A DNA stretch of 64,000 bases, from assembly GCF_904846055.1 (NCBI RefSeq), contig NZ_CAJGYV010000001.1:1550001-1614000 (forward strand). The letters run 5' to 3'. A model generated the notes under the pieces. It worked only from the letters and a program-made list of their open reading frames with translations, was not told the DNA's origin and searched no databases. The stretch is from Psychrobacter ciconiae. Lineage in GTDB: Bacteria > Pseudomonadota > Gammaproteobacteria > Pseudomonadales > Moraxellaceae. Made by a program: the position numbers and the translations under genes. Shown here piece after piece: positions 1 through 64,000 of this stretch (position 1 is its first letter; every line of letters starts with the position of its first letter).

Positions 1-540
1 AACCGGTCCGCCGATCACGCCCCCTGCTACCAAGCCATAAGTTGCCGCAGCAATGCCAAGAGTGGTTGCACCGACCACGCCGTATTGCTCCTCAAGGGTG
101 ATGCCCCAAGCGCCAGCGGTTCCATGACCACCGGTCAAAGCGATAGAGCCGGTCACCAAGCCCATGAGCGGATCAAGCCCCAAAATGCTTGCCATTCCAA
201 CGCCAACGATATCTTGCAAAATAATAAATACCGACACCACAACGGTAAAAATAAGCAGCGGCATGCCCCCAGCTTTTAAGCGCCCAAAGTCAGCACTCAA
301 GCCAATGGATGCAAAAAACATCAACATACACGCCGTTTGCAAATCCTGCTGAAAGTTAAAGCTGTAGCCCCAAATCAAATTCAGCGCATAAACGATGATG
401 GCAGCTACCAAGCCGCCTGCCACTGGTTCAGGAATATTAAAATCCTCTAAAAACTTAATTTTTTTAACCAAAAACCGCCCAAGCAGGAGCACTAAGGTTG
501 CTAAAATCAGCGTATAGTAGCCGTTTAATGTTATTTCCAT
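1..540 (-). CDS. gltS: Sodium/glutamate symporter GltS (5' part, truncated by window edge)
   Basis: The ATG is at 538-540 on the minus strand; the frame stays open to the left edge, giving the first 180 residues. GltS is an inner-membrane carrier that imports glutamate with sodium. The translation starts MEITLNGYYT, then has hydrophobic segments, the phrase FNIPEPVAGG, and a Gly-rich reentrant-loop segment TGGHGTAGAW, all characteristic of the GltS family. The C-terminal part is outside the window. It is followed (in genome coordinates) by the back-to-back proA terminator region. The family call is confident; completeness cannot be judged. Confidence 0.93.
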   Translation of the reverse strand, partial: MEITLNGYYTLILATLVLLLGRFLVKKIKFLEDFNIPEPVAGGLVAAIIVYALNLIWGYSFNFQQDLQTACMLMFFASIGLSADFGRLKAGGMPLLIFTVVVSVFIILQDIVGVGMASILGLDPLMGLVTGSIALTGGHGTAGAWGITLEEQYGVVGATTLGIAAATYGLVAGGVIGGPV

Positions 541-812
541 AAAATTGTCCTTTTTAAATCAGCATCGCTCCACTAAACCACGTTGTAAAAGTTTATTGGG
601 CAATTATGAAGCACTTTCGCCCAAGCGCTTGCTTGCATTTGAATTGCATAAAGATTTTGGTCTATCCCAAAAAAATGTTATTAATAAAGTTACAATATGC
701 CTAAATCGAGTGAGACTAGCGTAATTATAAAGAAAAGTACGCCCACCTTTTTGCAGCTTTAGGTAGGCTATCGGTAACTTTAATTATTAAACTATTGAAT
801 TATTAACATTTT

Positions 813-835
813 TAATAAGGTCGCTCACCTTATTA
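813..835. promoter_or_regulatory. Perfect 8-9 bp inverted repeat upstream of gltS
   Basis: AATAAGGT at 814-821 and ACCTTATT at 827-834 are perfect inverted repeats around a 5-nt centre, extendable by one T-A pair. No T-tract follows on either strand, so it is not an obvious terminator. It lies about 275 bp upstream of the gltS start in the otherwise gene-free 541-956 stretch, where it could be an operator. That role is a guess. Confidence 0.35.
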
Positions 836-873
836 GTAATAATACATTTTGATAAAATCAGGAATTATAAATT

Positions 874-906
874 AAAAAACGCCGAAATCAATGTCGGCGT
901 TTTTTT
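874..906 (-). terminator. Rho-independent terminator of proA
   Basis: A run of A, then CGCCGA, an 8-nt loop, TCGGCG and a run of T form a stem symmetrical enough to work in both directions. It lies about 50 bp downstream of the proA stop on the minus strand. The rest of 541-956 holds no gene. Confidence 0.85.
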
Positions 907-956
907 CAAGGTTCAAAAATGAGGCTAGACTTTATCATAACTGCCTGATAAAGCGG

Positions 957-2255
957 CTAGACGCGAGTTTCGCCATGACCGTAAACGACCCATTTTTGTG
1001 AGGTTAAGCCCTCAAGCCCAACAGGACCGCGGGCATGGATTTTGTCGGTTGAAATGCCAATTTCTGCGCCCAAACCATATTCAAAGCCATCGGCAAAGCG
1101 GCTTGAGGCGTTAATCATGACGCTTGAGGAGTCGACCTCACGGATAAAGCGCTGTGATTTGCTGTAGTTTTCGGTGATGATCACATCGGTGTGGTGGCTG
1201 CCGTGGGAGTTGATGTGGTCAATTGCCGCGTCTAAACCCTCAACGACTTTAACCGCTAAAATCGGCGCAAGGTATTCGGTATCCCAATCGTCTAAGTTTG
1301 CCGGACTTAGGTGACCTTGAAGCTTGGCATTGGCTGTTAAAATGGCATTAGCTTGGTCATCAACGCGAAGCTGCATATCGCTATCGGCATCAATGATGGC
1401 TTCGGCAATTTTTGGCAATAATTTATCGGCAACTTCTTTATCAACAAGCAGCGTTTCCATGGTGTTGCACGTGCCGTAGCGGTGCGTTTTGGCATTCACG
1501 CTGACCTTAATGGCGATGTCAGTATTAGCCTCGCTATCGATAAAGGTGTGGCAGTTGCCGTCTAAATGCTTGATGACTGGAACACGAGCATCGCGGCTGA
1601 TGCGCTCAATCAAGCCTTTGCCGCCGCGCGGAACGATAACGTCAACAAAGTCAGTCATGGTAATCAGCTCGCCAACCGCCGCGCGGTCAGTGGTGTTAAT
1701 CACTTGAACGCTACTTTTTGGCAGTCCTGAAGCTTCTAGTCCTTGATGGATACAGCGGGCGATGGCTTGGTTTGATTCAAACGCTTCTGAGCCGCCGCGA
1801 AGGATAATGGCATTTCCTGATTTTAGCGCAAGCGACGCCGCCTCAAGGGTCACGTTGGGGCGTGACTCGTAAATCATGCCAACCACGCCAAGCGGGACGC
1901 GCATTTTACCCAGTAAAATCCCTGAGGGGCGATAAGTCATGTCGCTAATCTCGCCAATGGGATCAGGGAGGCTTGCCACATCTTTTAAGCCTTGTAGCAT
2001 GGCATCAAAGCGCGCGTCGTTCAGCTCTAATCTATCAAGCAGTGCCGGCTCAAGGTTATTTTTTTCGCCATTTTCAACGTCTTTTTTATTTGCCGCCAAA
2101 ATATCCGCTTTTGCAGCCATCAATGCGTCATGAATCGCAATCAAAGCACTGTTTTTGTCATGAGTGCTAGCAGCAGCAAGCGTTCGTGAGGCGGCGCGGG
2201 CGTTTTGACCCAAAGTTGTCATGTAAGATTTAATATCATCCGTTTGGGCAGTCAT
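957..2255 (-). CDS. proA: Gamma-glutamyl phosphate reductase ProA
   Basis: 432 residues, a normal length for ProA. The cytosolic enzyme reduces gamma-glutamyl phosphate with NADPH to glutamate-5-semialdehyde, the second step of proline synthesis. The aldehyde-dehydrogenase fold is evident: [20 protein letters not shown] near residue 115, the [13 protein letters not shown] nucleotide-binding segment, and the catalytic-cysteine region [15 protein letters not shown] around residue 260. The start has AAGGA six bases upstream. No proB is adjacent, so the pathway genes are split. It is transcribed away from the lipoprotein gene at 2543 and has its own terminator. Confidence 0.97.
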
Positions 2256-2542
2256 TCGTTGTCCTTGTTTTTTTAGAAAAGAAAGTAATTTGGCTAAGGC
2301 TTATTAACATAGAGGAGATTGCCAAGATAGTAAAGGCAAAATCGACACGCATGCCCGTTTCAACTGACGTTAATAAGTTGTAGCGTAAAGTTACCGAGGG
2401 CAAACACAACTGCGCTGCAACGCCTAAAGTTTTCGCTAACTATTGTCAGTATAGTAAGAGGCTCAAAACTTTAGATCCGGCAGAACAATTTTGTCAGCTT
2501 ATTATAATCTTTTTAAAAATCATGACCTTTTGGAGCTCTATC

Positions 2543-2938
2543 ATGGAAATTACCTCATCACAATCTCAGCAGTCACCCTCAATCAAAGCCCTTATCGGCG
2601 TAGGATTAACCGCTGCCATGCTAACTTTGGGCGCTTGTAGCAAAAAAGAAGACGCGCCGATCGAAACTGAAACGACCGAAACCACCGTTGTAGCACCGGT
2701 TGCTGAACCTGATACCGCCGTTGCCGTAGGAGACAATCCAGATATGGCAGGGGATGACATGGGCGCTCATGATGAGGCTGGCATGGCAAATCACGACGGT
2801 ATGGCAATGGATGGCGATATGAATGAGATAAATTCAGCCGATACCGCCATCGTCGGCGATGATGTGGGCGTTGCTACCGCTGACGATAGCGACATGATGG
2901 ACGGCACGGATACAAATGAGCACATCTCAACCAATTAA
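2543..2938 (+). CDS. Small acidic Met/Asp/His-rich lipoprotein, function unknown
   Basis: 131 residues. I chose the ATG at 2543 because TGGAG lies 7 bases before it; an upstream in-frame ATG at 2522 has no ribosome site. A hydrophobic segment ends in the lipobox LGAC (cysteine about residue 32), so the protein is probably lipidated. The mature part is very acidic and low in complexity, with repeated Met, Asp and His (for example NHDGMAMDGDMNE) and no recognisable fold. Such composition could bind copper or other metals, but this is inference only. The gene stands alone, divergent from proA, and is probably ended by the hairpin at 3082-3108. Confidence 0.7.
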   Translation: MEITSSQSQQSPSIKALIGVGLTAAMLTLGACSKKEDAPIETETTETTVVAPVAEPDTAVAVGDNPDMAGDDMGAHDEAGMANHDGMAMDGDMNEINSADTAIVGDDVGVATADDSDMMDGTDTNEHISTN

Positions 2939-3069
2939 TCCGCCGCCTGATATGGCATGGGTGGTAATCAAAGCGAAATTAACAGCGATTAACCGCTAAA
3001 TGATTACCTTGATGGGCGCTTTTATAATCAAAGCGTTCATGCTATAACTCAGCGCAATCTTGATTAAAA

Positions 3070-3078
3070 TGCTAAAAT
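3070..3078 (+). promoter_or_regulatory. Possible extended -10 promoter (TGCTAAAAT)
   Basis: TG at 3070-3071 and TAAAAT at 3073-3078 match an extended -10 element without a good -35. A transcript starting near 3085 would run straight into the hairpin at 3082-3123, so its use by the importer genes is uncertain. Confidence 0.4.
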
Positions 3079-3081
3079 ATC

Positions 3082-3123
3082 GCTCAGACATGCCCAAACT
3101 GTCTGGGCTTTTTATTTTGTTTT
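3082..3123 (+). terminator. Strong hairpin with U-tract before the importer operon
   Basis: GCTCAGACA at 3082-3090 pairs with TGTCTGGGC at 3100-3108 (nine pairs, one G-T), followed by a long T-rich run. It most simply ends transcription of the 2543-2938 lipoprotein gene. It also sits between a possible promoter and the ATPase gene, so attenuation is conceivable. Confidence 0.7.
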
Positions 3124-3150
3124 TTTTCTCAAACTGGAAACTTGCTGTTC

Positions 3151-3999
3151 ATGATTGCAACTACCGACCCAACCCAAGCTCCTGATGTTCCCAATGCTGC
3201 TAGCGCCCCCGATGTTTCTGGCACTGCTAACGCTCCCATCGCCCTTGAAATCCGCGACCTGCACAAAAGCTATGGGGCGCTGCCCGTGTTAAAAGGGGTG
3301 TCTCTCACTGCTTATGATGGCGATGTCATCTCAATTTTAGGATCGTCAGGCTCTGGCAAATCAACCTTACTGCGCTGCATCAACTTGCTAGAAAAGCCCA
3401 CCCAAGGCACCATCCTCATCGGCAATGACGAGCTGCGCTTAAAAGTCGACAAATCAGGGGAGATGCAAGCGGCGGACATTAAGCAGCTTGAAAAGCTGCG
3501 TGCAAGCGTAGGATTTGTGTTTCAAAGCTTTAACCTTTGGCCGCACAAAACCATTTTGCAAAACATCATCGAAGGTCCAACCCAAGTCTTAAAAATCAAA
3601 AAAGACCAAGCCATCAGTGAAGCTGAAGTGCTGCTGAGAAAAGTCGGCTTGATCGACAAAAAAGACGCGTATCCTGCCAATTTATCCGGCGGTCAGCGTC
3701 AGCGCGTTGCCATCGCCCGTGCCCTTGCCATGAAGCCGCGTGTCTTATTATTTGATGAGCCGACCTCCGCCCTTGACCCTGAGCTTGTCAATGAAGTGCT
3801 CGCGGTGATGCGCGAGCTTGCTGAGGAAGGTCGCACCATGCTGATTGTCACCCACGAAATGCGCTTTGCCCGCGATGTGTCAAGCAAAGTGGTGTTTTTG
3901 CACCAAGGCGTCATTGAAGAGATTGGCACACCTGAGCAAGTGTTTGACAACCCAACCTCGCAGCGGGTCAAAGACTTTATGGCATCGCACCGCAATTAA
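3151..3999 (+). CDS. ATP-binding subunit of a polar amino-acid ABC importer
   Basis: 282 residues from the ATG at 3151 (TGGAAA 11 bases upstream); an in-frame TTG at 3142 is too close to that site. It is the cytosolic ATPase that powers amino-acid import, in the HisP/GlnQ/ArtP family. Visible motifs: Walker [11 protein letters not shown]-loop [11 protein letters not shown], signature LSGGQRQR, Walker [15 protein letters not shown], and switch histidine IVTHEM. About 28 Ala/Pro-rich residues precede the conserved core, an extension not usual in this family. It heads a cluster with three binding proteins (4245-6958) and two permeases (7271-8724). Confidence 0.93.
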
Positions 4000-4244
4000 G
4001 AGTTTTGCTTGGGCGCTTTGACCTTATTTTTTGCCAAGCCGTCACGGTTAAGAGGCTAAAAAGTTATTTAAAATCAGGTTAAAAGGTTGCTTTTAGCTTA
4101 CCAAAAGGTTTGTTTTTGATAATTGAGTCAGGTATCATCAAAAAAATTTCGCGTTTTATAGATGATTAATGATGATTTTGACGCAATCTTCATTGCCAGT
4201 TTGCCAAAAAGGCGCGCCCTTTTTAAATTAAGGAAAAATAGTAG

Positions 4245-5030
4245 ATGTCGACTTCTTCAGTATTGTGGTCTTCTGTGACCATTGCAGCAGCTTTAATGCT
4301 TGGCGCTTGTAGCCCATCGACTGAGCAAAATGGCGCGGCAAGCGATAGCAGCGCGAGCGGCAAAACCCTACGGATTGCCACCGAGGGCGCTTACCCGCCG
4401 TTTAACCTGACCAATTCTGATGGCAGTTTGGGCGGCTTTGATGTTGATGTGATGAACGCGCTTTGCAAGCAAATGAACGCCAAATGCGACATTGTGGCTC
4501 AAGATTGGGATGGCATTATCCCAGGGCTGTTGGCTCAAAAATACGATGCGGTGATTGCGGGGATGTCCATCACCCCTGAGCGTCAAGAAAAAGTCGATTT
4601 TACCGAGCCGTATTTTGCCAATACCATGGTTTGGCTGACCAGCAGCAATGGCAAATTTGACCCCAATAATATTCAAAACTTAACCTTGGGTGGTCAGCGC
4701 TCAACGACACCGGGCGCGTATTTGCAAGATCATTATGAAGGCAAAAACGGCAACACCGTTCAGCTTTATGACAGCTATGACAATGCTTATTTAGACTTAA
4801 AGTCCGGTCGCAGTGATGCGGTATTGGCAGAAAAAGTCTCCGCAAAAGCTTGGCTCAAAGACAACCCTGAAGGCTTTGGCATTACCGGCGATGAGATTGA
4901 CAATGATGACAATATCGCCATTGCCGTTCGCAAAGGCGACACGTTAAAAAATGACTTTGACAACGCGCTAAAAGAAATCCGCGCTAATGGCGAGCTTGAG
5001 CGCATCGAAAAAGCCCATTTTGACCACTAA
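4245..5030 (+). CDS. Periplasmic amino-acid-binding lipoprotein, copy 1 of 3
   Basis: 261 residues with AAGGA upstream of the ATG. A signal sequence ends in the lipobox LGAC, so it is probably a membrane-anchored solute-binding protein of family 3 (HisJ/ArgT/ArtJ type). The ligand-binding phrases are visible: ATEGAYPPFN near the mature N-terminus, GGFDVDVMNALC, QDWDGIIPGL, and AGMSITPERQ, whose arginine holds the ligand carboxylate in this family. The specificity is probably a basic or polar amino acid, but cannot be fixed from sequence alone. It is the first of three tandem paralogues. Confidence 0.92.
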   Translation: MSTSSVLWSSVTIAAALMLGACSPSTEQNGAASDSSASGKTLRIATEGAYPPFNLTNSDGSLGGFDVDVMNALCKQMNAKCDIVAQDWDGIIPGLLAQKYDAVIAGMSITPERQEKVDFTEPYFANTMVWLTSSNGKFDPNNIQNLTLGGQRSTTPGAYLQDHYEGKNGNTVQLYDSYDNAYLDLKSGRSDAVLAEKVSAKAWLKDNPEGFGITGDEIDNDDNIAIAVRKGDTLKNDFDNALKEIRANGELERIEKAHFDH

Positions 5031-5125
5031 TTTTGCAATCTTAAACGCACAGTTTTAAACGAACGGTTTTAACAGCAAATAAGCGGCAACGCTGATAAGA
5101 CGACGTTTTGCTCAAGGACAATCAG

Positions 5126-5998
5126 ATGACTTCTAACCGGAAATTTTTTGCCAAATCAGCCGTGGTTACGCTCGTTGCAGCAGGCTTGCTGACGGCTTGT
5201 AGCAACGACAGCCCTGAAGCCGGCGCGGATAGCTCAGGCGACAACGCCCAAATCAAAATCGCCACCGAATCCAGCTTTAAACCATTCAGCTACACCGATG
5301 CCAACGGCAATTTAATTGGCTATGAGATTGATTTGGTCAATGCCTTATGCGACCAGATGAACGCGGATTGTGAGGTAATTTCACAAGACTGGGACGGCTT
5401 GATTCCTGGGCTGAATGCCAAAAAATTTGATGCGGCGATTGCGGGGATGTCCATCACCCCTGAGCGTAAAGAGGTCGTTGATTTTAGCGACCCGTATTTT
5501 CATACCGGCATCATTTTGATTGGCAAAAAAGGTGACAACATCACCGTCGATGATTTAAAAGCTCAGCCGATTGCCGCTCAGCGCGCCACCGTTGCCGCGC
5601 AATATCTACAAGACAAGCATAACGAGGCGGACATTAAGCTTTATGACACGCAAGACAACGCTTATCTTGATTTAACCTCAGGTCGCGTTCGTGCCATGAT
5701 GTCAGATAAAGTGGTTGGTTTGGACTGGCTGAAAACTGACGCTGGCAAGGATTATGAAGTGAAGGGCGCTGAAATCAGCTCTGATGAGGACGCCATGGGG
5801 ATTGCCTTTCAAAAGGGCAACCCGATGATTAGCAAATTTAACAAGGCATTGGCTGAAATCAAAGCCAACGGCACTTATGACAACATCACCACGAGATATT
5901 TTGGCGCAGACACCAAAGCGGCAAGCGCAGGGGATGACATTAAAGACGTGGTCGTGGTCGATGATAAGTCAGCGGATTTGGCAACTGCTGAACAGTAA
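5126..5998 (+). CDS. Periplasmic amino-acid-binding lipoprotein, copy 2 of 3
   Basis: 290 residues from the ATG at 5126, chosen because AAGGA is 7 bases upstream; an upstream TTG at 5108 lacks such a site. The lipobox is LTAC. Family 3 binding-protein motifs are kept (YEIDLVNALC, SQDWDGLIPGL, AGMSITPERK, FSDPYF), but the first ligand segment reads ATESSFKPFS rather than TEGAYPPFN, suggesting a different ligand preference. The C-terminus carries about 35 extra residues rich in Asp, Ala and Val beyond the fold. It is intact, not a decaying copy. Confidence 0.92.
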   Translation: MTSNRKFFAKSAVVTLVAAGLLTACSNDSPEAGADSSGDNAQIKIATESSFKPFSYTDANGNLIGYEIDLVNALCDQMNADCEVISQDWDGLIPGLNAKKFDAAIAGMSITPERKEVVDFSDPYFHTGIILIGKKGDNITVDDLKAQPIAAQRATVAAQYLQDKHNEADIKLYDTQDNAYLDLTSGRVRAMMSDKVVGLDWLKTDAGKDYEVKGAEISSDEDAMGIAFQKGNPMISKFNKALAEIKANGTYDNITTRYFGADTKAASAGDDIKDVVVVDDKSADLATAEQ

Positions 5999-6061
5999 CG
6001 GTTTTTGGCAGTATTATCATAAATCCATACCAAGCTTGCTTTGCCTTTTTAAGGAAAAATC

Positions 6062-6958
6062 ATGGCAATATCAAAAAAAACGGCGGTTAAGACGAAAGCA
6101 ATTTGGGCAATTGGGCTTGGCGCAATTTTGCTTAGCGGTTGTAGCAACTCACAAAAAGACGGCATAGAAAACTCAGCCTCAACAGATAGCGCGACCTCAA
6201 GTGAGGTGTTGAGGATTGGTACTGAAGGGGCGTATGCACCATTTAACTTCACCAATGCCGATGGCAGTTTGGGCGGCTTTGATGTGGAAATTGCTAACGC
6301 CCTTTGCGCGGACATGAAGGTCAAGTGCGAGATTAGCGCTCAAGATTGGGATGGTATTATTCCGGCCCTAAAAGCCGGAAAGTTTGATGCCATTGTCGCG
6401 GCGATGTCAGCGACCCCTGAGCGCGCCAAAGAGGTAAGCTTTACCGAGCCGTATTTTAGCAATAGCCTTGTGTTTTTAGCCAAAGACGGCGCAAGCTTTG
6501 ACCCTGCAAATGAAGCGGACATTAACGCCAACTCAATCGCCGCTCAGCGCTCGACCATCTCCTCGCAGTGGCTTGAAAATGCCTACCCAAAAGCCGACAT
6601 GAAGCTTTATGATACGCTGAGTAACGCCTTTTTGGATTTGGGTGCAGGGCGCGTTGATGCGATGATTTCAGACCAACTGCCCGCGCTTCAATGGCTAAGC
6701 TCGCCGTCTGGCAAAGGCTTTAGCATTAAAGGCGACGCCATCGACATCAACGACCATTTTGCCATTGCGGTGCGACCTGATGATGCCATCAAAGATAAAA
6801 TCAATCAGTCACTTGCCAATATCAAAGCCGACGGCACTTACGATAAGATTTATCAAAAGTATTTTTCACTCAATTCGGCTGACCGCTCAGCGGATTTCGT
6901 ATCGCCAGCAGACACGGGAGCGGGTGAAAATTTGCAAGATAACCCAAGCAAATCTTAG
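6062..6958 (+). CDS. Periplasmic amino-acid-binding lipoprotein, copy 3 of 3
   Basis: 298 residues with AAGGA before the ATG. The signal sequence ends in lipobox LSGC. It is closer to copy 1 (GTEGAYAPFN, LGGFDVEIANALC, AQDWDGIIPAL) than to copy 2, and has AAMSATPERA at the carboxylate-binding arginine. A polar tail of about 30 residues follows the folded part. A terminator-like hairpin lies 34 bp after the stop, so the binding proteins are probably made in larger amounts than the permeases downstream. Confidence 0.92.
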   Translation: MAISKKTAVKTKAIWAIGLGAILLSGCSNSQKDGIENSASTDSATSSEVLRIGTEGAYAPFNFTNADGSLGGFDVEIANALCADMKVKCEISAQDWDGIIPALKAGKFDAIVAAMSATPERAKEVSFTEPYFSNSLVFLAKDGASFDPANEADINANSIAAQRSTISSQWLENAYPKADMKLYDTLSNAFLDLGAGRVDAMISDQLPALQWLSSPSGKGFSIKGDAIDINDHFAIAVRPDDAIKDKINQSLANIKADGTYDKIYQKYFSLNSADRSADFVSPADTGAGENLQDNPSKS

Positions 6959-6991
6959 TTAAATTGGGGATAGCTACCTAATGATAGGTCA

Positions 6992-7024
6992 CAAAAAACA
7001 GCGCCAACTTGGGGCTGTTTTTTT
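6992..7024 (+). terminator. Terminator or attenuator between binding proteins and permeases
   Basis: ACAGCGCC and GGGGCTGT pair (one internal mismatch) around AACTT, flanked by A and T runs. It separates the third binding-protein gene from the permease genes, and would lower or end read-through. Confidence 0.75.
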
Positions 7025-7137
7025 GTTTGTGACTGCCAAGTCTTGTTTATTAAGGCTTTTTTTAAGCCATTGAGCTAAAAAAACGGCAGTTTTTGCGGCG
7101 ATTTTGCTTGAGAAAATAACATACTTGATAACGAATA

Positions 7138-7146
7138 TGCTAAAAT
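7138..7146 (+). promoter_or_regulatory. Extended -10 promoter (TGCTAAAAT) for the permease genes
   Basis: TG at 7138-7139 and TAAAAT at 7141-7146 lie 125 bp before the first permease, followed by CAGCGCTC. No -35 at standard spacing. It fits separate expression of the permeases after the terminator at 6992-7024. The remainder of the 6959-7270 gap holds nothing else that I recognise. Confidence 0.5.
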
Positions 7147-7270
7147 CAGCGCTCATTTTACTCATTAACATACTGTTACCAAAATTTTAATCGCAGCTTT
7201 TTAAGTAGGCGGTGTTTTGGGCGGGCGGTTTTTGCCGTTTTGAGTCATCCATCAGACAAAGTGAACCACT

Positions 7271-7999
7271 GTGATTGATTTACAAGGATTTGGCGGACTA
7301 CTGCTCAGCGGGGCTTTGGTCACCATTAAGATTACCTTAACCAGCCTTGCCATCGGAATGGTGCTTGGTTTGCTTGGCGCGACTGCTAAGTTGTCCTCAA
7401 TTTGGATTTTCCGAAAGCTTGCCACCATTTATACGGCAACCATGCGCGGCATTCCTGAGCTGTTGTTGGTGCTGTTTATTTATTTTGGTGGCTCAATGAT
7501 TTTGATGAGCGCGCTTAAGTCCTTTGGTTATAACAACTACGTTGAAATCAGTGCCTTTTGGGCGGGGGTGATGGCGCTATCGATTGCCTTTGGGGCTTAT
7601 GCCACTGAGATTTTGCGGATGGCAATTCAAGAAATCCCAGTCGGTCAAAGTGAAGCGGCGCAAGCAATTGGCATGCGACCGCTGCAAATTTTTTATCGCA
7701 TCACCTTGCCGCAAGTTTGGCAAATTGCGCTTCCTGGTCTTGGCAATTTGTTTTTGGTTTTGCTTAAAGATACGGCGCTGGTGTCGGTCGTTGGGCTTAA
7801 AGACATCATGTATCAGTCTTCGCGCGCGGCGCAGTCGACCCAGCAGCCGTTTACCTTTTATATGGCGGCGGCGATTATCTATTTGGGGCTGACAGTGTTG
7901 ATTACCGGATTTACCATGTGGCTTGAGTGGCGCGCTAATCCGGCGGCAAGGTACGCCAAAAAGCTCGCCAAGCTACCTGCACAAAGCATTGGTAATTAA
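7271..7999 (+). CDS. Amino-acid ABC importer permease (HisQ/ArtQ-like)
   Basis: 242 residues starting with GTG. It is an inner-membrane subunit of the polar amino-acid importer. About five hydrophobic helices are visible, with the family's N-terminal GALVTIKITLTSLAIGMVLG and TMRGIPELLLVLFIYFGG, and the ATPase-docking EAA loop EAAQAIGMRPLQIFYRITLP near residue 140. The stop is 11 bp before the next permease start, and the two would form a heterodimeric channel. Confidence 0.93.
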   Translation: MIDLQGFGGLLLSGALVTIKITLTSLAIGMVLGLLGATAKLSSIWIFRKLATIYTATMRGIPELLLVLFIYFGGSMILMSALKSFGYNNYVEISAFWAGVMALSIAFGAYATEILRMAIQEIPVGQSEAAQAIGMRPLQIFYRITLPQVWQIALPGLGNLFLVLLKDTALVSVVGLKDIMYQSSRAAQSTQQPFTFYMAAAIIYLGLTVLITGFTMWLEWRANPAARYAKKLAKLPAQSIGN

Positions 8000-8010
8000 A
8001 GGAGCAGATA

Positions 8011-8724
8011 ATGGATTGGAATTGGCAAGTTATTTTTGACCATATCCCAGATTTGCTCGGTGGGGCGGTGCTGACCGCGCAACTGGTGGTCTTTTCAGGA
8101 ATTGTCGGGCTGATTTTAGCGCAGTTACGGCTGTCAAAAAGCATGGCGGTGCAAGCGTTGCCGTTTGCTTATATTTTCTTTTTCCGTGGCACGCCGCTGC
8201 TGGTTCAAATCTTTTTGATTTATTATGGTTTGGGGCAGTTTGAGGCCGTTCGCAATTCGTTTTTGTGGGAGCCGGTGCTAAGCCAAGCCTATTGGTGCGC
8301 CATCATTGCCTTTACCATGAATACCAGTGCTTATTTGGCGGAGATTTTTCGCGGGGCGATTCAAACCATTCCGGTAGGGGAGCTTGAAGCCGCGGACGCC
8401 ATTGGCATGTCAAAATGGCAAAAGCTGACCCGAATTACCTTGCCGCGCGCCTTTGGCATTGTGATTCCGGCGTACAGCAACGAAGTGATTTTTATGCTCA
8501 AAGGCAGCGCCCTTGCCTCAACCATTGCTTTGATGGACATCACCGGCGTTGCCCGAACCATCAGCGCAAGAACTTATACGTTGATGGAGTTGTTTTTTGC
8601 CGCAGGGGTGATTTATTTGCTGCTGTCTTGGGTGATTTTATTGAGCTTTAGGCTGCTTGAGCAGCGCTTGAACCGCTATATGAGCTATGTGCCGCCTGAT
8701 GTTCTGACCAAAACCATTCCTTAA
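8011..8724 (+). CDS. Amino-acid ABC importer permease (HisM/ArtM-like)
   Basis: 237 residues with AAAGGAG upstream of the ATG. It is the second membrane subunit of the importer. Family phrases are FFRGTPLLVQIFLIYYG and the EAA loop EAADAIGMSKWQKLTRITLP, followed by helices to the C-terminus. It ends the importer cluster; an inverted repeat follows at 8760-8784. With the ATPase at 3151 and binding proteins at 4245-6958 the importer is complete. Confidence 0.93.
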   Translation: MDWNWQVIFDHIPDLLGGAVLTAQLVVFSGIVGLILAQLRLSKSMAVQALPFAYIFFFRGTPLLVQIFLIYYGLGQFEAVRNSFLWEPVLSQAYWCAIIAFTMNTSAYLAEIFRGAIQTIPVGELEAADAIGMSKWQKLTRITLPRAFGIVIPAYSNEVIFMLKGSALASTIALMDITGVARTISARTYTLMELFFAAGVIYLLLSWVILLSFRLLEQRLNRYMSYVPPDVLTKTIP

Positions 8725-8759
8725 GCTATAGTGTTGTTAAGTTTTATCAGGGTCTTATC

Positions 8760-8784
8760 AAGCGCTTTTTTCAAAAAAGCGCTT
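8760..8784 (+). repeat. Perfect 12-bp inverted repeat after the importer operon
   Basis: AAGCGCTTTTTT and AAAAAAGCGCTT are perfect inverted copies around a single C. It may end importer transcription, although the T-run is inside the stem rather than after it. Confidence 0.5.
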
Positions 8785-8849
8785 ATCCGCCAAAGGTAGC
8801 AAAGTCAACGCTTTGCAAGCCGTCACTTAAACCTTTATGGACAAGAGTA

Positions 8850-10520
8850 TTGAGCAGGTTAGCAAAGAAAAAAAAGCAAAAAAAAGCCCTGCCAAAGATT
8901 GAGCTGGTGACGGACATCAGCTTTCGGCGCGGCGCGGTAGAAGCCGTACCGCTTGGCACATCAAAAGCCGTTGAAACCATGTTCCGTAACGCGCTGCGAA
9001 CGGAGCTTGATTTGATTGCCTTAGCTGCCACCAAAGCCAACATTATGATTTCGCTAAATGGCATCATCATCTCGGCGCTGATGATTTCAGGGGCGTTTAT
9101 TTTTGTGTCCTCAGCGGCGTTTTTAATTCCGGCGGGCATGTTTATGTTTACCGCTGCCGCTTCCATCTTTTTCGCCATTCTTGCCGCGGCTCCTGAAAAG
9201 GCGAACTATTTTGCTGGATTTTTTGCTTGGGGACGGGCATGGGTTAAAAAAGAAGCCACAAGGCAGGATTTGGCGACCTATTTGTACAAAGCCAATCAGT
9301 TTGGCGGCGGTGATAAGGTCAACTTGCTGATAAATAAAGACCGGATGCAGCTGTCGCGCGAGGAATATTGGTGGCAAATGCAAGAGCTGATGCGCGACCG
9401 CGACGAAACGTATCATGCGATGAGCGACCAGCTGTATTGGCTTGGGCAGATTGCCGCGCGCAATTTTAAGATGCTCAGTATCTCCTACTCCTTTTTTCGT
9501 TGGGGAATGCTCATTTCGGTGCTGACCTCCATTATTTTAAAAGCTTTGGTGGTGGTTTATCCTACCGCGCTTGGTCAGACGCCAAGTGTGCCATTATCTG
9601 CCACCGGAATGGGAACGCTGACCGACGTTTATGAGCCATCCGCCGTTCAGCAGTTGCCTGATGGTCGCGTGCTTGTGGTTGAAGACGAAGAGCATCGCGC
9701 GATGAACCTGCTAACCGTTGAGCCTGATGGCAGTTTGGTTGAAAATCAGGTCGCAAGCTTGCAGATGACGCGCGGTTTTGGTCGTAAGCTTAACGACTTA
9801 GAAGGGCTAAGCGCTGATGATAAAGGCTTTATTTATGCCATCACCTCGCATTCCGCCGACTCCAATGGTCACCGTGACCCAACCCGTGAGCAGCTGCTGC
9901 GCTTTCGAGTCAATGGCAATATGCCCTCTGAGATTACCGAAGTTACGAGCCTTCGCGATGATTTAGCAAATTCAAGCTCCCTGCAAGCTGCCTTTCAGAA
10001 AATGCTAAATACCACCATCGATTTTAAAGACTTGGACATTGAAGGTCTTGCTTTTGATAATGACAGCGGCAATTTGATGCTTGGACTGCGAGCGCCGTTG
10101 GCGGGCAATCGCTCAATCATCATCCCGATTGTCAATACGGATGCCATGTTTTCACAAAAAGTACCGCCGCAGTTTGGCACGCCCATCTTTTTGGACTTAG
10201 ATGGCGGCGGCATTCGCTCCTTGTATTTTGATGCGGTGCTCAGCCAGTTTGTCATTGCCAACGAAATCACCAACGCTGATGGCGACAAAAAAGCGCAGAT
10301 TTGGACGTGGTCGGGGGATATTGATGACAAACCAGTTAAAATTCATGCCCCTGAGCTTGATGAGCTCAAAAACATCGAAGCGGTTGACTCCATCACCGCC
10401 AATGGCACTATAAAAATGATTTTTATGGCGGATGAAGGCGATGCCAAAAAAGGTATTCATGCGCGCTATGTGATGCTTGATTATAAAAACATTTTGCCGA
10501 ATACCAAAGCTAAGCGCTAA
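8850..10520 (+). CDS. Fusion of a PycTM-like (DUF5706) membrane module to a DUF3616-type periplasmic domain
   Basis: 556 residues from a TTG at 8850. Residues about 44-236 resemble the Pycsar effector membrane domain: FRNALRTELDLIALAATKAN, then two adjacent helices (about 63-83 and 87-113), a cytosolic stretch with EEYWWQMQELMRDRDETYHA and LYWLGQIAARNFKML, and a third helix (about 212-236). Three helices would place residues 255-550 in the periplasm. That part resembles DUF3616: YEPSAVQQLPDG, DLEGLS, ITSHSADSNG, LGLRAPLAG, FLDLDGGGIRSL. It closely matches the next gene product. No nucleotide cyclase is adjacent, so I do not call a Pycsar system. The start is uncertain: ATG at 8837 lies in another frame ahead of two A8 runs. 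Both domain calls rest on recalled family features. Function is unknown. Confidence 0.75.
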   Translation: MSRLAKKKKQKKALPKIELVTDISFRRGAVEAVPLGTSKAVETMFRNALRTELDLIALAATKANIMISLNGIIISALMISGAFIFVSSAAFLIPAGMFMFTAAASIFFAILAAAPEKANYFAGFFAWGRAWVKKEATRQDLATYLYKANQFGGGDKVNLLINKDRMQLSREEYWWQMQELMRDRDETYHAMSDQLYWLGQIAARNFKMLSISYSFFRWGMLISVLTSIILKALVVVYPTALGQTPSVPLSATGMGTLTDVYEPSAVQQLPDGRVLVVEDEEHRAMNLLTVEPDGSLVENQVASLQMTRGFGRKLNDLEGLSADDKGFIYAITSHSADSNGHRDPTREQLLRFRVNGNMPSEITEVTSLRDDLANSSSLQAAFQKMLNTTIDFKDLDIEGLAFDNDSGNLMLGLRAPLAGNRSIIIPIVNTDAMFSQKVPPQFGTPIFLDLDGGGIRSLYFDAVLSQFVIANEITNADGDKKAQIWTWSGDIDDKPVKIHAPELDELKNIEAVDSITANGTIKMIFMADEGDAKKGIHARYVMLDYKNILPNTKAKR

Positions 10521-10534
10521 TGAGAATCATTATG
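10516..10534 (+). promoter_or_regulatory. Fur-box-like operator upstream of the second DUF3616 gene
   Basis: The 19 bases from 10516 match the classical Fur consensus at 16 positions, including the central GA-AATCATTAT. The site begins inside the end of the preceding gene. A TAAAAT at 10548-10553 would put a -35 at about 10525-10530, inside the box, the expected place for repression by iron-loaded Fur. A second possible -10, TATAAT, is at 10577-10582. Confidence 0.6.
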
Positions 10535-10613
10535 TTACAACATGTAGTAAAATTAAAAAAAATGGCGATAAGCCTTTATAATATATGATTATATTAAGTC
10601 AAAAGAGTTTCTT

Positions 10614-11678
10614 ATGAGCCAGTCAAAAGCCCCCAACACTGCGCGCATCACTTGGGGAGCAGTTGCCCTTATCGGTGGCGCTGTTGTCCTAAAGTCCGTT
10701 TTTGGGCTTGGTGCAAGTCCGATAGCTAATGCCGCCGAACCTGTAAAAGCTGCGGCAAAAGCGCAAGCGTCCAGCGTTGACATTCGCACCTTTGAAAATA
10801 TTTACGAGCCTTCTGCGGTGTTTCAATTGCCGGACGGCAAAATTTTGGTCGTTGAAGACGAAATTGCAAGCGCCATGAGTCTTTTAACCATCACGCCTGA
10901 TGGCAGATTGCTTGAAGACAAAGCTGCCAACCAAAAGCTGATTAAAAGCTTTGGGCAAAAACTTGATGACTTAGAAAACCTTGCCGGTGACAATCACGGT
11001 CGCATTTTTGCTTCAACCTCGCATTCCTCCGACAAAAAAGGCAACCGCGATCCCAACCGAGAGCAGTTGTTGCGATTTACGGTCAAAAATGGTCAGGCTC
11101 AAAATATCGCTCGCGTCACCAGCCTTCGGGATGATCTGCGCGGTGATCAAACTTTGGTCGATGCCATCAAAGCCAAATCTGGACAAGCGCCGCATTTTTC
11201 AGATTTAAACATTGAAGGCATGGCGTATTTACCCAAAGACAATTCGCTACTGCTCGGGCTTCGAGCGCCGATGGCAGGTGAATTGTCTATCGTTGTGCCG
11301 ATTACCAATATCGATGCGATGTTTGATAAAAAAGCCAAGCCTGTTTTTGGCGCGCCTATCTTTTTGGATTTAGGTGGTGGCGGTATCCGCTCCTTGCATT
11401 TTGATGAGCGCCTAAATACCTTTATCATTGCCAATGAAATCGCGGGCAGTAATGGCAAAGACGTGTCGCAAATCTGGTCATGGAGTGGTAAAGCGACTGA
11501 AGCGCCCAAAAAAGTAGACATCAAGCAGCTGCATCAACTCAAAAATATCGAAGCCATTGACGATTTGGTCATCAATGGTCAAAAAAAGCTGGTATTTATG
11601 GCGGATGAAGGCGTTGAGAAAAAAGATATTCCAGCAAAATATATGATGGTTGATTATGAGCAGTTTTTGCAAAAATAA
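10614..11678 (+). CDS. DUF3616-type exported protein, paralogue of the preceding gene's C-terminal half
   Basis: 354 residues. A hydrophobic segment at residues 13-35 followed by ANAAEP suggests a signal peptide (possible cleavage after ANA) or a membrane anchor. Residues about 62-354 align throughout with residues 258-550 of the upstream fusion protein: YEPSAVFQLPDGKILVVEDE, DLENLA, STSHSSDKKGNRDPNREQLL, LGLRAPMAGE, FLDLGGGGIRSL, FMADEG. The pattern of repeated short strands suggests a beta-propeller, an inference. It was probably produced by tandem duplication. A Fur-box match lies about 80 bp upstream, suggesting induction in low iron. No enzymatic role is assigned. Confidence 0.75.
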   Translation: MSQSKAPNTARITWGAVALIGGAVVLKSVFGLGASPIANAAEPVKAAAKAQASSVDIRTFENIYEPSAVFQLPDGKILVVEDEIASAMSLLTITPDGRLLEDKAANQKLIKSFGQKLDDLENLAGDNHGRIFASTSHSSDKKGNRDPNREQLLRFTVKNGQAQNIARVTSLRDDLRGDQTLVDAIKAKSGQAPHFSDLNIEGMAYLPKDNSLLLGLRAPMAGELSIVVPITNIDAMFDKKAKPVFGAPIFLDLGGGGIRSLHFDERLNTFIIANEIAGSNGKDVSQIWSWSGKATEAPKKVDIKQLHQLKNIEAIDDLVINGQKKLVFMADEGVEKKDIPAKYMMVDYEQFLQK

Positions 11679-11749
11679 TTCCGCTCTTAATTTAACCTTT
11701 TAAATGCGGTTTAAAAAACTTTTCTTAAAATAACATCAAGGATGCGGCG

Positions 11750-12406
11750 ATGACAGCTCTACAACAGGCATTAACGGTGGGCAAAGTGATTTGCGTGGGT
11801 CGCAATTATGCCGCTCATGCGCGTGAGCTTGGCAATGACGTTCCTAAATCGCCGCTTTTGTTCATGAAGCCGGCATCGTGCGTGACTTATCTGAATCAAC
11901 ATGAGGTCGGCACAATTCATCTTCCTGATGCCGATAAGTTTGGCGACACCCATTACGAAGCTGAGCTTTGTATTCAGTTATCCGGCGATTTAAAAAACGC
12001 CACGGCTGCTGAGGCAAAAGCTGCCATTGGCGGCGTGACTTTAGGGCTTGATTTGACGCTGCGCGAGCTGCAAAGCCAGCTTAAAGACAAAGGTCAGCCT
12101 TGGGAGCGTGCCAAATGCTTTGATGGCGCTTGCGTGCTGGGCGATTGGGTTGAGCCGCAGGTGTTTGGCGATTTTACCGACGTTCATTATCAGTTATTTA
12201 TCAATGATGAAAAAGTCCAAGATGGGGACAGCAGTTTGATGCTGTTTCCTGTGCTTGAGCTTTTGGTTGAGATTAGCCACGCCTTTAGCTTGCAGGCGGG
12301 GGACGTCATTATGACGGGAACGCCAAGCGGTGTTGGTAAGTTGGCTTGCGGCGATAAGCTTGTTTTAGTCCTTAATGAGTATTCTTGGCACGCTTGCGTT
12401 CAATAA
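11750..12406 (+). CDS. Fumarylacetoacetate hydrolase family protein (YcgM-like acylpyruvase)
   Basis: 218 residues, the compact length of YcgM-type members, with AAGGA upstream of the ATG. These metal-dependent cytosolic enzymes hydrolyse or decarboxylate 2,4-dioxo acids such as acylpyruvates. Motifs: CVGRNYAAHARELGN at the N-terminus, FMKPASC, the metal-ligand stretch HYEAELCIQL, the GVTLGLDLTLRELQ segment, and the C-terminal GDVIMTGTPSGVG. The exact substrate is not determinable. It is an isolated gene 71 bp after the DUF3616 gene. Confidence 0.88.
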   Translation: MTALQQALTVGKVICVGRNYAAHARELGNDVPKSPLLFMKPASCVTYLNQHEVGTIHLPDADKFGDTHYEAELCIQLSGDLKNATAAEAKAAIGGVTLGLDLTLRELQSQLKDKGQPWERAKCFDGACVLGDWVEPQVFGDFTDVHYQLFINDEKVQDGDSSLMLFPVLELLVEISHAFSLQAGDVIMTGTPSGVGKLACGDKLVLVLNEYSWHACVQ

Positions 12407-12561
12407 CAATTTTTTAATCGTCATTTATCAAAGCTAATACCTTATTATCCAACCCAGTATCTTAAAAAATGGTAATAACTACAACATATTACTTTTGTTT
12501 GTGGGCAATTGTGGCTAGTATGAAAGCGATATTTTTATTGTGATTCTATTGTGACCTTGCT

Positions 12562-14040
12562 ATGCCCAATGTTGATAAGACTTATCCGCTACTTGCCATC
12601 GATAATGATGACAGGCTTGACCCACTTGCTAAGTCCGGCTATCCACCGGATAACGTTGAGGTTGAGCTTTATGAGGCACTGGCTGAACTTGATGATTTAG
12701 ATGACAGCACGCTTGGTGATATTGATGAGCAAAATCTGTTACCACTGGCTGCTCGCGAGCCGGTCACCATTGCCGATGCGATGGATGGGGTGACTAAGCT
12801 TGCAACCATGGGCGTGGTTGAAATTACCGACATTGTCGAGGCGATGCACCGCGAGATTTTGCTGCGACCGCTTGGGCGTTTTACCCCAAAGCATCTAAAC
12901 CGGTGGCAGCGCGGTCTGACCGCAAGGATTTATGGCAGCGTTCGTCAAACTGCCAATTTTGTCGGCGACCATTTAGCAAATGGTCTCAATATTTATCATA
13001 GTATTGTTAACCAAAACAACCGTCAGCCCTTGCCAAGGCGTTTAAAGCTGTTGGTCAAGGTGCTCAACGGCGTGATGGGCGACCACTTGGTTACCCATGA
13101 CAATCCGCTTGCGGTTCCGATGATGCTTTATGACCGCTTCGGTCAAGTTCCGACTTGTCAGCGCCGTGACTGCCTATCGGGGCGGGTGGTCATCTTATGC
13201 CACGGGCTTTGCATGAGCCATTTAAGCTGGCATCCTAACAAAAAAATCGGGCTGGGCTTCAAGCTTGAAACCAGCTTACCGGACACCACGGTGCTTTATC
13301 TTGATTATAATTCCGGTCGGCGCATTTCCATCAATGGTCGCGATTTGTCGTTTTTGCTTGACGATTTGCTTAAAAACCATCCTAACATCAGCCAGATTGA
13401 CTTAGTCGGTCACAGCATGGGCGGTCTAGTGGCAAGAAGTGCGCTGTTTTACGGCACGGTTCAGCGTTTAGACTGGATTGATCGGGTGGGCAATTTGGTG
13501 ACGCTCGGCTCACCGCATCACGGCGCAAGCCTTGAAAGAATTGGTCATTTTGTCCAAGATATCATTAGCAAATTGCCGTTTGCAGGGTCACTTGCCAAGC
13601 TTGGCGACCTACGCAGCGCCGGCATTATTGATTTGCGTCACGGCAGCGTTCGCGATGAGGATTGGCAGTCGCTTGATGGTCGTGACGTCTTGCCGCAAGC
13701 GTTTCGCCATCCGGCGCGGCTGCCATTTCACGTTCGCGGCTATTTGGTCGCCGCAACTTTGGTTGAGGGGCACTACGATTCTAAAGCCACCAGTTTGCTT
13801 GGTGATGGCTTGGTCAATATCGCCTCGGCGCTTGGCGAGGACAGCGACACCCACACGCTACTTGTTCCTGAGCAGCACAAAGCGATTTTTTATGGCGTCA
13901 GTCATTACAATTTGTTGTATAACGACCGCGTTCATCAGCAAATTATTCAGTGGCTGATTGCTAATGGTCAAGATGCGTTTGCTCAATCCCCACAGCTTTG
14001 CGTTCATTCTTATCCCAATGATTTAAGTGTAGTGATTTAA
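12562..14040 (+). CDS. Alpha/beta hydrolase, triacylglycerol-lipase or PGAP1-like
   Basis: 492 residues. About 200 acidic and helical residues come first, followed by an alpha/beta-hydrolase domain. The oxyanion region is VVILCHGLCMSHLSW, the nucleophile elbow is GHSMGG with Ser about residue 285, and GSPHHGA follows. A late histidine in VSHYNLLYN is a candidate for the triad. No signal peptide is seen, so it is probably cytosolic or peripheral. Similar Moraxellaceae proteins are annotated only as lipase-like hydrolases; substrate unknown. It is single-gene, with no clear ribosome site before the ATG. Confidence 0.82.
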   Translation: MPNVDKTYPLLAIDNDDRLDPLAKSGYPPDNVEVELYEALAELDDLDDSTLGDIDEQNLLPLAAREPVTIADAMDGVTKLATMGVVEITDIVEAMHREILLRPLGRFTPKHLNRWQRGLTARIYGSVRQTANFVGDHLANGLNIYHSIVNQNNRQPLPRRLKLLVKVLNGVMGDHLVTHDNPLAVPMMLYDRFGQVPTCQRRDCLSGRVVILCHGLCMSHLSWHPNKKIGLGFKLETSLPDTTVLYLDYNSGRRISINGRDLSFLLDDLLKNHPNISQIDLVGHSMGGLVARSALFYGTVQRLDWIDRVGNLVTLGSPHHGASLERIGHFVQDIISKLPFAGSLAKLGDLRSAGIIDLRHGSVRDEDWQSLDGRDVLPQAFRHPARLPFHVRGYLVAATLVEGHYDSKATSLLGDGLVNIASALGEDSDTHTLLVPEQHKAIFYGVSHYNLLYNDRVHQQIIQWLIANGQDAFAQSPQLCVHSYPNDLSVVI

Positions 14041-14064
14041 AGCTTTTAAATGGCGGATAAAAAA

Positions 14065-14088
14065 GGCAAGCCATGGGTATGGCTTACC
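14065..14088 (+). terminator. Hairpin after the alpha/beta hydrolase gene
   Basis: AAGCCAT and ATGGCTT pair around GGGT, with further GG/CC pairs outside. The following T-run is short (CTTTTACT), so this is a moderate terminator candidate. Confidence 0.5.
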
Positions 14089-14232
14089 ACTTTTACTAGG
14101 AAGTATAAAAATGTTACTTATGTTTAGTATGTCACAAGATAATAAATAACTCGTTGTGTAAGTAGACTGGTGAGGATATAAAAACTACCAAAAATATATA
14201 GTTTTGTAATTTAAACAAATTATTTTTTACTA

Positions 14233-14421
14233 TCAGCTAAATAAAAAAGCAAGCCAAATAAAATAACCTCTGAGTATTCCAATTGGAAAAAGAACTATAT
14301 CAAGTATAAGCCATCCAATTCTATCATTTGAGGCATCATAAATAAGAGCAGTTATGAGTGATAAAGGCAAGCTAAAATACAATACTATAAGAGCTTTTTC
14401 ACCTCCTGATGTTTCTTTCAT
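14233..14421 (-). CDS. Small two-helix membrane protein, unknown
   Basis: 62 residues with two hydrophobic stretches (about residues 9-28 and 34-58) and a short polar N-terminus. AGGA lies 7 bases before the ATG on the minus strand, which supports a real gene. The surrounding DNA from about 14090 to 14572 is clearly more AT-rich than its neighbours, which suggests recent acquisition or a decayed region. I do not recognise a family. Confidence 0.5.
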   Translation of the reverse strand: MKETSGGEKALIVLYFSLPLSLITALIYDASNDRIGWLILDIVLFPIGILRGYFIWLAFLFS

Positions 14422-14572
14422 TATACTTTCCTACAAGATTAATAAAAATTTGTAGACAATATTAACAATTATCTACAAATCTTTCAATACAAGACGGAAT
14501 ATCATTATAATACTAAAATTCAAATACCTATTAAGTAAGCGTCAATAAGAGGAGGCTTAATTTTACTTATTA

Positions 14573-15514
14573 CTAATCAGCAAACAAGTTTTCAATATCG
14601 CTTCTATCAAACGGATAAACCGCCCCACAAAAGCCGCAATCCATCTCAAATTTGCCGTTTTGCTCGTCCAAAATATCGAGCATCTCATTTTCACCGATTT
14701 GTAAAATGGCGCTGTTGCATTTGTCTTTGGAGCAGGTGCAGCCAAATTCAAGCGCCACCGCGTCTGGTAACACCACCTCTTCTTCATTGTAAAGCCGGTA
14801 CAAAAGCTCAGTTGGCGGCAAATTGATCAGCTCATCGGCTTTGATGGTACTGGTGAGTACCGTTAATCGCGGCCACAAATCGCTATCGACTTTTTCGGCT
14901 TCTTCGTCATCGCGGCGCGGTAACAATTGCACCAAAATACCGCCGGCTTGCAACCCATCGCTTGCCAAGTTAATCAGCGTTGGAATCTGAGCGGATTGCT
15001 TTTGATAATGCGCCAAGCAATCTGCCAAATTATCATGACTACGCTCAACAATGCCTTGATAAGCCTCACCGTTTTTGGGCTGAATGTTGATAAACAGCAC
15101 GCCTTGACCAACCGCGCCAAGCTCAGCAAAGGCGTCATTGGCGGAAGTCATGTTATCCCAAGCTTGCTGCTGCTCGTCGGTTTCGGCTTTAAAGCTGGCA
15201 AGCGCTCTGATGATACCGTCGCGGTCGCATTCCGCCATTGCCCAGTTGAGCAGGCTGTCGCTGTCGGAGGACTGCAATTGAATGGACAGCGTGCCGTCAA
15301 TTTTTAGCGTTCCGATTAACAAACTTGCCGCACTCAGCATCTCACCAAGCAAGCACTTGAGCGCTTCTGGGTACGGCTTTTGGGCGATGATACTGGCGTA
15401 GCTTTTGGCTAAATGCACCACATCGCCGCGAACAGGGGAGTGCTCAATAAAAAAGCGTTGGCGAACGTCTTGATGGGTTAAGCTTGCATTTGGAGTGATT
15501 GAGGTATCAGTCAT
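14573..15514 (-). CDS. hslO: Redox-activated chaperone Hsp33 (HslO)
   Basis: 313 residues. Hsp33 is a cytosolic holdase chaperone switched on by oxidation of its zinc-bound cysteines. The four zinc ligands are visible at the C-terminus as a CXC pair (about residues 259 and 261) and a CXXC pair (about 293 and 296). The N-terminal phrase LLGEMLSAASLLIGTLK is typical. The usual hslR partner is not adjacent. It diverges from gltI across a gap of about 346 bp. Confidence 0.95.
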   Translation of the reverse strand: MTDTSITPNASLTHQDVRQRFFIEHSPVRGDVVHLAKSYASIIAQKPYPEALKCLLGEMLSAASLLIGTLKIDGTLSIQLQSSDSDSLLNWAMAECDRDGIIRALASFKAETDEQQQAWDNMTSANDAFAELGAVGQGVLFINIQPKNGEAYQGIVERSHDNLADCLAHYQKQSAQIPTLINLASDGLQAGGILVQLLPRRDDEEAEKVDSDLWPRLTVLTSTIKADELINLPPTELLYRLYNEEEVVLPDAVALEFGCTCSKDKCNSAILQIGENEMLDILDEQNGKFEMDCGFCGAVYPFDRSDIENLFAD

Positions 15515-15788
15515 AAATAAGTCGTCACTGAGATTTAAGGAATGGTTTATTTAATGGGGGCGTTTTGCGAGTTATCAAATGGCATCGATAACCGAATTGG
15601 AATTGCCCATAAGCCAGAAGTTTTAGGGGTGATTACTGATGAAAATTATTCTTCATTTTCACAACAATAGTAACAAAAACCAGTATCTCAAAGAGTTTAT
15701 TTAAGGTAGAGTAACATTAAGTTGCACTTAGATTGGTTATTGACAGCAAACCTAGGATTGAGCGGTCGTTAAAGCCGTTCATCGGGGG

Positions 15789-15812
15789 CTAAAGTTACTG
15801 ACTTTAGAGTCA
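15789..15812 (+). promoter_or_regulatory. Overlapping hairpins in the gltI leader
   Basis: CTAAAGT/ACTTTAG (15789-15807) and TGACT/AGTCA (15799-15812) are perfect inverted repeats that share bases, so they are mutually exclusive if transcribed. They end about 48 bp before the gltI start. The rest of 15515-15860 has a TTGACA at 15738-15743 but no convincing partner -10. Confidence 0.35.
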
Positions 15813-15860
15813 TTGACTATCGTTTTTTGGAATTTGACCGTTGATAAAAGGACGTATCTT

Positions 15861-16856
15861 ATGACTTATGCTTTTTTAAAACCGCTTAGTCTGGCAGCTG
15901 CAATGGCGCTGCTGCTTACAGGTTGTAATAACAGCAACCAAACCAATACCGATGCCACGGGCGACGCTGATGGCGCGACCATGTCTGGTGATATGGGCGG
16001 AACGCTACAAAAAATTAAAGATTCAGGAACGATTGTGGTCGGTTACCGCGATTCCTCCATTCCGTTTTCTTATATCGCTGACGACCCAAAGCAGCCGATG
16101 GGCTATGCTCATGACTTAGAAATGAAAGTCGTCGAGGCGGTCAAGCAAAAGCTAAATATGCCAAACTTGAACGTTCGTTATAACCTGATTACCTCGCAAA
16201 CTAGAATTCCTTTGGTTCAAAACGGCACGGTTGACTTTGAGTGCGGCTCAACCACCAACAACGAAGAGCGCCAAAAGCAAGTGGCATTTTCTAACGGCTT
16301 TTTTGAAATTGGCACGCGCCTTTTGACCAAAAAAGACTCTGGGATTAAAGACTTTGCCGATTTAAAAGGCAAAACACTGGTTACCACCGCCGGAACGACC
16401 TCTGAGCGTTATATTCGCAAATTTAACGACGACAATAAAATGAACATCAATATCATCTCTGCCAAAGACCACGGCGAGGGCTTTTTGATGTTAGAGAGCG
16501 GTCGCGCCGATGCCTTTATGATGGATGACGTGTTACTGGCAGGCGAAAAAGCCAAAGCCAAAAACCCAGACGACTGGGTCATTGTTGGCGAGCCGCAATC
16601 GTTTGAGATTTACGGCTGTATGATGCGAAAAGGCGATCCTGAATTTAAGGAAGTCGTTGATGAAGCCCTTGCCAATACCTTTAGCTCAGGGGAAATCAAC
16701 GACATTTATAACAAGTGGTTCTTAAGCCCCATTCCGCCCAAAAATGTCAACTTAAACTTTGAGATGTCAGATAACTTAAAAGCGCTGCTTGCCGACCCGC
16801 ATGACGGCACTCAGCCAAAAAATACCGCCCCCGCGCCGGCTGCTCCCGCTTCTTGA
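15861..16856 (+). CDS. gltI: Glutamate/aspartate-binding lipoprotein GltI
   Basis: 331 residues from the ATG at 15861 (AAAGGA upstream); an upstream in-frame start at 15813 lacks a ribosome site. The signal sequence ends in lipobox LTGC, unlike soluble E. coli GltI. It is the periplasmic receptor of the glutamate/aspartate importer. Strong GltI phrases: VGYRDSSIPFSY, LITSQTRIPLVQNG, DFECGSTTNNEERQKQ, ISAKDHGEGF, ESGRADAFMMDD, and LSPIPPKNVNLNFE. A C-terminal Pro/Ala tail follows. It heads the gltIJKL cluster. Confidence 0.95.
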   Translation: MTYAFLKPLSLAAAMALLLTGCNNSNQTNTDATGDADGATMSGDMGGTLQKIKDSGTIVVGYRDSSIPFSYIADDPKQPMGYAHDLEMKVVEAVKQKLNMPNLNVRYNLITSQTRIPLVQNGTVDFECGSTTNNEERQKQVAFSNGFFEIGTRLLTKKDSGIKDFADLKGKTLVTTAGTTSERYIRKFNDDNKMNINIISAKDHGEGFLMLESGRADAFMMDDVLLAGEKAKAKNPDDWVIVGEPQSFEIYGCMMRKGDPEFKEVVDEALANTFSSGEINDIYNKWFLSPIPPKNVNLNFEMSDNLKALLADPHDGTQPKNTAPAPAAPAS

Positions 16857-16909
16857 TGTCTTAATATTAGGACAAAGTCAGCGGTAACTTAGCAGTTCAG
16901 TTTAAAACC

Positions 16910-16934
16910 ACTTGCGCGCCTTAGGCGCGTAAGT
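16910..16934 (+). terminator. GC-rich intra-operon hairpin between gltI and gltJ
   Basis: ACTTGCGCGCC and GGCGCGTAAGT pair (one G-T) around a TTA loop. There is no following T-run, so it is more likely an mRNA-stabilising or partial attenuating structure that favours gltI over the membrane genes. Confidence 0.55.
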
Positions 16935-17008
16935 GCCTTAAGGACAAGGAAAAAAACTAAAACAAGAAAAATAAGTAAAGAAAAAAGCGCTATCAGGGAG
17001 GGTAAATT

Positions 17009-17755
17009 ATGAATTATAGCTGGAATTGGGGCGTGCTGTTTGAGGCGACCGGCGTTGGCAGCGAGCTGTATTTTAATTGGATGCTGACAGGGCTTGGTTG
17101 GCTGCTTGTCATCGGTAGCATCGCTTGGCTCATTGCCATGGTGGTCGGCACAATTTTGGGAATCATGCGAACGCTGCCAAACAAAACGGCGCGAGCGATT
17201 GGCACCGCTTATGTGACTTTTTTTAGGAATATTCCACTTTTAGTTCAACTGTTTTTTTGGTTTTATGTTGCTCCTGGTTGGCTGACCCCTGCGCTGCAAG
17301 AGTGGTGGTATAAGGGTCTGTCGCCAAACACCTCCGCGATGATTTCGGCAAGCATCGGGCTTGGGCTGTTCACCGCCGCGCGAATTGTCGAGCAAGTCCG
17401 AACTGGCATTGAGTCGCTGCCGAAAGGTCAAATCAATGCCGCCTTTGCTTTGGGGCTGAATGTCAAACAAGCTTATAAAGAAGTGCTGCTGCCACAAGCG
17501 TTTCGGGTGATTTTGCCGCCCTTAAGCTCCGAGCTGACCAACTGCTTTAAAAATGCCTCGGTGGCGTCCTTAGTTGGGGTGATGGAGCTGATCAGCCAAA
17601 CCAAAACCATCAGTGAATACACCCAAAATAACTTCGAGATTTACACCTACGCGACGATTATTTATCTGGTATTTAACCTATCTTTGATTGCCATTATGGG
17701 ATTGATTGAGCGCAAACTTCGCGTTCCAGGGCTGATTGCAGGAGGTCAAAAATGA
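17009..17755 (+). CDS. gltJ: Glutamate/aspartate importer permease GltJ
   Basis: 248 residues preceded by GGGAGG. It is the inner-membrane subunit carrying the family's YVTFFRNIPLLVQLFFWFY and the EAA-type loop region INAAFALGLNVKQAYKEVLLP. Its start NYSWNWGVLFE is typical of GltJ. It overlaps gltK by four bases (ATGA), implying translational coupling. Confidence 0.94.
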   Translation: MNYSWNWGVLFEATGVGSELYFNWMLTGLGWLLVIGSIAWLIAMVVGTILGIMRTLPNKTARAIGTAYVTFFRNIPLLVQLFFWFYVAPGWLTPALQEWWYKGLSPNTSAMISASIGLGLFTAARIVEQVRTGIESLPKGQINAAFALGLNVKQAYKEVLLPQAFRVILPPLSSELTNCFKNASVASLVGVMELISQTKTISEYTQNNFEIYTYATIIYLVFNLSLIAIMGLIERKLRVPGLIAGGQK

Positions 17756-18423
17756 GCTTATCGACAGAACTTGCAACTGCCTATCCGGGGCTTTTAGGCG
17801 GGATGCTCACCACCTTAAAGGTGCTTGGGCTTGCCATTATTGGCGGTATTGGCTTGGGGACGATTTTGGCGCTCATGCGTTTGTCGGGCATCAAAGCGCT
17901 TGAAATCCCTGCCAAGCTTTATGTCAACTATTTTCGCTCCGTACCGCTGCTGTTGGTGCTGCTTTGGTTTTATTTTGCCGTACCGATGGTTTATTTTTGG
18001 ATTACGGGCAAATATTTGCTGCTTGATACCGCGTTTACCTCGTGCGTGGTGGCATTTATGGTCTTTGAGGCGGCGTATTTTTCGGAGGTCGTCCGCGCAG
18101 GGATTCAATCGATTGGCAGCGGTCAGGTCAACGCCGCTCGCGCCCTTGGCATGACCTATAAGCAAACTATGAGCTTAATCATTTTGCCGCAAGCGTTTCG
18201 CAAAATGCTGCCGCTACTGCTTCAACAATGCATTATTTTATTTCAAGATACCACGTTGGTTTTTGCCATTGGGGTGACCGATTTTTTCCGCGCCGCTTAT
18301 GTTCGCGGAGAGCTGATGGGGCTGCTCACACCTTACATTTTGGGCGCAGGGGCGGTTTATTTTGTTATCAGTCTTGCCGCATCAGTTGGCGTTCAACGGT
18401 TGCAACGGCGCTTTCGGTTTTGA
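17752..18423 (+). CDS. gltK: Glutamate/aspartate importer permease GltK
   Basis: 223 residues with AGGAGG ahead of the start inside the gltJ end. It is the partner permease to GltJ. Motifs: YVNYFRSVPLLLVLLWFYF, the EAA loop VNAARALGMTYKQTMSLIILPQAF, and the C-terminal FFRAAYVRGE. Length is normal for the family. Confidence 0.94.
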   Translation: MSLSTELATAYPGLLGGMLTTLKVLGLAIIGGIGLGTILALMRLSGIKALEIPAKLYVNYFRSVPLLLVLLWFYFAVPMVYFWITGKYLLLDTAFTSCVVAFMVFEAAYFSEVVRAGIQSIGSGQVNAARALGMTYKQTMSLIILPQAFRKMLPLLLQQCIILFQDTTLVFAIGVTDFFRAAYVRGELMGLLTPYILGAGAVYFVISLAASVGVQRLQRRFRF

Positions 18424-18445
18424 GGTTAGCGGTTTTAGCATTTGA

Positions 18446-18474
18446 TTAATAATTGGTTAATAATTGGTTAATAA
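18446..18474 (+). repeat. 11-bp tandem repeat (TTAATAATTGG, 2.6 copies)
   Basis: Two perfect units and a partial third fill the gltK-gltL gap. The tract is AT-rich and could vary in length; it ends about 26 bp before the gltL start. Confidence 0.8.
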
Positions 18475-18500
18475 TAACTAAAAAAGAATAGGGCAAAATT

Positions 18501-19355
18501 ATGGAAAATAACATGACAAATGAAATAAAAACGGACGCCGTTAACATTGATTTGAACGATAAAGACACCTTTCTTAATGATTTTGGTGGTTTGGTGACCA
18601 ACAACGGTCATGCAAGCGACGAGATTGTCATTAAAATGAGCGAGGTGAGCAAATGGTACGGCGATTTTCAAGTGCTGACCGACTGCACCGCTTACGTTCA
18701 CAAAGGCGATGTGGTCGTGGTTTGTGGTCCGTCAGGAAGCGGCAAATCAACATTAATCAAAACAGTTAACGGTCTTGAACCGTTTCAAAAAGGTCAGATT
18801 TTGGTCAATGGCGTGTCGGTTGGCGACCCAAAAACCAACTTACCCAAGCTGCGAAGCCAAGTTGGGATGGTGTTCCAGCATTTTGAATTGTTTCCGCATT
18901 TGACCATTATTGATAATTTAACCGTGGCGCAAATTAAGGTGCTTGGTCGCAAAGAGGCGGAAGCCAAACAAAAAGCCATGAGCTATCTTGACCGCGTGGG
19001 ACTGACCGCGCAAGCGCCAAAATATCCCGCGGAGCTGTCGGGCGGTCAGCAGCAGCGCGTTGCGATTGCTCGCGCCTTGTCGATGAATCCGGTAGCGATG
19101 CTCTTTGATGAGCCGACCTCCGCGCTTGACCCTGAAATGATTCAAGAGGTGCTTGATGTGATGATTGAGCTTGCTCGTGAGGGCATGACCATGATGTGCG
19201 TGACCCATGAGATGGGCTTTGCAAGTCAGGTAGCCAACCGGATTATTTTTATGGATGAAGGTCATATCGTTGAAAATTGCAGCAAAGATGAGTTCTTTGC
19301 CCATGCCAAAAGTGATCGTGCTCAGGCGTTTTTATCGAAAATTTTAAACCATTAG
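18501..19355 (+). CDS. gltL: Glutamate/aspartate importer ATPase GltL
   Basis: 284 residues, about 43 longer than usual because of an acidic N-terminal extension before the conserved core (which begins around [17 protein letters not shown]). Motifs: Walker [11 protein letters not shown]-loop [11 protein letters not shown], signature LSGGQQQR, Walker [15 protein letters not shown], switch CVTHEM. It powers the GltIJK importer and is the last gene of the cluster. A second ATG at 18513 could give a shorter form. Confidence 0.94.
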
Positions 19356-19424
19356 ACCTTCATTTATTAAGTCTTTTGCAATTAAGAAAAATTGTCAGCC
19401 ATTTTGTTTGAAAGGGTAATTTGC

Positions 19425-19433
19425 TGCTACAAT
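19425..19433 (+). promoter_or_regulatory. Extended -10 promoter (TGCTACAAT) for rubredoxin reductase
   Basis: TG at 19425-19426 and TACAAT at 19428-19433 lie about 60 bp before the start at 19494, with no good -35. Confidence 0.5.
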
Positions 19434-19493
19434 GCTAAAGGTTTATTTTTTTAAAATTTAAAACTTATTTTTTGATGTGAAGTTGGAGTTGCC

Positions 19494-20672
19494 ATGAGTA
19501 CGGATTTGCCAGCAAATTCTATTGTTATTATTGGGGCAGGGCTTGCCGGTTGGCACGTGATTGATGCCATTCGCGCTAAGGATAAAGACGTTCCGATTAC
19601 CTTGATTACCAGTGATAATGGCGACCGCTACCACAAGCCAATGCTGACGGTCGCCATCAGTCAAAACAAACGGGTGGCGGATTTGGTTCGCGCCTCAGGT
19701 GAGGAGGCGGCAAAAGCTGCTAACATTACCTTATTGGCAAATACCTCCGTCACCGACATTGAGCCTGAAAACAAGCAGCTGCAACTGGTGTCCTCATTGC
19801 GATCCGACCCTGTTTATACCAATTATGCCACCCTGAGCTATGACAAATTGGTATTGGCGATGGGCGCGCGACCGATTTTTCCAAAAAGTCTGCCTGAAGA
19901 GCTGGTTTGGCACGTGAACCACATTGAGCGCTTTGGCGAGCTGCAAGAGCAGTTGCAAGGCGAGGCTCAGCGCGTGGCAATCGTCGGTGCTGGCATGGTC
20001 GGCACAGAAATCGCCGAAGACTTACTTAAAGCTGGTCATCGCGTCACCTTGATGGATATCAATCCTGCGCCGCTTGCGCAAATGCTGCCAGAACAAGCAA
20101 CGTCCCGCATTGCCGACGCCATCAAATCGCAAGGAATTGAGTTTTTGGGCGGCGCTCAAGTGCTGGATGTGGTCAAGAATGACGAAGGCACGCTTGAGGT
20201 CAGCTATCAGTTGGGTGATGAAGAAAAGTCCTTTATCGCGGATCACGTAATTGCAAGTACTGGCTTAACCGTTGATAAATTGCTGCCAACCGCTGCCAAC
20301 ATCGACTTTGACACCCGAACTGGCATTAAGGTTGATGCACCAACGCTGCGAACCACCACCCGTGATATTTACGCCATTGGCGATTGTATGTCAATTAACG
20401 GCGTGCCGTGCCGCTACGTTGCCCCGCTGCGCGCGCAAGCGGCTACCATTGCTGATGATATTTTAGGGCTTGAGCATTCAGGCTACGAGCATAAGCCGCC
20501 GATGATTCGCTTAAAAAATAAAGCCATCTCGGTTATGGCAACCGGAATCCCAACGGCAAGCGGCAATTGGCAAGTTAAAACCGAAACCGATGACGAGCTT
20601 GTTATGGAGCTGCTTGATAATGACGGCAAAATCCAAGCCAATGTCACGATTAAAGCGCCCGTTTTGGCTTAA
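19494..20672 (+). CDS. rubB: FAD-dependent rubredoxin-NAD(+) reductase
   Basis: 392 residues with TGGAG before the ATG. It is a two-dinucleotide-domain flavoprotein that passes electrons from NAD(P)H to rubredoxin. The FAD-binding site is IVIIGAGLAGWHV at the N-terminus; the NAD-binding site is VAIVGAGMVGTEIAEDLL near residue 160; the FAD-contact phrase is IYAIGDCM near residue 295, followed by CRYVAPLRAQA, typical of Acinetobacter-type RubB. No rubredoxin gene is adjacent. It converges on coaX. Confidence 0.88.
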   Translation: MSTDLPANSIVIIGAGLAGWHVIDAIRAKDKDVPITLITSDNGDRYHKPMLTVAISQNKRVADLVRASGEEAAKAANITLLANTSVTDIEPENKQLQLVSSLRSDPVYTNYATLSYDKLVLAMGARPIFPKSLPEELVWHVNHIERFGELQEQLQGEAQRVAIVGAGMVGTEIAEDLLKAGHRVTLMDINPAPLAQMLPEQATSRIADAIKSQGIEFLGGAQVLDVVKNDEGTLEVSYQLGDEEKSFIADHVIASTGLTVDKLLPTAANIDFDTRTGIKVDAPTLRTTTRDIYAIGDCMSINGVPCRYVAPLRAQAATIADDILGLEHSGYEHKPPMIRLKNKAISVMATGIPTASGNWQVKTETDDELVMELLDNDGKIQANVTIKAPVLA

Positions 20673-20698
20673 TTATTCATAAAATATTCTCAAAAAGG

Positions 20699-21424
20699 CT
20701 AAGGCGATTGCTGCTCAAAATAGCGCGCCAAGCCGTTTAACATCAAATCATGACGGATTCGAACTGGTCGGTTGATATGCTGGGCAATAATATTGGCATC
20801 GCCGCCGGTGACGATGAGTTCAAAATTAGGATGGCGATTGCTGATTTCATTAATCGCGCCAACGATGGATAGCAAAATCCCGCGATGAACCGCGTCCTGA
20901 GTCGTTGTGCCCTCACAAATGCTGTCAAACGTGCCGTTTGAAATGGTAATTTGCTTCGTTCCTGAAAACAGCGACTCGCGCTGAAGGTAAATATTGGGAA
21001 AAATGTAACCGCCCAAATGCTCGGCATGGTCAATCAAGTCAATGGTTACTGCCGTTCCGCAGCCGATGACGCATTGACGCTTGGCTTTGTCCACCGCGCC
21101 GAGCATCTGCAGCCAGCGGTCGCAGCCCAACTGATTGGCATCATAGCGACTGGTCATCAGCGGATGCTTGGCATCAACATGAACAAATTCAAAGGCGATG
21201 TCTAATTTGCTCAAAGTTTTGGCAACTTGAACGTTTAGCGCTTCGCCCAAAACTGAGGAAATCCCAATAAAGCTTGGCGCAAACTGCTCAAAGCGGTCGG
21301 TGAGTCCCATTAACAGCTCGGTCGGGGCTTGCAGGTGCTGCTTGGCATCATGAGCAATGATTTGTCCAAGCTCATCGGTCAGCCAGTATTTTAAGCGGGT
21401 GTTACCAAGGTCAAGCCAAAGCAT
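20699..21424 (-). CDS. coaX: Type III pantothenate kinase CoaX
   Basis: 241 residues with AAAGGA before the ATG. The cytosolic enzyme phosphorylates pantothenate, the first step of coenzyme A synthesis, and needs a monovalent cation. The ASKHA phosphate-binding LDLGNTRLKYW is at the N-terminus, GCGTAVTIDLI is in the middle, and LIVTGGDA is near the C-terminus. It lies just downstream of birA on the same strand, a common pairing. Confidence 0.95.
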   Translation of the reverse strand: MLWLDLGNTRLKYWLTDELGQIIAHDAKQHLQAPTELLMGLTDRFEQFAPSFIGISSVLGEALNVQVAKTLSKLDIAFEFVHVDAKHPLMTSRYDANQLGCDRWLQMLGAVDKAKRQCVIGCGTAVTIDLIDHAEHLGGYIFPNIYLQRESLFSGTKQITISNGTFDSICEGTTTQDAVHRGILLSIVGAINEISNRHPNFELIVTGGDANIIAQHINRPVRIRHDLMLNGLARYFEQQSP

Positions 21425-21532
21425 AGGCGTCCTTTGTTACAAGTTTGGTTAGAAGCAGTGGTTTTTTGCGTGCCGATTTCGGATTTTTCAAGATAGCTTT
21501 TTGTGACAAGATAACTTTTTAGAATTTAAAAA

Positions 21533-22510
21533 TTAGCCCATCACATCAATCGTTCCGGTAAAAATCGCGCAAATAGTACCGTCATCGCGCTGCAATTGCA
21601 AACAGCCGTTGCTATCAATTCCAACAACTTTTCCGTTCATGGTTTGGCTGGTTTCGCTGTCGCCCCAAGCGCTGTCTTGGTGAATGACTACGGATTTATT
21701 CAATAGCGCGTCAACTTGACGAAATTTTTGTAAAAAAGCGTTGGTATTTGGCTGCTCAATCTGATTTTGCTCGCGGATTAACTGCTTAAAATCAGTAACC
21801 GCATGGGTAAGCGCTTGACTGATTTGCTGATAAATTTCATTTAAACTTGGCAAATTAATGCTGTTTATTGAGTTTTTTTCACCGTTGTTTTGACAATTTT
21901 TTGCCAGTAACTCCGTAATATCCGCAAGACTTAGCGCATGATAACTCATGCCTTCGCGGTTATGGTCGTTAAGCTTTGGCGTGGCTTTGACATTCAGCCC
22001 AACGCCAATCACCACGCCAAGCATTTTACCTTGTTGCCAAACCGGTTCGATTAATATTCCGGCAAGTTTATTAAAATACAACAAGCTTTCTGCTTTATTA
22101 TTTGGTGGCGACTGCTGTTGATTGGATTGATAATAGCCCAAGTCGTTTGCCCATTTCACTTGAATCGGGGTTAGCTTTTGCGCTAAAAGCTGTCGGTTTA
22201 AGGTTTGGATAATCGGCATCTCAACCAATCGCTGACCGACGATTAATGACACAAGACCGCTAACTGGTATCGTTATCGGATGATAGAGCGATAAATAAAC
22301 GTTGCCAATGGGCGATTGCCAAGAGCGTAACCGCTGACCGCGACCGGCGGATTGTTGACTTGCGGTTAATAAATGCAAGGCGTTGCCATCAAGGTTGCCG
22401 GATTTAATATCCCTAATCAGTGCGGTATTGGTCGAGGGGCAACTGTCCAAATGCCGATGGTAAATAGGGCTTGAGTTTAACTTTGATGAAAAAATATTTA
22501 AGGTTTGCAT
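21533..22510 (-). CDS. birA: Biotin--[acetyl-CoA-carboxylase] ligase BirA, without repressor domain
   Basis: 325 residues from the ATG at 22510, chosen because the catalytic domain begins soon after; a TTG at 22651 would add 47 unlikely residues. It joins biotin to the carboxyl-carrier protein through biotinyl-AMP. Motifs: the biotin-binding STNTALI, AGRGQRLRSW for the adenylate, KWANDLGYY, and AGILIEPV. There is no N-terminal helix-turn-helix, so it should not repress bio genes as E. coli BirA does. Neither candidate start has a clear ribosome site. Confidence 0.92.
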   Translation of the reverse strand: MQTLNIFSSKLNSSPIYHRHLDSCPSTNTALIRDIKSGNLDGNALHLLTASQQSAGRGQRLRSWQSPIGNVYLSLYHPITIPVSGLVSLIVGQRLVEMPIIQTLNRQLLAQKLTPIQVKWANDLGYYQSNQQQSPPNNKAESLLYFNKLAGILIEPVWQQGKMLGVVIGVGLNVKATPKLNDHNREGMSYHALSLADITELLAKNCQNNGEKNSINSINLPSLNEIYQQISQALTHAVTDFKQLIREQNQIEQPNTNAFLQKFRQVDALLNKSVVIHQDSAWGDSETSQTMNGKVVGIDSNGCLQLQRDDGTICAIFTGTIDVMG

Positions 22511-22624
22511 AGTTTTATTCAGGTTGGAGGGTAAGGCGGCGGCGCGGTGGATTTGATATACTGAGCCGTTACTTGCCGCGGTTGGCGGGTAAGACAAAGG
22601 ATTGTGATGCTTGTTTGATGCTGG

Positions 22625-22633
22625 TGTTATGAT
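22625..22633 (+). promoter_or_regulatory. Extended -10 promoter (TGTTATGAT) for the TSUP exporter
   Basis: TG at 22625-22626 and TATGAT at 22628-22633 sit about 30 bp before the gene at 22664. Confidence 0.45.
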
Positions 22634-22663
22634 AAAAAAAATGTGGGACAAAAGGTAGGCTAG

Positions 22664-23470
22664 GTGATGATTTATTTGTGGTTTGTGATAGCAGGGGCGG
22701 TCGCTGGAACGTGCGCGGGACTATTTGGGGTTGGCGGCGGCTTGATTATTGTGCCCGTTTTGGTTTGGATTTTTACCGCTTATCATTTCTCCCCTGATGT
22801 GGTCACGCATATGGCGGTCGGAACGTCCCTTGCGACGATTGTTATTACCTCAATCAGCTCGATGATGGCGCACAATAAGCGCGGCGGCGTGCGTTGGGAT
22901 ATTTGGCGAATTATGGGGGCAGGGCTGGTCATTGGCAGTTTGGTTGGTGCGGCGATTGCTGAAAAAATCGACGGTCAAGCGCTTCAAGCTATCATTGGGG
23001 TTGGCGCGATTTTAATGGCGATTAAAATGCTGTTTTTTTCGAACAAAGAGCAGCTTGGCAAGCCATTACCATCTTCAGGCGTTCAGTTTGGCGCAGGGAC
23101 AGGGATTGGTTTGGCGTCGTCCATCTTTGGCATTGGCGGCGGCAGCTTGACCGTGCCGTTTTTAAACTGGGCGGGGCTATCGATGAAGCAATCGGTTGGC
23201 ACGGCAGCAGCTTGCGGATTGCCCATTGCCGTGGCAGGGGCGATTGGGTTTGCTTGGTTTGGGCAAAATATCGAAAATTTGCCTAAAGAAGCGATTGGCT
23301 TTGTCCATATTCCGGCGTTTTTATGTATTTCTATCGTCAGCTTTGTGATGGCAAAAGTCGGCGCAAAGCTTGCCCATCAGTTGCCTGCTGCTACGCTAAA
23401 ACGCGCGTTTGGGGTACTGCTGATGTTTGTTGGCGCTCAGTTGACTTTAAGTGGTCTTGGGATATTTTAA
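22664..23470 (+). CDS. TauE/SafE (TSUP) family membrane exporter
   Basis: 268 residues from a GTG; an ATG directly follows at 22667 and is an equal candidate. The inner-membrane protein has about eight hydrophobic helices in two similar halves, each with a glycine-rich signature: GLFGVGGGLIIVPVLVW and SIFGIGGGSLTVPFLNW. Members export sulfite, sulfonates or related anions; the substrate here is unknown. It diverges from birA. Confidence 0.92.
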   Translation: MMIYLWFVIAGAVAGTCAGLFGVGGGLIIVPVLVWIFTAYHFSPDVVTHMAVGTSLATIVITSISSMMAHNKRGGVRWDIWRIMGAGLVIGSLVGAAIAEKIDGQALQAIIGVGAILMAIKMLFFSNKEQLGKPLPSSGVQFGAGTGIGLASSIFGIGGGSLTVPFLNWAGLSMKQSVGTAAACGLPIAVAGAIGFAWFGQNIENLPKEAIGFVHIPAFLCISIVSFVMAKVGAKLAHQLPAATLKRAFGVLLMFVGAQLTLSGLGIF

Positions 23471-23543
23471 AAAAGCTTCGAGTGAAAATGGCGCTCATTT
23501 TAAGTTAAAATAGCCGCTTTCGTCATCAAAAGCTTTTATTTTC

Positions 23544-26500
23544 ATGCGCCTAAAATCTTTAAAACTGGCAGGGTTTAAATCCTTTGCCAACCCAACCACC
23601 TTTAGCTTTCGCCATGGCATCACCGCCATTGTTGGTCCTAATGGCTGCGGCAAATCCAACGTGATTGACGCCATCCGCTGGGTGCTTGGGGAAACCTCTG
23701 CCAAGCAGCTTCGCGGCGGCGCGATGAGCGATGTGATTTTTGCAGGGACGCAAGATAAAGCGGCCAAAAGCGTGGCAAGCGTTGAGCTGATTTTTGAGCA
23801 TACCCAAGATGAAGCCCACGGCATCCGCCACGAGCTGAACTTATATCATGAGCTTGCCATCAAACGGCAAATCAATCTTGACGGTCGCTCGGATTATTTT
23901 ATCAATGGCACGCGAGCGCGTCGCCGCGATGTGATTGACGTATTTTTGGGGACGGGGCTTGGCGCTCGCAGTTATGCGGTGATTGAGCAGGGCATGATTG
24001 GTCGCATTGTGGATTCAAGCCCGCTGCAACTGCGTGAATTTATCGAAGAGGCGGCAGGGGTGTCGCGATATCAAGCGCGCCGCGAGGAAACTCAAAAGCA
24101 GCTTGTCATTGCTCAAGAAAACCTAGCTCGGCTAAGCGATTTGCAAATTGAGCTTTCGCGTCAGCAAAAATCCCTTGCCAAACAAGCGGCAAGCGCTGAG
24201 CGTTACCAAGATTTGACTTTGCAAATTGATGCAGTTAAAGAAAAGCTTGCCATTCAAGACTGGTATCACGCCAAGCATCATCAACACGAAAATAAGCTTG
24301 CGTTGGATGCCGTCTCAAAACAAGTGATGGCGTTGCAGTCCGAAATTGACACGCTCAAAGCCAAGCAAGACCTATTAGATGATAAAATCAGTCAAGAATC
24401 TTGGCTCAAAGACCGCGCTCAAGACAAATATCATGACCTAAAATTGCGCCATCAACAATCCAATCAAGCCTTGCAAGCGCTCAAGGACAGCGAGCAGCAA
24501 TCGCGCCATCAGTTAGCGCGCGCTGACGAACAGTATCAGCAAGCCAGCCGAGATATTGAGCAATTAGAAATCACCTATCAAGAGCATTCCGACCGTTTAG
24601 CTGAGCTGACGCCAAAATTTGCCGCGATATCTGAAACTCGCCGCGATCAAGACGCAAAATTATCACCGCTAACAGATAAATTAACTGCGGCGCAATCGTT
24701 GCTCAATCAAACCCTTAGCCGACATCAAAAGCTAAATCAAGACCAAGCGCTAAATAAGCAAGCGTTATCGCAACTAGAAACTGCTCGTCAAAAATGGCAG
24801 CAGCAAAACGAAGCTTGGCAAACGCTTTGGAATAACAGCGCGATTGATAATGACTTAAAATCGCCGCTTGCTGAACAAATCGAAACTCTCAATCAGCAGC
24901 TTTGCCGTCATCAGGAACAAAAGCTTGCTTTAACTGAGCAAAAAGTCCTCTTAACTGATGAGCAGCGCGCCCTTCGCCAAACTCTAAAAGCAGAAGAAGC
25001 CAATCTTAAAAATCTTGAGACCAAAAGCGCCAAGCTTTCGGGTGAATATGACACGCTGCATCGATTGCTTCATCAAAAAACGGTAAAAACTGAAGCGAGA
25101 TTGATCGCATCGTCAACACCAACGGTTGTATCAAGCCAAAACGCGGCGGCTTTATCCTCTTTTCGTGAGCAAATTAAGCTGACTGAGTTAGGAAAATCGC
25201 AAAGTGCGGTGCTTGATTATTGGTTGATGCTATTTTTAGACAGTCAAATTTTACCAAAAACTGGCGCGGCAAAGGCGAGCGACAATACATCGCTTGCACA
25301 AAGCTTGCAGCCCTATTTAGCCGATATTTTGCAATATCAAGTTAACAACGACCCAAAATTAAATCATAGCCTTTGGTTATGGACGGACAATGAGGACAGT
25401 TTTGCTGAAAATATCCCTGAGCCACTGATTTCGCTAGACTCGTTAATTGCTGCCCCAAAACTTCGGCTTTGGCAAAACTGCTATTTGTGCTTAGAGCCAA
25501 TGGCAGAAATCGATGCCGCGCAATGGTCAGAAATGTTGAGCACGTTACCAAAATCGGCGCTGATTCTCACCCAAGAGGGCTGGCTTGTTGGCAGCTTTGG
25601 CACAGTTCAGTTAAACTGCTTCACCCGCGACAAGCTTGATGCGGAAAATCAGCAGTTTTTAACCCAAAGACTTGCCAAAGAAACCAGACTTAACGAGCTT
25701 GATGACGAATTAAACCTAATTGACCGTCAAATTGAGGATATCCAAGCAGTTATCAAATCCCATCAGCGTGAGGACAGCCGACTGGTTATTAGCATTGAGG
25801 AGCTTGCCGGTCAATTAAGCCAATTGCAACTGACTGACCAAAATATCCGTCAGCAGCACAACCAATCTCAGCTTGAACTTCGTCAGCACCAGTTAAACCT
25901 TGAGCGCTTGCAGGACGATAAAGCAAAGCTTGATATTGAGGCAAACGAGATTGAGTGCTTAGCCGAAACCCTTTTAGCAACACAACAAAGCATCAGCGCC
26001 GAGCTTAGCAGCAGTGAGCGTGAAGTCAGTCATATTCGCGCTGATATCGATGCCCAACAATCAAAAATTGAACAAATCACCACCGCGCAAAAAGTCAACG
26101 ATGACGAGTATCAATCGCTGCAACTTGCCATTCAAAAAAGTGAGATTGAGCGCCGTCATCACGAAGACGCGCTGCAAAAACGGCAAAAGGACTTAACAAA
26201 ATCAGCGCAATATCAAGCGCAATTGCGTCAAAAACTTGCTAATATCGAGCAAAAGCTGCCCAGTTTAGAACGTGAAGTTACCGAGCTGGCGTTAACTCTT
26301 GATGAAGAGTTGCAAGCGCTAACTGACTATCAGTCAAAGCTTTCTGCGCTAAAAATTGAGCATGGTCAAATTAAAGCCGAGCTTGACCAATTGCAGCAGC
26401 AGCATCAAGTCAAGCAAGAAGCCCAAAGCCTTGCTGCAAGCAGTCTTGCGGTCAGTGAAGAGCGGCTTTTGGACGCCAGCCGCCGCGTGGAAGCCCTAGA

Positions 26501-27266
26501 TTTGGCAGTGAGCATAGCAAGTTTAACCAGTGATTTTATTACCCATCAGCGCCGCCCAAAACCTGAGCAAATTGCAGCGTTAAATCATGAGCTTGAGGCG
26601 TTAACTGGCAAACTTACTAACATTGGCGCGGTCAATCTTGCAGCTGCCGCCGAGCTTGCCGATATCAACGCGCGCCTTGAGCCATTGACCGCGCAAATTG
26701 AGGATATCGACAGCAGCATTAGCATGCTCAATCAAGCGATTAAAACCATCGATGACACCACCAAAACGCTGTTTTTACAAACGCTTGATGCGGTCAATGC
26801 TGAGCTTGCGGGCTTATTTGCCAAAGTCTTTGGCGGCGGTCAGGCAAGTTTGACCTTAAATTTTGATGAGCTACCTGCCGATACCCCAAAACGGGAAGCT
26901 TGGCGGGCGGGACTTACGTTAATGGCTCAACCAAAAGGCAAGCGCAACAGCCGGTTGGCGGTATTGTCCGGCGGGGAGAAAACCTTAACCGCGCTTAGTC
27001 TTATTTTTGCTATTTTTAAGCAGCATCCGGCGCCGTTTTGCGTTCTTGATGAGGTTGATGCGCCGCTTGATGATGCCAACGTGGCGCGATTTACCAATTT
27101 GATCGAGGAGCTGGCAGGCGAGGTTCAGTTTATTTTTATCAGTCATAATAAGCTTGCTATGCAAATCGCGGACGAGCTCAAAGGCGTGACCATGCCGCAA
27201 GCAGGCATTTCAACTCAAGTTAGCGTTCAATTGAGCGACGCTGAGCATTATCTTGAGAGCCAGTAA
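23544..27266 (+). CDS. smc: Chromosome segregation ATPase SMC
   Basis: 1240 residues. SMC forms dimers that organise and separate chromosomes with ScpA/ScpB. The N-terminal head has Walker A GPNGCGKSNVIDAIRW at about residue 31. Long Gln-rich coiled coils (about 170-500 and 680-1000) flank a hinge (about 520-670) with unusual sequence. The C-terminal head has signature LSGGEKTLTAL and Walker B FCVLDEVDAPLDDANV. A TAAAAT at 23506-23511 implies a very short leader, and no ribosome site is visible before the ATG. It is followed by zipA. Confidence 0.96.
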   Translation: MRLKSLKLAGFKSFANPTTFSFRHGITAIVGPNGCGKSNVIDAIRWVLGETSAKQLRGGAMSDVIFAGTQDKAAKSVASVELIFEHTQDEAHGIRHELNLYHELAIKRQINLDGRSDYFINGTRARRRDVIDVFLGTGLGARSYAVIEQGMIGRIVDSSPLQLREFIEEAAGVSRYQARREETQKQLVIAQENLARLSDLQIELSRQQKSLAKQAASAERYQDLTLQIDAVKEKLAIQDWYHAKHHQHENKLALDAVSKQVMALQSEIDTLKAKQDLLDDKISQESWLKDRAQDKYHDLKLRHQQSNQALQALKDSEQQSRHQLARADEQYQQASRDIEQLEITYQEHSDRLAELTPKFAAISETRRDQDAKLSPLTDKLTAAQSLLNQTLSRHQKLNQDQALNKQALSQLETARQKWQQQNEAWQTLWNNSAIDNDLKSPLAEQIETLNQQLCRHQEQKLALTEQKVLLTDEQRALRQTLKAEEANLKNLETKSAKLSGEYDTLHRLLHQKTVKTEARLIASSTPTVVSSQNAAALSSFREQIKLTELGKSQSAVLDYWLMLFLDSQILPKTGAAKASDNTSLAQSLQPYLADILQYQVNNDPKLNHSLWLWTDNEDSFAENIPEPLISLDSLIAAPKLRLWQNCYLCLEPMAEIDAAQWSEMLSTLPKSALILTQEGWLVGSFGTVQLNCFTRDKLDAENQQFLTQRLAKETRLNELDDELNLIDRQIEDIQAVIKSHQREDSRLVISIEELAGQLSQLQLTDQNIRQQHNQSQLELRQHQLNLERLQDDKAKLDIEANEIECLAETLLATQQSISAELSSSEREVSHIRADIDAQQSKIEQITTAQKVNDDEYQSLQLAIQKSEIERRHHEDALQKRQKDLTKSAQYQAQLRQKLANIEQKLPSLEREVTELALTLDEELQALTDYQSKLSALKIEHGQIKAELDQLQQQHQVKQEAQSLAASSLAVSEERLLDASRRVEALDLAVSIASLTSDFITHQRRPKPEQIAALNHELEALTGKLTNIGAVNLAAAAELADINARLEPLTAQIEDIDSSISMLNQAIKTIDDTTKTLFLQTLDAVNAELAGLFAKVFGGGQASLTLNFDELPADTPKREAWRAGLTLMAQPKGKRNSRLAVLSGGEKTLTALSLIFAIFKQHPAPFCVLDEVDAPLDDANVARFTNLIEELAGEVQFIFISHNKLAMQIADELKGVTMPQAGISTQVSVQLSDAEHYLESQ

Positions 27267-27346
27267 TTTATCCAAAAGCGCGCTAACATTTTAAAAAATT
27301 AGCCTTAAAATCGGTGCTGACAAAGGATGACGATACGCCCAAGCCA

Positions 27347-27355
27347 TGCTAGACT
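27347..27355 (+). promoter_or_regulatory. Extended -10 promoter (TGCTAGACT) for zipA
   Basis: TG at 27347-27348 and TAGACT at 27350-27355 are 41 bp upstream of the zipA ATG. Confidence 0.5.
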
Positions 27356-27395
27356 ATCGCCTCCGCGCCGTTAACTTCAATCAGGATATGTGCTC

Positions 27396-28400
27396 ATGAA
27401 CGTCATTCAGTTTATCTTAGTTGCGATTGCTGTTTGCATCGTCATTGCGGGGATTTATTTGGTGGTTCGTAGCTCGCGCCGCCTTGACAGCGCTAAGATA
27501 GAAGCCGTCAGCTATGATAAAAATGGTATTCCGATCATTCCAAGACATGAGCGCAATATCGTTGATGACCCTGATTTGGATGATGCGATGGCAGGGGAGA
27601 CCACCATAGCTCCGGATCGTGAATATTTGCACGCGGTGGTCGATGATGAAAAACCATCAAAAAGTACTGCCAAAAAAAGCAAGCCTTTGTTTAATAAAAG
27701 CAAATCAAAAGACAGCGATGACGAACAGTTGGCGCGATGGCAGGCAGAAGAGGCGCAAGCAGATGACGCTGAATTTGAGCAATTGGCAAAAGCGTATCAA
27801 AATGATGAGGGCAATGACGCATTTTCAAGCCTTATGAGCGCCACTGACAATCTGATGCCGGTGATAGATACCGCCGCGGAATCTGAGTTTACCGCCCAAA
27901 GCCCCATTTTAGACCAGCATTTACTTGAGTCGGGTGATATTGCTCAAGATGAGCCGCTGTATTCTGCGCAAGACAACATCAACATCACCATTTTGCCGCA
28001 CTCTGAAGCCAATCGTTCAGCGACGATTATTCGTGGTCGCGACTTGTTAGCACTCGTTGAAAAATATGGTCTAAAATTTGGCGCGATGAATATGTTTCAC
28101 CGCTACGAAAATAAGGACGGCACGGGCAAATTGTGGTTTAGCATGATGGGAACCAACGACAACGGTATTGTACCTTTTGACCCGCATAACGTCGCGATGA
28201 ACACCTATACGGGACTTGTGGTCTTTTTATCGCTGCCAAACCCTGTCGCCTTAATGGGCTTTGATAGCATGATGAGTATCGCCGCCCTCATGGCAAAAGA
28301 CCTAAATGCAGAAGTCCTCGATGACAATAACAATCCGGTCACCCTTGAAACCAAGCAGCAACTGCGCAACTTCGTTCGCGATTATGACGATCAGTATTAA
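27396..28400 (+). CDS. zipA: Cell-division protein ZipA
   Basis: 334 residues from the ATG at 27396, with AGGA 9 bases upstream; a GTG at 27390 is too close. ZipA tethers FtsZ to the inner membrane. An N-terminal helix (about residues 4-23) is followed by a charged, low-complexity linker to about residue 195. The C-terminal FtsZ-binding domain has FGAMNMFHRYENKDGTGK and WFSMMGTNDNGIVPFD. The order zipA-ligA is the usual gammaproteobacterial arrangement. Confidence 0.93.
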   Translation: MNVIQFILVAIAVCIVIAGIYLVVRSSRRLDSAKIEAVSYDKNGIPIIPRHERNIVDDPDLDDAMAGETTIAPDREYLHAVVDDEKPSKSTAKKSKPLFNKSKSKDSDDEQLARWQAEEAQADDAEFEQLAKAYQNDEGNDAFSSLMSATDNLMPVIDTAAESEFTAQSPILDQHLLESGDIAQDEPLYSAQDNINITILPHSEANRSATIIRGRDLLALVEKYGLKFGAMNMFHRYENKDGTGKLWFSMMGTNDNGIVPFDPHNVAMNTYTGLVVFLSLPNPVALMGFDSMMSIAALMAKDLNAEVLDDNNNPVTLETKQQLRNFVRDYDDQY

Positions 28401-28418
28401 CCGTCTAAAATAATCCAC

Positions 28419-28448
28419 AAAAAAAGCAGCTGATTAAGGCTGTTTTTT
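28419..28448 (+). terminator. Terminator of zipA
   Basis: An A-run, CAGC, a 9-nt loop, GCTG and a T-run form a stem with one bulged G just after the zipA stop. Confidence 0.7.
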
Positions 28449-28567
28449 ACTTTTATTATTTGATAAACATTTACTGATTGATAAATATTTACTGATAAAA
28501 AATGATTTTTCCTGTTTTTGCCTTTAATCTTGGCAATGCTTTTACCCATCCTAAATCCCAAAAAGCT

Positions 28568-28576
28568 TGCTATGAT
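28568..28576 (+). promoter_or_regulatory. Extended -10 promoter (TGCTATGAT) for ligA
   Basis: TG at 28568-28569 and TATGAT at 28571-28576 lie 30 bp before the ligA start. Confidence 0.5.
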
Positions 28577-28600
28577 AATACCAAATTTACGGATTATTGA

Positions 28601-30664
<2,064 letters not shown>

Positions 30665-30701
30665 TCTTGGTTGAGCCGGTTAGCTTTGTTCTCCACTTTT
30701 A

Positions 30702-31322
30702 TTAAAAGTTTTGCTGGGTGCTTGAATCTGCCTTGTGCGGATTTCCATCTTCACCCTTCACCCCATCCGGCTTAATCTCAATCGGCAACACCAAACCTTT
30801 GCCAAAGTCGCCTTGGATAACATAGTCAAACTTTGACGGCTGAACCTCAGGCGTGGTATGAATAATGAGCGCGGTATTTTTCGCGTCAATCAATTCATGT
30901 GACACGTAGCTGGTGCCAAGTTGATCAAGGACTTTAGACAACGGCTCGTTGACTGCCATGCCAACGGTGAGGTTGTACTGGGCAGTTGGCTTATCGACTT
31001 TGAAGTATTCGGCGTAATCGCGGACGTTTTGGCTGTCGATGGCAAACGGATATTGATAATGAACGGGGTCGGCGGGCGGCTCAGGGCTTGCTACGGCTGA
31101 CCAGTCAATGGCTTTGGCGGCGTTTTTGGTGGCAGGCGTTTTGGCAACGTCGGTGATGTCAGCGGCGTTGCTGTTTATGGCAGTGTCGCTGCTTTTGGCA
31201 TTACTAATGGCTTCGCTGTTTGCTCCCGCGTTGTCTTTCACCTCGCTGCTTGGATTGCTGCAAGCGCTTACAGTGAATAAAAACGCTGACATTATCGATA
31301 AGCTGATTAAACGCTGAACCAT
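30702..31322 (-). CDS. Lipoprotein of unknown function
   Basis: 206 residues from the ATG at 31322; an upstream TTG at 31328 is less likely. A signal sequence ends in lipobox VSAC, followed by a Ser/Asn/Ala-rich linker of about 45 residues. The C-terminal approximately 130 residues (from PVHYQYPFAIDSQNVRDYAEYF) look folded and mixed alpha/beta. I do not recognise the family. It faces ligA and lies downstream of the MliC-like gene on the same strand, but a terminator separates them. Confidence 0.7.
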   Translation of the reverse strand: MVQRLISLSIMSAFLFTVSACSNPSSEVKDNAGANSEAISNAKSSDTAINSNAADITDVAKTPATKNAAKAIDWSAVASPEPPADPVHYQYPFAIDSQNVRDYAEYFKVDKPTAQYNLTVGMAVNEPLSKVLDQLGTSYVSHELIDAKNTALIIHTTPEVQPSKFDYVIQGDFGKGLVLPIEIKPDGVKGEDGNPHKADSSTQQNF

Positions 31323-31413
31323 GACCAAACTGCCTTATTTACTGATTTTCATTGCCGAGAATTTTAAACTAAAACTAAATTAAAAATAGTCTGTAGTTTG
31401 CCATCTTTTCCTC

Positions 31414-31444
31414 AAAAAAAACAGCCATCAATCATTGACGGCTG
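31414..31444 (-). terminator. Terminator of the MliC-like lipoprotein gene
   Basis: On the minus strand CAGCCGTCAA pairs with TTGATGGCTG around a short loop and is followed by eight T. It lies 35 bp after the stop at 31479. Confidence 0.85.
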
Positions 31445-31478
31445 CTATTACAATTCTCAATTTAGTGTAGTCAAAGGC

Positions 31479-31883
31479 TTAGATTTTGCAAGTTACTTGA
31501 TACTCTTGACCGGTCGCCCATTTCATTGCAAGAACGCCTTCGTTGCCTTTCATGTGCCAAGCATAGATAACTTCAGGGTTTGAGTCGTTAACATAACTTG
31601 CAGTATCACCGTTCATGCCGCCGTTTAGGATAAGCGGCTGATTCGCCCAGTTTACTTTTGGTAGGGTGACATTAAGCATGGCTTGCTGTTTGTTGATCGA
31701 TTGTTTCGCCATGATTTTACCGCCGTCGGTACAGGTGTAAGGCGCAGGCGCCATACGGTCGTAAGCCACGTCAGTCGCGCTTTCGGCAGGCGTCGTTGGT
31801 GTGGTGGTCGGGGCAGTTGTCGCACAAGCGCTAAGTAGAGCAAGGGCTGGGATAGCGGCGGCAAGCTTTAAAGTGTTGGTCAT
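31479..31883 (-). CDS. MliC-like lipoprotein, probable inhibitor of c-type lysozyme
   Basis: 134 residues from the ATG at 31883, with GGAG 6 bases upstream; longer in-frame starts have no ribosome site. The lipobox is LSAC, followed by a Thr/Pro linker. The mature domain resembles MliC/PliC inhibitors: YTCTDGGKIMAK, strand-rich middle, NGDTASYVNDSN, then HMKGNEGVLAMKW and a C-terminal Cys that can pair with the first. Such proteins block host lysozyme at the outer membrane. The family call is by motif spacing only. Confidence 0.65.
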   Translation of the reverse strand: MTNTLKLAAAIPALALLSACATTAPTTTPTTPAESATDVAYDRMAPAPYTCTDGGKIMAKQSINKQQAMLNVTLPKVNWANQPLILNGGMNGDTASYVNDSNPEVIYAWHMKGNEGVLAMKWATGQEYQVTCKI

Positions 31884-32141
31884 TATCATCTCCAAAATAG
31901 TCAGCAATCTGCATGATGCGTAATAAAAAACGCTTAAGATTAAACCGTCATCATGCGTTGTTATAACCTTAAGCGAATTAGGAATATGATAGCGAAAAAT
32001 TGTCACTTTAAATGTGAGCAATTGTCACTCGCCTGTTAGCCAAGTTGCTTAATTGACGATAAAATGTAAGCGGCTATTTCACTTTCAAAAGCTTTATAAA
32101 CTCAAGATAATATAAAGCCTCTAAAAAGATAACCAATACTT

Positions 32142-34559
32142 TTACTTACTTCTTCTGGGCGGCAATCCGGTATGCTGAGTTTGAAAGTTACCTTTTTTCG
32201 GTTGTTTTTTAACCGATTTATTTTGGGCAGCTTGTTGGCTATTATTTTGAGTGTGGCTTTGACCGCTTTTGCCATTGGTTTGGCGTTTGGCAGAATCGTT
32301 GCCGACGCGGCTGTTCTTTTTGCGTGCCGATTGGTAGCTTGCGGCTTCACCATCGCGACCTTCAAGCTGCGGGTTAAATGGCGGGATTAAGCAGCTGCGA
32401 TGCTTGCCGATTAAATCACCGCGACCCATGTCTTGTAAGGCTTTTCGCAGCATTGCCCAGTTTTTGGGGTCGTGATAGCGCAAAAAGGCTTTGTGAAGTC
32501 GGCGCTGTTTTCCCGATTTGACGATGGTGACATCACCACCTTCGCGGCTGACTTTATGAAGGGGGTCTTTGTGCGAGTGATACATCGCCGTCGCAGTTGC
32601 CATGGGGCTTGGGTAAAACGCTTGAACTTGGTCGGCGCGGTAGTCGTGGCGCTTAAGCCAAAGCGCCAAGTTCATCATGTCCTCATCGGTCGTTCCGGGG
32701 TGGGCGGCGATAAAGTAGGGGATAAGGTACTGCTCTTTGCCGGCTTCTTGACTGAAGCGCTCAAACATGGCTTTAAAGGCGTCATAGGTTCCCATGCCCG
32801 GTTTCATCATTTTGGATAAAACGTTGTCCTCGGAGTGCTCAGGGGCGATTTTTAAGTAGCCGCCAACGTGGTGGGTGACCAGCTCTTTGACGTATTCGGG
32901 GTCTTTGACCGCCAAATCATAGCGTAGTCCTGAAGCGATGAGGATTTTTTTTACGCCTTTGATATCGCGGGCGCGGCGATAAAGCTGGGTCAATGAGCTG
33001 TGATCGGTCAGCAAATTGTCGCAAACGTCAGGGTAAACGCAAGACGGCTTTCGGCAATTTTTCTCAATAGTTTCATCTTTGCAATTCAGCCGGTACATAT
33101 TTGCCGTGGGTCCCCCAAGGTCGGAGATGATTCCGGTAAAGTTGGGGGCAGTGTCGCGGATGGCTTCCACTTCGCGCAAAATTGAGTCGTGCGATCGGTT
33201 TTGAATGATTCGACCTTCATGCTCAGTGATGGAGCAAAACGTGCAGCCGCCAAAGCAGCCGCGCATGATATTGACCGAAAATTTAATCATATCAAACGCC
33301 GGAATGCGAGCGTCACTATAAACGGGATGGGGCAATCGCGCATAAGGCAAGTCAAAAACGTAATCCATTTCCTCGGTCGATAGCGGAATCGGCGGCGGAT
33401 TGAGCCAAACGTCAATCTCAGAGGCGCCTGAACCGTGACGCTGAACCAAGGCGCGAGCGTTACCGGGGTTGGTTTCTAAATGCAAAATGCGGTTGGCATG
33501 GGCATAAAGTACGGGGTCAGCTTTGACGGCTTCAAAGTCCGGCAAGCGAATGACCGTTTTGTCACGGCTTGGCAGCTTTAAGGTGTGTTTTAGCGCCGTT
33601 TTTGGTTTGGCATTTTTAAACTGAACGATTTGAATATCGTCGTTGACGGCATCGGCATTTAAGACTTTATTGGTCACTTTTTCGGCAACAAAGCCCGGAT
33701 ACTGCCCCGACATGGAGCTTGTTTTATCTTGCTCAATTTGGCAGCTATCAACGTCCTCGGTCATCACATACGGATTAATAATCGGATCCACGCGACCGAT
33801 AGTATCGACGTCGTTACTCGCCACCTCAACCATATCGTCTTGCCAATGGCGACGGTTTTGGGTCGATAAATACGCCGTTCCACGGATTTTGCTCATTTGC
33901 TCAAAGCTATAGCCTTTTGACAAGCCGTGAACCACATCGACAATCGCGCGCTCAGCATTGCCATAAAGCAAAATATCAGCGCGTGAATCCAGCAAAATAC
34001 TGCGGCGAACTTTATCCGACCAATAGTCATAATGAGCAATCCGGCGAAGGCTGCCCTCAATGCCGCCTAAAATCACCGGAACGTCCGAGAACGCCTCGCG
34101 GCAGCGCTGACTATAAACAATCGCCGCGCGGTCGGGTCGCTGTCCTGCGATATTGCCGGGGGAGTACGCGTCATCGCTGCGGATTTTGCGGTCGGCGGTA
34201 TAGCGGTTAATCATGCTGTCCATGTTGCCTGCCGTCACCCCAAAGGCGTAAACCGGCTTGCCAAGCGCCATAAACGCGTCTTTGCTGCTCCAATCCGGCT
34301 GAGCGATAATGCCAACGCGAAAGCCTTGCGCCTCAAGAAGACGACCGATGATTGCCATGCCAAAGCTTGGATGGTCCACATAAGCATCACCTGAAATGAT
34401 AATCACATCGCAAGCATCCCAGCCAAGCTCGTCCATCTCAGCACGGCTCATTGGCAAAAAGGGCGCAGGCTCATAGCAGCTCGCCCAATGCTTGTCGTAA
34501 TCATAAAGCGGCTTGGTGCCGTGTTTAAAGGCGGATTGGGCGATGGTATCAGCAGACAT
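32142..34559 (-). CDS. ygiQ: YgiQ family radical SAM protein
   Basis: 805 residues from the ATG at 34559 (AAAGG 7 bases upstream); a TTG at 34577 is less likely. The N-terminal part resembles a B12-binding-like fold ([21 protein letters not shown]). The radical-SAM 4Fe-4S motif is CFGGCTFC near residue 430, followed by [14 protein letters not shown]. Later motifs are [12 protein letters not shown] and [10 protein letters not shown]. The last 80 residues are a basic Lys/Gln/Asn-rich tail, perhaps nucleic-acid binding. The biochemical role of YgiQ is unknown. Confidence 0.92.
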
Positions 34560-34600
34560 GGGGCAACCTTTGGACAAATTGGCTTGATAAAAAGGCGCTC

Positions 34601-34609
34601 ATCTTATCA
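34601..34609 (-). promoter_or_regulatory. Extended -10 promoter (TGATAAGAT) for ygiQ
   Basis: On the minus strand TG (34608-34609) and TAAGAT (34601-34606) lie about 42 bp upstream of the start, followed by GAGCGCC. Confidence 0.45.
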
Positions 34610-34696
34610 TGAATTGCTTTCAAGTTGACAATAAAATTCGCCTCAAGCTCTACTTAAGTAGTTGATAGCAAAAATAAATTAGCCTGATGTTAACTG

Positions 34697-35155
34697 CTAA
34701 TCAAGCGCAATCTTTGTGCCGCTTTTGGTAAAGTTCATCACAAACTGACTTTTGAAATTGCGAACGTTATTTTCATAAGTGAACATATTGCGGGTAAATT
34801 CGTGATAATCGCTCATGTTTTTAGCACTGACCAGCAGCATAAAATCCACATCGCCCGACACTTCATAGCAGCTCATCACTCGCGGTTGCGCGGTCATTAA
34901 GCGCTCAAAGCGGTGCTGCATCGGCGTGTTTGAGCGCTCCATTTCAATCATCACAATTGCCGTCAAGCCAAATCCTACCTTGTTTGGGTCAACAATCGCC
35001 ACTTGCCGTGTGATGACACCGCTATCAGTGAGCGCCTGAATCCGCCGCTGGGCTGTGGCAACCGACACATGAACGCGTTCGGCAATGGTTTTGAGCGGCA
35101 AAGTTGCATCATCTTGTAGCAGATTTAAAATTGCTTTGTCGGTGTCATCAAGCAT
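34697..35155 (-). CDS. Lrp/AsnC family transcription regulator
   Basis: 152 residues from the ATG at 35155, with AGGA 6 bases before it. An N-terminal helix-turn-helix (LDDTDKAILNLLQDDATLPLKTIAERVHVS, then TAQRRIQALTDSGVI) is joined to a C-terminal RAM effector domain (VMIEMERS, CYEVSGDVDFMLLVSA). It diverges from the RarD-like permease at 35420 across about 265 AT-rich bp, so it probably controls that gene and itself in response to an amino acid. The ligand is unknown. Confidence 0.93.
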   Translation of the reverse strand: MLDDTDKAILNLLQDDATLPLKTIAERVHVSVATAQRRIQALTDSGVITRQVAIVDPNKVGFGLTAIVMIEMERSNTPMQHRFERLMTAQPRVMSCYEVSGDVDFMLLVSAKNMSDYHEFTRNMFTYENNVRNFKSQFVMNFTKSGTKIALD

Positions 35156-35419
35156 CACTTTTCCTTAATTTGTTTGTTATCTCTAAAGTTAGCTTTTTCT
35201 TATAAATAATAAATTTTCCGCTAGGTTTTATAATAATTATCATATCATCCTAATTATCAATAAAAACCTATTGAAATGCTCATACTTTAGATAAATAAAA
35301 CCATCTTTAGCTTAATTTAGCAAATTTTTTGCAAGATAAATAGTTAAACTAACCCTAGTCGTTAACAAAGTTGAAATTTAAACCATTAATCTGCTCAATT
35401 GCCAAGTTAGGATGCCCCA

Positions 35420-36397
35420 ATGTCAACATTAACCCCGACCGCAAAACGAAATTTTGCGCCGTTTGCAAGTCAGGACAGCAGCAAGCAAACGCTCATTCGC
35501 GGCGTGGCGCTTGCTGTGCTATCGAACGTCTTATTTGGCGCGCTTTATGCGTATAGCAGCTTTCTTGAGCCGTTATCAGGAACGCAAGTGTTCATTTGGC
35601 GGATGCTGATGATGTGGGTAGCGATGGTGGCGTTTTTGCTGTTAACAGGCAAAATGAAATACCATTTAAATAAACTTGCTAACTTGGGCGGTATCAAGCA
35701 ATGGGCGCTTTTGGTGCTGCCAACGCCGATTTTTTTAAGTCAGCTTTGGCTCTTTATGTGGGCGCCGGTCAACGGTCAAGGCGTTCAAACGGCGATGGGG
35801 TATTTTTTATTTCCGCTGATGATGGTGGTGTTTGGCTGTGTGCTTTTCGGTGAAAAATTAAGCCGATTGCAGTGGTTGGCGGTTGGTTTTGCCGCGCTTG
35901 GGGTGGCAAGCGAGATTTTCCGGACGCAAAGCGTATCTTGGGCGACGCTTTGGGTTTGCGGGACGTATCCGATATATTACATCATGCGCCGCGTTCAAGG
36001 GATTGAAGCCATCACCGGATTGCTCGTCGATTTAACCTTATTTGCGCCGCTTGCCATGCTGTATTTATGGTTTGTTGCGCCAAGCAATTTGGCATTGGTT
36101 TCAGGGTCAAGCTTTTTTATCTTTATGCTCATTGGTCTTGGGATGCTCAGCGTGTTTGCTATGAGCACCAATTTGGAAGCCAGCCGCATTTTGCCAGTCA
36201 ACGTCTTTGGCATGATGAGCTATATTGAGCCGGCTTTGCTATTTTTACTTGCGGTAACTATTTTAGGCAATCCGTTTGAAAGTGAAATGCTATTTAGTTA
36301 TGGTTTGATTTGGCTTGGGATTATGTTTTTGATTGCTCATGGGGTGAAGCAATTACGCAAAGTGCCAGTGATTGCCGCCAAGGAAACTAGTGCTTAA
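35420..36397 (+). CDS. RarD/EamA-type inner-membrane permease
   Basis: 325 residues with about ten hydrophobic helices in the drug/metabolite transporter style. RarD-type phrases are LSNVLFGALYAYSSFLEPLSGTQVFIWR near the start, WAPVNGQGVQTAMGYFLFPL in the middle, and VFGMMSYIEPALLFLLAV late. A charged N-terminus of about 30 residues precedes the first helix. It may export an amino acid sensed by the divergent Lrp-type regulator; that is inference. A shared terminator separates it from smpB. Confidence 0.85.
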   Translation: MSTLTPTAKRNFAPFASQDSSKQTLIRGVALAVLSNVLFGALYAYSSFLEPLSGTQVFIWRMLMMWVAMVAFLLLTGKMKYHLNKLANLGGIKQWALLVLPTPIFLSQLWLFMWAPVNGQGVQTAMGYFLFPLMMVVFGCVLFGEKLSRLQWLAVGFAALGVASEIFRTQSVSWATLWVCGTYPIYYIMRRVQGIEAITGLLVDLTLFAPLAMLYLWFVAPSNLALVSGSSFFIFMLIGLGMLSVFAMSTNLEASRILPVNVFGMMSYIEPALLFLLAVTILGNPFESEMLFSYGLIWLGIMFLIAHGVKQLRKVPVIAAKETSA

Positions 36398-36413
36398 AGC
36401 TTAAAGCAGAAAT

Positions 36414-36447
36414 AAAAAAACGGATGACTTTTGCCATCCGTTTTTTG
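36414..36447. terminator. Bidirectional terminator between the RarD-like gene and smpB
   Basis: An A-run, CGGATG, an 8-nt loop, CATCCG and a T-run; the A and T flanks let it serve both convergent genes. Confidence 0.85.
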
Positions 36448-36476
36448 TTTTTTAATGCGACAATCTAAAAAAAAAC

Positions 36477-36953
36477 TTAATTCAAATGCTGTTTAAAGCC
36501 GCGCTGTTTATCGCGTTCCCAATCGCGCTCTTTTAAGGTTTTGCGCTTATCATGAAGCTTTTTACCGATGGTCAGCGCGATTTGACATTTCACCCGTGAG
36601 TTTTTCCAATAGCAGGACAGCGGCACGCAAGCATAACCTTTTTGGTTAACCGCGCCCATAAGTTTATCAATCTCGCGGCGGTGCATGAGCAGCTTTCGCG
36701 TTCGGATGCTGTCGGGGCTGATGTGCGTTGAGCTTGAAAGCAGCGGCTGAATGTGCGAGCCAAACAAAAACGCTTCGTTATTGCGAAAAATAATATAAGC
36801 TTCGGTGATGCTCATTTTGCCTTCGCGAATGGATTTGACTTCCCAGCCTTGAAGTTCAAGCCCCGCCTCAAAGGTTTCTTCAATATAATACTCGTGCCTT
36901 GCTTTTTTATTGGCACAAATTTGATTGTCCGGTTTTTTTGCTTTTTTTGCCAT
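36477..36953 (-). CDS. smpB: tmRNA-binding protein SmpB
   Basis: 158 residues from the ATG at 36953; a longer TTG start adds 31 unlikely residues. SmpB brings tmRNA to stalled ribosomes. The N-terminus [20 protein letters not shown] and the segments [20 protein letters not shown] and [11 protein letters not shown] are typical, with the basic C-terminal tail ([19 protein letters not shown]) that mimics an mRNA in the ribosome. No ssrA gene is visible in the window. Confidence 0.96.
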
Positions 36954-37117
36954 AATCTTAATTTCACTATAATCGTGCGTAATCCTTGCGGCAAAATGAA
37001 AGTTAATTTTCAAAAACTTGCCCAAGTCGAGGCTCAATTGTAGCAAATCTTAGGGGGCGCGGGTATGACTGCAGCAATGACAAATGTAGCAGATTGGTGT
37101 TAAGTTGCTGCAAAATT

Positions 37118-37126
37118 TGCTAGCAT
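37118..37126 (+). promoter_or_regulatory. Extended -10 promoter (TGCTAGCAT) for coaD
   Basis: TG at 37118-37119 and TAGCAT at 37121-37126 lie about 70 bp before coaD; no -35 at normal distance. Confidence 0.4.
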
Positions 37127-37188
37127 AGTCAGGGTGAATTTCCAGTTTTTAATGCTAGCTTTTTTATTTCTATTATCCCATCAGTTAG

Positions 37189-37701
<513 letters not shown>

Positions 37702-37734
37702 ATTTTTAGATAAAAAACGCGTGAAAAGCCCTAA

Positions 37735-38007
<273 letters not shown>

Positions 38008-38028
38008 TATAACCAACAATATAGTGCT

Positions 38029-38097
38029 TGTAGGCTGCGGCTTTAGTCCAGCTAGTGCACAATGGTTTTTAATGCTTAGCTTACGCCACAGCCTACA
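38029..38097. repeat. Small palindromic (MITE-like) repeat upstream of bioA
   Basis: TGTAGGCTGCGGC at 38029-38041 and GCCACAGCCTACA at 38085-38097 are inverted copies (12 of 13 match). The 69-bp element has no coding capacity. Its shape resembles intergenic palindromic or MITE-like repeats. No second copy was noticed in the window. Confidence 0.45.
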
Positions 38098-38141
38098 TTT
38101 AAAAGCTGAGAATGACGTAAAAATTAGATAAGGATATCGCC

Positions 38142-39461
38142 ATTTTTTCTACTTCGCTCACTCAAAATAATGCCTATCCAACCAGTGATTTTGACTCGCA
38201 CCACCTTTGGCATCCGTACGCCAGCATTCCGCCTGCTTATCCAAATTTGGTTATTGAAAAAGCTTCAGGCGTTTATTTAATTACCCAAAACGGTAAGCGG
38301 CTGATAGATGGCATGTCGTCATGGTGGGCGGCGGTTCATGGCTATAATCACCCCAAGCTCAATCAAGCCATAACTGACCAGCTTGAAAACATGGCCCATG
38401 TGATGTTTGGCGGCTTGACCCACCAACCGGCGATTGATTTGGGCAAAAAGCTGCTTGAGATGGTGCCAAGCAATCTTGAGGCGATTTTTTATGCCGATAG
38501 CGGCAGTATTGCGGTGGAAGTCGCGCTAAAAATGGCGCTGCAATACCAACTTGCCGTAGGTCAGCCAAAAAAAAACCAATTTGCCTCGACCCGCTCGGGC
38601 TATTTTGGCGATACTTGGCACGCCATGAGTGTTTGCGACCCTGTTAGCGGGATGCACAGCCTTTATGGCAGTCAATTGCCCTTGCAGTATTTTGTTGCCG
38701 CGCCTACCGCAGGATTTGAGCGCTCAATGACCGCCAGCGAGCGGAATGAGCTGAGCGCATTTTTTGAGCGCCATCATCAAAAGCTTGCCGGATTTATTAT
38801 TGAGCCCATCATCCAAGGCGCAGGCGGGATGCGTTTTTATAGCACCGAGTATTTGCAGCAGTTGCGGGCGCTTTGTGATGAATATGACGTCCTATTAATT
38901 TTAGATGAAATCGCCACCGGATTTGGTCGCAGCGGTCGGCTGTTTGCTTGTGAGCACGCTCAGGTTTTGCCGGACATTATGACCATTGGCAAGGCATTAA
39001 CAGGCGGTTATTTAAGCTTTGCCGCAACCCTTTGTTCGCGACACATTTCTGATACCATTCACCAAAGCGCCAATTCTGCCTTGATGCATGGTCCTACCTT
39101 TATGGGAAATCCGCTGGCTTGCGCCGTGGCAATTGCGTCGCTTGAGTTAATTCAAAGCTATGATATTGAAAATCGCGTGGCAAGATTGCAATCACAACTG
39201 CGCGAGCAGTTATCAGTTGCCGCAAGTTGGCAGCACGTTGTTGACGTTCGCGTTTTAGGCGCGGTTGCGGTCATTGAGCTTGACCATAATGTGGATATGG
39301 CGCGGTTTCAATCGCTGCTTGTCCGCCACGGCGTTTGGGTGCGACCGTTTGGCAAGCTGGTTTATATTATGCCGCCTTATGTGATTACCGATGACGAACT
39401 AAAAGAACTTTGCCAAGGCTTGCTTGGTGTACTTGATGAATATTTATCTCTTCAACTTTAA
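38142..39461 (+). CDS. bioA: Adenosylmethionine-8-amino-7-oxononanoate aminotransferase BioA
   Basis: 439 residues if it starts at the ATT at 38142, which has AAGGA 7 bases upstream. The first conventional start in frame, TTG at 38247, would remove the conserved FDSHHLWHPYAS segment that contains an active-site tyrosine, so the real start must be upstream. An in-frame ATG at 38112 is followed by TAA at 38118. The PLP-dependent enzyme makes diaminopelargonate from KAPA. Motifs: MSSWWAAVHGYNHP, HVMFGGLTHQP, DSGSIAVEVALKMALQY, LILDEIATGFGRSG, and the PLP lysine in IGKALTGG. BioD follows 28 bp later. Confidence 0.9.
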   Translation: MFSTSLTQNNAYPTSDFDSHHLWHPYASIPPAYPNLVIEKASGVYLITQNGKRLIDGMSSWWAAVHGYNHPKLNQAITDQLENMAHVMFGGLTHQPAIDLGKKLLEMVPSNLEAIFYADSGSIAVEVALKMALQYQLAVGQPKKNQFASTRSGYFGDTWHAMSVCDPVSGMHSLYGSQLPLQYFVAAPTAGFERSMTASERNELSAFFERHHQKLAGFIIEPIIQGAGGMRFYSTEYLQQLRALCDEYDVLLILDEIATGFGRSGRLFACEHAQVLPDIMTIGKALTGGYLSFAATLCSRHISDTIHQSANSALMHGPTFMGNPLACAVAIASLELIQSYDIENRVARLQSQLREQLSVAASWQHVVDVRVLGAVAVIELDHNVDMARFQSLLVRHGVWVRPFGKLVYIMPPYVITDDELKELCQGLLGVLDEYLSLQL

Positions 39462-39489
39462 GCCAAAAATAAAAAAATAAAGGCAACCT

Positions 39490-40191
39490 ATGGTCATTTT
39501 TATCTCAGGAATTGATACCGATATTGGCAAAACGATAGCCACCGGAATGCTAGCGCGGTCGTTAATGGCGCAAAATATTAACGTCATGACCCAAAAGCTG
39601 GTTCAAACCGGCGTTGCTGCTTTAGAAAATCAGGGCTTAAACGGTCAAAAAGCCATCAGCGACGATATTTTAACCCATCGTGAACTCATGCAAATTCCGC
39701 TCAATGACTTTGATATTGACGGCACAACTTGCCCGTATTTTTTTAGCAAACCCGCGTCCCCGCATTTAGCGGCGGCGATGGATAACGCCGTATTAAATAT
39801 CGATGACATTACTTGCGCTACCCAAACTTTGCAACGTCATTTTGATGTGATACTCCTTGAAGGTGCGGGGGGATTGCTCGTCCCGATAACCAAAAATTGC
39901 TTAACGCTTGATTATATCGCTGAGCAAGGCTATCCAGTTATTTTGGTGACCTCAGGGCGACTTGGCAGTATTAACCATACCCTGCTAAGCATTGAAGCCG
40001 TTAAATCTCGCGGACTCAAACTTCACAGCCTTATTTATAACACCATTCATGACGATGACGCGGACATTAGCCAAAGTACCCAAGACTTTTTGCAACGCTA
40101 TTTAAAAAAACACGCGCCCGATTGTCATTGGCTTGTTTTAAATCGAATTGATGATAACGCCTTGCTTGAGCTACCTGCGAATTTTATTTGA
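39490..40191 (+). CDS. bioD: Dethiobiotin synthetase BioD
   Basis: 233 residues with AAGG before the ATG. It closes the ureido ring of dethiobiotin using ATP and CO2. The P-loop-type motif ISGIDTDIGKTIATG is at the N-terminus, QKLVQTG follows, and the second motif LLEGAGGLLVPI is near residue 120. It lies directly after bioA in a two-gene operon. bioB, bioF and bioC are not in the window. Confidence 0.94.
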   Translation: MVIFISGIDTDIGKTIATGMLARSLMAQNINVMTQKLVQTGVAALENQGLNGQKAISDDILTHRELMQIPLNDFDIDGTTCPYFFSKPASPHLAAAMDNAVLNIDDITCATQTLQRHFDVILLEGAGGLLVPITKNCLTLDYIAEQGYPVILVTSGRLGSINHTLLSIEAVKSRGLKLHSLIYNTIHDDDADISQSTQDFLQRYLKKHAPDCHWLVLNRIDDNALLELPANFI

Positions 40192-40218
40192 TAACCTATT
40201 TTTAATCTGAGCAGAGTT

Positions 40219-40227
40219 TGCTATACT
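40219..40227 (+). promoter_or_regulatory. rnpB promoter, extended -10 (TGCTATACT)
   Basis: TG at 40219-40220 and TATACT at 40222-40227 lie 7 bp before the predicted 5' end of the RNA. Confidence 0.7.
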
Positions 40228-40233
40228 AGCGCG

Positions 40234-40614
<381 letters not shown>

Positions 40615-40675
40615 ACTTTTTTGCAGTAAAATTATCAAAAATCAGTAAAGATTGAAAAAATTGCTAAATTGGGGG

Positions 40676-40704
40676 TTGACGAAAGCGACTTCTTTTAGCA
40701 TAAT
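40676..40704 (+). promoter_or_regulatory. Promoter of tRNA-Met
   Basis: TTGACG (40676-40681) and CATAAT (40699-40704) are spaced by 17 bp, one of the few standard -35/-10 pairs in the window; the tRNA starts 15 bp later. Confidence 0.7.
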
Positions 40705-40718
40705 ACCGAGCCTTAAAA

Positions 40719-40795
40719 GGCGATGTAGCTCAGCTGGTTAGAGCGCACGACTCATAATCGTGAGGTCGAGAGTTCAAGTCTCTCCATCGCCACCA
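40719..40795 (+). tRNA. tRNA-Met (anticodon CAT), probably elongator
   Basis: 77 nt with encoded CCA. The acceptor arms GGCGATG and CATCGCC pair; the D-arm is AGCTCAGCTGGTTAGAGC; the anticodon CAT is at 40753-40755; the T-loop is TTCAAGT. The first base pair (G-C) argues against initiator tRNA. A lysidine-modified tRNA-Ile with CAT anticodon cannot be fully excluded. Confidence 0.95.
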
Positions 40796-40807
40796 AATTT
40801 AAAAATG

Positions 40808-40835
40808 CCAATCTGATCAAGGTTGGTTTTTTTTT
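40808..40835 (+). terminator. Terminator after tRNA-Met
   Basis: CCAATC and GGTTGG pair around a 7-nt loop and are followed by nine T. Confidence 0.85.
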
Positions 40836-40973
40836 GCCTAAAAAAAGCGTTAGGGTAATATGACCGTTTTCAACGTTAAAAGTAAGTTTGAGAGTATTTA
40901 AAATTTCGAAGCTATAGATTGATGATAAATCAAATGCTTGCTGTCAAATTCGCCTTACTTTATGTTGTAAAAC

Positions 40974-40982
40974 TGCTAGAAT
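40974..40982 (+). promoter_or_regulatory. Extended -10 promoter (TGCTAGAAT) for the lepA operon
   Basis: TG at 40974-40975 and TAGAAT at 40977-40982 lie about 58 bp before lepA, followed by ACCGCC. Confidence 0.5.
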
Positions 40983-41039
40983 ACCGCCTAACGCTTCATT
41001 TCTTTGACCCTTTATTTTCTTTTATTTAGTAGGCGCTTT

Positions 41040-42842
41040 GTGACTGCATTAGCTAATATCCGTAATTTTTCTATTATTGCGCACATCGATCATGGCAAAT
41101 CGACGCTTGCCGATCGCTTTATTCAAATGTGTGGCGCACTTCAAGACCGTGAAATGCAGGCGCAAGTGCTTGATTCAATGGACATTGAGCGCGAGCGCGG
41201 CATCACCATCAAGGCGCAATCGGTCACGCTGTATTTTGACCATCCAAATGGTGAGCGCTATCAGCTCAACTTCATCGACACCCCCGGTCACGTGGACTTT
41301 TCTTATGAAGTGTCGCGCTCTTTAGCTGCTTGTGAAGGCGCGCTTTTGGTCGTTGATGCCGCGCAGGGCGTTGAGGCGCAGTCGGTTGCCAACTGTTATA
41401 CGGCAGTTGACCAAGGTCTTGAGGTGATGGCGGTTTTGAACAAAATCGACTTACCGCAAGTTGAGCCTGAACGCGTCATTCAAGAAATTGAGGATATTAT
41501 CGGCATTGATGCCGTTGATGCGCCGCGCGTTTCAGCAAAGTCAGGTCTTGGCGTTGAAGCATTACTTGAGCGATTGGTTGAGGTCATTCCTGCCCCAACC
41601 GGCGATCGTGATGCGCCTTTGCAAGCGCTGATCATCGACTCGTGGTTTGACAACTATTTAGGCGTGGTGTCGCTCGTTCGCGTCCGTGAAGGCTCGGTAA
41701 AAGCTGGCGATAAAATCTATATTAAATCGACCAAAGAGGCGCATTTGGTCAGCTCAATTGGTGTCTTTACGCCAAAGCCGTTAGATACGGGCGTATTAGA
41801 AGCCGGTGAAGTGGGCTTTATTATCGCCGGCATCAAAGACATCGCAGGCGCGCCCGTCGGTGACACCATCACCCACGCCAAAACGCCAGAAGTTGAGCGT
41901 ATCCCTGGCTTTAAACAAGTCACACCGCAAGTTTACGCAGGGCTTTTTCCCGTTGATTCAAGCGACTTTGAAAAGTTTCGTGAAGCGCTACAAAAACTGC
42001 AAATCAATGACGCCGCGCTATTTTTTGAGCCGGACACCTCGGACGCGCTTGGCTTTGGATTTCGCTGCGGCTTTTTGGGAATGCTGCATATGGAAATCAT
42101 CCAAGAGCGGCTTGAGCGCGAATATGACTTGGATTTAATCACCACCGCGCCGTCGGTGATTTATGAAATTGAGAAAAAAAATGGCGACGTCATTTACGTT
42201 GACAACCCGTCAAAGCTGCCCGAACCCAACAACATCGAAGCGTTCCGCGAGCCGATTGCGCGCTGTCATATTTTAGTGCCGCAGGATTATTTGGGCAACG
42301 TCATGACCCTTTGTATCGAGCGCCGCGGCGTTCAGGTGGACATGCGCTTTATGGGAAATCAAGTCCAACTGGTGTTTGATATTCCGATGGGTGAGGTGGT
42401 CATGGACTTTTTTGACCGCTTAAAGTCGGTATCGCGCGGCTTTGCTTCTCTTGATTATGGCTTTGAGCGTTACCAAGAGGACAAATTGGTCAAGGTTGAC
42501 GTATTAATTAATGGTGATAAAGTCGATGCTTTAGCCATGATTTGCCATCAAGACCAAGCGCGCTTCCGTGGTAATCAGTTGGTCACCAAGATGAAAGAGC
42601 TGATTCCAAGGCAGATGTTTGACGTTGCCATTCAAGCCGCTATCGGCAGCCAGATTATCGGTCGCAGTACGGTCAAAGCCATGCGCAAAGACGTTTTGGC
42701 AAAATGTTACGGCGGCGACGTGTCGCGCAAGAAAAAGCTGCTGTCCAAGCAAAAAGAGGGTAAAAAGCGCATGAAGCAAGTGGGTAACGTGGAAATTCCG
42801 CAAGAAGCCTTCTTAGCGGTGCTGCAAGTGGACAATGGATAA
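41040..42842 (+). CDS. lepA: Elongation factor 4 (LepA)
   Basis: 600 residues from the GTG at 41040, which aligns with known LepA starts ([18 protein letters not shown]); a TTG at 41004 would add 12 residues. It is a ribosome-associated GTPase thought to aid initiation or back-translocation. GTPase motifs: [31 protein letters not shown]. The C-terminal LepA-specific domain ends with [20 protein letters not shown]. It heads the lepA-lepB-DUF4845-rnc-era-recO-pdxJ cluster. Confidence 0.97.
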
Positions 42843-42866
42843 CTCACGCCTTAAAGGTCGCTGTTT

Positions 42867-43769
42867 ATGGATTTTGACTTTAATATTATTTTGGTGCCCT
42901 TAACGCTTGCGCTAGGGGCAATTTGGCTGCTAGATAAACTTCGCCTAAAGCAGCGCGCCACTTATGGTCGCGGCAAAGAAAGCTTGCCTGTTCGCTGGGC
43001 TTATGACTTTTTCCCTGTTCTTGCCGTCGTGCTGATTGTGCGCTCGTTTTTGATTGAGCCGTTTAATATTCCCTCATCTTCCATGGTGCCCACCCTTTAT
43101 ACCGGCGACTTTATTGCGGTCAATAAGTTTGCTTACGGCGTCCGCTTGCCGCTGAGCTACAATAAGGTGCTGGATACCGGTCATCCTGAACACGGCGATG
43201 TGATGGTGTTTCGCTATCCTGAAAACCCCAATATTTACTATATCAAGCGCGTCATTGGGCTTCCGGGCGACACCGTCAGTTACAATCAAGGTCAGATTTC
43301 CATTAATAATGTTCCGGTAAAAACCACGCCGGTGAACTTTGATGCTGATGCCGAGCTGACTTCTCAGCTCTACCCAACAGGGCAGGTGGCCCCTGGGCAA
43401 ATACTGAGCGAAACCCAAGCGGCAGAGCTTGGTCGTGAAGAAGAAAACCACGCTCAGTATTTTCAAGAAAATCAAGGCAAACATGAGCATTTAGTTCGCT
43501 ACTTGCCAGAGATGAACAGCTCGCAATATGCGCCGTTTTTACAAGAAGTATCACCTGACGTGGTGACATCAAATGGCACAACATGGCAAGTTAACGTTCC
43601 TGAAGGTCAATATTTCGTCATGGGGGACAATCGTGACCGCAGCGCCGATGGCAGATTTTGGGGCTTTGTTCCCGATGACAATTTAGCCGGAAAAGCCGTT
43701 TATATTTGGATGCATAAGCCGCCTGGATTGCATTTACCAAGCTTTAGCCGCAATGGAACAATTGACTAA
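42867..43769 (+). CDS. lepB: Signal peptidase I (LepB)
   Basis: 300 residues. It is the inner-membrane protease that removes Sec and Tat signal peptides. Two N-terminal helices (about 3-20 and 48-65) precede the serine motif PSSSMVPTLYTGDF; the general-base lysine is in YYIKRVIGLPGD; the conserved GDNRDRSADGRFWGFV is near residue 255. A loop of about 60 residues (about 150-215) is inserted between conserved boxes, as in other gammaproteobacteria. It lies 24 bp after lepA. Confidence 0.96.
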   Translation: MDFDFNIILVPLTLALGAIWLLDKLRLKQRATYGRGKESLPVRWAYDFFPVLAVVLIVRSFLIEPFNIPSSSMVPTLYTGDFIAVNKFAYGVRLPLSYNKVLDTGHPEHGDVMVFRYPENPNIYYIKRVIGLPGDTVSYNQGQISINNVPVKTTPVNFDADAELTSQLYPTGQVAPGQILSETQAAELGREEENHAQYFQENQGKHEHLVRYLPEMNSSQYAPFLQEVSPDVVTSNGTTWQVNVPEGQYFVMGDNRDRSADGRFWGFVPDDNLAGKAVYIWMHKPPGLHLPSFSRNGTID

Positions 43770-43804
43770 TGGTGGTTTAATCACTAAAGCTAAAAGGGGA
43801 AATC

Positions 43805-44203
43805 ATGAGTCCGCTTTGTGTAAATATTAGCGCTCAGCGTGGTGCCAGTGTTACCAGCATCATGTTTTTTGTGATTGCTTTGGCGGTGGCTTTGAAGCTA
43901 TTTGTGGCTATCGTTCCGGCACAAATTGGCGATTATCAATTGAGCAAAATTTTAAGCGCCCAGTTGGCAGAAGCCAATAACAGCAAGCAAACGGCAAAGC
44001 AGTTTACTGAGCGCGTCAATAAACAGCTTGCCATTAATGCCAATTATGAGGCTAAGGCTGAAGAGCTGTTTGTGTTTACCAATAAAAAACCCGGTCAGCT
44101 TGCCATTAAAAAGCAGTACAGCAAAACCAATAAATTTTTTGGTAATATTGACATTGTGACCCGCTTTGAAGGCGATATTACGCCAAAGGGACAGACTGAA
44201 TAA
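43805..44203 (+). CDS. DUF4845 single-helix membrane protein
   Basis: 132 residues with AGGGG before the ATG. One N-terminal membrane helix (about residues 17-37) is followed by a periplasmic part (YQLSKILSAQLAEA onward). DUF4845 proteins lie between lepB and rnc in many gammaproteobacteria, and this position supports the call. Function is unknown; a link to signal-peptidase work is a guess from gene order. Confidence 0.88.
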   Translation: MSPLCVNISAQRGASVTSIMFFVIALAVALKLFVAIVPAQIGDYQLSKILSAQLAEANNSKQTAKQFTERVNKQLAINANYEAKAEELFVFTNKKPGQLAIKKQYSKTNKFFGNIDIVTRFEGDITPKGQTE

Positions 44204-44270
44204 ATCGCGGCATTTAAATAAAGTACGATTATAACGCCCAAATTTAGCCAAAGGATCATTAACCTTACGC

Positions 44271-45062
44271 ATGAAACCGATTTTCCCCAAGCCCGTACCG
44301 AACGCTGTGACCAATCCATCCGCGATGGACATGCCGCCTGTCAGCGCTGAGTTTTTACAAAAGCTTAAGGTGCTCAGCCGAAAGCTTGGCTATGAGTTTG
44401 CCAATCCTACGCTGCCCAAGCTTGCCTTGACGCATCGATCGCTTGACAGTAAAAAAAACTACGAGCGCCTTGAGTTTTTAGGGGATGCTTTACTTGGGAT
44501 GATTGTTGGCGAGGCGCTTTATCATCGGTTTCCACTGCAAGATGAGGGCAGGTTGACCCGAATGCGTGCAACCCTTGTCCGCCAAGAAGCCCTCGTGACC
44601 ATCGCCCAACATCTGGAGCTGTCCAATCATTTAATATTAGGGGTTGGCGAGCGCAAAGGCGGTGGTCGCAATCGCGCTTCCATTTTAGCCGATGCGGTTG
44701 AGTCGTTGATTGGGGCGATTTATTTGGACTCTCAAGATTTGGAAACGACAAGGCGCTGCGTTCTTATGTGGTACGGCGATTTGATTGACAATGTTAACGA
44801 CCAAAAAGTACTTAAAGACGCCAAAAGCCGGCTGCAAGAATGGCTGCAATCCAAGCAGTTTGACTTGCCCAGTTATGAGCTGATAGAAACCCAAGGCAAT
44901 GCGCCCAACCAAATTTTTGTGGTTCGTTGTCAGGTCAATATTAGCGGCTGCCCTGACATTACCGAGTCTGGCGAGAGCCGCCGAATTGCCGAGCAAAAAG
45001 CGGCAGAGCTGATGATAAATCAGCTTCACAAACTACCAACCAACCCTAAAAAACGCGCTTAA
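44271..45062 (+). CDS. rnc: Ribonuclease III
   Basis: 263 residues. It cuts double-stranded RNA in rRNA and mRNA processing. The signature ERLEFLGDALLGMIVGEAL near residue 64 and DAVESLIGAIYLD near residue 143 hold the metal-binding acids. A double-stranded-RNA-binding domain occupies about 175-250. About 25 extra residues precede the usual start; the ATG at 44271 has AAGGA 16 bases away, and the ATG at 44325 is an alternative. Confidence 0.95.
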   Translation: MKPIFPKPVPNAVTNPSAMDMPPVSAEFLQKLKVLSRKLGYEFANPTLPKLALTHRSLDSKKNYERLEFLGDALLGMIVGEALYHRFPLQDEGRLTRMRATLVRQEALVTIAQHLELSNHLILGVGERKGGGRNRASILADAVESLIGAIYLDSQDLETTRRCVLMWYGDLIDNVNDQKVLKDAKSRLQEWLQSKQFDLPSYELIETQGNAPNQIFVVRCQVNISGCPDITESGESRRIAEQKAAELMINQLHKLPTNPKKRA

Positions 45063-45105
45063 TTTCATGGCTTGATGCCCAACTTGATGAGAACTAGGAT
45101 TTTTT

Positions 45106-46140
45106 ATGAGCAACCAGCCAGATAATTTCGACGACAACCAATCAAACAATAACGCCGCTGTTGAAAACAATGACGCCATTGACGCGTTTTTTTCAGCGGA
45201 TAACGCAAACAATGCCCAAAAAACAGAGTTTAAAGCCGGATTTGTGGCGATTGTTGGCAGACCGAACGTCGGCAAATCAACGCTGATGAACCATATGCTT
45301 GGGCAAAAGCTCTCCATCACCTCGCGAAAACCGCAAACCACCCGCCACCGCATTCACGGCATTTTATCGACAGATGAGATGCAAGCGGTGTTTGTAGATA
45401 CCCCAGGCATTCATCAAAACGAAGTTCGCGCCATTAATGAGCGAATGAACAAAGCCGCATTTTCTGCCCTTGTTGATGTCGATTTGGTATTGTTTGTTGT
45501 GGACTCTGATCAATGGCGCGAGGATGACTTATTGACCTTGCAAAAGCTTGGCGAGACTGATTTGACCGTGGTTTTAGTTATTAATAAAGCCGATACCATT
45601 AAAGATAAAGGCGCGATTTTGCCTTTGATTGAGACCTTTAGCGACAGCTTTGACTTTGCCGATATTGTTCCTGTTTCTGCGCTAAAAAATCAAAACCTTG
45701 ACCGCTTAGAGGAGGTGATTGCCTCGCATCTTCCGGTTGCCGAGCCAATTTTTGATACCGAACAAATTACCGACCGTTCTGAGCGCTTTTTAGCCAGCGA
45801 AATTATTCGCGAAAAAATCATGCGCAGCGCAGGCGACGAAGTCCCTTACGATTTAACCGTTCAAATTGACGAATTTAAAGATGAACCGGCGCACCTCGAC
45901 CCAAAAACCGGCAGACCACGCAAAGCCATGACTTTTATTGATGCGACCATTTTTGTGGAGCGCAGCGGTCAAAAAGCCATCGTCATTGGCGAAAAAGGTC
46001 AGCGAATCAAGCAAGTAGGTATTGATGCCCGCCGCGATATGGAGCAACTGTTTGACAAAAAAGTCATGCTAACCCTTTGGGTGAAAGTCAAACGCGGCTG
46101 GTCGGATGACGAGCGCGCATTAAATAGCTTAGGATATTAA
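45106..46140 (+). CDS. era: GTPase Era
   Basis: 344 residues, about 40 longer than E. coli Era because of an Asn/Asp-rich N-terminal extension. It binds 16S rRNA during 30S assembly. GTPase motifs: IVGRPNVGKSTLMN, DTPGIH, and NKAD. The C-terminal KH domain has IVIGEKGQRIKQVGIDARRDME. AGGA precedes the ATG. It lies between rnc and recO as usual. Confidence 0.96.
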   Translation: MSNQPDNFDDNQSNNNAAVENNDAIDAFFSADNANNAQKTEFKAGFVAIVGRPNVGKSTLMNHMLGQKLSITSRKPQTTRHRIHGILSTDEMQAVFVDTPGIHQNEVRAINERMNKAAFSALVDVDLVLFVVDSDQWREDDLLTLQKLGETDLTVVLVINKADTIKDKGAILPLIETFSDSFDFADIVPVSALKNQNLDRLEEVIASHLPVAEPIFDTEQITDRSERFLASEIIREKIMRSAGDEVPYDLTVQIDEFKDEPAHLDPKTGRPRKAMTFIDATIFVERSGQKAIVIGEKGQRIKQVGIDARRDMEQLFDKKVMLTLWVKVKRGWSDDERALNSLGY

Positions 46141-46161
46141 TTATTTGTATAGGGGCGAGCG

Positions 46162-46908
46162 ATGCGAAATGAAGCGTTAACCGGATATTTGCTGCATCAA
46201 CGCCCTTATCAAGAAAAGCGCGCGCTGTATTATCTGTTCTCCAAAGAGCATGGCGTGATTAGCGGTATTGGAAAAAAAGGCGCGCCGCTATTTGAGCCAC
46301 TGCAATTGTTTGCAACCGGTAAGCGCGATCTGAAAACCTTTAGCCAAATCACCATTGCGCCTGTCACCGCCAATAAGCCGCCATCAGAAACCACCCAAAA
46401 TAACCCTTGTCAAAAAATCAGCGGTCAAAACCAATACGCCGCGCTGTACCTGAACGAGATTTTATGGCGACTGTTGCCGCAAGAGGACACCGCGCCCAAT
46501 CTTTGGCAGCATTACGAAGCAAGCCTTAATAGACTGAAGCAGCCGCTGACCAATACCGAACTTCGGCTTTGTTTACGGGAGTTTGAGCAGCAATTATTTA
46601 TCCAGCTTGGCTTTGCGATGGCTTTGACTGAAGACAGTTTAGGAAATAGTATTGCGGCAGATAGTATTTATCGTTTTGCGCCCGATGCGGGTTTTCTCGC
46701 CATTAATCAACAGGCAAACGAGCAGGCAAGTGCAATCGCTAATGCTTTTACAGGCTTTGAAATCCAATCGATGGCAGCTTTAGGCATTACTGAGGCGACC
46801 TTAAGCAGTTTTTCAAGATTATACCGGCAGCTGATTGATCATCTGCTCGATCATAAACCGCTGCAAAGCCGAAAGCTTTGGCAGCAGCAGCAGCGCTACC
46901 AACACTAA
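46162..46908 (+). CDS. recO: DNA repair protein RecO
   Basis: 248 residues. RecO loads RecA with RecR in the RecFOR pathway. The N-terminal OB-fold region has LTGYLLHQRPYQEKRALYYLFSKEHGVISGIGKKG, and the helical C-terminus follows. No zinc-finger cysteines are visible, as in other gammaproteobacterial RecO. It is 21 bp after era and belongs to the same operon. Confidence 0.93.
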   Translation: MRNEALTGYLLHQRPYQEKRALYYLFSKEHGVISGIGKKGAPLFEPLQLFATGKRDLKTFSQITIAPVTANKPPSETTQNNPCQKISGQNQYAALYLNEILWRLLPQEDTAPNLWQHYEASLNRLKQPLTNTELRLCLREFEQQLFIQLGFAMALTEDSLGNSIAADSIYRFAPDAGFLAINQQANEQASAIANAFTGFEIQSMAALGITEATLSSFSRLYRQLIDHLLDHKPLQSRKLWQQQQRYQH

Positions 46909-47034
46909 TTTGCTTTATTAATAAAAGCCATTAAGATAGATATTGCTCAATCTTATTGACTTTTAAAATTTGCATCAAAAAACTTATCGCAACCAACAAC
47001 TAAAGCGAATCGCGATTTGACAAAAGGACTGATT

Positions 47035-47805
47035 ATGACCACCTCAAACCATATCGATAATAAAAAACCCTTATTAGGCGTCAATATTGACCACGTCGCC
47101 ACCTTGCGCCAAGCTCGCGGCGTTGATTATCCAAGCCCACTTCGAGCCATGCAAATTTGTGAAAAAGCAGGGGCTGATGGCATCACCATCCACTTGCGTG
47201 AAGACCGCCGCCATATTCAAGACCATGATGTTTATGAGATTGCCGAAAATATCACTACACGACTAAATTTAGAAATGGCGGCAACGGATGAAATGCTTGA
47301 GATTGCTTGTAAAGTCAAACCATATTGGGTCTGCCTTGTCCCCGAAAAGCGTGAGGAGCTAACCACAGAGGGTGGCTTAAATGTCGCCGGTCAAGTCGAT
47401 ACGCTCAAAGACTACGTGCAAAAATTGCAAGAGCACGGCATCAAAGTGTCGTTATTTATTGACCCTGACCGCGAACAAATAGATGCATCTATTGCCTGTC
47501 ATGCTGACGCGATTGAACTACATACCGGAGCTTACGCTGAAAAAGGCTTGGCAAAAGACATTGAGGCCGAGCAAGCTGAGCTCAACCGGATTAAAGATGC
47601 CGTTCAATATGCGAAAAAAGCCAATCCTGAGCTATTTATCAACGCCGGTCACGGTCTGACCCAACAAAACGTCGGCGCCATTGCTGCTATTGACGGGCTT
47701 TATGAATTAAACATCGGTCATGCATTGATTAGCGATGCCGTTTTTGAAGGATTGTCGCAAGCCGTCGTTTTGATGAAAGCGGCGATGCATGCTGACAAAG
47801 CCTAA
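47035..47805 (+). CDS. pdxJ: Pyridoxine 5'-phosphate synthase PdxJ
   Basis: 256 residues from the ATG at 47035, with AAAGGA 6 bases before it; a TTG at 47017 is rejected. It condenses 1-deoxyxylulose phosphate with aminoacetone phosphate in vitamin B6 synthesis. Motifs: [57 protein letters not shown], and [14 protein letters not shown]. It ends the lepA cluster. Confidence 0.96.
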
Positions 47806-47842
47806 TAACTGCTCAGTCAATTAAAACAATAGTGATCAAATT

Positions 47843-48454
47843 TTAAGTAGGGCAATCTGTTTCGTGATGGTGATTGGGCTTAAACTTAATAATGCCTGCC
47901 ATATTGAAGGATACTTTATATTTATGAGCATCAAACGCAGCTTTTGGGCAATATTTAATATGACCCATAAAGCCGCGCGGATTGCCCGAATCGGCAGAAA
48001 ACCGCGTATAATCGCGGTTGCCAGCTCTTAAATGGACGGTTGCGTATTTAAGCCCAAGCTGGCTTTCACTTAATAGCTCATCAACACCCGCACTGTATTT
48101 ATTATCATTGTTTTTATCGAGAAACATTAATAAAGCATGGTTACCGTCTTTTTTACAGTGATGACTTTCATCAATTAAGCAAACAAAGACGTTTTGATGA
48201 CGAATTAGACTCTCAGCCTTAGCCGATTTTAAAGTATTGGTTATTTCGTGGCGGACTTTTTTTGCTTCCATTGCCGCTAACTGACCGATAATAGAAGGAG
48301 TGGCAATACTGGCGAGGATTGCAAAAATGGTTAGCGTAATTACCAGTTCTATGAGCGTTAAGCCCTGCATGTGTGTAGCGCTTGCACCAAGCTCTAACCT
48401 AGAATTATAGCTCGTTGATAAAGTTTTTTCAGTTCTATACAACCCCGCATGCAT
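47843..48454 (-). CDS. FimT/GspH-like type IV minor pilin
   Basis: 203 residues with AAAGG 8 bases before the ATG. The prepilin signal MQG-LTLIELVITLTIFAIL has a Glu at position +5 and a hydrophobic helix, but is preceded by 28 residues, an unusually long leader; an internal ATG at 48370 would give a normal one but has no ribosome site. The C-terminal globular part holds several cysteines. It is presumably cut by PilD and incorporated into a pilus tip. No other pilus gene is nearby. Confidence 0.82.
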   Translation of the reverse strand: MHAGLYRTEKTLSTSYNSRLELGASATHMQGLTLIELVITLTIFAILASIATPSIIGQLAAMEAKKVRHEITNTLKSAKAESLIRHQNVFVCLIDESHHCKKDGNHALLMFLDKNNDNKYSAGVDELLSESQLGLKYATVHLRAGNRDYTRFSADSGNPRGFMGHIKYCPKAAFDAHKYKVSFNMAGIIKFKPNHHHETDCPT

Positions 48455-48978
48455 AGTAAGTTACCTTTTAGTGATGAAATTGACGTAATATTACAATTTA
48501 GGAAAGCAACAGCGAGAAAATGGCGCTATAATATGTAACATAATATGACTGAAGTAAATCTGAGATTTACGTTGGCAGCAATATAGATCAATTGCTATTA
48601 AAATGTCAAAAAATGTTTAAAAGTTAGATTTGTGTCTTTTAGCACTAGAGAAAAAAATCAAGCTGTATTAAACTAATTAATGACAGAAAATACGAAGTTG
48701 CTTCTGATGAGGTGTGAATGATGAACAAGTCATTGTCAGAACAAATAGATGTATATTGTTAGTAACTCATTTTGCCTATTGTGTTTTAGTTACAACACTG
48801 TCGTGTAATAATGTGTAGCTGGGTTACAAAAAAAGTTGTAAATTGAATTTAGAATCGCTAAGCTACTCCGTAATTGGTTTTGTTGTAATATTAACTTAAA
48901 AAAAGATGTCTGGTTTTAGATTATCTAGGAAGCTGTACTGTATTAAACAGTACTTAAATTATCCTTTGGAGGAAGTCC
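48455..48978. other. Long non-coding region upstream of ompA
   Basis: No gene is seen. The stretch is AT-rich, with a TATAAT at 48527-48532, and TTACAA/TTGTAA motifs at 48790-48795, 48824-48829 and 48836-48841; the last two form a perfect inverted repeat. A purine-rich ribosome site (TTTGGAGGAAG) precedes the ompA start. Confidence 0.5.
48935..48953 (+). promoter_or_regulatory. 5'-UTR hairpin of ompA
   Basis: GTACTGT and ACAGTAC are perfect complements around ATTAA, 25 bp before the ATG. E. coli ompA has stabilising leader hairpins, so a similar role is plausible. Confidence 0.6.
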
Positions 48979-50250
48979 ATGAAATTAAATAAAATCGCTT
49001 TGGCTTTAGTTGCTGCCGCCGCTGCACCTTTAGCAGCGCAAGCTGGCGTTACTGTTAGCCCATTACTACTTGGTTACCACTACAGCGAAGGTGCTGATGG
49101 TGAACAAGCAGATCTTTTTAAATCAGGAAACAATAGTGCTGCTGCCGGTGCTGCCCGTAACGATGGTGTTTATAAAGAAAACGGTCTTTATACTGGTGCC
49201 GCTCTTGGTATCGAAATCACTCCGTCTACTCAGTTCCAAGTAGAGTATGGCGTATCAAATACGGATGGTGTTGCTAGAAGTGGTGACAACACTGGTTACG
49301 ACGTTGATCAGCGCATGATCTCAGGTAACTTCTTAATCGGTACTGAGCAATTCACAGGCTATACTGACAGCGCGTTCAAACCATATGTCTTGGTTGGTGC
49401 GGGTCAATCAAAAATTAAAGTAAAAAACCAATCAGAAATTAAAGACTCTGGTTCTACAACAAGTGCTTTCCCAGCTGGATCTGATATTAAAGCAGGATCT
49501 ACCGTTTCAGAATCAACTGATACTATCGGTAACCTAGGTCTTGGTGCCATGTACCGTATCAACGACGCGCTAAGCCTTCGTGGTGAAGCCCGTGCGATTC
49601 ATAACTTTGACCAAAACTGGTGGGAAGGTCTAGCCCTAGCAGGTTTGGAAGTGGTTCTTGGCGGTCACTTAGCGCCTACTGTTGCTGTACCACCAGTTCA
49701 AGATCCTGAAGTTATTGTACCACCAGTCGTTGATGTTGACGTAGTAGAAGTTGACTCAGACGGTGACGGCGTTCCAGACAGCATCGATCGCTGCCCAGGC
49801 ACCCCAATGAACGTTGTGGTAGATGAGTACGGCTGCCCACTTCAAGTAGATCTTGTTGATGAGCTTAAGATGGAACTTCGTGTCTTCTTTGACAACGATA
49901 AGTCAACCATCAAAAATCAATACCGTCCTGAAATTGCCAAAGTCGCTGAAAAAATGCGTGAGTATCCAAACTCAGCTGCCCAAATTGAAGGTCATGCTTC
50001 AAAAACTGGTCCATCAGCCGCTTATAACCAGCGCTTATCAGAAGCTCGTGCAGTAGCTGTTAAGGCAATGTTGACTAACGAATTTGGTATCGAGCCAAAC
50101 CGTCTATCAACGGTAGGCTACGGTTATGACCGCCCAATCGCGGACAACAACACTGAAGAAGGTCGCGCTATGAACCGCCGTGTTTATGCGATCATCACAG
50201 GTGACAAGACGACAACTGTAGATCAAACTAAAGATATGGTTGTTCAATAA
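48979..50250 (+). CDS. ompA: OmpA-family outer-membrane protein
   Basis: 423 residues with GGAGGAAG before the ATG. A signal peptide ends at AAQA-GV. Residues about 22-235 form the N-terminal beta-barrel. A Pro/Val-rich linker leads to a calcium-binding thrombospondin-3-like motif DSDGDGVPDSIDRCPGTP. The C-terminal OmpA domain, with VFFDNDKSTI, AQIEGHASKTGP, YNQRLSEARA and MNRRVYAIITG, anchors to peptidoglycan. Codon use is more biased than in the neighbours, which suits very high expression. It has its own terminator. Confidence 0.94.
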   Translation: MKLNKIALALVAAAAAPLAAQAGVTVSPLLLGYHYSEGADGEQADLFKSGNNSAAAGAARNDGVYKENGLYTGAALGIEITPSTQFQVEYGVSNTDGVARSGDNTGYDVDQRMISGNFLIGTEQFTGYTDSAFKPYVLVGAGQSKIKVKNQSEIKDSGSTTSAFPAGSDIKAGSTVSESTDTIGNLGLGAMYRINDALSLRGEARAIHNFDQNWWEGLALAGLEVVLGGHLAPTVAVPPVQDPEVIVPPVVDVDVVEVDSDGDGVPDSIDRCPGTPMNVVVDEYGCPLQVDLVDELKMELRVFFDNDKSTIKNQYRPEIAKVAEKMREYPNSAAQIEGHASKTGPSAAYNQRLSEARAVAVKAMLTNEFGIEPNRLSTVGYGYDRPIADNNTEEGRAMNRRVYAIITGDKTTTVDQTKDMVVQ

Positions 50251-50284
50251 ATCATAACTTTTTGAGAAATCTAGCACTGAGTTA

Positions 50285-50318
50285 CAAAAAAAGCTGCCAA
50301 TTAGGTGGCTTTTTTTAT
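50285..50318 (+). terminator. Terminator of ompA
   Basis: An A-run, GCTGCC, AATTA, GGTGGC and a T-run form the stem (two G-T pairs). The rest of the 50251-50576 gap holds the typA promoter. Confidence 0.85.
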
Positions 50319-50366
50319 TTAGCCGCTCAATTCTTGCAGTTAATTTAAAATTAATTTTATAATTGA

Positions 50367-50375
50367 TGCTATACT
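50367..50375 (+). promoter_or_regulatory. Extended -10 promoter (TGCTATACT) for typA
   Basis: TG at 50367-50368 and TATACT at 50370-50375 are followed by AGCCGCCC. This implies a leader of about 195 nt before typA. The arrangement is nearly identical to the rnpB promoter. Confidence 0.55.
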
Positions 50376-50576
50376 AGCCGCCCTAACACCCGATTTCCTA
50401 TCAAGGAAATGACAAAGACGCGCTAAACGATAAATTCGCGTATCATGGTTTTTTCTAAAAAAATGGCGGCACGCATTGTGTCAGCATTATTTTTAATTTA
50501 ACTGTTCGTTATTACCCAATTCTATCAGCTGGCGCTGACAATTTTATTTTTTCTTAAGACGAAAAGAGCATTTTAT

Positions 50577-52424
50577 ATGGCAAACGATATCAAACATTTG
50601 CGCAATATTGCAATTATTGCCCACGTTGACCACGGAAAAACGACCTTGGTTGACAGCTTGCTGCATCAATCAGGAACTTTTGATGATCGCGCAAATGTTG
50701 CTGAGCGTGCGATGGACTCAGGAGCAATCGAGCAAGAGCGTGGTATTACCATTCTTGCAAAAAATACTGCAATTAAGTGGCAACATCCTAAGCAGGAAAT
50801 CGAGTATCGAATCAATATCGTTGATACCCCAGGTCACGCCGACTTTGGTGGCGAAGTTGAACGCGTCATGTCGATGGTTGACTGTGTGCTGCTGGTTGTT
50901 GATGCTGTTGACGGTCCGATGCCGCAGACGCGCTTTGTTACTCAAAAAGCTTTTGAGCAAGGCTTAAAACCCATTGTCGTGATCAACAAAGTTGACCGTC
51001 CAGGTGCGAGAACGGACTGGGTCATGGATCAGGTTTTTGATTTGTTTGACAATCTTGGGGCAACCGATGAACAGCTTGATTTCCCTGTAGTGTATGCCTC
51101 AGCGCTTAATGGTATTGCCGGAATGTCACCTGACGAAATGGCAGAGGACATGACGCCGCTGTTTGAAACTATCGTTGATGTTGTCGAACCGCCACAAGTG
51201 GATATTGACGCGCCCTTTAGAATGCAAATCTCAAGCCTTGATTATAATAGCTTTGTGGGTGTTATCGGCATCGGTCGAATTCAGCGCGGTAGCATTTCGA
51301 CCAACACGCCTGTGACTGTGGTTGATAAAGATGGCAATAAGCGCAACGGTCGCATCTTAAAAATCATGGGTTATCACGGTCTTGATCGTATTGATGTGGA
51401 AAGCGCCCAAGCCGGTGATATCATTTGTATTACTGGGATTGACGCGCTAAATATTTCAGACACCGTTTGCGACCCCAATGCTGTTGAAGCGTTGCCACCA
51501 TTGACGGTTGATGAGCCAACAGTTTCAATGAACTTTCAGGTTAATAACTCACCTTTTGCCGGTCGTGAAGGTAAGTTTGTCACCTCGCGCAATATCCGTG
51601 AGCGTTTAGAGCGTGAACTGATTCATAACGTGGCATTACGCGTTGAAGATACCGAATCTCCTGATAAGTTTAAAGTTTCGGGTCGCGGTGAATTGCATTT
51701 GTCAGTGTTGATTGAAAATATGCGCCGTGAAGGTTATGAGCTTGGGGTTTCAGGTCCTGAAGTTATTGTTAAAGAAGTCGATGGTAAGCTTCAAGAGCCG
51801 TACGAAAACGTCATTTTTGATGTGGAGTCTGAGCACCAAGGCAGCATCATGGAGCAAATTGGTCTTCGTAAAGGCGAGATGACCAATATGGAGCTTGACA
51901 GCAAAGGTCGAATCCGTATTGAAGCGGTGATGCCTGCGCGCGGCTTGATCGGATTTCGCTCTGAATTTATGACTTTGACCTCAGGAACGGGAATTTTAAC
52001 TTCAAGCTTTTCGCATTATGGTCCACAAAAAATCGGTGATGTCGGCGGTCGCCCAAATGGGGTCTTGGTGTCAATGGCTAATGGCACTTGCCTCGGGTTT
52101 GCGCTATTTAACTTACAAAAACGCGGCAAGCTGTTTGCAGAGCCGCAGCTTGAAGTTTACGAAGGGATGATTGTCGGGCTTAACTCGCGCCATGATGACA
52201 TGGTAGTGAACCCAACAACCGCCAAGCAGCTGACCAACGTTCGCGCCAGTGGTACTGATGAAGCGTTGACTTTAACGCCTGCCATCAAATTTACCCTTGA
52301 GCAAGCGCTTGAATTTATTCAAGATGATGAGTTGGTGGAAGTGACGCCAAAATCAATTCGCCTGCGTAAGCGTTATTTGACAGAAAGCGAGCGCAAACGC
52401 CACAATCGTAAAAAAGAAGCTTAA
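50577..52424 (+). CDS. typA: Ribosome-associated GTPase TypA/BipA
   Basis: 615 residues. TypA binds 70S ribosomes and is needed for growth under cold and other stress. GTPase motifs: [48 protein letters not shown]. The BipA-specific C-terminal segment includes [11 protein letters not shown] and [21 protein letters not shown]. Length is normal. It is a single gene with a long leader and a strong terminator. Confidence 0.97.
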
Positions 52425-52452
52425 TTTGCCTAAATTGGCTTAGCTAAGTGCT

Positions 52453-52484
52453 AAAAAAGGCTAACGATATCGTTAGCCTTTTTT
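52453..52484. terminator. Perfect bidirectional terminator between typA and the exported protein gene
   Basis: AAAAAAGGCTAACGAT is followed directly by its perfect inverted copy. It serves typA and the convergent gene at 52511. Confidence 0.9.
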
Positions 52485-52510
52485 ATTGTTATGGCTTTTA
52501 GGATAAAAAT

Positions 52511-52942
52511 TTAAGGGGTGACCACCACATAATCATTGGTATTAATCAAAATCTCTGAAGGCTGGTCAACCACAATGCGAACGGTGTTATGGTCAACCAC
52601 TTGTGACTTATAATAGTTATCTTCAGCCACGGTGCAGCCAAGACAACGTCCCATGGCGTCCCAAGGCTCAACCACCAGTTTTTGTTGGGCTTGCTCAGCA
52701 TTCCCCGCTGCTAAAGAAAACGGCAGGCTGACCACGTAAGCGGCAGTTCCGGCAACCGCAGCCAATAGCTGCAACGGCTTTCCGGCAACGGTGTCAACCA
52801 TCATCGTGCCATATGACGGACCAAAGTCATTTTCATCAATTTCGATGGCGGCGACAGCAGGCTGAGCCATGGCTGCCATTAAACTTGCACTTAGCGCAAT
52901 ACTGACCAGCTTTGATTTCATGACACGCTTGGCTTGGGTCAT
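52511..52942 (-). CDS. Exported protein of unknown function
   Basis: 143 residues; AGGA lies 7 bases before the ATG at 52942. A signal peptide (KSKLVSIALSASLMAAMA, cut near AVA-AIE) is followed by a second hydrophobic stretch (about residues 57-78), then a CLGC motif at about residue 100 and a strand-rich C-terminus. The two cysteines could form a disulfide. I do not recognise the family. It faces typA and is separate from mutM. Confidence 0.75.
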   Translation of the reverse strand: MTQAKRVMKSKLVSIALSASLMAAMAQPAVAAIEIDENDFGPSYGTMMVDTVAGKPLQLLAAVAGTAAYVVSLPFSLAAGNAEQAQQKLVVEPWDAMGRCLGCTVAEDNYYKSQVVDHNTVRIVVDQPSEILINTNDYVVVTP

Positions 52943-53057
52943 AATAATGTCCTAAAATTTAAAATAAGATAAAAAATCCGATATATGGTCTATTAAAGCA
53001 ATAAGCTTGTTAATTAGCAACCATAAAAACCAAGTAATGTCGATTTATTCAATTTGC

Positions 53058-53939
53058 TTAGTGATCAATTAAAGGCTGACAGCTTGGGCAAAACACACTG
53101 GCGCGACCTGTAATTTTGATGTTTTCTAATGTTGTTCCACAAGTCGGGCAAGGTTTGCCTTGATTGCCGTAAACGTTGAGCGTTTGCTGAAAGTAGCCGG
53201 TCTGACCACTGGCGACAGTAAAATCGCGCAGCGTCGAGCCGCCAAGCTCAATTGCCCGCTGTAAGATAACTTTAATTTGGTCAGTTAACTGGGCAATTTG
53301 CTCCAAGCTGAGTTCATTTGCAGGGGTCAGCGGATGAATCTGAGTCAAAAATAAGCTTTCGCTGGCGTAAATATTACCAACCCCAACGACCACTTGCTGC
53401 TCCATGATGACCGCTTTAATGGGCTTGGTAATAGGTCGCGGTTTTTTGGTGTTGCTCAGCGTCGAATTTGTTTTTTGGATGGTCTGATATAAGTAGTCAG
53501 CATGAAACTCATCGGATAAGGGTTCAACGCCAAGATGGTCAAGCAGCCTGTCTTGGTAGTCGTGATGCCAAAGCACCGCGCCAAAGCGCCTTGGGTCGTG
53601 ATAGTGCAGCGCCGTTTGCTTGCCATCGCTGTCATGAAAGCTGATGATAAGATGGTCATGTTTGCGTTTGTCCTGACCATCTGGATACTGCTGTAAGCTT
53701 CCGGACATTCCCAGATGAACCAATAATTTTAGCAGCTCATCGTCTTTTTTGGCAAATGTTAAGACTAAATATTTGGCGCGTCTTTGAACATCAAGCAACT
53801 GATAGCCTTGAAGTTTTGCCAAATCATCGGGAATGGGCCAACGAAGTTTTGGCTGAAAAATTTGAATTTGGGCAACGCTTTGACCAATAAGCGGCTTAAG
53901 ACTGGTTTTGGTGGTTTCAACTTCAGGCAATTCAGGCAT
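53058..53939 (-). CDS. mutM: Formamidopyrimidine-DNA glycosylase MutM
   Basis: 293 residues. It removes oxidised purines such as 8-oxoguanine and nicks the backbone. The N-terminal catalytic proline and PELPEVETTK are intact, VGVGNIYASESLF is in the middle, and the four-cysteine zinc finger CPTCGTTLENI to FCPSCQ ends the protein. A segment near residues 155-175 (KTNSTLSNTKKPRPITK) is a small insertion. It lies 50 bp downstream of relA on the same strand. Confidence 0.96.
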   Translation of the reverse strand: MPELPEVETTKTSLKPLIGQSVAQIQIFQPKLRWPIPDDLAKLQGYQLLDVQRRAKYLVLTFAKKDDELLKLLVHLGMSGSLQQYPDGQDKRKHDHLIISFHDSDGKQTALHYHDPRRFGAVLWHHDYQDRLLDHLGVEPLSDEFHADYLYQTIQKTNSTLSNTKKPRPITKPIKAVIMEQQVVVGVGNIYASESLFLTQIHPLTPANELSLEQIAQLTDQIKVILQRAIELGGSTLRDFTVASGQTGYFQQTLNVYGNQGKPCPTCGTTLENIKITGRASVFCPSCQPLIDH

Positions 53940-53989
53940 AAATCAATCAATTAACCTTTTTACATCAAAGCTTAGTTTGGTTAGGTGGG

Positions 53990-56530
53990 TTAGGCTATGG
54001 CGCGGCGAGCGTGTAAAATCCCCGGCTGCTGCTCAAGCTTAGCAAGCAGTTTTGACAAGTGCGCAAGCCCTGACACTTCAATATGAAACTTGAGCAGGGC
54101 AACGTTGTCATCCGTGCTTAGAGTGTCAATTTTGCGGATATTGACATTTTCTTTATCAATGATTTGGGTTAAATCACGAAGCAAACCGCGCCTGTCATAG
54201 GCTTCGACATGAATATCTACTGGCTGAAAGCGACCAGATTTGGCGCGCCAAGAGGCATTGATTTGTCGTTCTGGTTCGCGCTCGATCATTCGTCCGTATT
54301 CAGGGCAACCGCGATTGTGGATACTGACGCCGCGCGATTGAGTGATAAATCCGGCAATAGGTTCACCATGAACGGGATGACAGCAGCCGGCAAGACTGAT
54401 GTCAATATTGTCCAGACCATCGATGTTGATTTTATAAGCACCAAGCTTGCTGTGAGCTTTGGTGTCGATGCTTGGGGTAAACTCTTCTTGTTCTTTTTCT
54501 GGCTCAAGCTGTAATTGGCGCGAGATATGGTTGGTCAGTTGGTGAATGCCGATTTCACCGGTGACCAGCCCCACAACAATGTCGTCTGCCGTATTGACAT
54601 TAAAAAACTGCAAATAGTCATTTAAATCGATGCTGTTTGGATGAACTGATAAGCGCTCAAGCTCTTTTGAGAGCATTTGCTTGCCAATTTCAATATTTTT
54701 ATCACGGTCTTGTTTGTTAAACCACTGCCGAAGTTTAGAGCGGGCGCGGTTGGTATTGATATAGCCAAGCGATGCCACCAGCCAATCACGGTTTGGCTCG
54801 CGCGACGCTTTGGTGATGATTTCGACCTGCTCGCCGGTTTTTAATTGATAAGTGAGCGGCACATAACGCTGATTGACCCGCGCCGCTTGAGCACGGTTGC
54901 CAACTTGAGTGTGAACGTAATAGGCAAAGTCGAGAACGGTGGCGCCTTTGGGCAGCTCGGTGATGTCGCCGTCGCGGCTGAACACATAAATGCGCTCAAG
55001 CTCATCAAATTCGACCGGCTGCTCATCGGGTTCAAACACTTCAACGTCGCCGTTTTCGCCTTCGATAATGACAGACCTGCCTTGCGTTTTGGTGTCATTA
55101 TTGATGAGTAACAATTGTCGTAAAGAACTGATGCGCTGAGAAAGGTAATTGTTTTTTTTGTTTTTTGAGCCTTCTTTATAATTGACATGAGCACACATGC
55201 CAAGCTCAGCTTCAAAATGCATACTATGGGTGCGAATTTGCACTTCAAGCGATTTGTTTTCGGCAATGACCGCGGTATGCAGCGAGCGATAGCCGTTGGC
55301 TTTTGGGTTGGTAATGTAGTCGTCAAACTGTTCGGGGATATAGCGCCAAAGCCCATGAACCAACCCCAAAACGTGATAGCAATCGGCAGTATCTTCAACC
55401 AACACACGCAGCGCACGAATATCATAAAGCTGGTCAAAGGATAAGCCTTTGAGCTTCATTTTGCGATAAATTGAATAAATATGTTTAACGCGACCTGAGA
55501 CTTCGCCTTTGATGCCGGCATCACGCAGCGCGTCGTTTAACTGCTGCTCAACGCGGCGGATATAGTCTTCACGCTCACTGCGTTTTTCAGAAAGCAGCTT
55601 GGCAATTTCTTTATAGCGGTCAGGGGCAAGGTAGCGAAACGCTAAGTCCTCAAGCTCCCATTTAAGCTGAGCGATACCAAGCCTATGGGCAAGTGGGGCA
55701 TAAATGCTCATGACTTCGCGCGCCACGCGGCGCTGTCGCTCGGTACTTGAAAAGGACAGCTCACGCATGGAAAAAGTGCGCTCAGCAAGCTTAATCAGCA
55801 CCACACGCACATCGTTGGTGACCGAAATGAGCATACTATAAATGTTGGATAACTGGTCGCGCTGATTGTTAATAAAATGGTCTTCTAAGCGCTTGTTACT
55901 TTCGATAATGTCCGCAAGTTTTCCCATAGACAGGGTATCTGTCACCAGCGTGCTGACATCATCGCCAAAGCTTTTTTTAATCTCATCAAGAGAAATCAGC
56001 CCTTTACGAACACTGCGATATAGCATGGCAGCGACCAAGGCATTTTCATCCTGATAAAGGTAGGTCAAAATGTCAGTCATGCCGATGCCCGTGACGTATG
56101 CCCCTGAGCGCTCCGATTCATCGGTGTTCATTCGGCTGCGGATAAATTCGCAAGCTTTTGCCAGTTCTGGAACGCTGTCTTGACCGATTCGGCGTGCCAC
56201 ATTTTCAAGCCAAGCAGGAATGTCAATATTGGCTTGCTCAAGGCTCAAACCATCGCTATCAATGAGCTGGGATTCATGAAAAATGGCGCTGTCTAAATAA
56301 TTGTTATCAAAATACAGCTCATCGGGATAATTATAATGGCGGTTGCGGTCAAAGGTGGTGTGCAGCTTATGAGTGGTCAGCTGTTTTTTTATGTCAAGCG
56401 GCAATTGAGCGTAGCTGTTGGCTGAGCCTTGTGAGCGCTGATTGGCAACAAGCTGTGCGGCAACCGCAGCGCTGTCAACTTGGGTGGTTTGACCATCGAC
56501 AAGCGGCAAGCCTTCACGAATTTTTACCAT
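53990..56530 (-). CDS. relA: (p)ppGpp synthetase RelA (synthetase-only type)
   Basis: 846 residues with AAGGAG 6 bases before the ATG. It makes (p)ppGpp on ribosomes holding uncharged tRNA. The N-terminal hydrolase-like domain is degenerate: the HDxxED site is replaced by LYRSVRKG near residue 171, so it should not hydrolyse. The synthetase domain is at about 340-450, with GRVKHIYSIYRKM and NPKANGYRSLHTAV; the EXDD-type motif reads QFDD at 401-404. A TGS domain (IYVFSRDGDITELPKGATVLD), a zinc-finger region with ISLAGCCHPVHGEPI, and a C-terminal ACT domain follow. Confidence 0.95.
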   Translation of the reverse strand: MVKIREGLPLVDGQTTQVDSAAVAAQLVANQRSQGSANSYAQLPLDIKKQLTTHKLHTTFDRNRHYNYPDELYFDNNYLDSAIFHESQLIDSDGLSLEQANIDIPAWLENVARRIGQDSVPELAKACEFIRSRMNTDESERSGAYVTGIGMTDILTYLYQDENALVAAMLYRSVRKGLISLDEIKKSFGDDVSTLVTDTLSMGKLADIIESNKRLEDHFINNQRDQLSNIYSMLISVTNDVRVVLIKLAERTFSMRELSFSSTERQRRVAREVMSIYAPLAHRLGIAQLKWELEDLAFRYLAPDRYKEIAKLLSEKRSEREDYIRRVEQQLNDALRDAGIKGEVSGRVKHIYSIYRKMKLKGLSFDQLYDIRALRVLVEDTADCYHVLGLVHGLWRYIPEQFDDYITNPKANGYRSLHTAVIAENKSLEVQIRTHSMHFEAELGMCAHVNYKEGSKNKKNNYLSQRISSLRQLLLINNDTKTQGRSVIIEGENGDVEVFEPDEQPVEFDELERIYVFSRDGDITELPKGATVLDFAYYVHTQVGNRAQAARVNQRYVPLTYQLKTGEQVEIITKASREPNRDWLVASLGYINTNRARSKLRQWFNKQDRDKNIEIGKQMLSKELERLSVHPNSIDLNDYLQFFNVNTADDIVVGLVTGEIGIHQLTNHISRQLQLEPEKEQEEFTPSIDTKAHSKLGAYKINIDGLDNIDISLAGCCHPVHGEPIAGFITQSRGVSIHNRGCPEYGRMIEREPERQINASWRAKSGRFQPVDIHVEAYDRRGLLRDLTQIIDKENVNIRKIDTLSTDDNVALLKFHIEVSGLAHLSKLLAKLEQQPGILHARRAIA

Positions 56531-56715
56531 AGCTTGCTCCTTATAGCGATTTTCAAAATCAAGTTAAGAGCTTGGCAACGCTTACTTGGCACCTTATTAA
56601 TCATAATTTTTCAAATCACCCTGTTGACACGGTTACGAGATTGACCCTAATTATCGCATCCCGTGGTCACAATTCAAGCGCGTAACTGTAATAATCCTAT
56701 GATTAAAAGTAACAT

Positions 56716-56760
56716 AATGGCGCTAATTTATAAACCAAAGTTTAACAAAAGAGCGCCATT
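56716..56760. repeat. Inverted repeat (9 bp, 27-nt spacer) in the rlmD-relA gap
   Basis: AATGGCGCT at 56716-56724 and AGCGCCATT at 56752-56760 are perfect inverted copies. The gap holds no gene. It could be a weak terminator of rlmD read-through or a paired protein site. Confidence 0.35.
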
Positions 56761-56801
56761 TTAAAACTGCCAACCTTGAAAAAATGAAGGATTATAAATA
56801 A

Positions 56802-58316
56802 TTAATCGGCGATTTTTTCAAAGCGGGCGATAGACTCAACGTGACCGGTATGGCAAAACATATCCATGACGCCAGCGTGCGTCAATCGGTAACCGCCCTC
56901 AAGCAATGCTTTGGTATCGCGGGCAAGGGTTGCCGGATTGCACGACACGTAAACGATACGCTTGGCATTAAAATTGGGTAAATACTGCATAATCTCCCAA
57001 GCTCCCGAGCGCGGCGGGTCGATGAGCAGCGCATCAAAGCCTTGATTTGCCCAAGGCTTGTTTGAACAATCTTGAGTCAAATCTTGAGCGTAAAACTCGG
57101 TATTCGTAAGATGGTTTCGGCGCGCATTATCAGCCGCGCGAGCGGTCATTGCCTCACTGCCCTCAACCCCAATTACCAGACCTGACTCACCAACGAGCCG
57201 CGCCATCGGCAAACTAAAGTTGCCAAGACCACTGAACAAATCAAGGACGCGCTCACCGGCTTTTAAGTCAAGCAAATCGCAAGCAAGCTTGGTCATTTTG
57301 CGGTTGACCGACAGGTTAACTTGGGTAAAATCGGTTGGGATAAATTCATAGGTCAAATCAAACTCAGGAAGCTGATAATAAAGCCTGCCAAACTGCTGAC
57401 TTAAATTATCATCGTCGTGCAAAGCAATGCGCTCAATGCTGTCCATGCCTTTGGGCTGCAAATACAGCTGCCAGTTGCGCGCGCGAAAAAATGCTTTTAA
57501 TTTGTCCAAATCACTGTCTGATAACGGGGATAAATTGCGAACGATAAGCGCCACTGGCTGATTGCCATCTAAAAGCTCTGGCAGCTGCTCACCCATGGCA
57601 AGCTCTAACTGAGCGATTTGGTCGCGGCTATCAAGGCTTGCTATCAGCGCTTTTAGGTTTTCAATTTCAAAGCCGATGCGCGCGTCCAAAATATGGCACT
57701 CATTTAATTCTGCCAAAAAGTTGCTTGAGCGCTCACGAAAGCCAACGAGCGCCGTTCCTTTTTTGGCAACATAGCGAACGCCAAGCCGAGCTTTGGTGCG
57801 GTAAGCTAAGCGGTCAGCCACGACCGGCTCAAGCCAGCTGTCCGGCTCAATGTCGGCTTGATGCCGCAATAGCTCCGCCAATACCGATTGTTTAAATTCA
57901 ATTTGCGCCTCAGGCTGCCAGTGCTGCAAGCTGCAACCGCCGCAAACGCCAAAATGCGGGCAGGGCGGGACAGCGCGATTGGGGTTTGGATTGGCAAGGA
58001 CGGCGACCGCATCACCTTCTTCAAAGCTTGCGCGGCTGTTGGTGATTTTGACATCGACCTTCTCATCTGGCAGCGCAAAGCTGACAAAGACTTTTTTGCC
58101 GTGTTTATCTGTGATATGACCGTCTTTGTCATCAAAGCCCTTGCCATAAATCGCCACGCCGCGACCATCATGCGATAAGCCATCAATGACAAATGGCACA
58201 GGCGGCGCGTCTTTTAATCGGCGGCGCGTTTTTGACGAGGGCTTGGATTTTTTTTTGCTTGGCGGGGTGGTGATGCTGGCATTGCTGTTGCTGTCGGGCT
58301 TTTGGGTAGGTGTCAT
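56802..58316 (-). CDS. rlmD: 23S rRNA (uracil-1939-C5)-methyltransferase RlmD
   Basis: 504 residues with AAGG before the ATG, about 70 longer than E. coli RlmD owing to a basic N-terminal tail. A TRAM domain (about 45-105) is followed by a 4Fe-4S site [15 protein letters not shown], with the fourth cysteine in NECHILD. The SAM domain has [16 protein letters not shown], and the catalytic cysteine is in [13 protein letters not shown]. It methylates U1939 of 23S rRNA. The exonuclease gene is upstream on the same strand. Confidence 0.95.
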
Positions 58317-58381
58317 AATCCTGCCTTAATGGGAAAATAAAACGGTTCGGCGTCATGCTTTAGAACTTCGGACGTTTAAAA

Positions 58382-59218
58382 CTAACTTAAAAGATTTTGG
58401 GTGCTGCTTTCCCAATCGGCTAAAAACTCTTGGTGGCGGCAGACGTCAAGCTCATCTTTTTGAAAGCTTTGCAAATAGGACTTTGACTCATTTTGCCAAA
58501 AATTAAAGCCCTCAAAGCTTAGTTTTCCGGTCAATCGCAGCCAGCGCAAATAAATCAGCCACGTGTTGAGCACATCGCTTTCACAATATTTGGTCAGCGT
58601 TTGCCAGTCGTTATTGACCACCAACGCGCCGACCATACTGCCATCAACGTCAGTTTTGCCGGGCAGTCCGTAAAGGCTTGCCACGATATCCATGGATTGA
58701 CGCGCGCTTGCCCCAAATTGGCTAAACCGGTCCATCAAGTCCAAATGGCGGTTGTGATAGCGGTTGACATAATTGTCAAAGCGCATCTCGCGAATCGTGT
58801 CGCCTTCTTCAAACAGCAGTGGAACGCTTAACTCATAAAGCATCGCGCGGTACAATAAAACCGGAATATCAAACCCAGAGCCGTTCCAACTGACTAATTG
58901 CGGTAAGTTTTTAGCATCTTGAAAAGCACGAAAAAACGTCTGCAAAATGTCTTTTTCACTCAGCTGTTCAGCGCTTAAAGAGCGCAGGCTGATAACGCCG
59001 TTTTTGACATATAAAAAAGAGATGCAAACGATGCGCTGAAACGGCAGCCGCATAAAGCTGCGCCCTGACTCTTGAACCCGAATTGCGGTCAAAGCGCTTA
59101 AGGCATCCGCGTCAGTTAACTTACTAAGCTCCGGATAAATGCGCCGAGCTGCGGCAATATCGGGGGCAGTTTCGATATCAAATACCAACACAGGGTCAAA
59201 GGGCAGGGCGTGAGTCAT
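58382..59218 (-). CDS. PolB-exonuclease-like 3'-5' exonuclease
   Basis: 278 residues from the ATG at 59218 (AGGA 7 bases upstream). It resembles the stand-alone DnaQ-like exonucleases related to the proofreading domain of DNA polymerase B. Metal-binding acids are seen in VFDIETAPD near residue 15, SWNGSGFDIPVL near residue 113, and YCESDVLNTWLIYLRW near residue 214. The cellular role is not established. It sits between cysM and rlmD on the same strand, 23-30 bp from cysM. Confidence 0.87.
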   Translation of the reverse strand: MTHALPFDPVLVFDIETAPDIAAARRIYPELSKLTDADALSALTAIRVQESGRSFMRLPFQRIVCISFLYVKNGVISLRSLSAEQLSEKDILQTFFRAFQDAKNLPQLVSWNGSGFDIPVLLYRAMLYELSVPLLFEEGDTIREMRFDNYVNRYHNRHLDLMDRFSQFGASARQSMDIVASLYGLPGKTDVDGSMVGALVVNNDWQTLTKYCESDVLNTWLIYLRWLRLTGKLSFEGFNFWQNESKSYLQSFQKDELDVCRHQEFLADWESSTQNLLS

Positions 59219-59243
59219 CAAAACATCCTAAAAAAGCGTTAAG

Positions 59244-60206
59244 TTAAGGTGTCGCGTTGTCAGTTTTTTGAGCGTCGTCATTGATGCTATAAAGTCCGGT
59301 CGACAAATAACGGTCGCCGCGGTCACAAACGATAAATACGATGACCGCGTCAGGGTTGTCGCGGGCGATTTGCAATGCAGCCCAAGCGGCGGCGCCTGAA
59401 GATACCCCTGCAAAAATGCCTTCGGTTTTGGCAAGTTTGCGCATATAAACTTCCGCATCCGTTTGGTCAATATCGATGATGTCATCAACCAATTCTGGCT
59501 CGAAAATTCCTGGCAAATATTCTTTTGGCCAATTGCGGATGCCGGCAATCGAAGCATTTTCATCAGGCTGCAAGCCAATGACTTTAATGTCCGGATTTTT
59601 TTCTTTTAAAAATTGCGCCACACCGGTAATCGTTCCGGTCGTTCCCATCGAGCTGATAAAGTGGGTGATTTTACCGCCAGTTTGCTCCCAAATTTCAGGA
59701 GCGGTGGTCAAATAGTGCGCCTGCTTATTGTCCGGATTGTTAAATTGGTCAAGAACCACGCCTTTGCCGTCCGCTTGCATTTGCAGCGCCAAATCGCGCG
59801 CCGCCTCCATGCCTTCATCAACTTCAATCAGCGTCGCGCCATAAGCTGCCATGGCATCTTTGCGCTCTTGCGTTGAATTGGTGGGCATCAACAGCGTCAA
59901 CGGATAACCGCGCATAGCAGCAACCATCGCAAGGGCAATTCCGGTATTGCCACTGGTGGCTTCAATCAAGGTATCACCGCGCTTGATATCACCGCGTTTT
60001 TCGGCTTGATAAATCATATTAAACGCCGCGCGGTCTTTGACGGACCCTGCCGGATTGTTGCCTTCAAGCTTTGCTAATAACTGCGCGCCATTTACGCCTT
60101 CAAGTTTTGGTAACGCGGTCAATTTTACCAGTGGCGTTTTGCCAACGCAGTCGGCTAAGGTCACAGTTTGGCTGATAAATGAAGCTTTTGAGTCTTGCGA
60201 TGACAT
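59244..60206 (-). CDS. cysM: Cysteine synthase B (CysM)
   Basis: 320 residues with AAGGA 6 bases before the ATG. The PLP enzyme makes cysteine from O-acetylserine and sulfide or thiosulfate. The PLP lysine lies in NPAGSVKDRAAFNMI near residue 57; the substrate loop is EATSGNTGIALA; the phosphate loop is SSMGTTGTITG; GVSSGAAAWAALQ is late. The longer loop around residue 210 and the FEPELVDDIIDIDQ phrase favour CysM over CysK. A strong promoter lies upstream. Confidence 0.94.
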   Translation of the reverse strand: MSSQDSKASFISQTVTLADCVGKTPLVKLTALPKLEGVNGAQLLAKLEGNNPAGSVKDRAAFNMIYQAEKRGDIKRGDTLIEATSGNTGIALAMVAAMRGYPLTLLMPTNSTQERKDAMAAYGATLIEVDEGMEAARDLALQMQADGKGVVLDQFNNPDNKQAHYLTTAPEIWEQTGGKITHFISSMGTTGTITGVAQFLKEKNPDIKVIGLQPDENASIAGIRNWPKEYLPGIFEPELVDDIIDIDQTDAEVYMRKLAKTEGIFAGVSSGAAAWAALQIARDNPDAVIVFIVCDRGDRYLSTGLYSINDDAQKTDNATP

Positions 60207-60309
60207 AACGCATCCTTGTGGTGTTATCGGGTCGCGACAGCAAGGCTTATGATAATGCGCCCGATGTTGGCGTCATCATGAAGGCTGCCCTTTGATAAAA
60301 AATGCGCTT

Positions 60310-60318
60310 ATTATAGCA
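60310..60318 (-). promoter_or_regulatory. Extended -10 promoter (TGCTATAAT) for cysM
   Basis: On the minus strand TG (60317-60318) and consensus TATAAT (60310-60315) lie about 104 bp before the cysM start, followed by AAGCGC. The rest of the 60207-60536 gap shows nothing else clear. Confidence 0.6.
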
Positions 60319-60536
60319 TTGTGTTGCCTTCTTCGTGCAGCGCTTTGCAATTTATTGCGGTGATGAGGGCGGGTTTTGGGGAAAGAAAATTTAACTTTTT
60401 AAAAGAAAGGTTAATTGAAAAGCGATAAAAACCAAGCCAAATCGAGAAAGCCTAAAGTCGATCATAAAATGCTGTTAAAATAGCCAGTTAACTCAATAGG
60501 CAATGCAATAATAACGCAGTAGGGGCACATCGGTTT

Positions 60537-63500
60537 ATGGCAAATAAAAAGCGCTTTGACACCAGTAGCGCCTATGGTCAGCTGATTATCTTGGTGTTTT
60601 TACCGATTTGTGTTTTGGCGGCGGTCGGCGGCATTTTGGTGTTTCATGAAACCATGCGCGCTTCAGAATCTGAGCAAGAAGCGCTTGCCGAGGCTGTGTT
60701 AATCCGCTACAAACCTATGGTCACTGAACTTATTCCTGAGCTGTTAGAGCAGGAGCGGGCGCAATTTAACGATAATAAAGAAACTGCCAAAAAAATTGTC
60801 GGGGATGTGGCAAAGGTCAGCCAGTCCGCGCTTGAAAAAAGCGTCAATCATTCGCAGCTTTCGGTCTCGCAAGTACATTCTGACCAGTATCTTATCGCTC
60901 GCGGTGGCAGCTTAAATAACGCCATATTGTCAGAAGATGCTCTTGGCGGGGTGCAAACGCCAACGCCCTCAAGCGCCGTTATCGTCGATGAAAGCCTGCC
61001 TCAAACCGGTGACAACCCTAAAGGCGCGATTGCCTCACTGGTTGCTATCCGCGATAAACTTAGCCGGATGCAGTCTGAGCAGCACGTTCAGCGCATTGCC
61101 ATTATCAATGAAAACAATCAGGTGTTAGCGACTGTGGGTTATGGCGTTCATGAGTCATGGCCGGCTATCGACCCTACCGCAAACTTTTTATCACAGCTGC
61201 CAACGCCCACCGGAACGGCTTACGGCAGCGTTTTGGGGACATTTGATGAGCAAAGACTTTGGCTGCTTATTGATATGGACAACGAGCCGTTATATCTTGC
61301 CCGCTACCGAATCGCTATTGCGCTGGTGATTACCGGACTTTTTACCATTTTAATCTTATTGTTAAGCTTAAATATCTATGCCAAACGCTGGATTGCGCCG
61401 ATTTATGAGCTCAGATTACAGCTTCAACGCACCAACGTGGATAACCTTTATAAGCCTTTTTCAGTGGAGTCGGATGGCGAATTAAATCTACTTCAGCAGG
61501 ATTTGGTAAAAACACTGCGACGGCTGCATTCAAGCTTTCAGGAGCTCAAAAATCACGCTGAGCAAACAGAAGACGACTTGCGTTTAGCCTTTGATGAAAT
61601 GGAGATGCAAAATATCTCCATCCGAAATGCTCGCGATGCCGCCATTTCAACCAGTCAAGCCAAGTCCGCATTTTTAGCCAATATCAGCCACGAACTGCGA
61701 ACGCCTTTAAACAGCATTGACGGCTTTATCAATTTGCTCGCCCGTCATGGCGAATTAAACGCTGAGCAAGATTTGTATGTACAAACCATCCGCAAGTCAT
61801 CAGCGCACCTGCTTGCGCTTGTCAACGATGTGTTGGACTTTTCTAAAATTGAAGCCGGAAAGCTGATTTTAGACCGTCATGAGTTTGATTTATACGACAC
61901 CATTTATGATGTGGTCGATATGCTATCGCCTGTTGCGGCTGAAAAGCGGCTGCGGATGGCGGTATTTTTTTACAATGACGTTCCTATGCGAATTGTGGGC
62001 GATGCGCTGCGCCTGAAGCAAATTTTGACCAATATTGTCGGTAACGCCATTAAATTTACCGACACAGGTGATGTTGTGGTTCGGGTGAGCCTTGATGATT
62101 ATCAAGACAATGATTTGATGATCAGCGTTCAAGACAGCGGCAAGGGCATCTCAAAAACCGACCAAAAGCTGTTGTTTCAAAGCTTCAGCCAAGGCGATCC
62201 ATCAACCACGCGCCAATATGGCGGCACGGGACTTGGACTTGTGATTTCAAAGCAGCTTACGCGATTGATGGGCGGCGATATTGGCTTTTATGACAACGCC
62301 CAAGAAAATATCGCCAACCAAGGGGCGACGTTTTGGTTTCGCATGCCAACCCATGTCGATGTGTTGGAAGCGCCAACCGGTCAAACCATCAGCCCGCCGG
62401 TGCTAGCGCCGCTGGCAAGTGTAAGCGATGAGTTTCATATTTTGGTTTGGATCAATCATCCAGCATCTATTCAGGTGTTAAGAGCAAGCCTGCAAAACCT
62501 GCCGATTCATCTTACCCAAGCCAACTCGCTCCCTGGCGTTTTGGAGTCGTTAAAAGAGCGTGGCAACTACTGGGATTGGGTCATTGTTGATAACGACACT
62601 CAAGACGATATGATGGCGCTGCTCAAACAAATCCGCTTGCATTACCAAGGTAAACTTGCGGTGTTTGGCTATCAAGTTGCAGCCGATCAGGCGCTATTAA
62701 ATCGCTATCACGCCAATATTTTATTTGAACCGCTGGATAAGCGTCAGCTTTACGCCATGCTCGATACCCAAAAATCAAGAGCGCCAATAACCGCGCAATT
62801 GCCGCGCTGGCATGGGGTTACCGTCTTAGCCGTTGATGACCACTTGCCTAACTTGTTGGTATTAGATGCCTTGTTAAGCGAGCTTGGCATTCAGGTGATT
62901 ACCGCCAACAGCGGCTTTGATGCCATTGAAATTATCAGCAAACAGCAAACCAAAAACAGCAAACCCAGTAAAACGGTATTGCAAAGCTTGACGGATAAAA
63001 CACAATTATCAAAAGCTGAAACTCGCGCCAAATCAAAGCCATTAAGCCTTGCCGTCATGGATGACAAAGCCAAAGGTGAGGACAAAGACCGAATCGATTT
63101 GATTTTTATGGACATTCAAATGCCAAGAATGTCCGGTCGCGCCGCCGCTGAGCAAATCCGAAAAATTGAAAATCCTGAGCGCCGCGTTCCTATCATTGCT
63201 TTGACTGCCCACGGTCTTGCTGATGAGCGCGACAAATTAATGGCAAGCGGTATCGATGACTATGTTGGCAAGCCCATCAGTCAGCCGCAACTGGTACAGG
63301 TACTGCAAAAATGGCTCGGTCGTGCAGAAACTTCGCCAAAAGCTGCCACGGTCGAGACGCCGCCACAACCTATCAACCAGCCATCCTCCACGGCGGACTG
63401 GCAAGATTTGCAGTTTCGAAAGCAAAAATCAGCTGCCATGCCCAAAGATAAAAATATCGCCAGACCCTTATCGCTTAAAAAAATCCGCGATGACTACCTT

Positions 63501-64000
63501 CGTGACATCCAGCCGCGCGAGGACTATCTGCGAGAGCCTACCCGCGAAACCCAGCCGCGCTATCAGCATCAGCAGTATCATGACCACGTTGAGCATAGCC
63601 ATGAGTCGCTACCGTCAACAGAGACCTCAGCCAGCTTTGACAGCTTTGCCGTTCTTGATTGGCAAGATGCGCTGACCCGATCGGCGAACAAGCCGGATTT
63701 GGCAGCGACCTTAATTGGCATGATGCTTGACACCATCAACAGCGAAAAAGACGCGCTGATTAGCGCTTGGGATGCCCGTGACCGCTCGCAACTTGCGCAA
63801 ATCGCACATCGGATTTTGGGCGCAAGCCGATATACGGGTGTTCCACAATTGCGCTTTGCCAGCCAAAATCTTGAAGATAAATGCTTACTTAACTTGCAGC
63901 ATACCACGCCTGCGCAATTTGCCATGTTGCAGCCGTATTTTGAGGCACTGCTGCAAGCGTTGAACAATTTACAAAATCATGACTTATCGGCGTATCCACA
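60537..64000 (+). CDS. gacS: GacS/BarA-type hybrid sensor histidine kinase (3' end outside window)
   Basis: At least 1154 residues from the ATG at 60537; the frame is open to the right edge. A helix at about 16-38 and another at about 261-283 bracket a periplasmic sensor. A HAMP-like linker and coiled coil lead to the kinase: FLANISHELRTPLNS with His385, VGNAIKFTDTG, and GGTGLGLVISKQL. A degenerate receiver-like segment (about 640-745) precedes a true receiver (from about 761) with phosphate-accepting Asp859 in FMDIQMPRMSG. A HPt domain has His1091 in IAHRILGAS. The likely partner is a GacA/UvrY regulator, not in the window. The receiver holds an unusual insertion of about 47 residues. Confidence 0.9.
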   Translation, partial: MANKKRFDTSSAYGQLIILVFLPICVLAAVGGILVFHETMRASESEQEALAEAVLIRYKPMVTELIPELLEQERAQFNDNKETAKKIVGDVAKVSQSALEKSVNHSQLSVSQVHSDQYLIARGGSLNNAILSEDALGGVQTPTPSSAVIVDESLPQTGDNPKGAIASLVAIRDKLSRMQSEQHVQRIAIINENNQVLATVGYGVHESWPAIDPTANFLSQLPTPTGTAYGSVLGTFDEQRLWLLIDMDNEPLYLARYRIAIALVITGLFTILILLLSLNIYAKRWIAPIYELRLQLQRTNVDNLYKPFSVESDGELNLLQQDLVKTLRRLHSSFQELKNHAEQTEDDLRLAFDEMEMQNISIRNARDAAISTSQAKSAFLANISHELRTPLNSIDGFINLLARHGELNAEQDLYVQTIRKSSAHLLALVNDVLDFSKIEAGKLILDRHEFDLYDTIYDVVDMLSPVAAEKRLRMAVFFYNDVPMRIVGDALRLKQILTNIVGNAIKFTDTGDVVVRVSLDDYQDNDLMISVQDSGKGISKTDQKLLFQSFSQGDPSTTRQYGGTGLGLVISKQLTRLMGGDIGFYDNAQENIANQGATFWFRMPTHVDVLEAPTGQTISPPVLAPLASVSDEFHILVWINHPASIQVLRASLQNLPIHLTQANSLPGVLESLKERGNYWDWVIVDNDTQDDMMALLKQIRLHYQGKLAVFGYQVAADQALLNRYHANILFEPLDKRQLYAMLDTQKSRAPITAQLPRWHGVTVLAVDDHLPNLLVLDALLSELGIQVITANSGFDAIEIISKQQTKNSKPSKTVLQSLTDKTQLSKAETRAKSKPLSLAVMDDKAKGEDKDRIDLIFMDIQMPRMSGRAAAEQIRKIENPERRVPIIALTAHGLADERDKLMASGIDDYVGKPISQPQLVQVLQKWLGRAETSPKAATVETPPQPINQPSSTADWQDLQFRKQKSAAMPKDKNIARPLSLKKIRDDYLRDIQPREDYLREPTRETQPRYQHQQYHDHVEHSHESLPSTETSASFDSFAVLDWQDALTRSANKPDLAATLIGMMLDTINSEKDALISAWDARDRSQLAQIAHRILGASRYTGVPQLRFASQNLEDKCLLNLQHTTPAQFAMLQPYFEALLQALNNLQNHDLSAYP

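Follow-up and report, generated by a model that had tools for sequence, protein, structure and literature searches.

A PycTM-DUF3616 fusion gene in Psychrobacter belongs to a PycTM lineage whose distant relatives adjoin phosphate and polyphosphate genes

Analysis of the window (the whole 64,000-nucleotide stretch of the Psychrobacter ciconiae genome under study) identified a gene that joins a three-helix PycTM domain and a DUF3616 domain in one open frame. The evidence leans, without great force, toward placing this gene in a distinct PycTM lineage that handles phosphate or polyphosphate at the cell envelope and does not serve cyclic-nucleotide immunity. A phosphate-handling envelope device is preferred over a defence weapon because distant relatives of the fusion adjoin genes of phosphate uptake and polyphosphate metabolism. 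For the window's own lineage we infer the function from those distant relatives, since phosphate neighbours and a Pho box are absent there. PycTM takes its name from a phage-defence effector, described in the excerpted text of PMC11224242 as pore forming in its canonical form, and defence annotation will label genes of this kind likewise. If the preferred reading is true, the defence label of this PycTM lineage would be corrected, DUF3616 would gain its first functional context, and some bacteria would offer a testable candidate for linking cytosolic polyphosphate with the envelope.

Residues 1 to 240 of the fusion match PF18967 (PycTM; E 2.4e-13, 50.8 bits against a curated Pfam cut-off of 27.2), and the N-terminal part also matches the PADLOC PycTM model (E 8.8e-9). 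For the C-terminal 320 residues the match is to DUF3616 (PF12275; E 2.3e-8; 34.3 bits, curated cut-off 20.6), so that each part, matched separately, lies above its own Pfam cut-off. Hydropathy shows three helices, of which helices 1 and 2 form a tight hairpin and helix 3 directly precedes the DUF3616 part (Table 1). The original prediction of a PycTM-like N terminus with three helices, followed by a DUF3616-like C-terminal part, is borne out by these matches. An NCBIfam search returned a single match, under cut-off, and when the DUF3616 and PycTM profiles were run against the sequences of solved structures, only chance-like matches resulted, for instance recurrent short hits on polyubiquitin.

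Table 1. Features of the PycTM-DUF3616 fusion and of the gene that follows it, in window coordinates
Feature	Position	Strand	Basis or remark
Fusion gene PycTM-DUF3616	8850..10520	+	556 aa from TTG, start unsure
PycTM-like domain, residues 53-231	9006..9542	+	PADLOC and Pfam matches
Signature LAATKANIMISLNG, start of helix 1, residues 58-71	9021..9062	+	conserved block, alignments A1 and A2
Predicted helix 1, about residues 65-90	9042..9119	+	hydropathy
Predicted helix 2, about residues 95-113	9132..9188	+	hydropathy
Predicted helix 3, residues 218-236, leading to the periplasmic part	9501..9557	+	hydropathy; export segments of split relatives
DUF3616 propeller-like domain, residues 256-556	9615..10517	+	PF12275; alignment A3
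Stand-alone second DUF3616 protein, 354 aa, N-terminal hydrophobic export segment	10614..11678	+	Pfam, hydropathy

The N terminus of the fusion is unsure. Its frame opens at 8700 in the window and the earliest start is the TTG at 8850; the ATG at 8837 belongs to a different frame, which runs into two A runs before the fusion's own frame (8837-8890). In five Psychrobacter relatives the frame extends further upstream, to a TTG that in four of them (L004-L007) stands behind a Shine-Dalgarno-like stretch, and the extended N terminus of these proteins is lysine rich and of low complexity. The N terminus of the window gene may thus differ from that of the Psychrobacter relatives, which start further upstream. 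Both domains of the fusion are unaffected by the doubt over the start codon.

Relatives were taken as the best 80 of 92 loci from one scan of genome contigs. Among these 80, PycTM and DUF3616 occupy one open frame in the same order at 57 loci (L009, among them, is truncated where its contig stops), and because this arrangement recurs in other genomes we regard the fusion as more than chance. At 21 of the 80, PycTM stops after helix 3, and the addition of a later-found locus, L101, brings the split loci to 22. The DUF3616 gene comes next on the same strand in 20 of the 22 split loci, and in 16 the two open reading frames overlap or lie no more than 30 bp apart; this retained order and contact mark PycTM and DUF3616 as an old unit. 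At the split locus L077 the DUF3616 gene lies on the far side of a divergent operon, and at L069 it was not found within about 1.1 kb downstream. Two loci were counted as neither split nor fused: L057, a fragment, and L055, which sits in the fused branch and showed no DUF3616 downstream.

The phylogenetic tree comprises 97 rows, leaving out the partial L009 and the fragment L057, labelling L055 as split and including L120, an identical copy of L016. Fused and split labels require at least four changes on this tree, three of them forced by well-supported branches and one being L055, and fusion or splitting therefore occurred more than once. The window's Psychrobacter group (six rows, 100/100) is nested inside a 26-row branch (99/80), the remainder of which consists of Paracoccus, one Neomegalonema, two actinobacterial metagenome-assembled genomes (MAGs), for which mis-binning is possible, and one other genome. 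Such a spread of one lineage across distant genera points to horizontal transfer. The nearest relatives of the fusion are those in Psychrobacter, and within the genus 6 of 60 genomes, the window's own included in the count, have the gene. Plasmids contributed 17 records, all with unfused DUF3616 matches and none covering 80% of the query, and the only positive among 385 genomes of the alphaproteobacterial class sample was the centre genome itself. Two split loci, L069 and L074, share a record prefix and possibly come from one MAG; L074 stands outside the genome counts.

Locus flanks were searched by tblastn; four of the nine queries represented phosphate families and came from the loci themselves. 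A second count, a Pfam census at E ≤ 1e-5, covered 121 proteins neighbouring the 22 split loci. By tblastn, at least one phosphate gene lies in the flanks of 14 of the 22 split loci: Porin_O_P (PF07396) at nine, PHO4 (PiT) at five, PPK1 at five and a Na/Pi cotransporter at three, of which the match at L066 is weak. PhoU_div is also found at L077. The census agrees, with seven Porin_O_P, four PHO4, three PPK1, two Na_Pi_cotrans and three Alginate_exp proteins among the 25 of 105 families listed; its counts are lower because some genes are cut, overlapped or more than three genes away. The three phosphate families Porin_O_P, PPK1 and PHO4 have 0 to 3 copies per genome in 20 of the split genomes, where random placement would give 0.069 loci with a porin, 0.083 with PPK1 and 0.068 with PHO4 against the 9, 5 and 5 observed, an estimate that is too strong because the split loci belong to a handful of clades and kinship is ignored. 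PF07396 is the OprO/OprP family, whose porins are up under phosphate limitation in Pseudomonas according to the consulted part of PMC9769906, a part that draws no link to PycTM or DUF3616.

Among the fused loci of the best 80 of 92, 3 of 57 have a phosphate neighbour (L025, L046 and L049), in each case the porin immediately upstream, and a census of 104 neighbours from 23 fused or L055 loci, to which L050 contributed none, lists Porin_O_P three times, PsiE twice and cNMP_binding twice among 25 of 101 families. In the window's own branch, tblastn of the flanks placed phosphate neighbours at no locus. The queried phosphate genes were also absent from the seven strong loci of a class-wide sample (L101-L107), from three loci of a phylum-wide sample (L120-L122) and from eight outgroup PycTM loci (L108-L115). 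At three split loci, an Alginate_exp outer-membrane barrel takes the place of the phosphate porin beside the pair (L063:6573-7892, L083:7560-9035 and L101:10248-11600).

Two further findings, the phylogeny of the PPK1s and a locus found later, are independent of the random-placement estimate. Each of the five genomes with a PPK1 at the locus encodes a second PPK1 elsewhere. The five locus PPK1s, whose hosts are alpha- and gammaproteobacteria, group in a single clade (99/95) separate from 21 other PPK1s, and all five retain the KTHxK and FLEHxR motifs, whose histidines we take to be catalytic. In one MAG (L072:2320-5241), PPK1 and PycTM share a single 973-residue open frame. When 299 genomes from a single order were searched after the hypothesis had been formed, one new locus emerged, G1378, at which Porin_O_P, PHO4, PPK1, PycTM and DUF3616 occur together. 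The sole PPK1s (L163, L165 and L169) of the split genomes L075, L078 and L069, none of which has a PPK1 beside its locus, share a larger PPK1 branch with the locus-linked copies.

These observations bear on the possibility that the protein is a signalling or scaffold device, in which the propeller would sense an unrelated periplasmic ligand, the membrane part would relay the signal inward and the phosphate neighbours would be a trait of one branch. Propeller domains commonly bind ligands or proteins, genes for a NarX/NarL-like sensor and regulator adjoin L046, L067, L068 and L074, and the window's lineage has spread across distant genera without phosphate neighbours, all of which suits such a device. 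The PPK1 clade at the locus, the PPK1-PycTM fusion and the held-out G1378 locus, however, connect the unit with polyphosphate across several clades, and we consider a signalling role unlikely, though deserving of some weight.

Part of the DUF3616 family resembles phytase-like propellers. At E ≤ 1, 24 of 27 aligned DUF3616 members match PF12275, 17 match Phytase-like PF13449 (best E 5.5e-9) and 12 match SdiA-regulated; some relatives, for example L068, L070 and L079, exceed the PF13449 cut-off of 27.6 bits, and the window's own DUF3616 domain matches PF12275 only, with no PF13449 match at E ≤ 1. Several Glu, Asp and Arg residues are invariant and dispersed along the domain. Membership in the DUF3616 family would suggest a six-bladed propeller with a metal or phosphate site, and catalysis is putative, following from the family name. 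DUF3616 is given as "possibly a Phytase" in the excerpt of PMC8052667, and a Nodularia protein annotated with "esterase-like activity of phytase" is up under phosphate limitation in that of PMC9846622; the consulted parts of PMC3130047 and PMC6997564 mention DUF3616 without giving a function for it. Unlike other DUF3616 and Phytase-like propellers, those described here are coupled or fused to PycTM, a pairing for which, as the original prediction had stated, no described function was found in the literature searched. Within that same literature, and saying nothing beyond it, polyphosphate kinase and Pycsar were not found together, nor was DUF5706 found.

A hydrophobic N-terminal segment precedes the propeller in all 18 stand-alone DUF3616 proteins of split loci (alignment A3), which supports a periplasmic placement of DUF3616, in keeping with the periplasmic location originally predicted for the C-terminal domain. 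The propeller parts of seven fused proteins have no such export segment, and PycTM helix 3 therefore appears to substitute for it in the fusion.

In the proposed arrangement, the three-helix PycTM part would lie in the inner membrane, probably as an oligomer; its N-terminal side would face the cytosol, and helix 3 would run toward the periplasm. In the relatives, a dedicated PPK1 would act at the cytosolic face of PycTM and the phytase-like beta-propeller of DUF3616 at the periplasmic face, and the outer-membrane phosphate porin and the PiT transporter would complete the route. This order of cytosol, membrane and periplasm is suggested by the two fusions, PPK1-PycTM and PycTM-DUF3616. The propeller would most likely bind phosphate polymers or esters in the periplasm, or hydrolyse them, and the membrane part would couple that action spatially to phosphate entry and polyphosphate synthesis, the direction of phosphate flow being putative. 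In the window organism, one protein carries both domains and a second copy of the propeller accompanies it, the function presumably being retained in the fused lineage.

A narrower and rather unlikely reading holds that the PycTM lineage with AATKA at helix 1 is a bacterial polyphosphate channel resembling the yeast VTC complex. Polyphosphate made by the dedicated PPK1, which at L072 is fused to PycTM, would be threaded through an oligomer of three-helix subunits to reach the periplasm; there the chain would be capped, trimmed or held by the DUF3616 propeller, with the OprO/P-type porin beyond. The motif ADxKA is found at helix 1 in all eight outgroup PycTMs and in seven deep rows, with ADGKA in L102 besides, whereas AATKA is present in 78 rows of the phosphate-linked lineage and AAMKA in L101 (four rows were not parsed). 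This lineage has therefore lost the acidic residue beside the invariant lysine, and in a channel that lysine would be left unpaired, as an anion path requires. VTC subunits have three helices, and PPK1 is not known to be related to the VTC polymerase. In yeast VTC, according to PMC9911596, the polymerase is cytosolic and delivers its product to a membrane channel whose lining consists of basic helix-1 residues. The likeness of L072 to VTC is one of layout only, an enzyme that makes polyphosphate in the cytosol and, after it, a membrane part of three helices; unlike VTC, the module has no SPX domain and has an additional periplasmic propeller. If the channel reading is true, one fold would underlie both a pore for phage defence and a channel for polyphosphate, and the window's fused form with its second propeller would represent a compact variant that has spread horizontally.

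On the preferred reading of a phosphate-handling envelope module, the PycTM part does more than hold the propeller in place. That it is a mere membrane anchor appears doubtful, even though helix 3 could replace the export segments of split DUF3616 proteins, among which a lipobox pattern occurs in 4 of 18 and is plausible in 3. At those 20 of 22 split loci PycTM persists as a separate gene next to DUF3616, and 24 of its columns are invariant over 36 sequences, four of them (M177, Y188, M191 and G199) between helices 2 and 3; a mere anchor would need neither.

The fusion shares with the Pycsar effector PycTM (PF18967) the above-cut-off domain match, the helix arrangement and the KA motif at helix 1. 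It differs in having no cyclase partner, in its C-terminal propeller, in AATKA for ADxKA and in the phosphate neighbours of its distant relatives. A pyrimidine cyclase gene adjoining the effector, by which Pycsar is recognized, was not found in the window, and the genome's sole PF00211 match (C1:2101989) lies about 540 kb away, in agreement with the original statement that a cyclase neighbour is absent. A tblastn search with 17 class III cyclase sequences against 98 loci, which divergent cyclases may escape, gave a single subfamily locus with a flanking cyclase, L103, out of 90 (a figure that includes one duplicate); the outgroup PycTM locus L110 also has a match. A weak match at L101 was set aside because we judge it to lie in a response regulator. 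Counted over the whole genome, 28 of 35 genomes searched have a class III cyclase, the window's genome having one. In the deep fused relative L103 (9528-12795), which carries the ADNKA motif, the fusion is faced by a class III cyclase and by a Crp-like gene, and it is a possible link between the two sides of the family.

A Pycsar-like effector, in which a cyclic nucleotide from a distant cyclase would open PycTM and kill the infected cell with the propeller as plug or sensor, fits the significant Pfam and PADLOC matches, the frequency of class III cyclases among the genomes searched, the arrangement at L103 and the patchy distribution within the genus, but is highly improbable given the single subfamily locus with a flanking cyclase (divergent ones may be missed), the metabolic setting of the window gene, the phosphate genes beside distant relatives and the change from ADxKA in 8 of 8 outgroup sequences to AATKA. 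The original interpretation holds for the domains, the helices, the missing cyclase and the predicted periplasmic part, and is not supported in its starting point in cyclic nucleotides; what recurs beside distant relatives is phosphate and polyphosphate machinery.

The stand-alone DUF3616 protein is encoded by the next gene after the fusion and is 51 to 53% identical to the fusion's C-terminal half. Both genes occur in all six gene-positive genomes of the genus, and an additional DUF3616 lies beside the fusion at 9 of the 57 fused loci among the best 80 of 92. The genes surrounding the fusion are ordinary and metabolic, with ABC permeases upstream and a fumarylacetoacetate-hydrolase-family gene, an alpha/beta hydrolase and Hsp33 downstream (Pfam). 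A scan of the window for Pho boxes, allowing up to three mismatches, found eight sites against a chance mean of 3.5, none of them 5′ of the PycTM-DUF3616 pair; the best match (11750-11767, minus strand) lies at the start of the gene following the pair. Across 21 split, 17 deep fused and 13 window-type loci, Pho box enrichment over the expectation of a first-order model was not clear, and the closest sites among split loci are those of L075 and L074. Further upstream in the window, three similar periplasmic amino-acid-binding proteins, recognized by eye, are encoded in tandem at 4245-6958 and are followed by two ABC permeases at 7271-8724.
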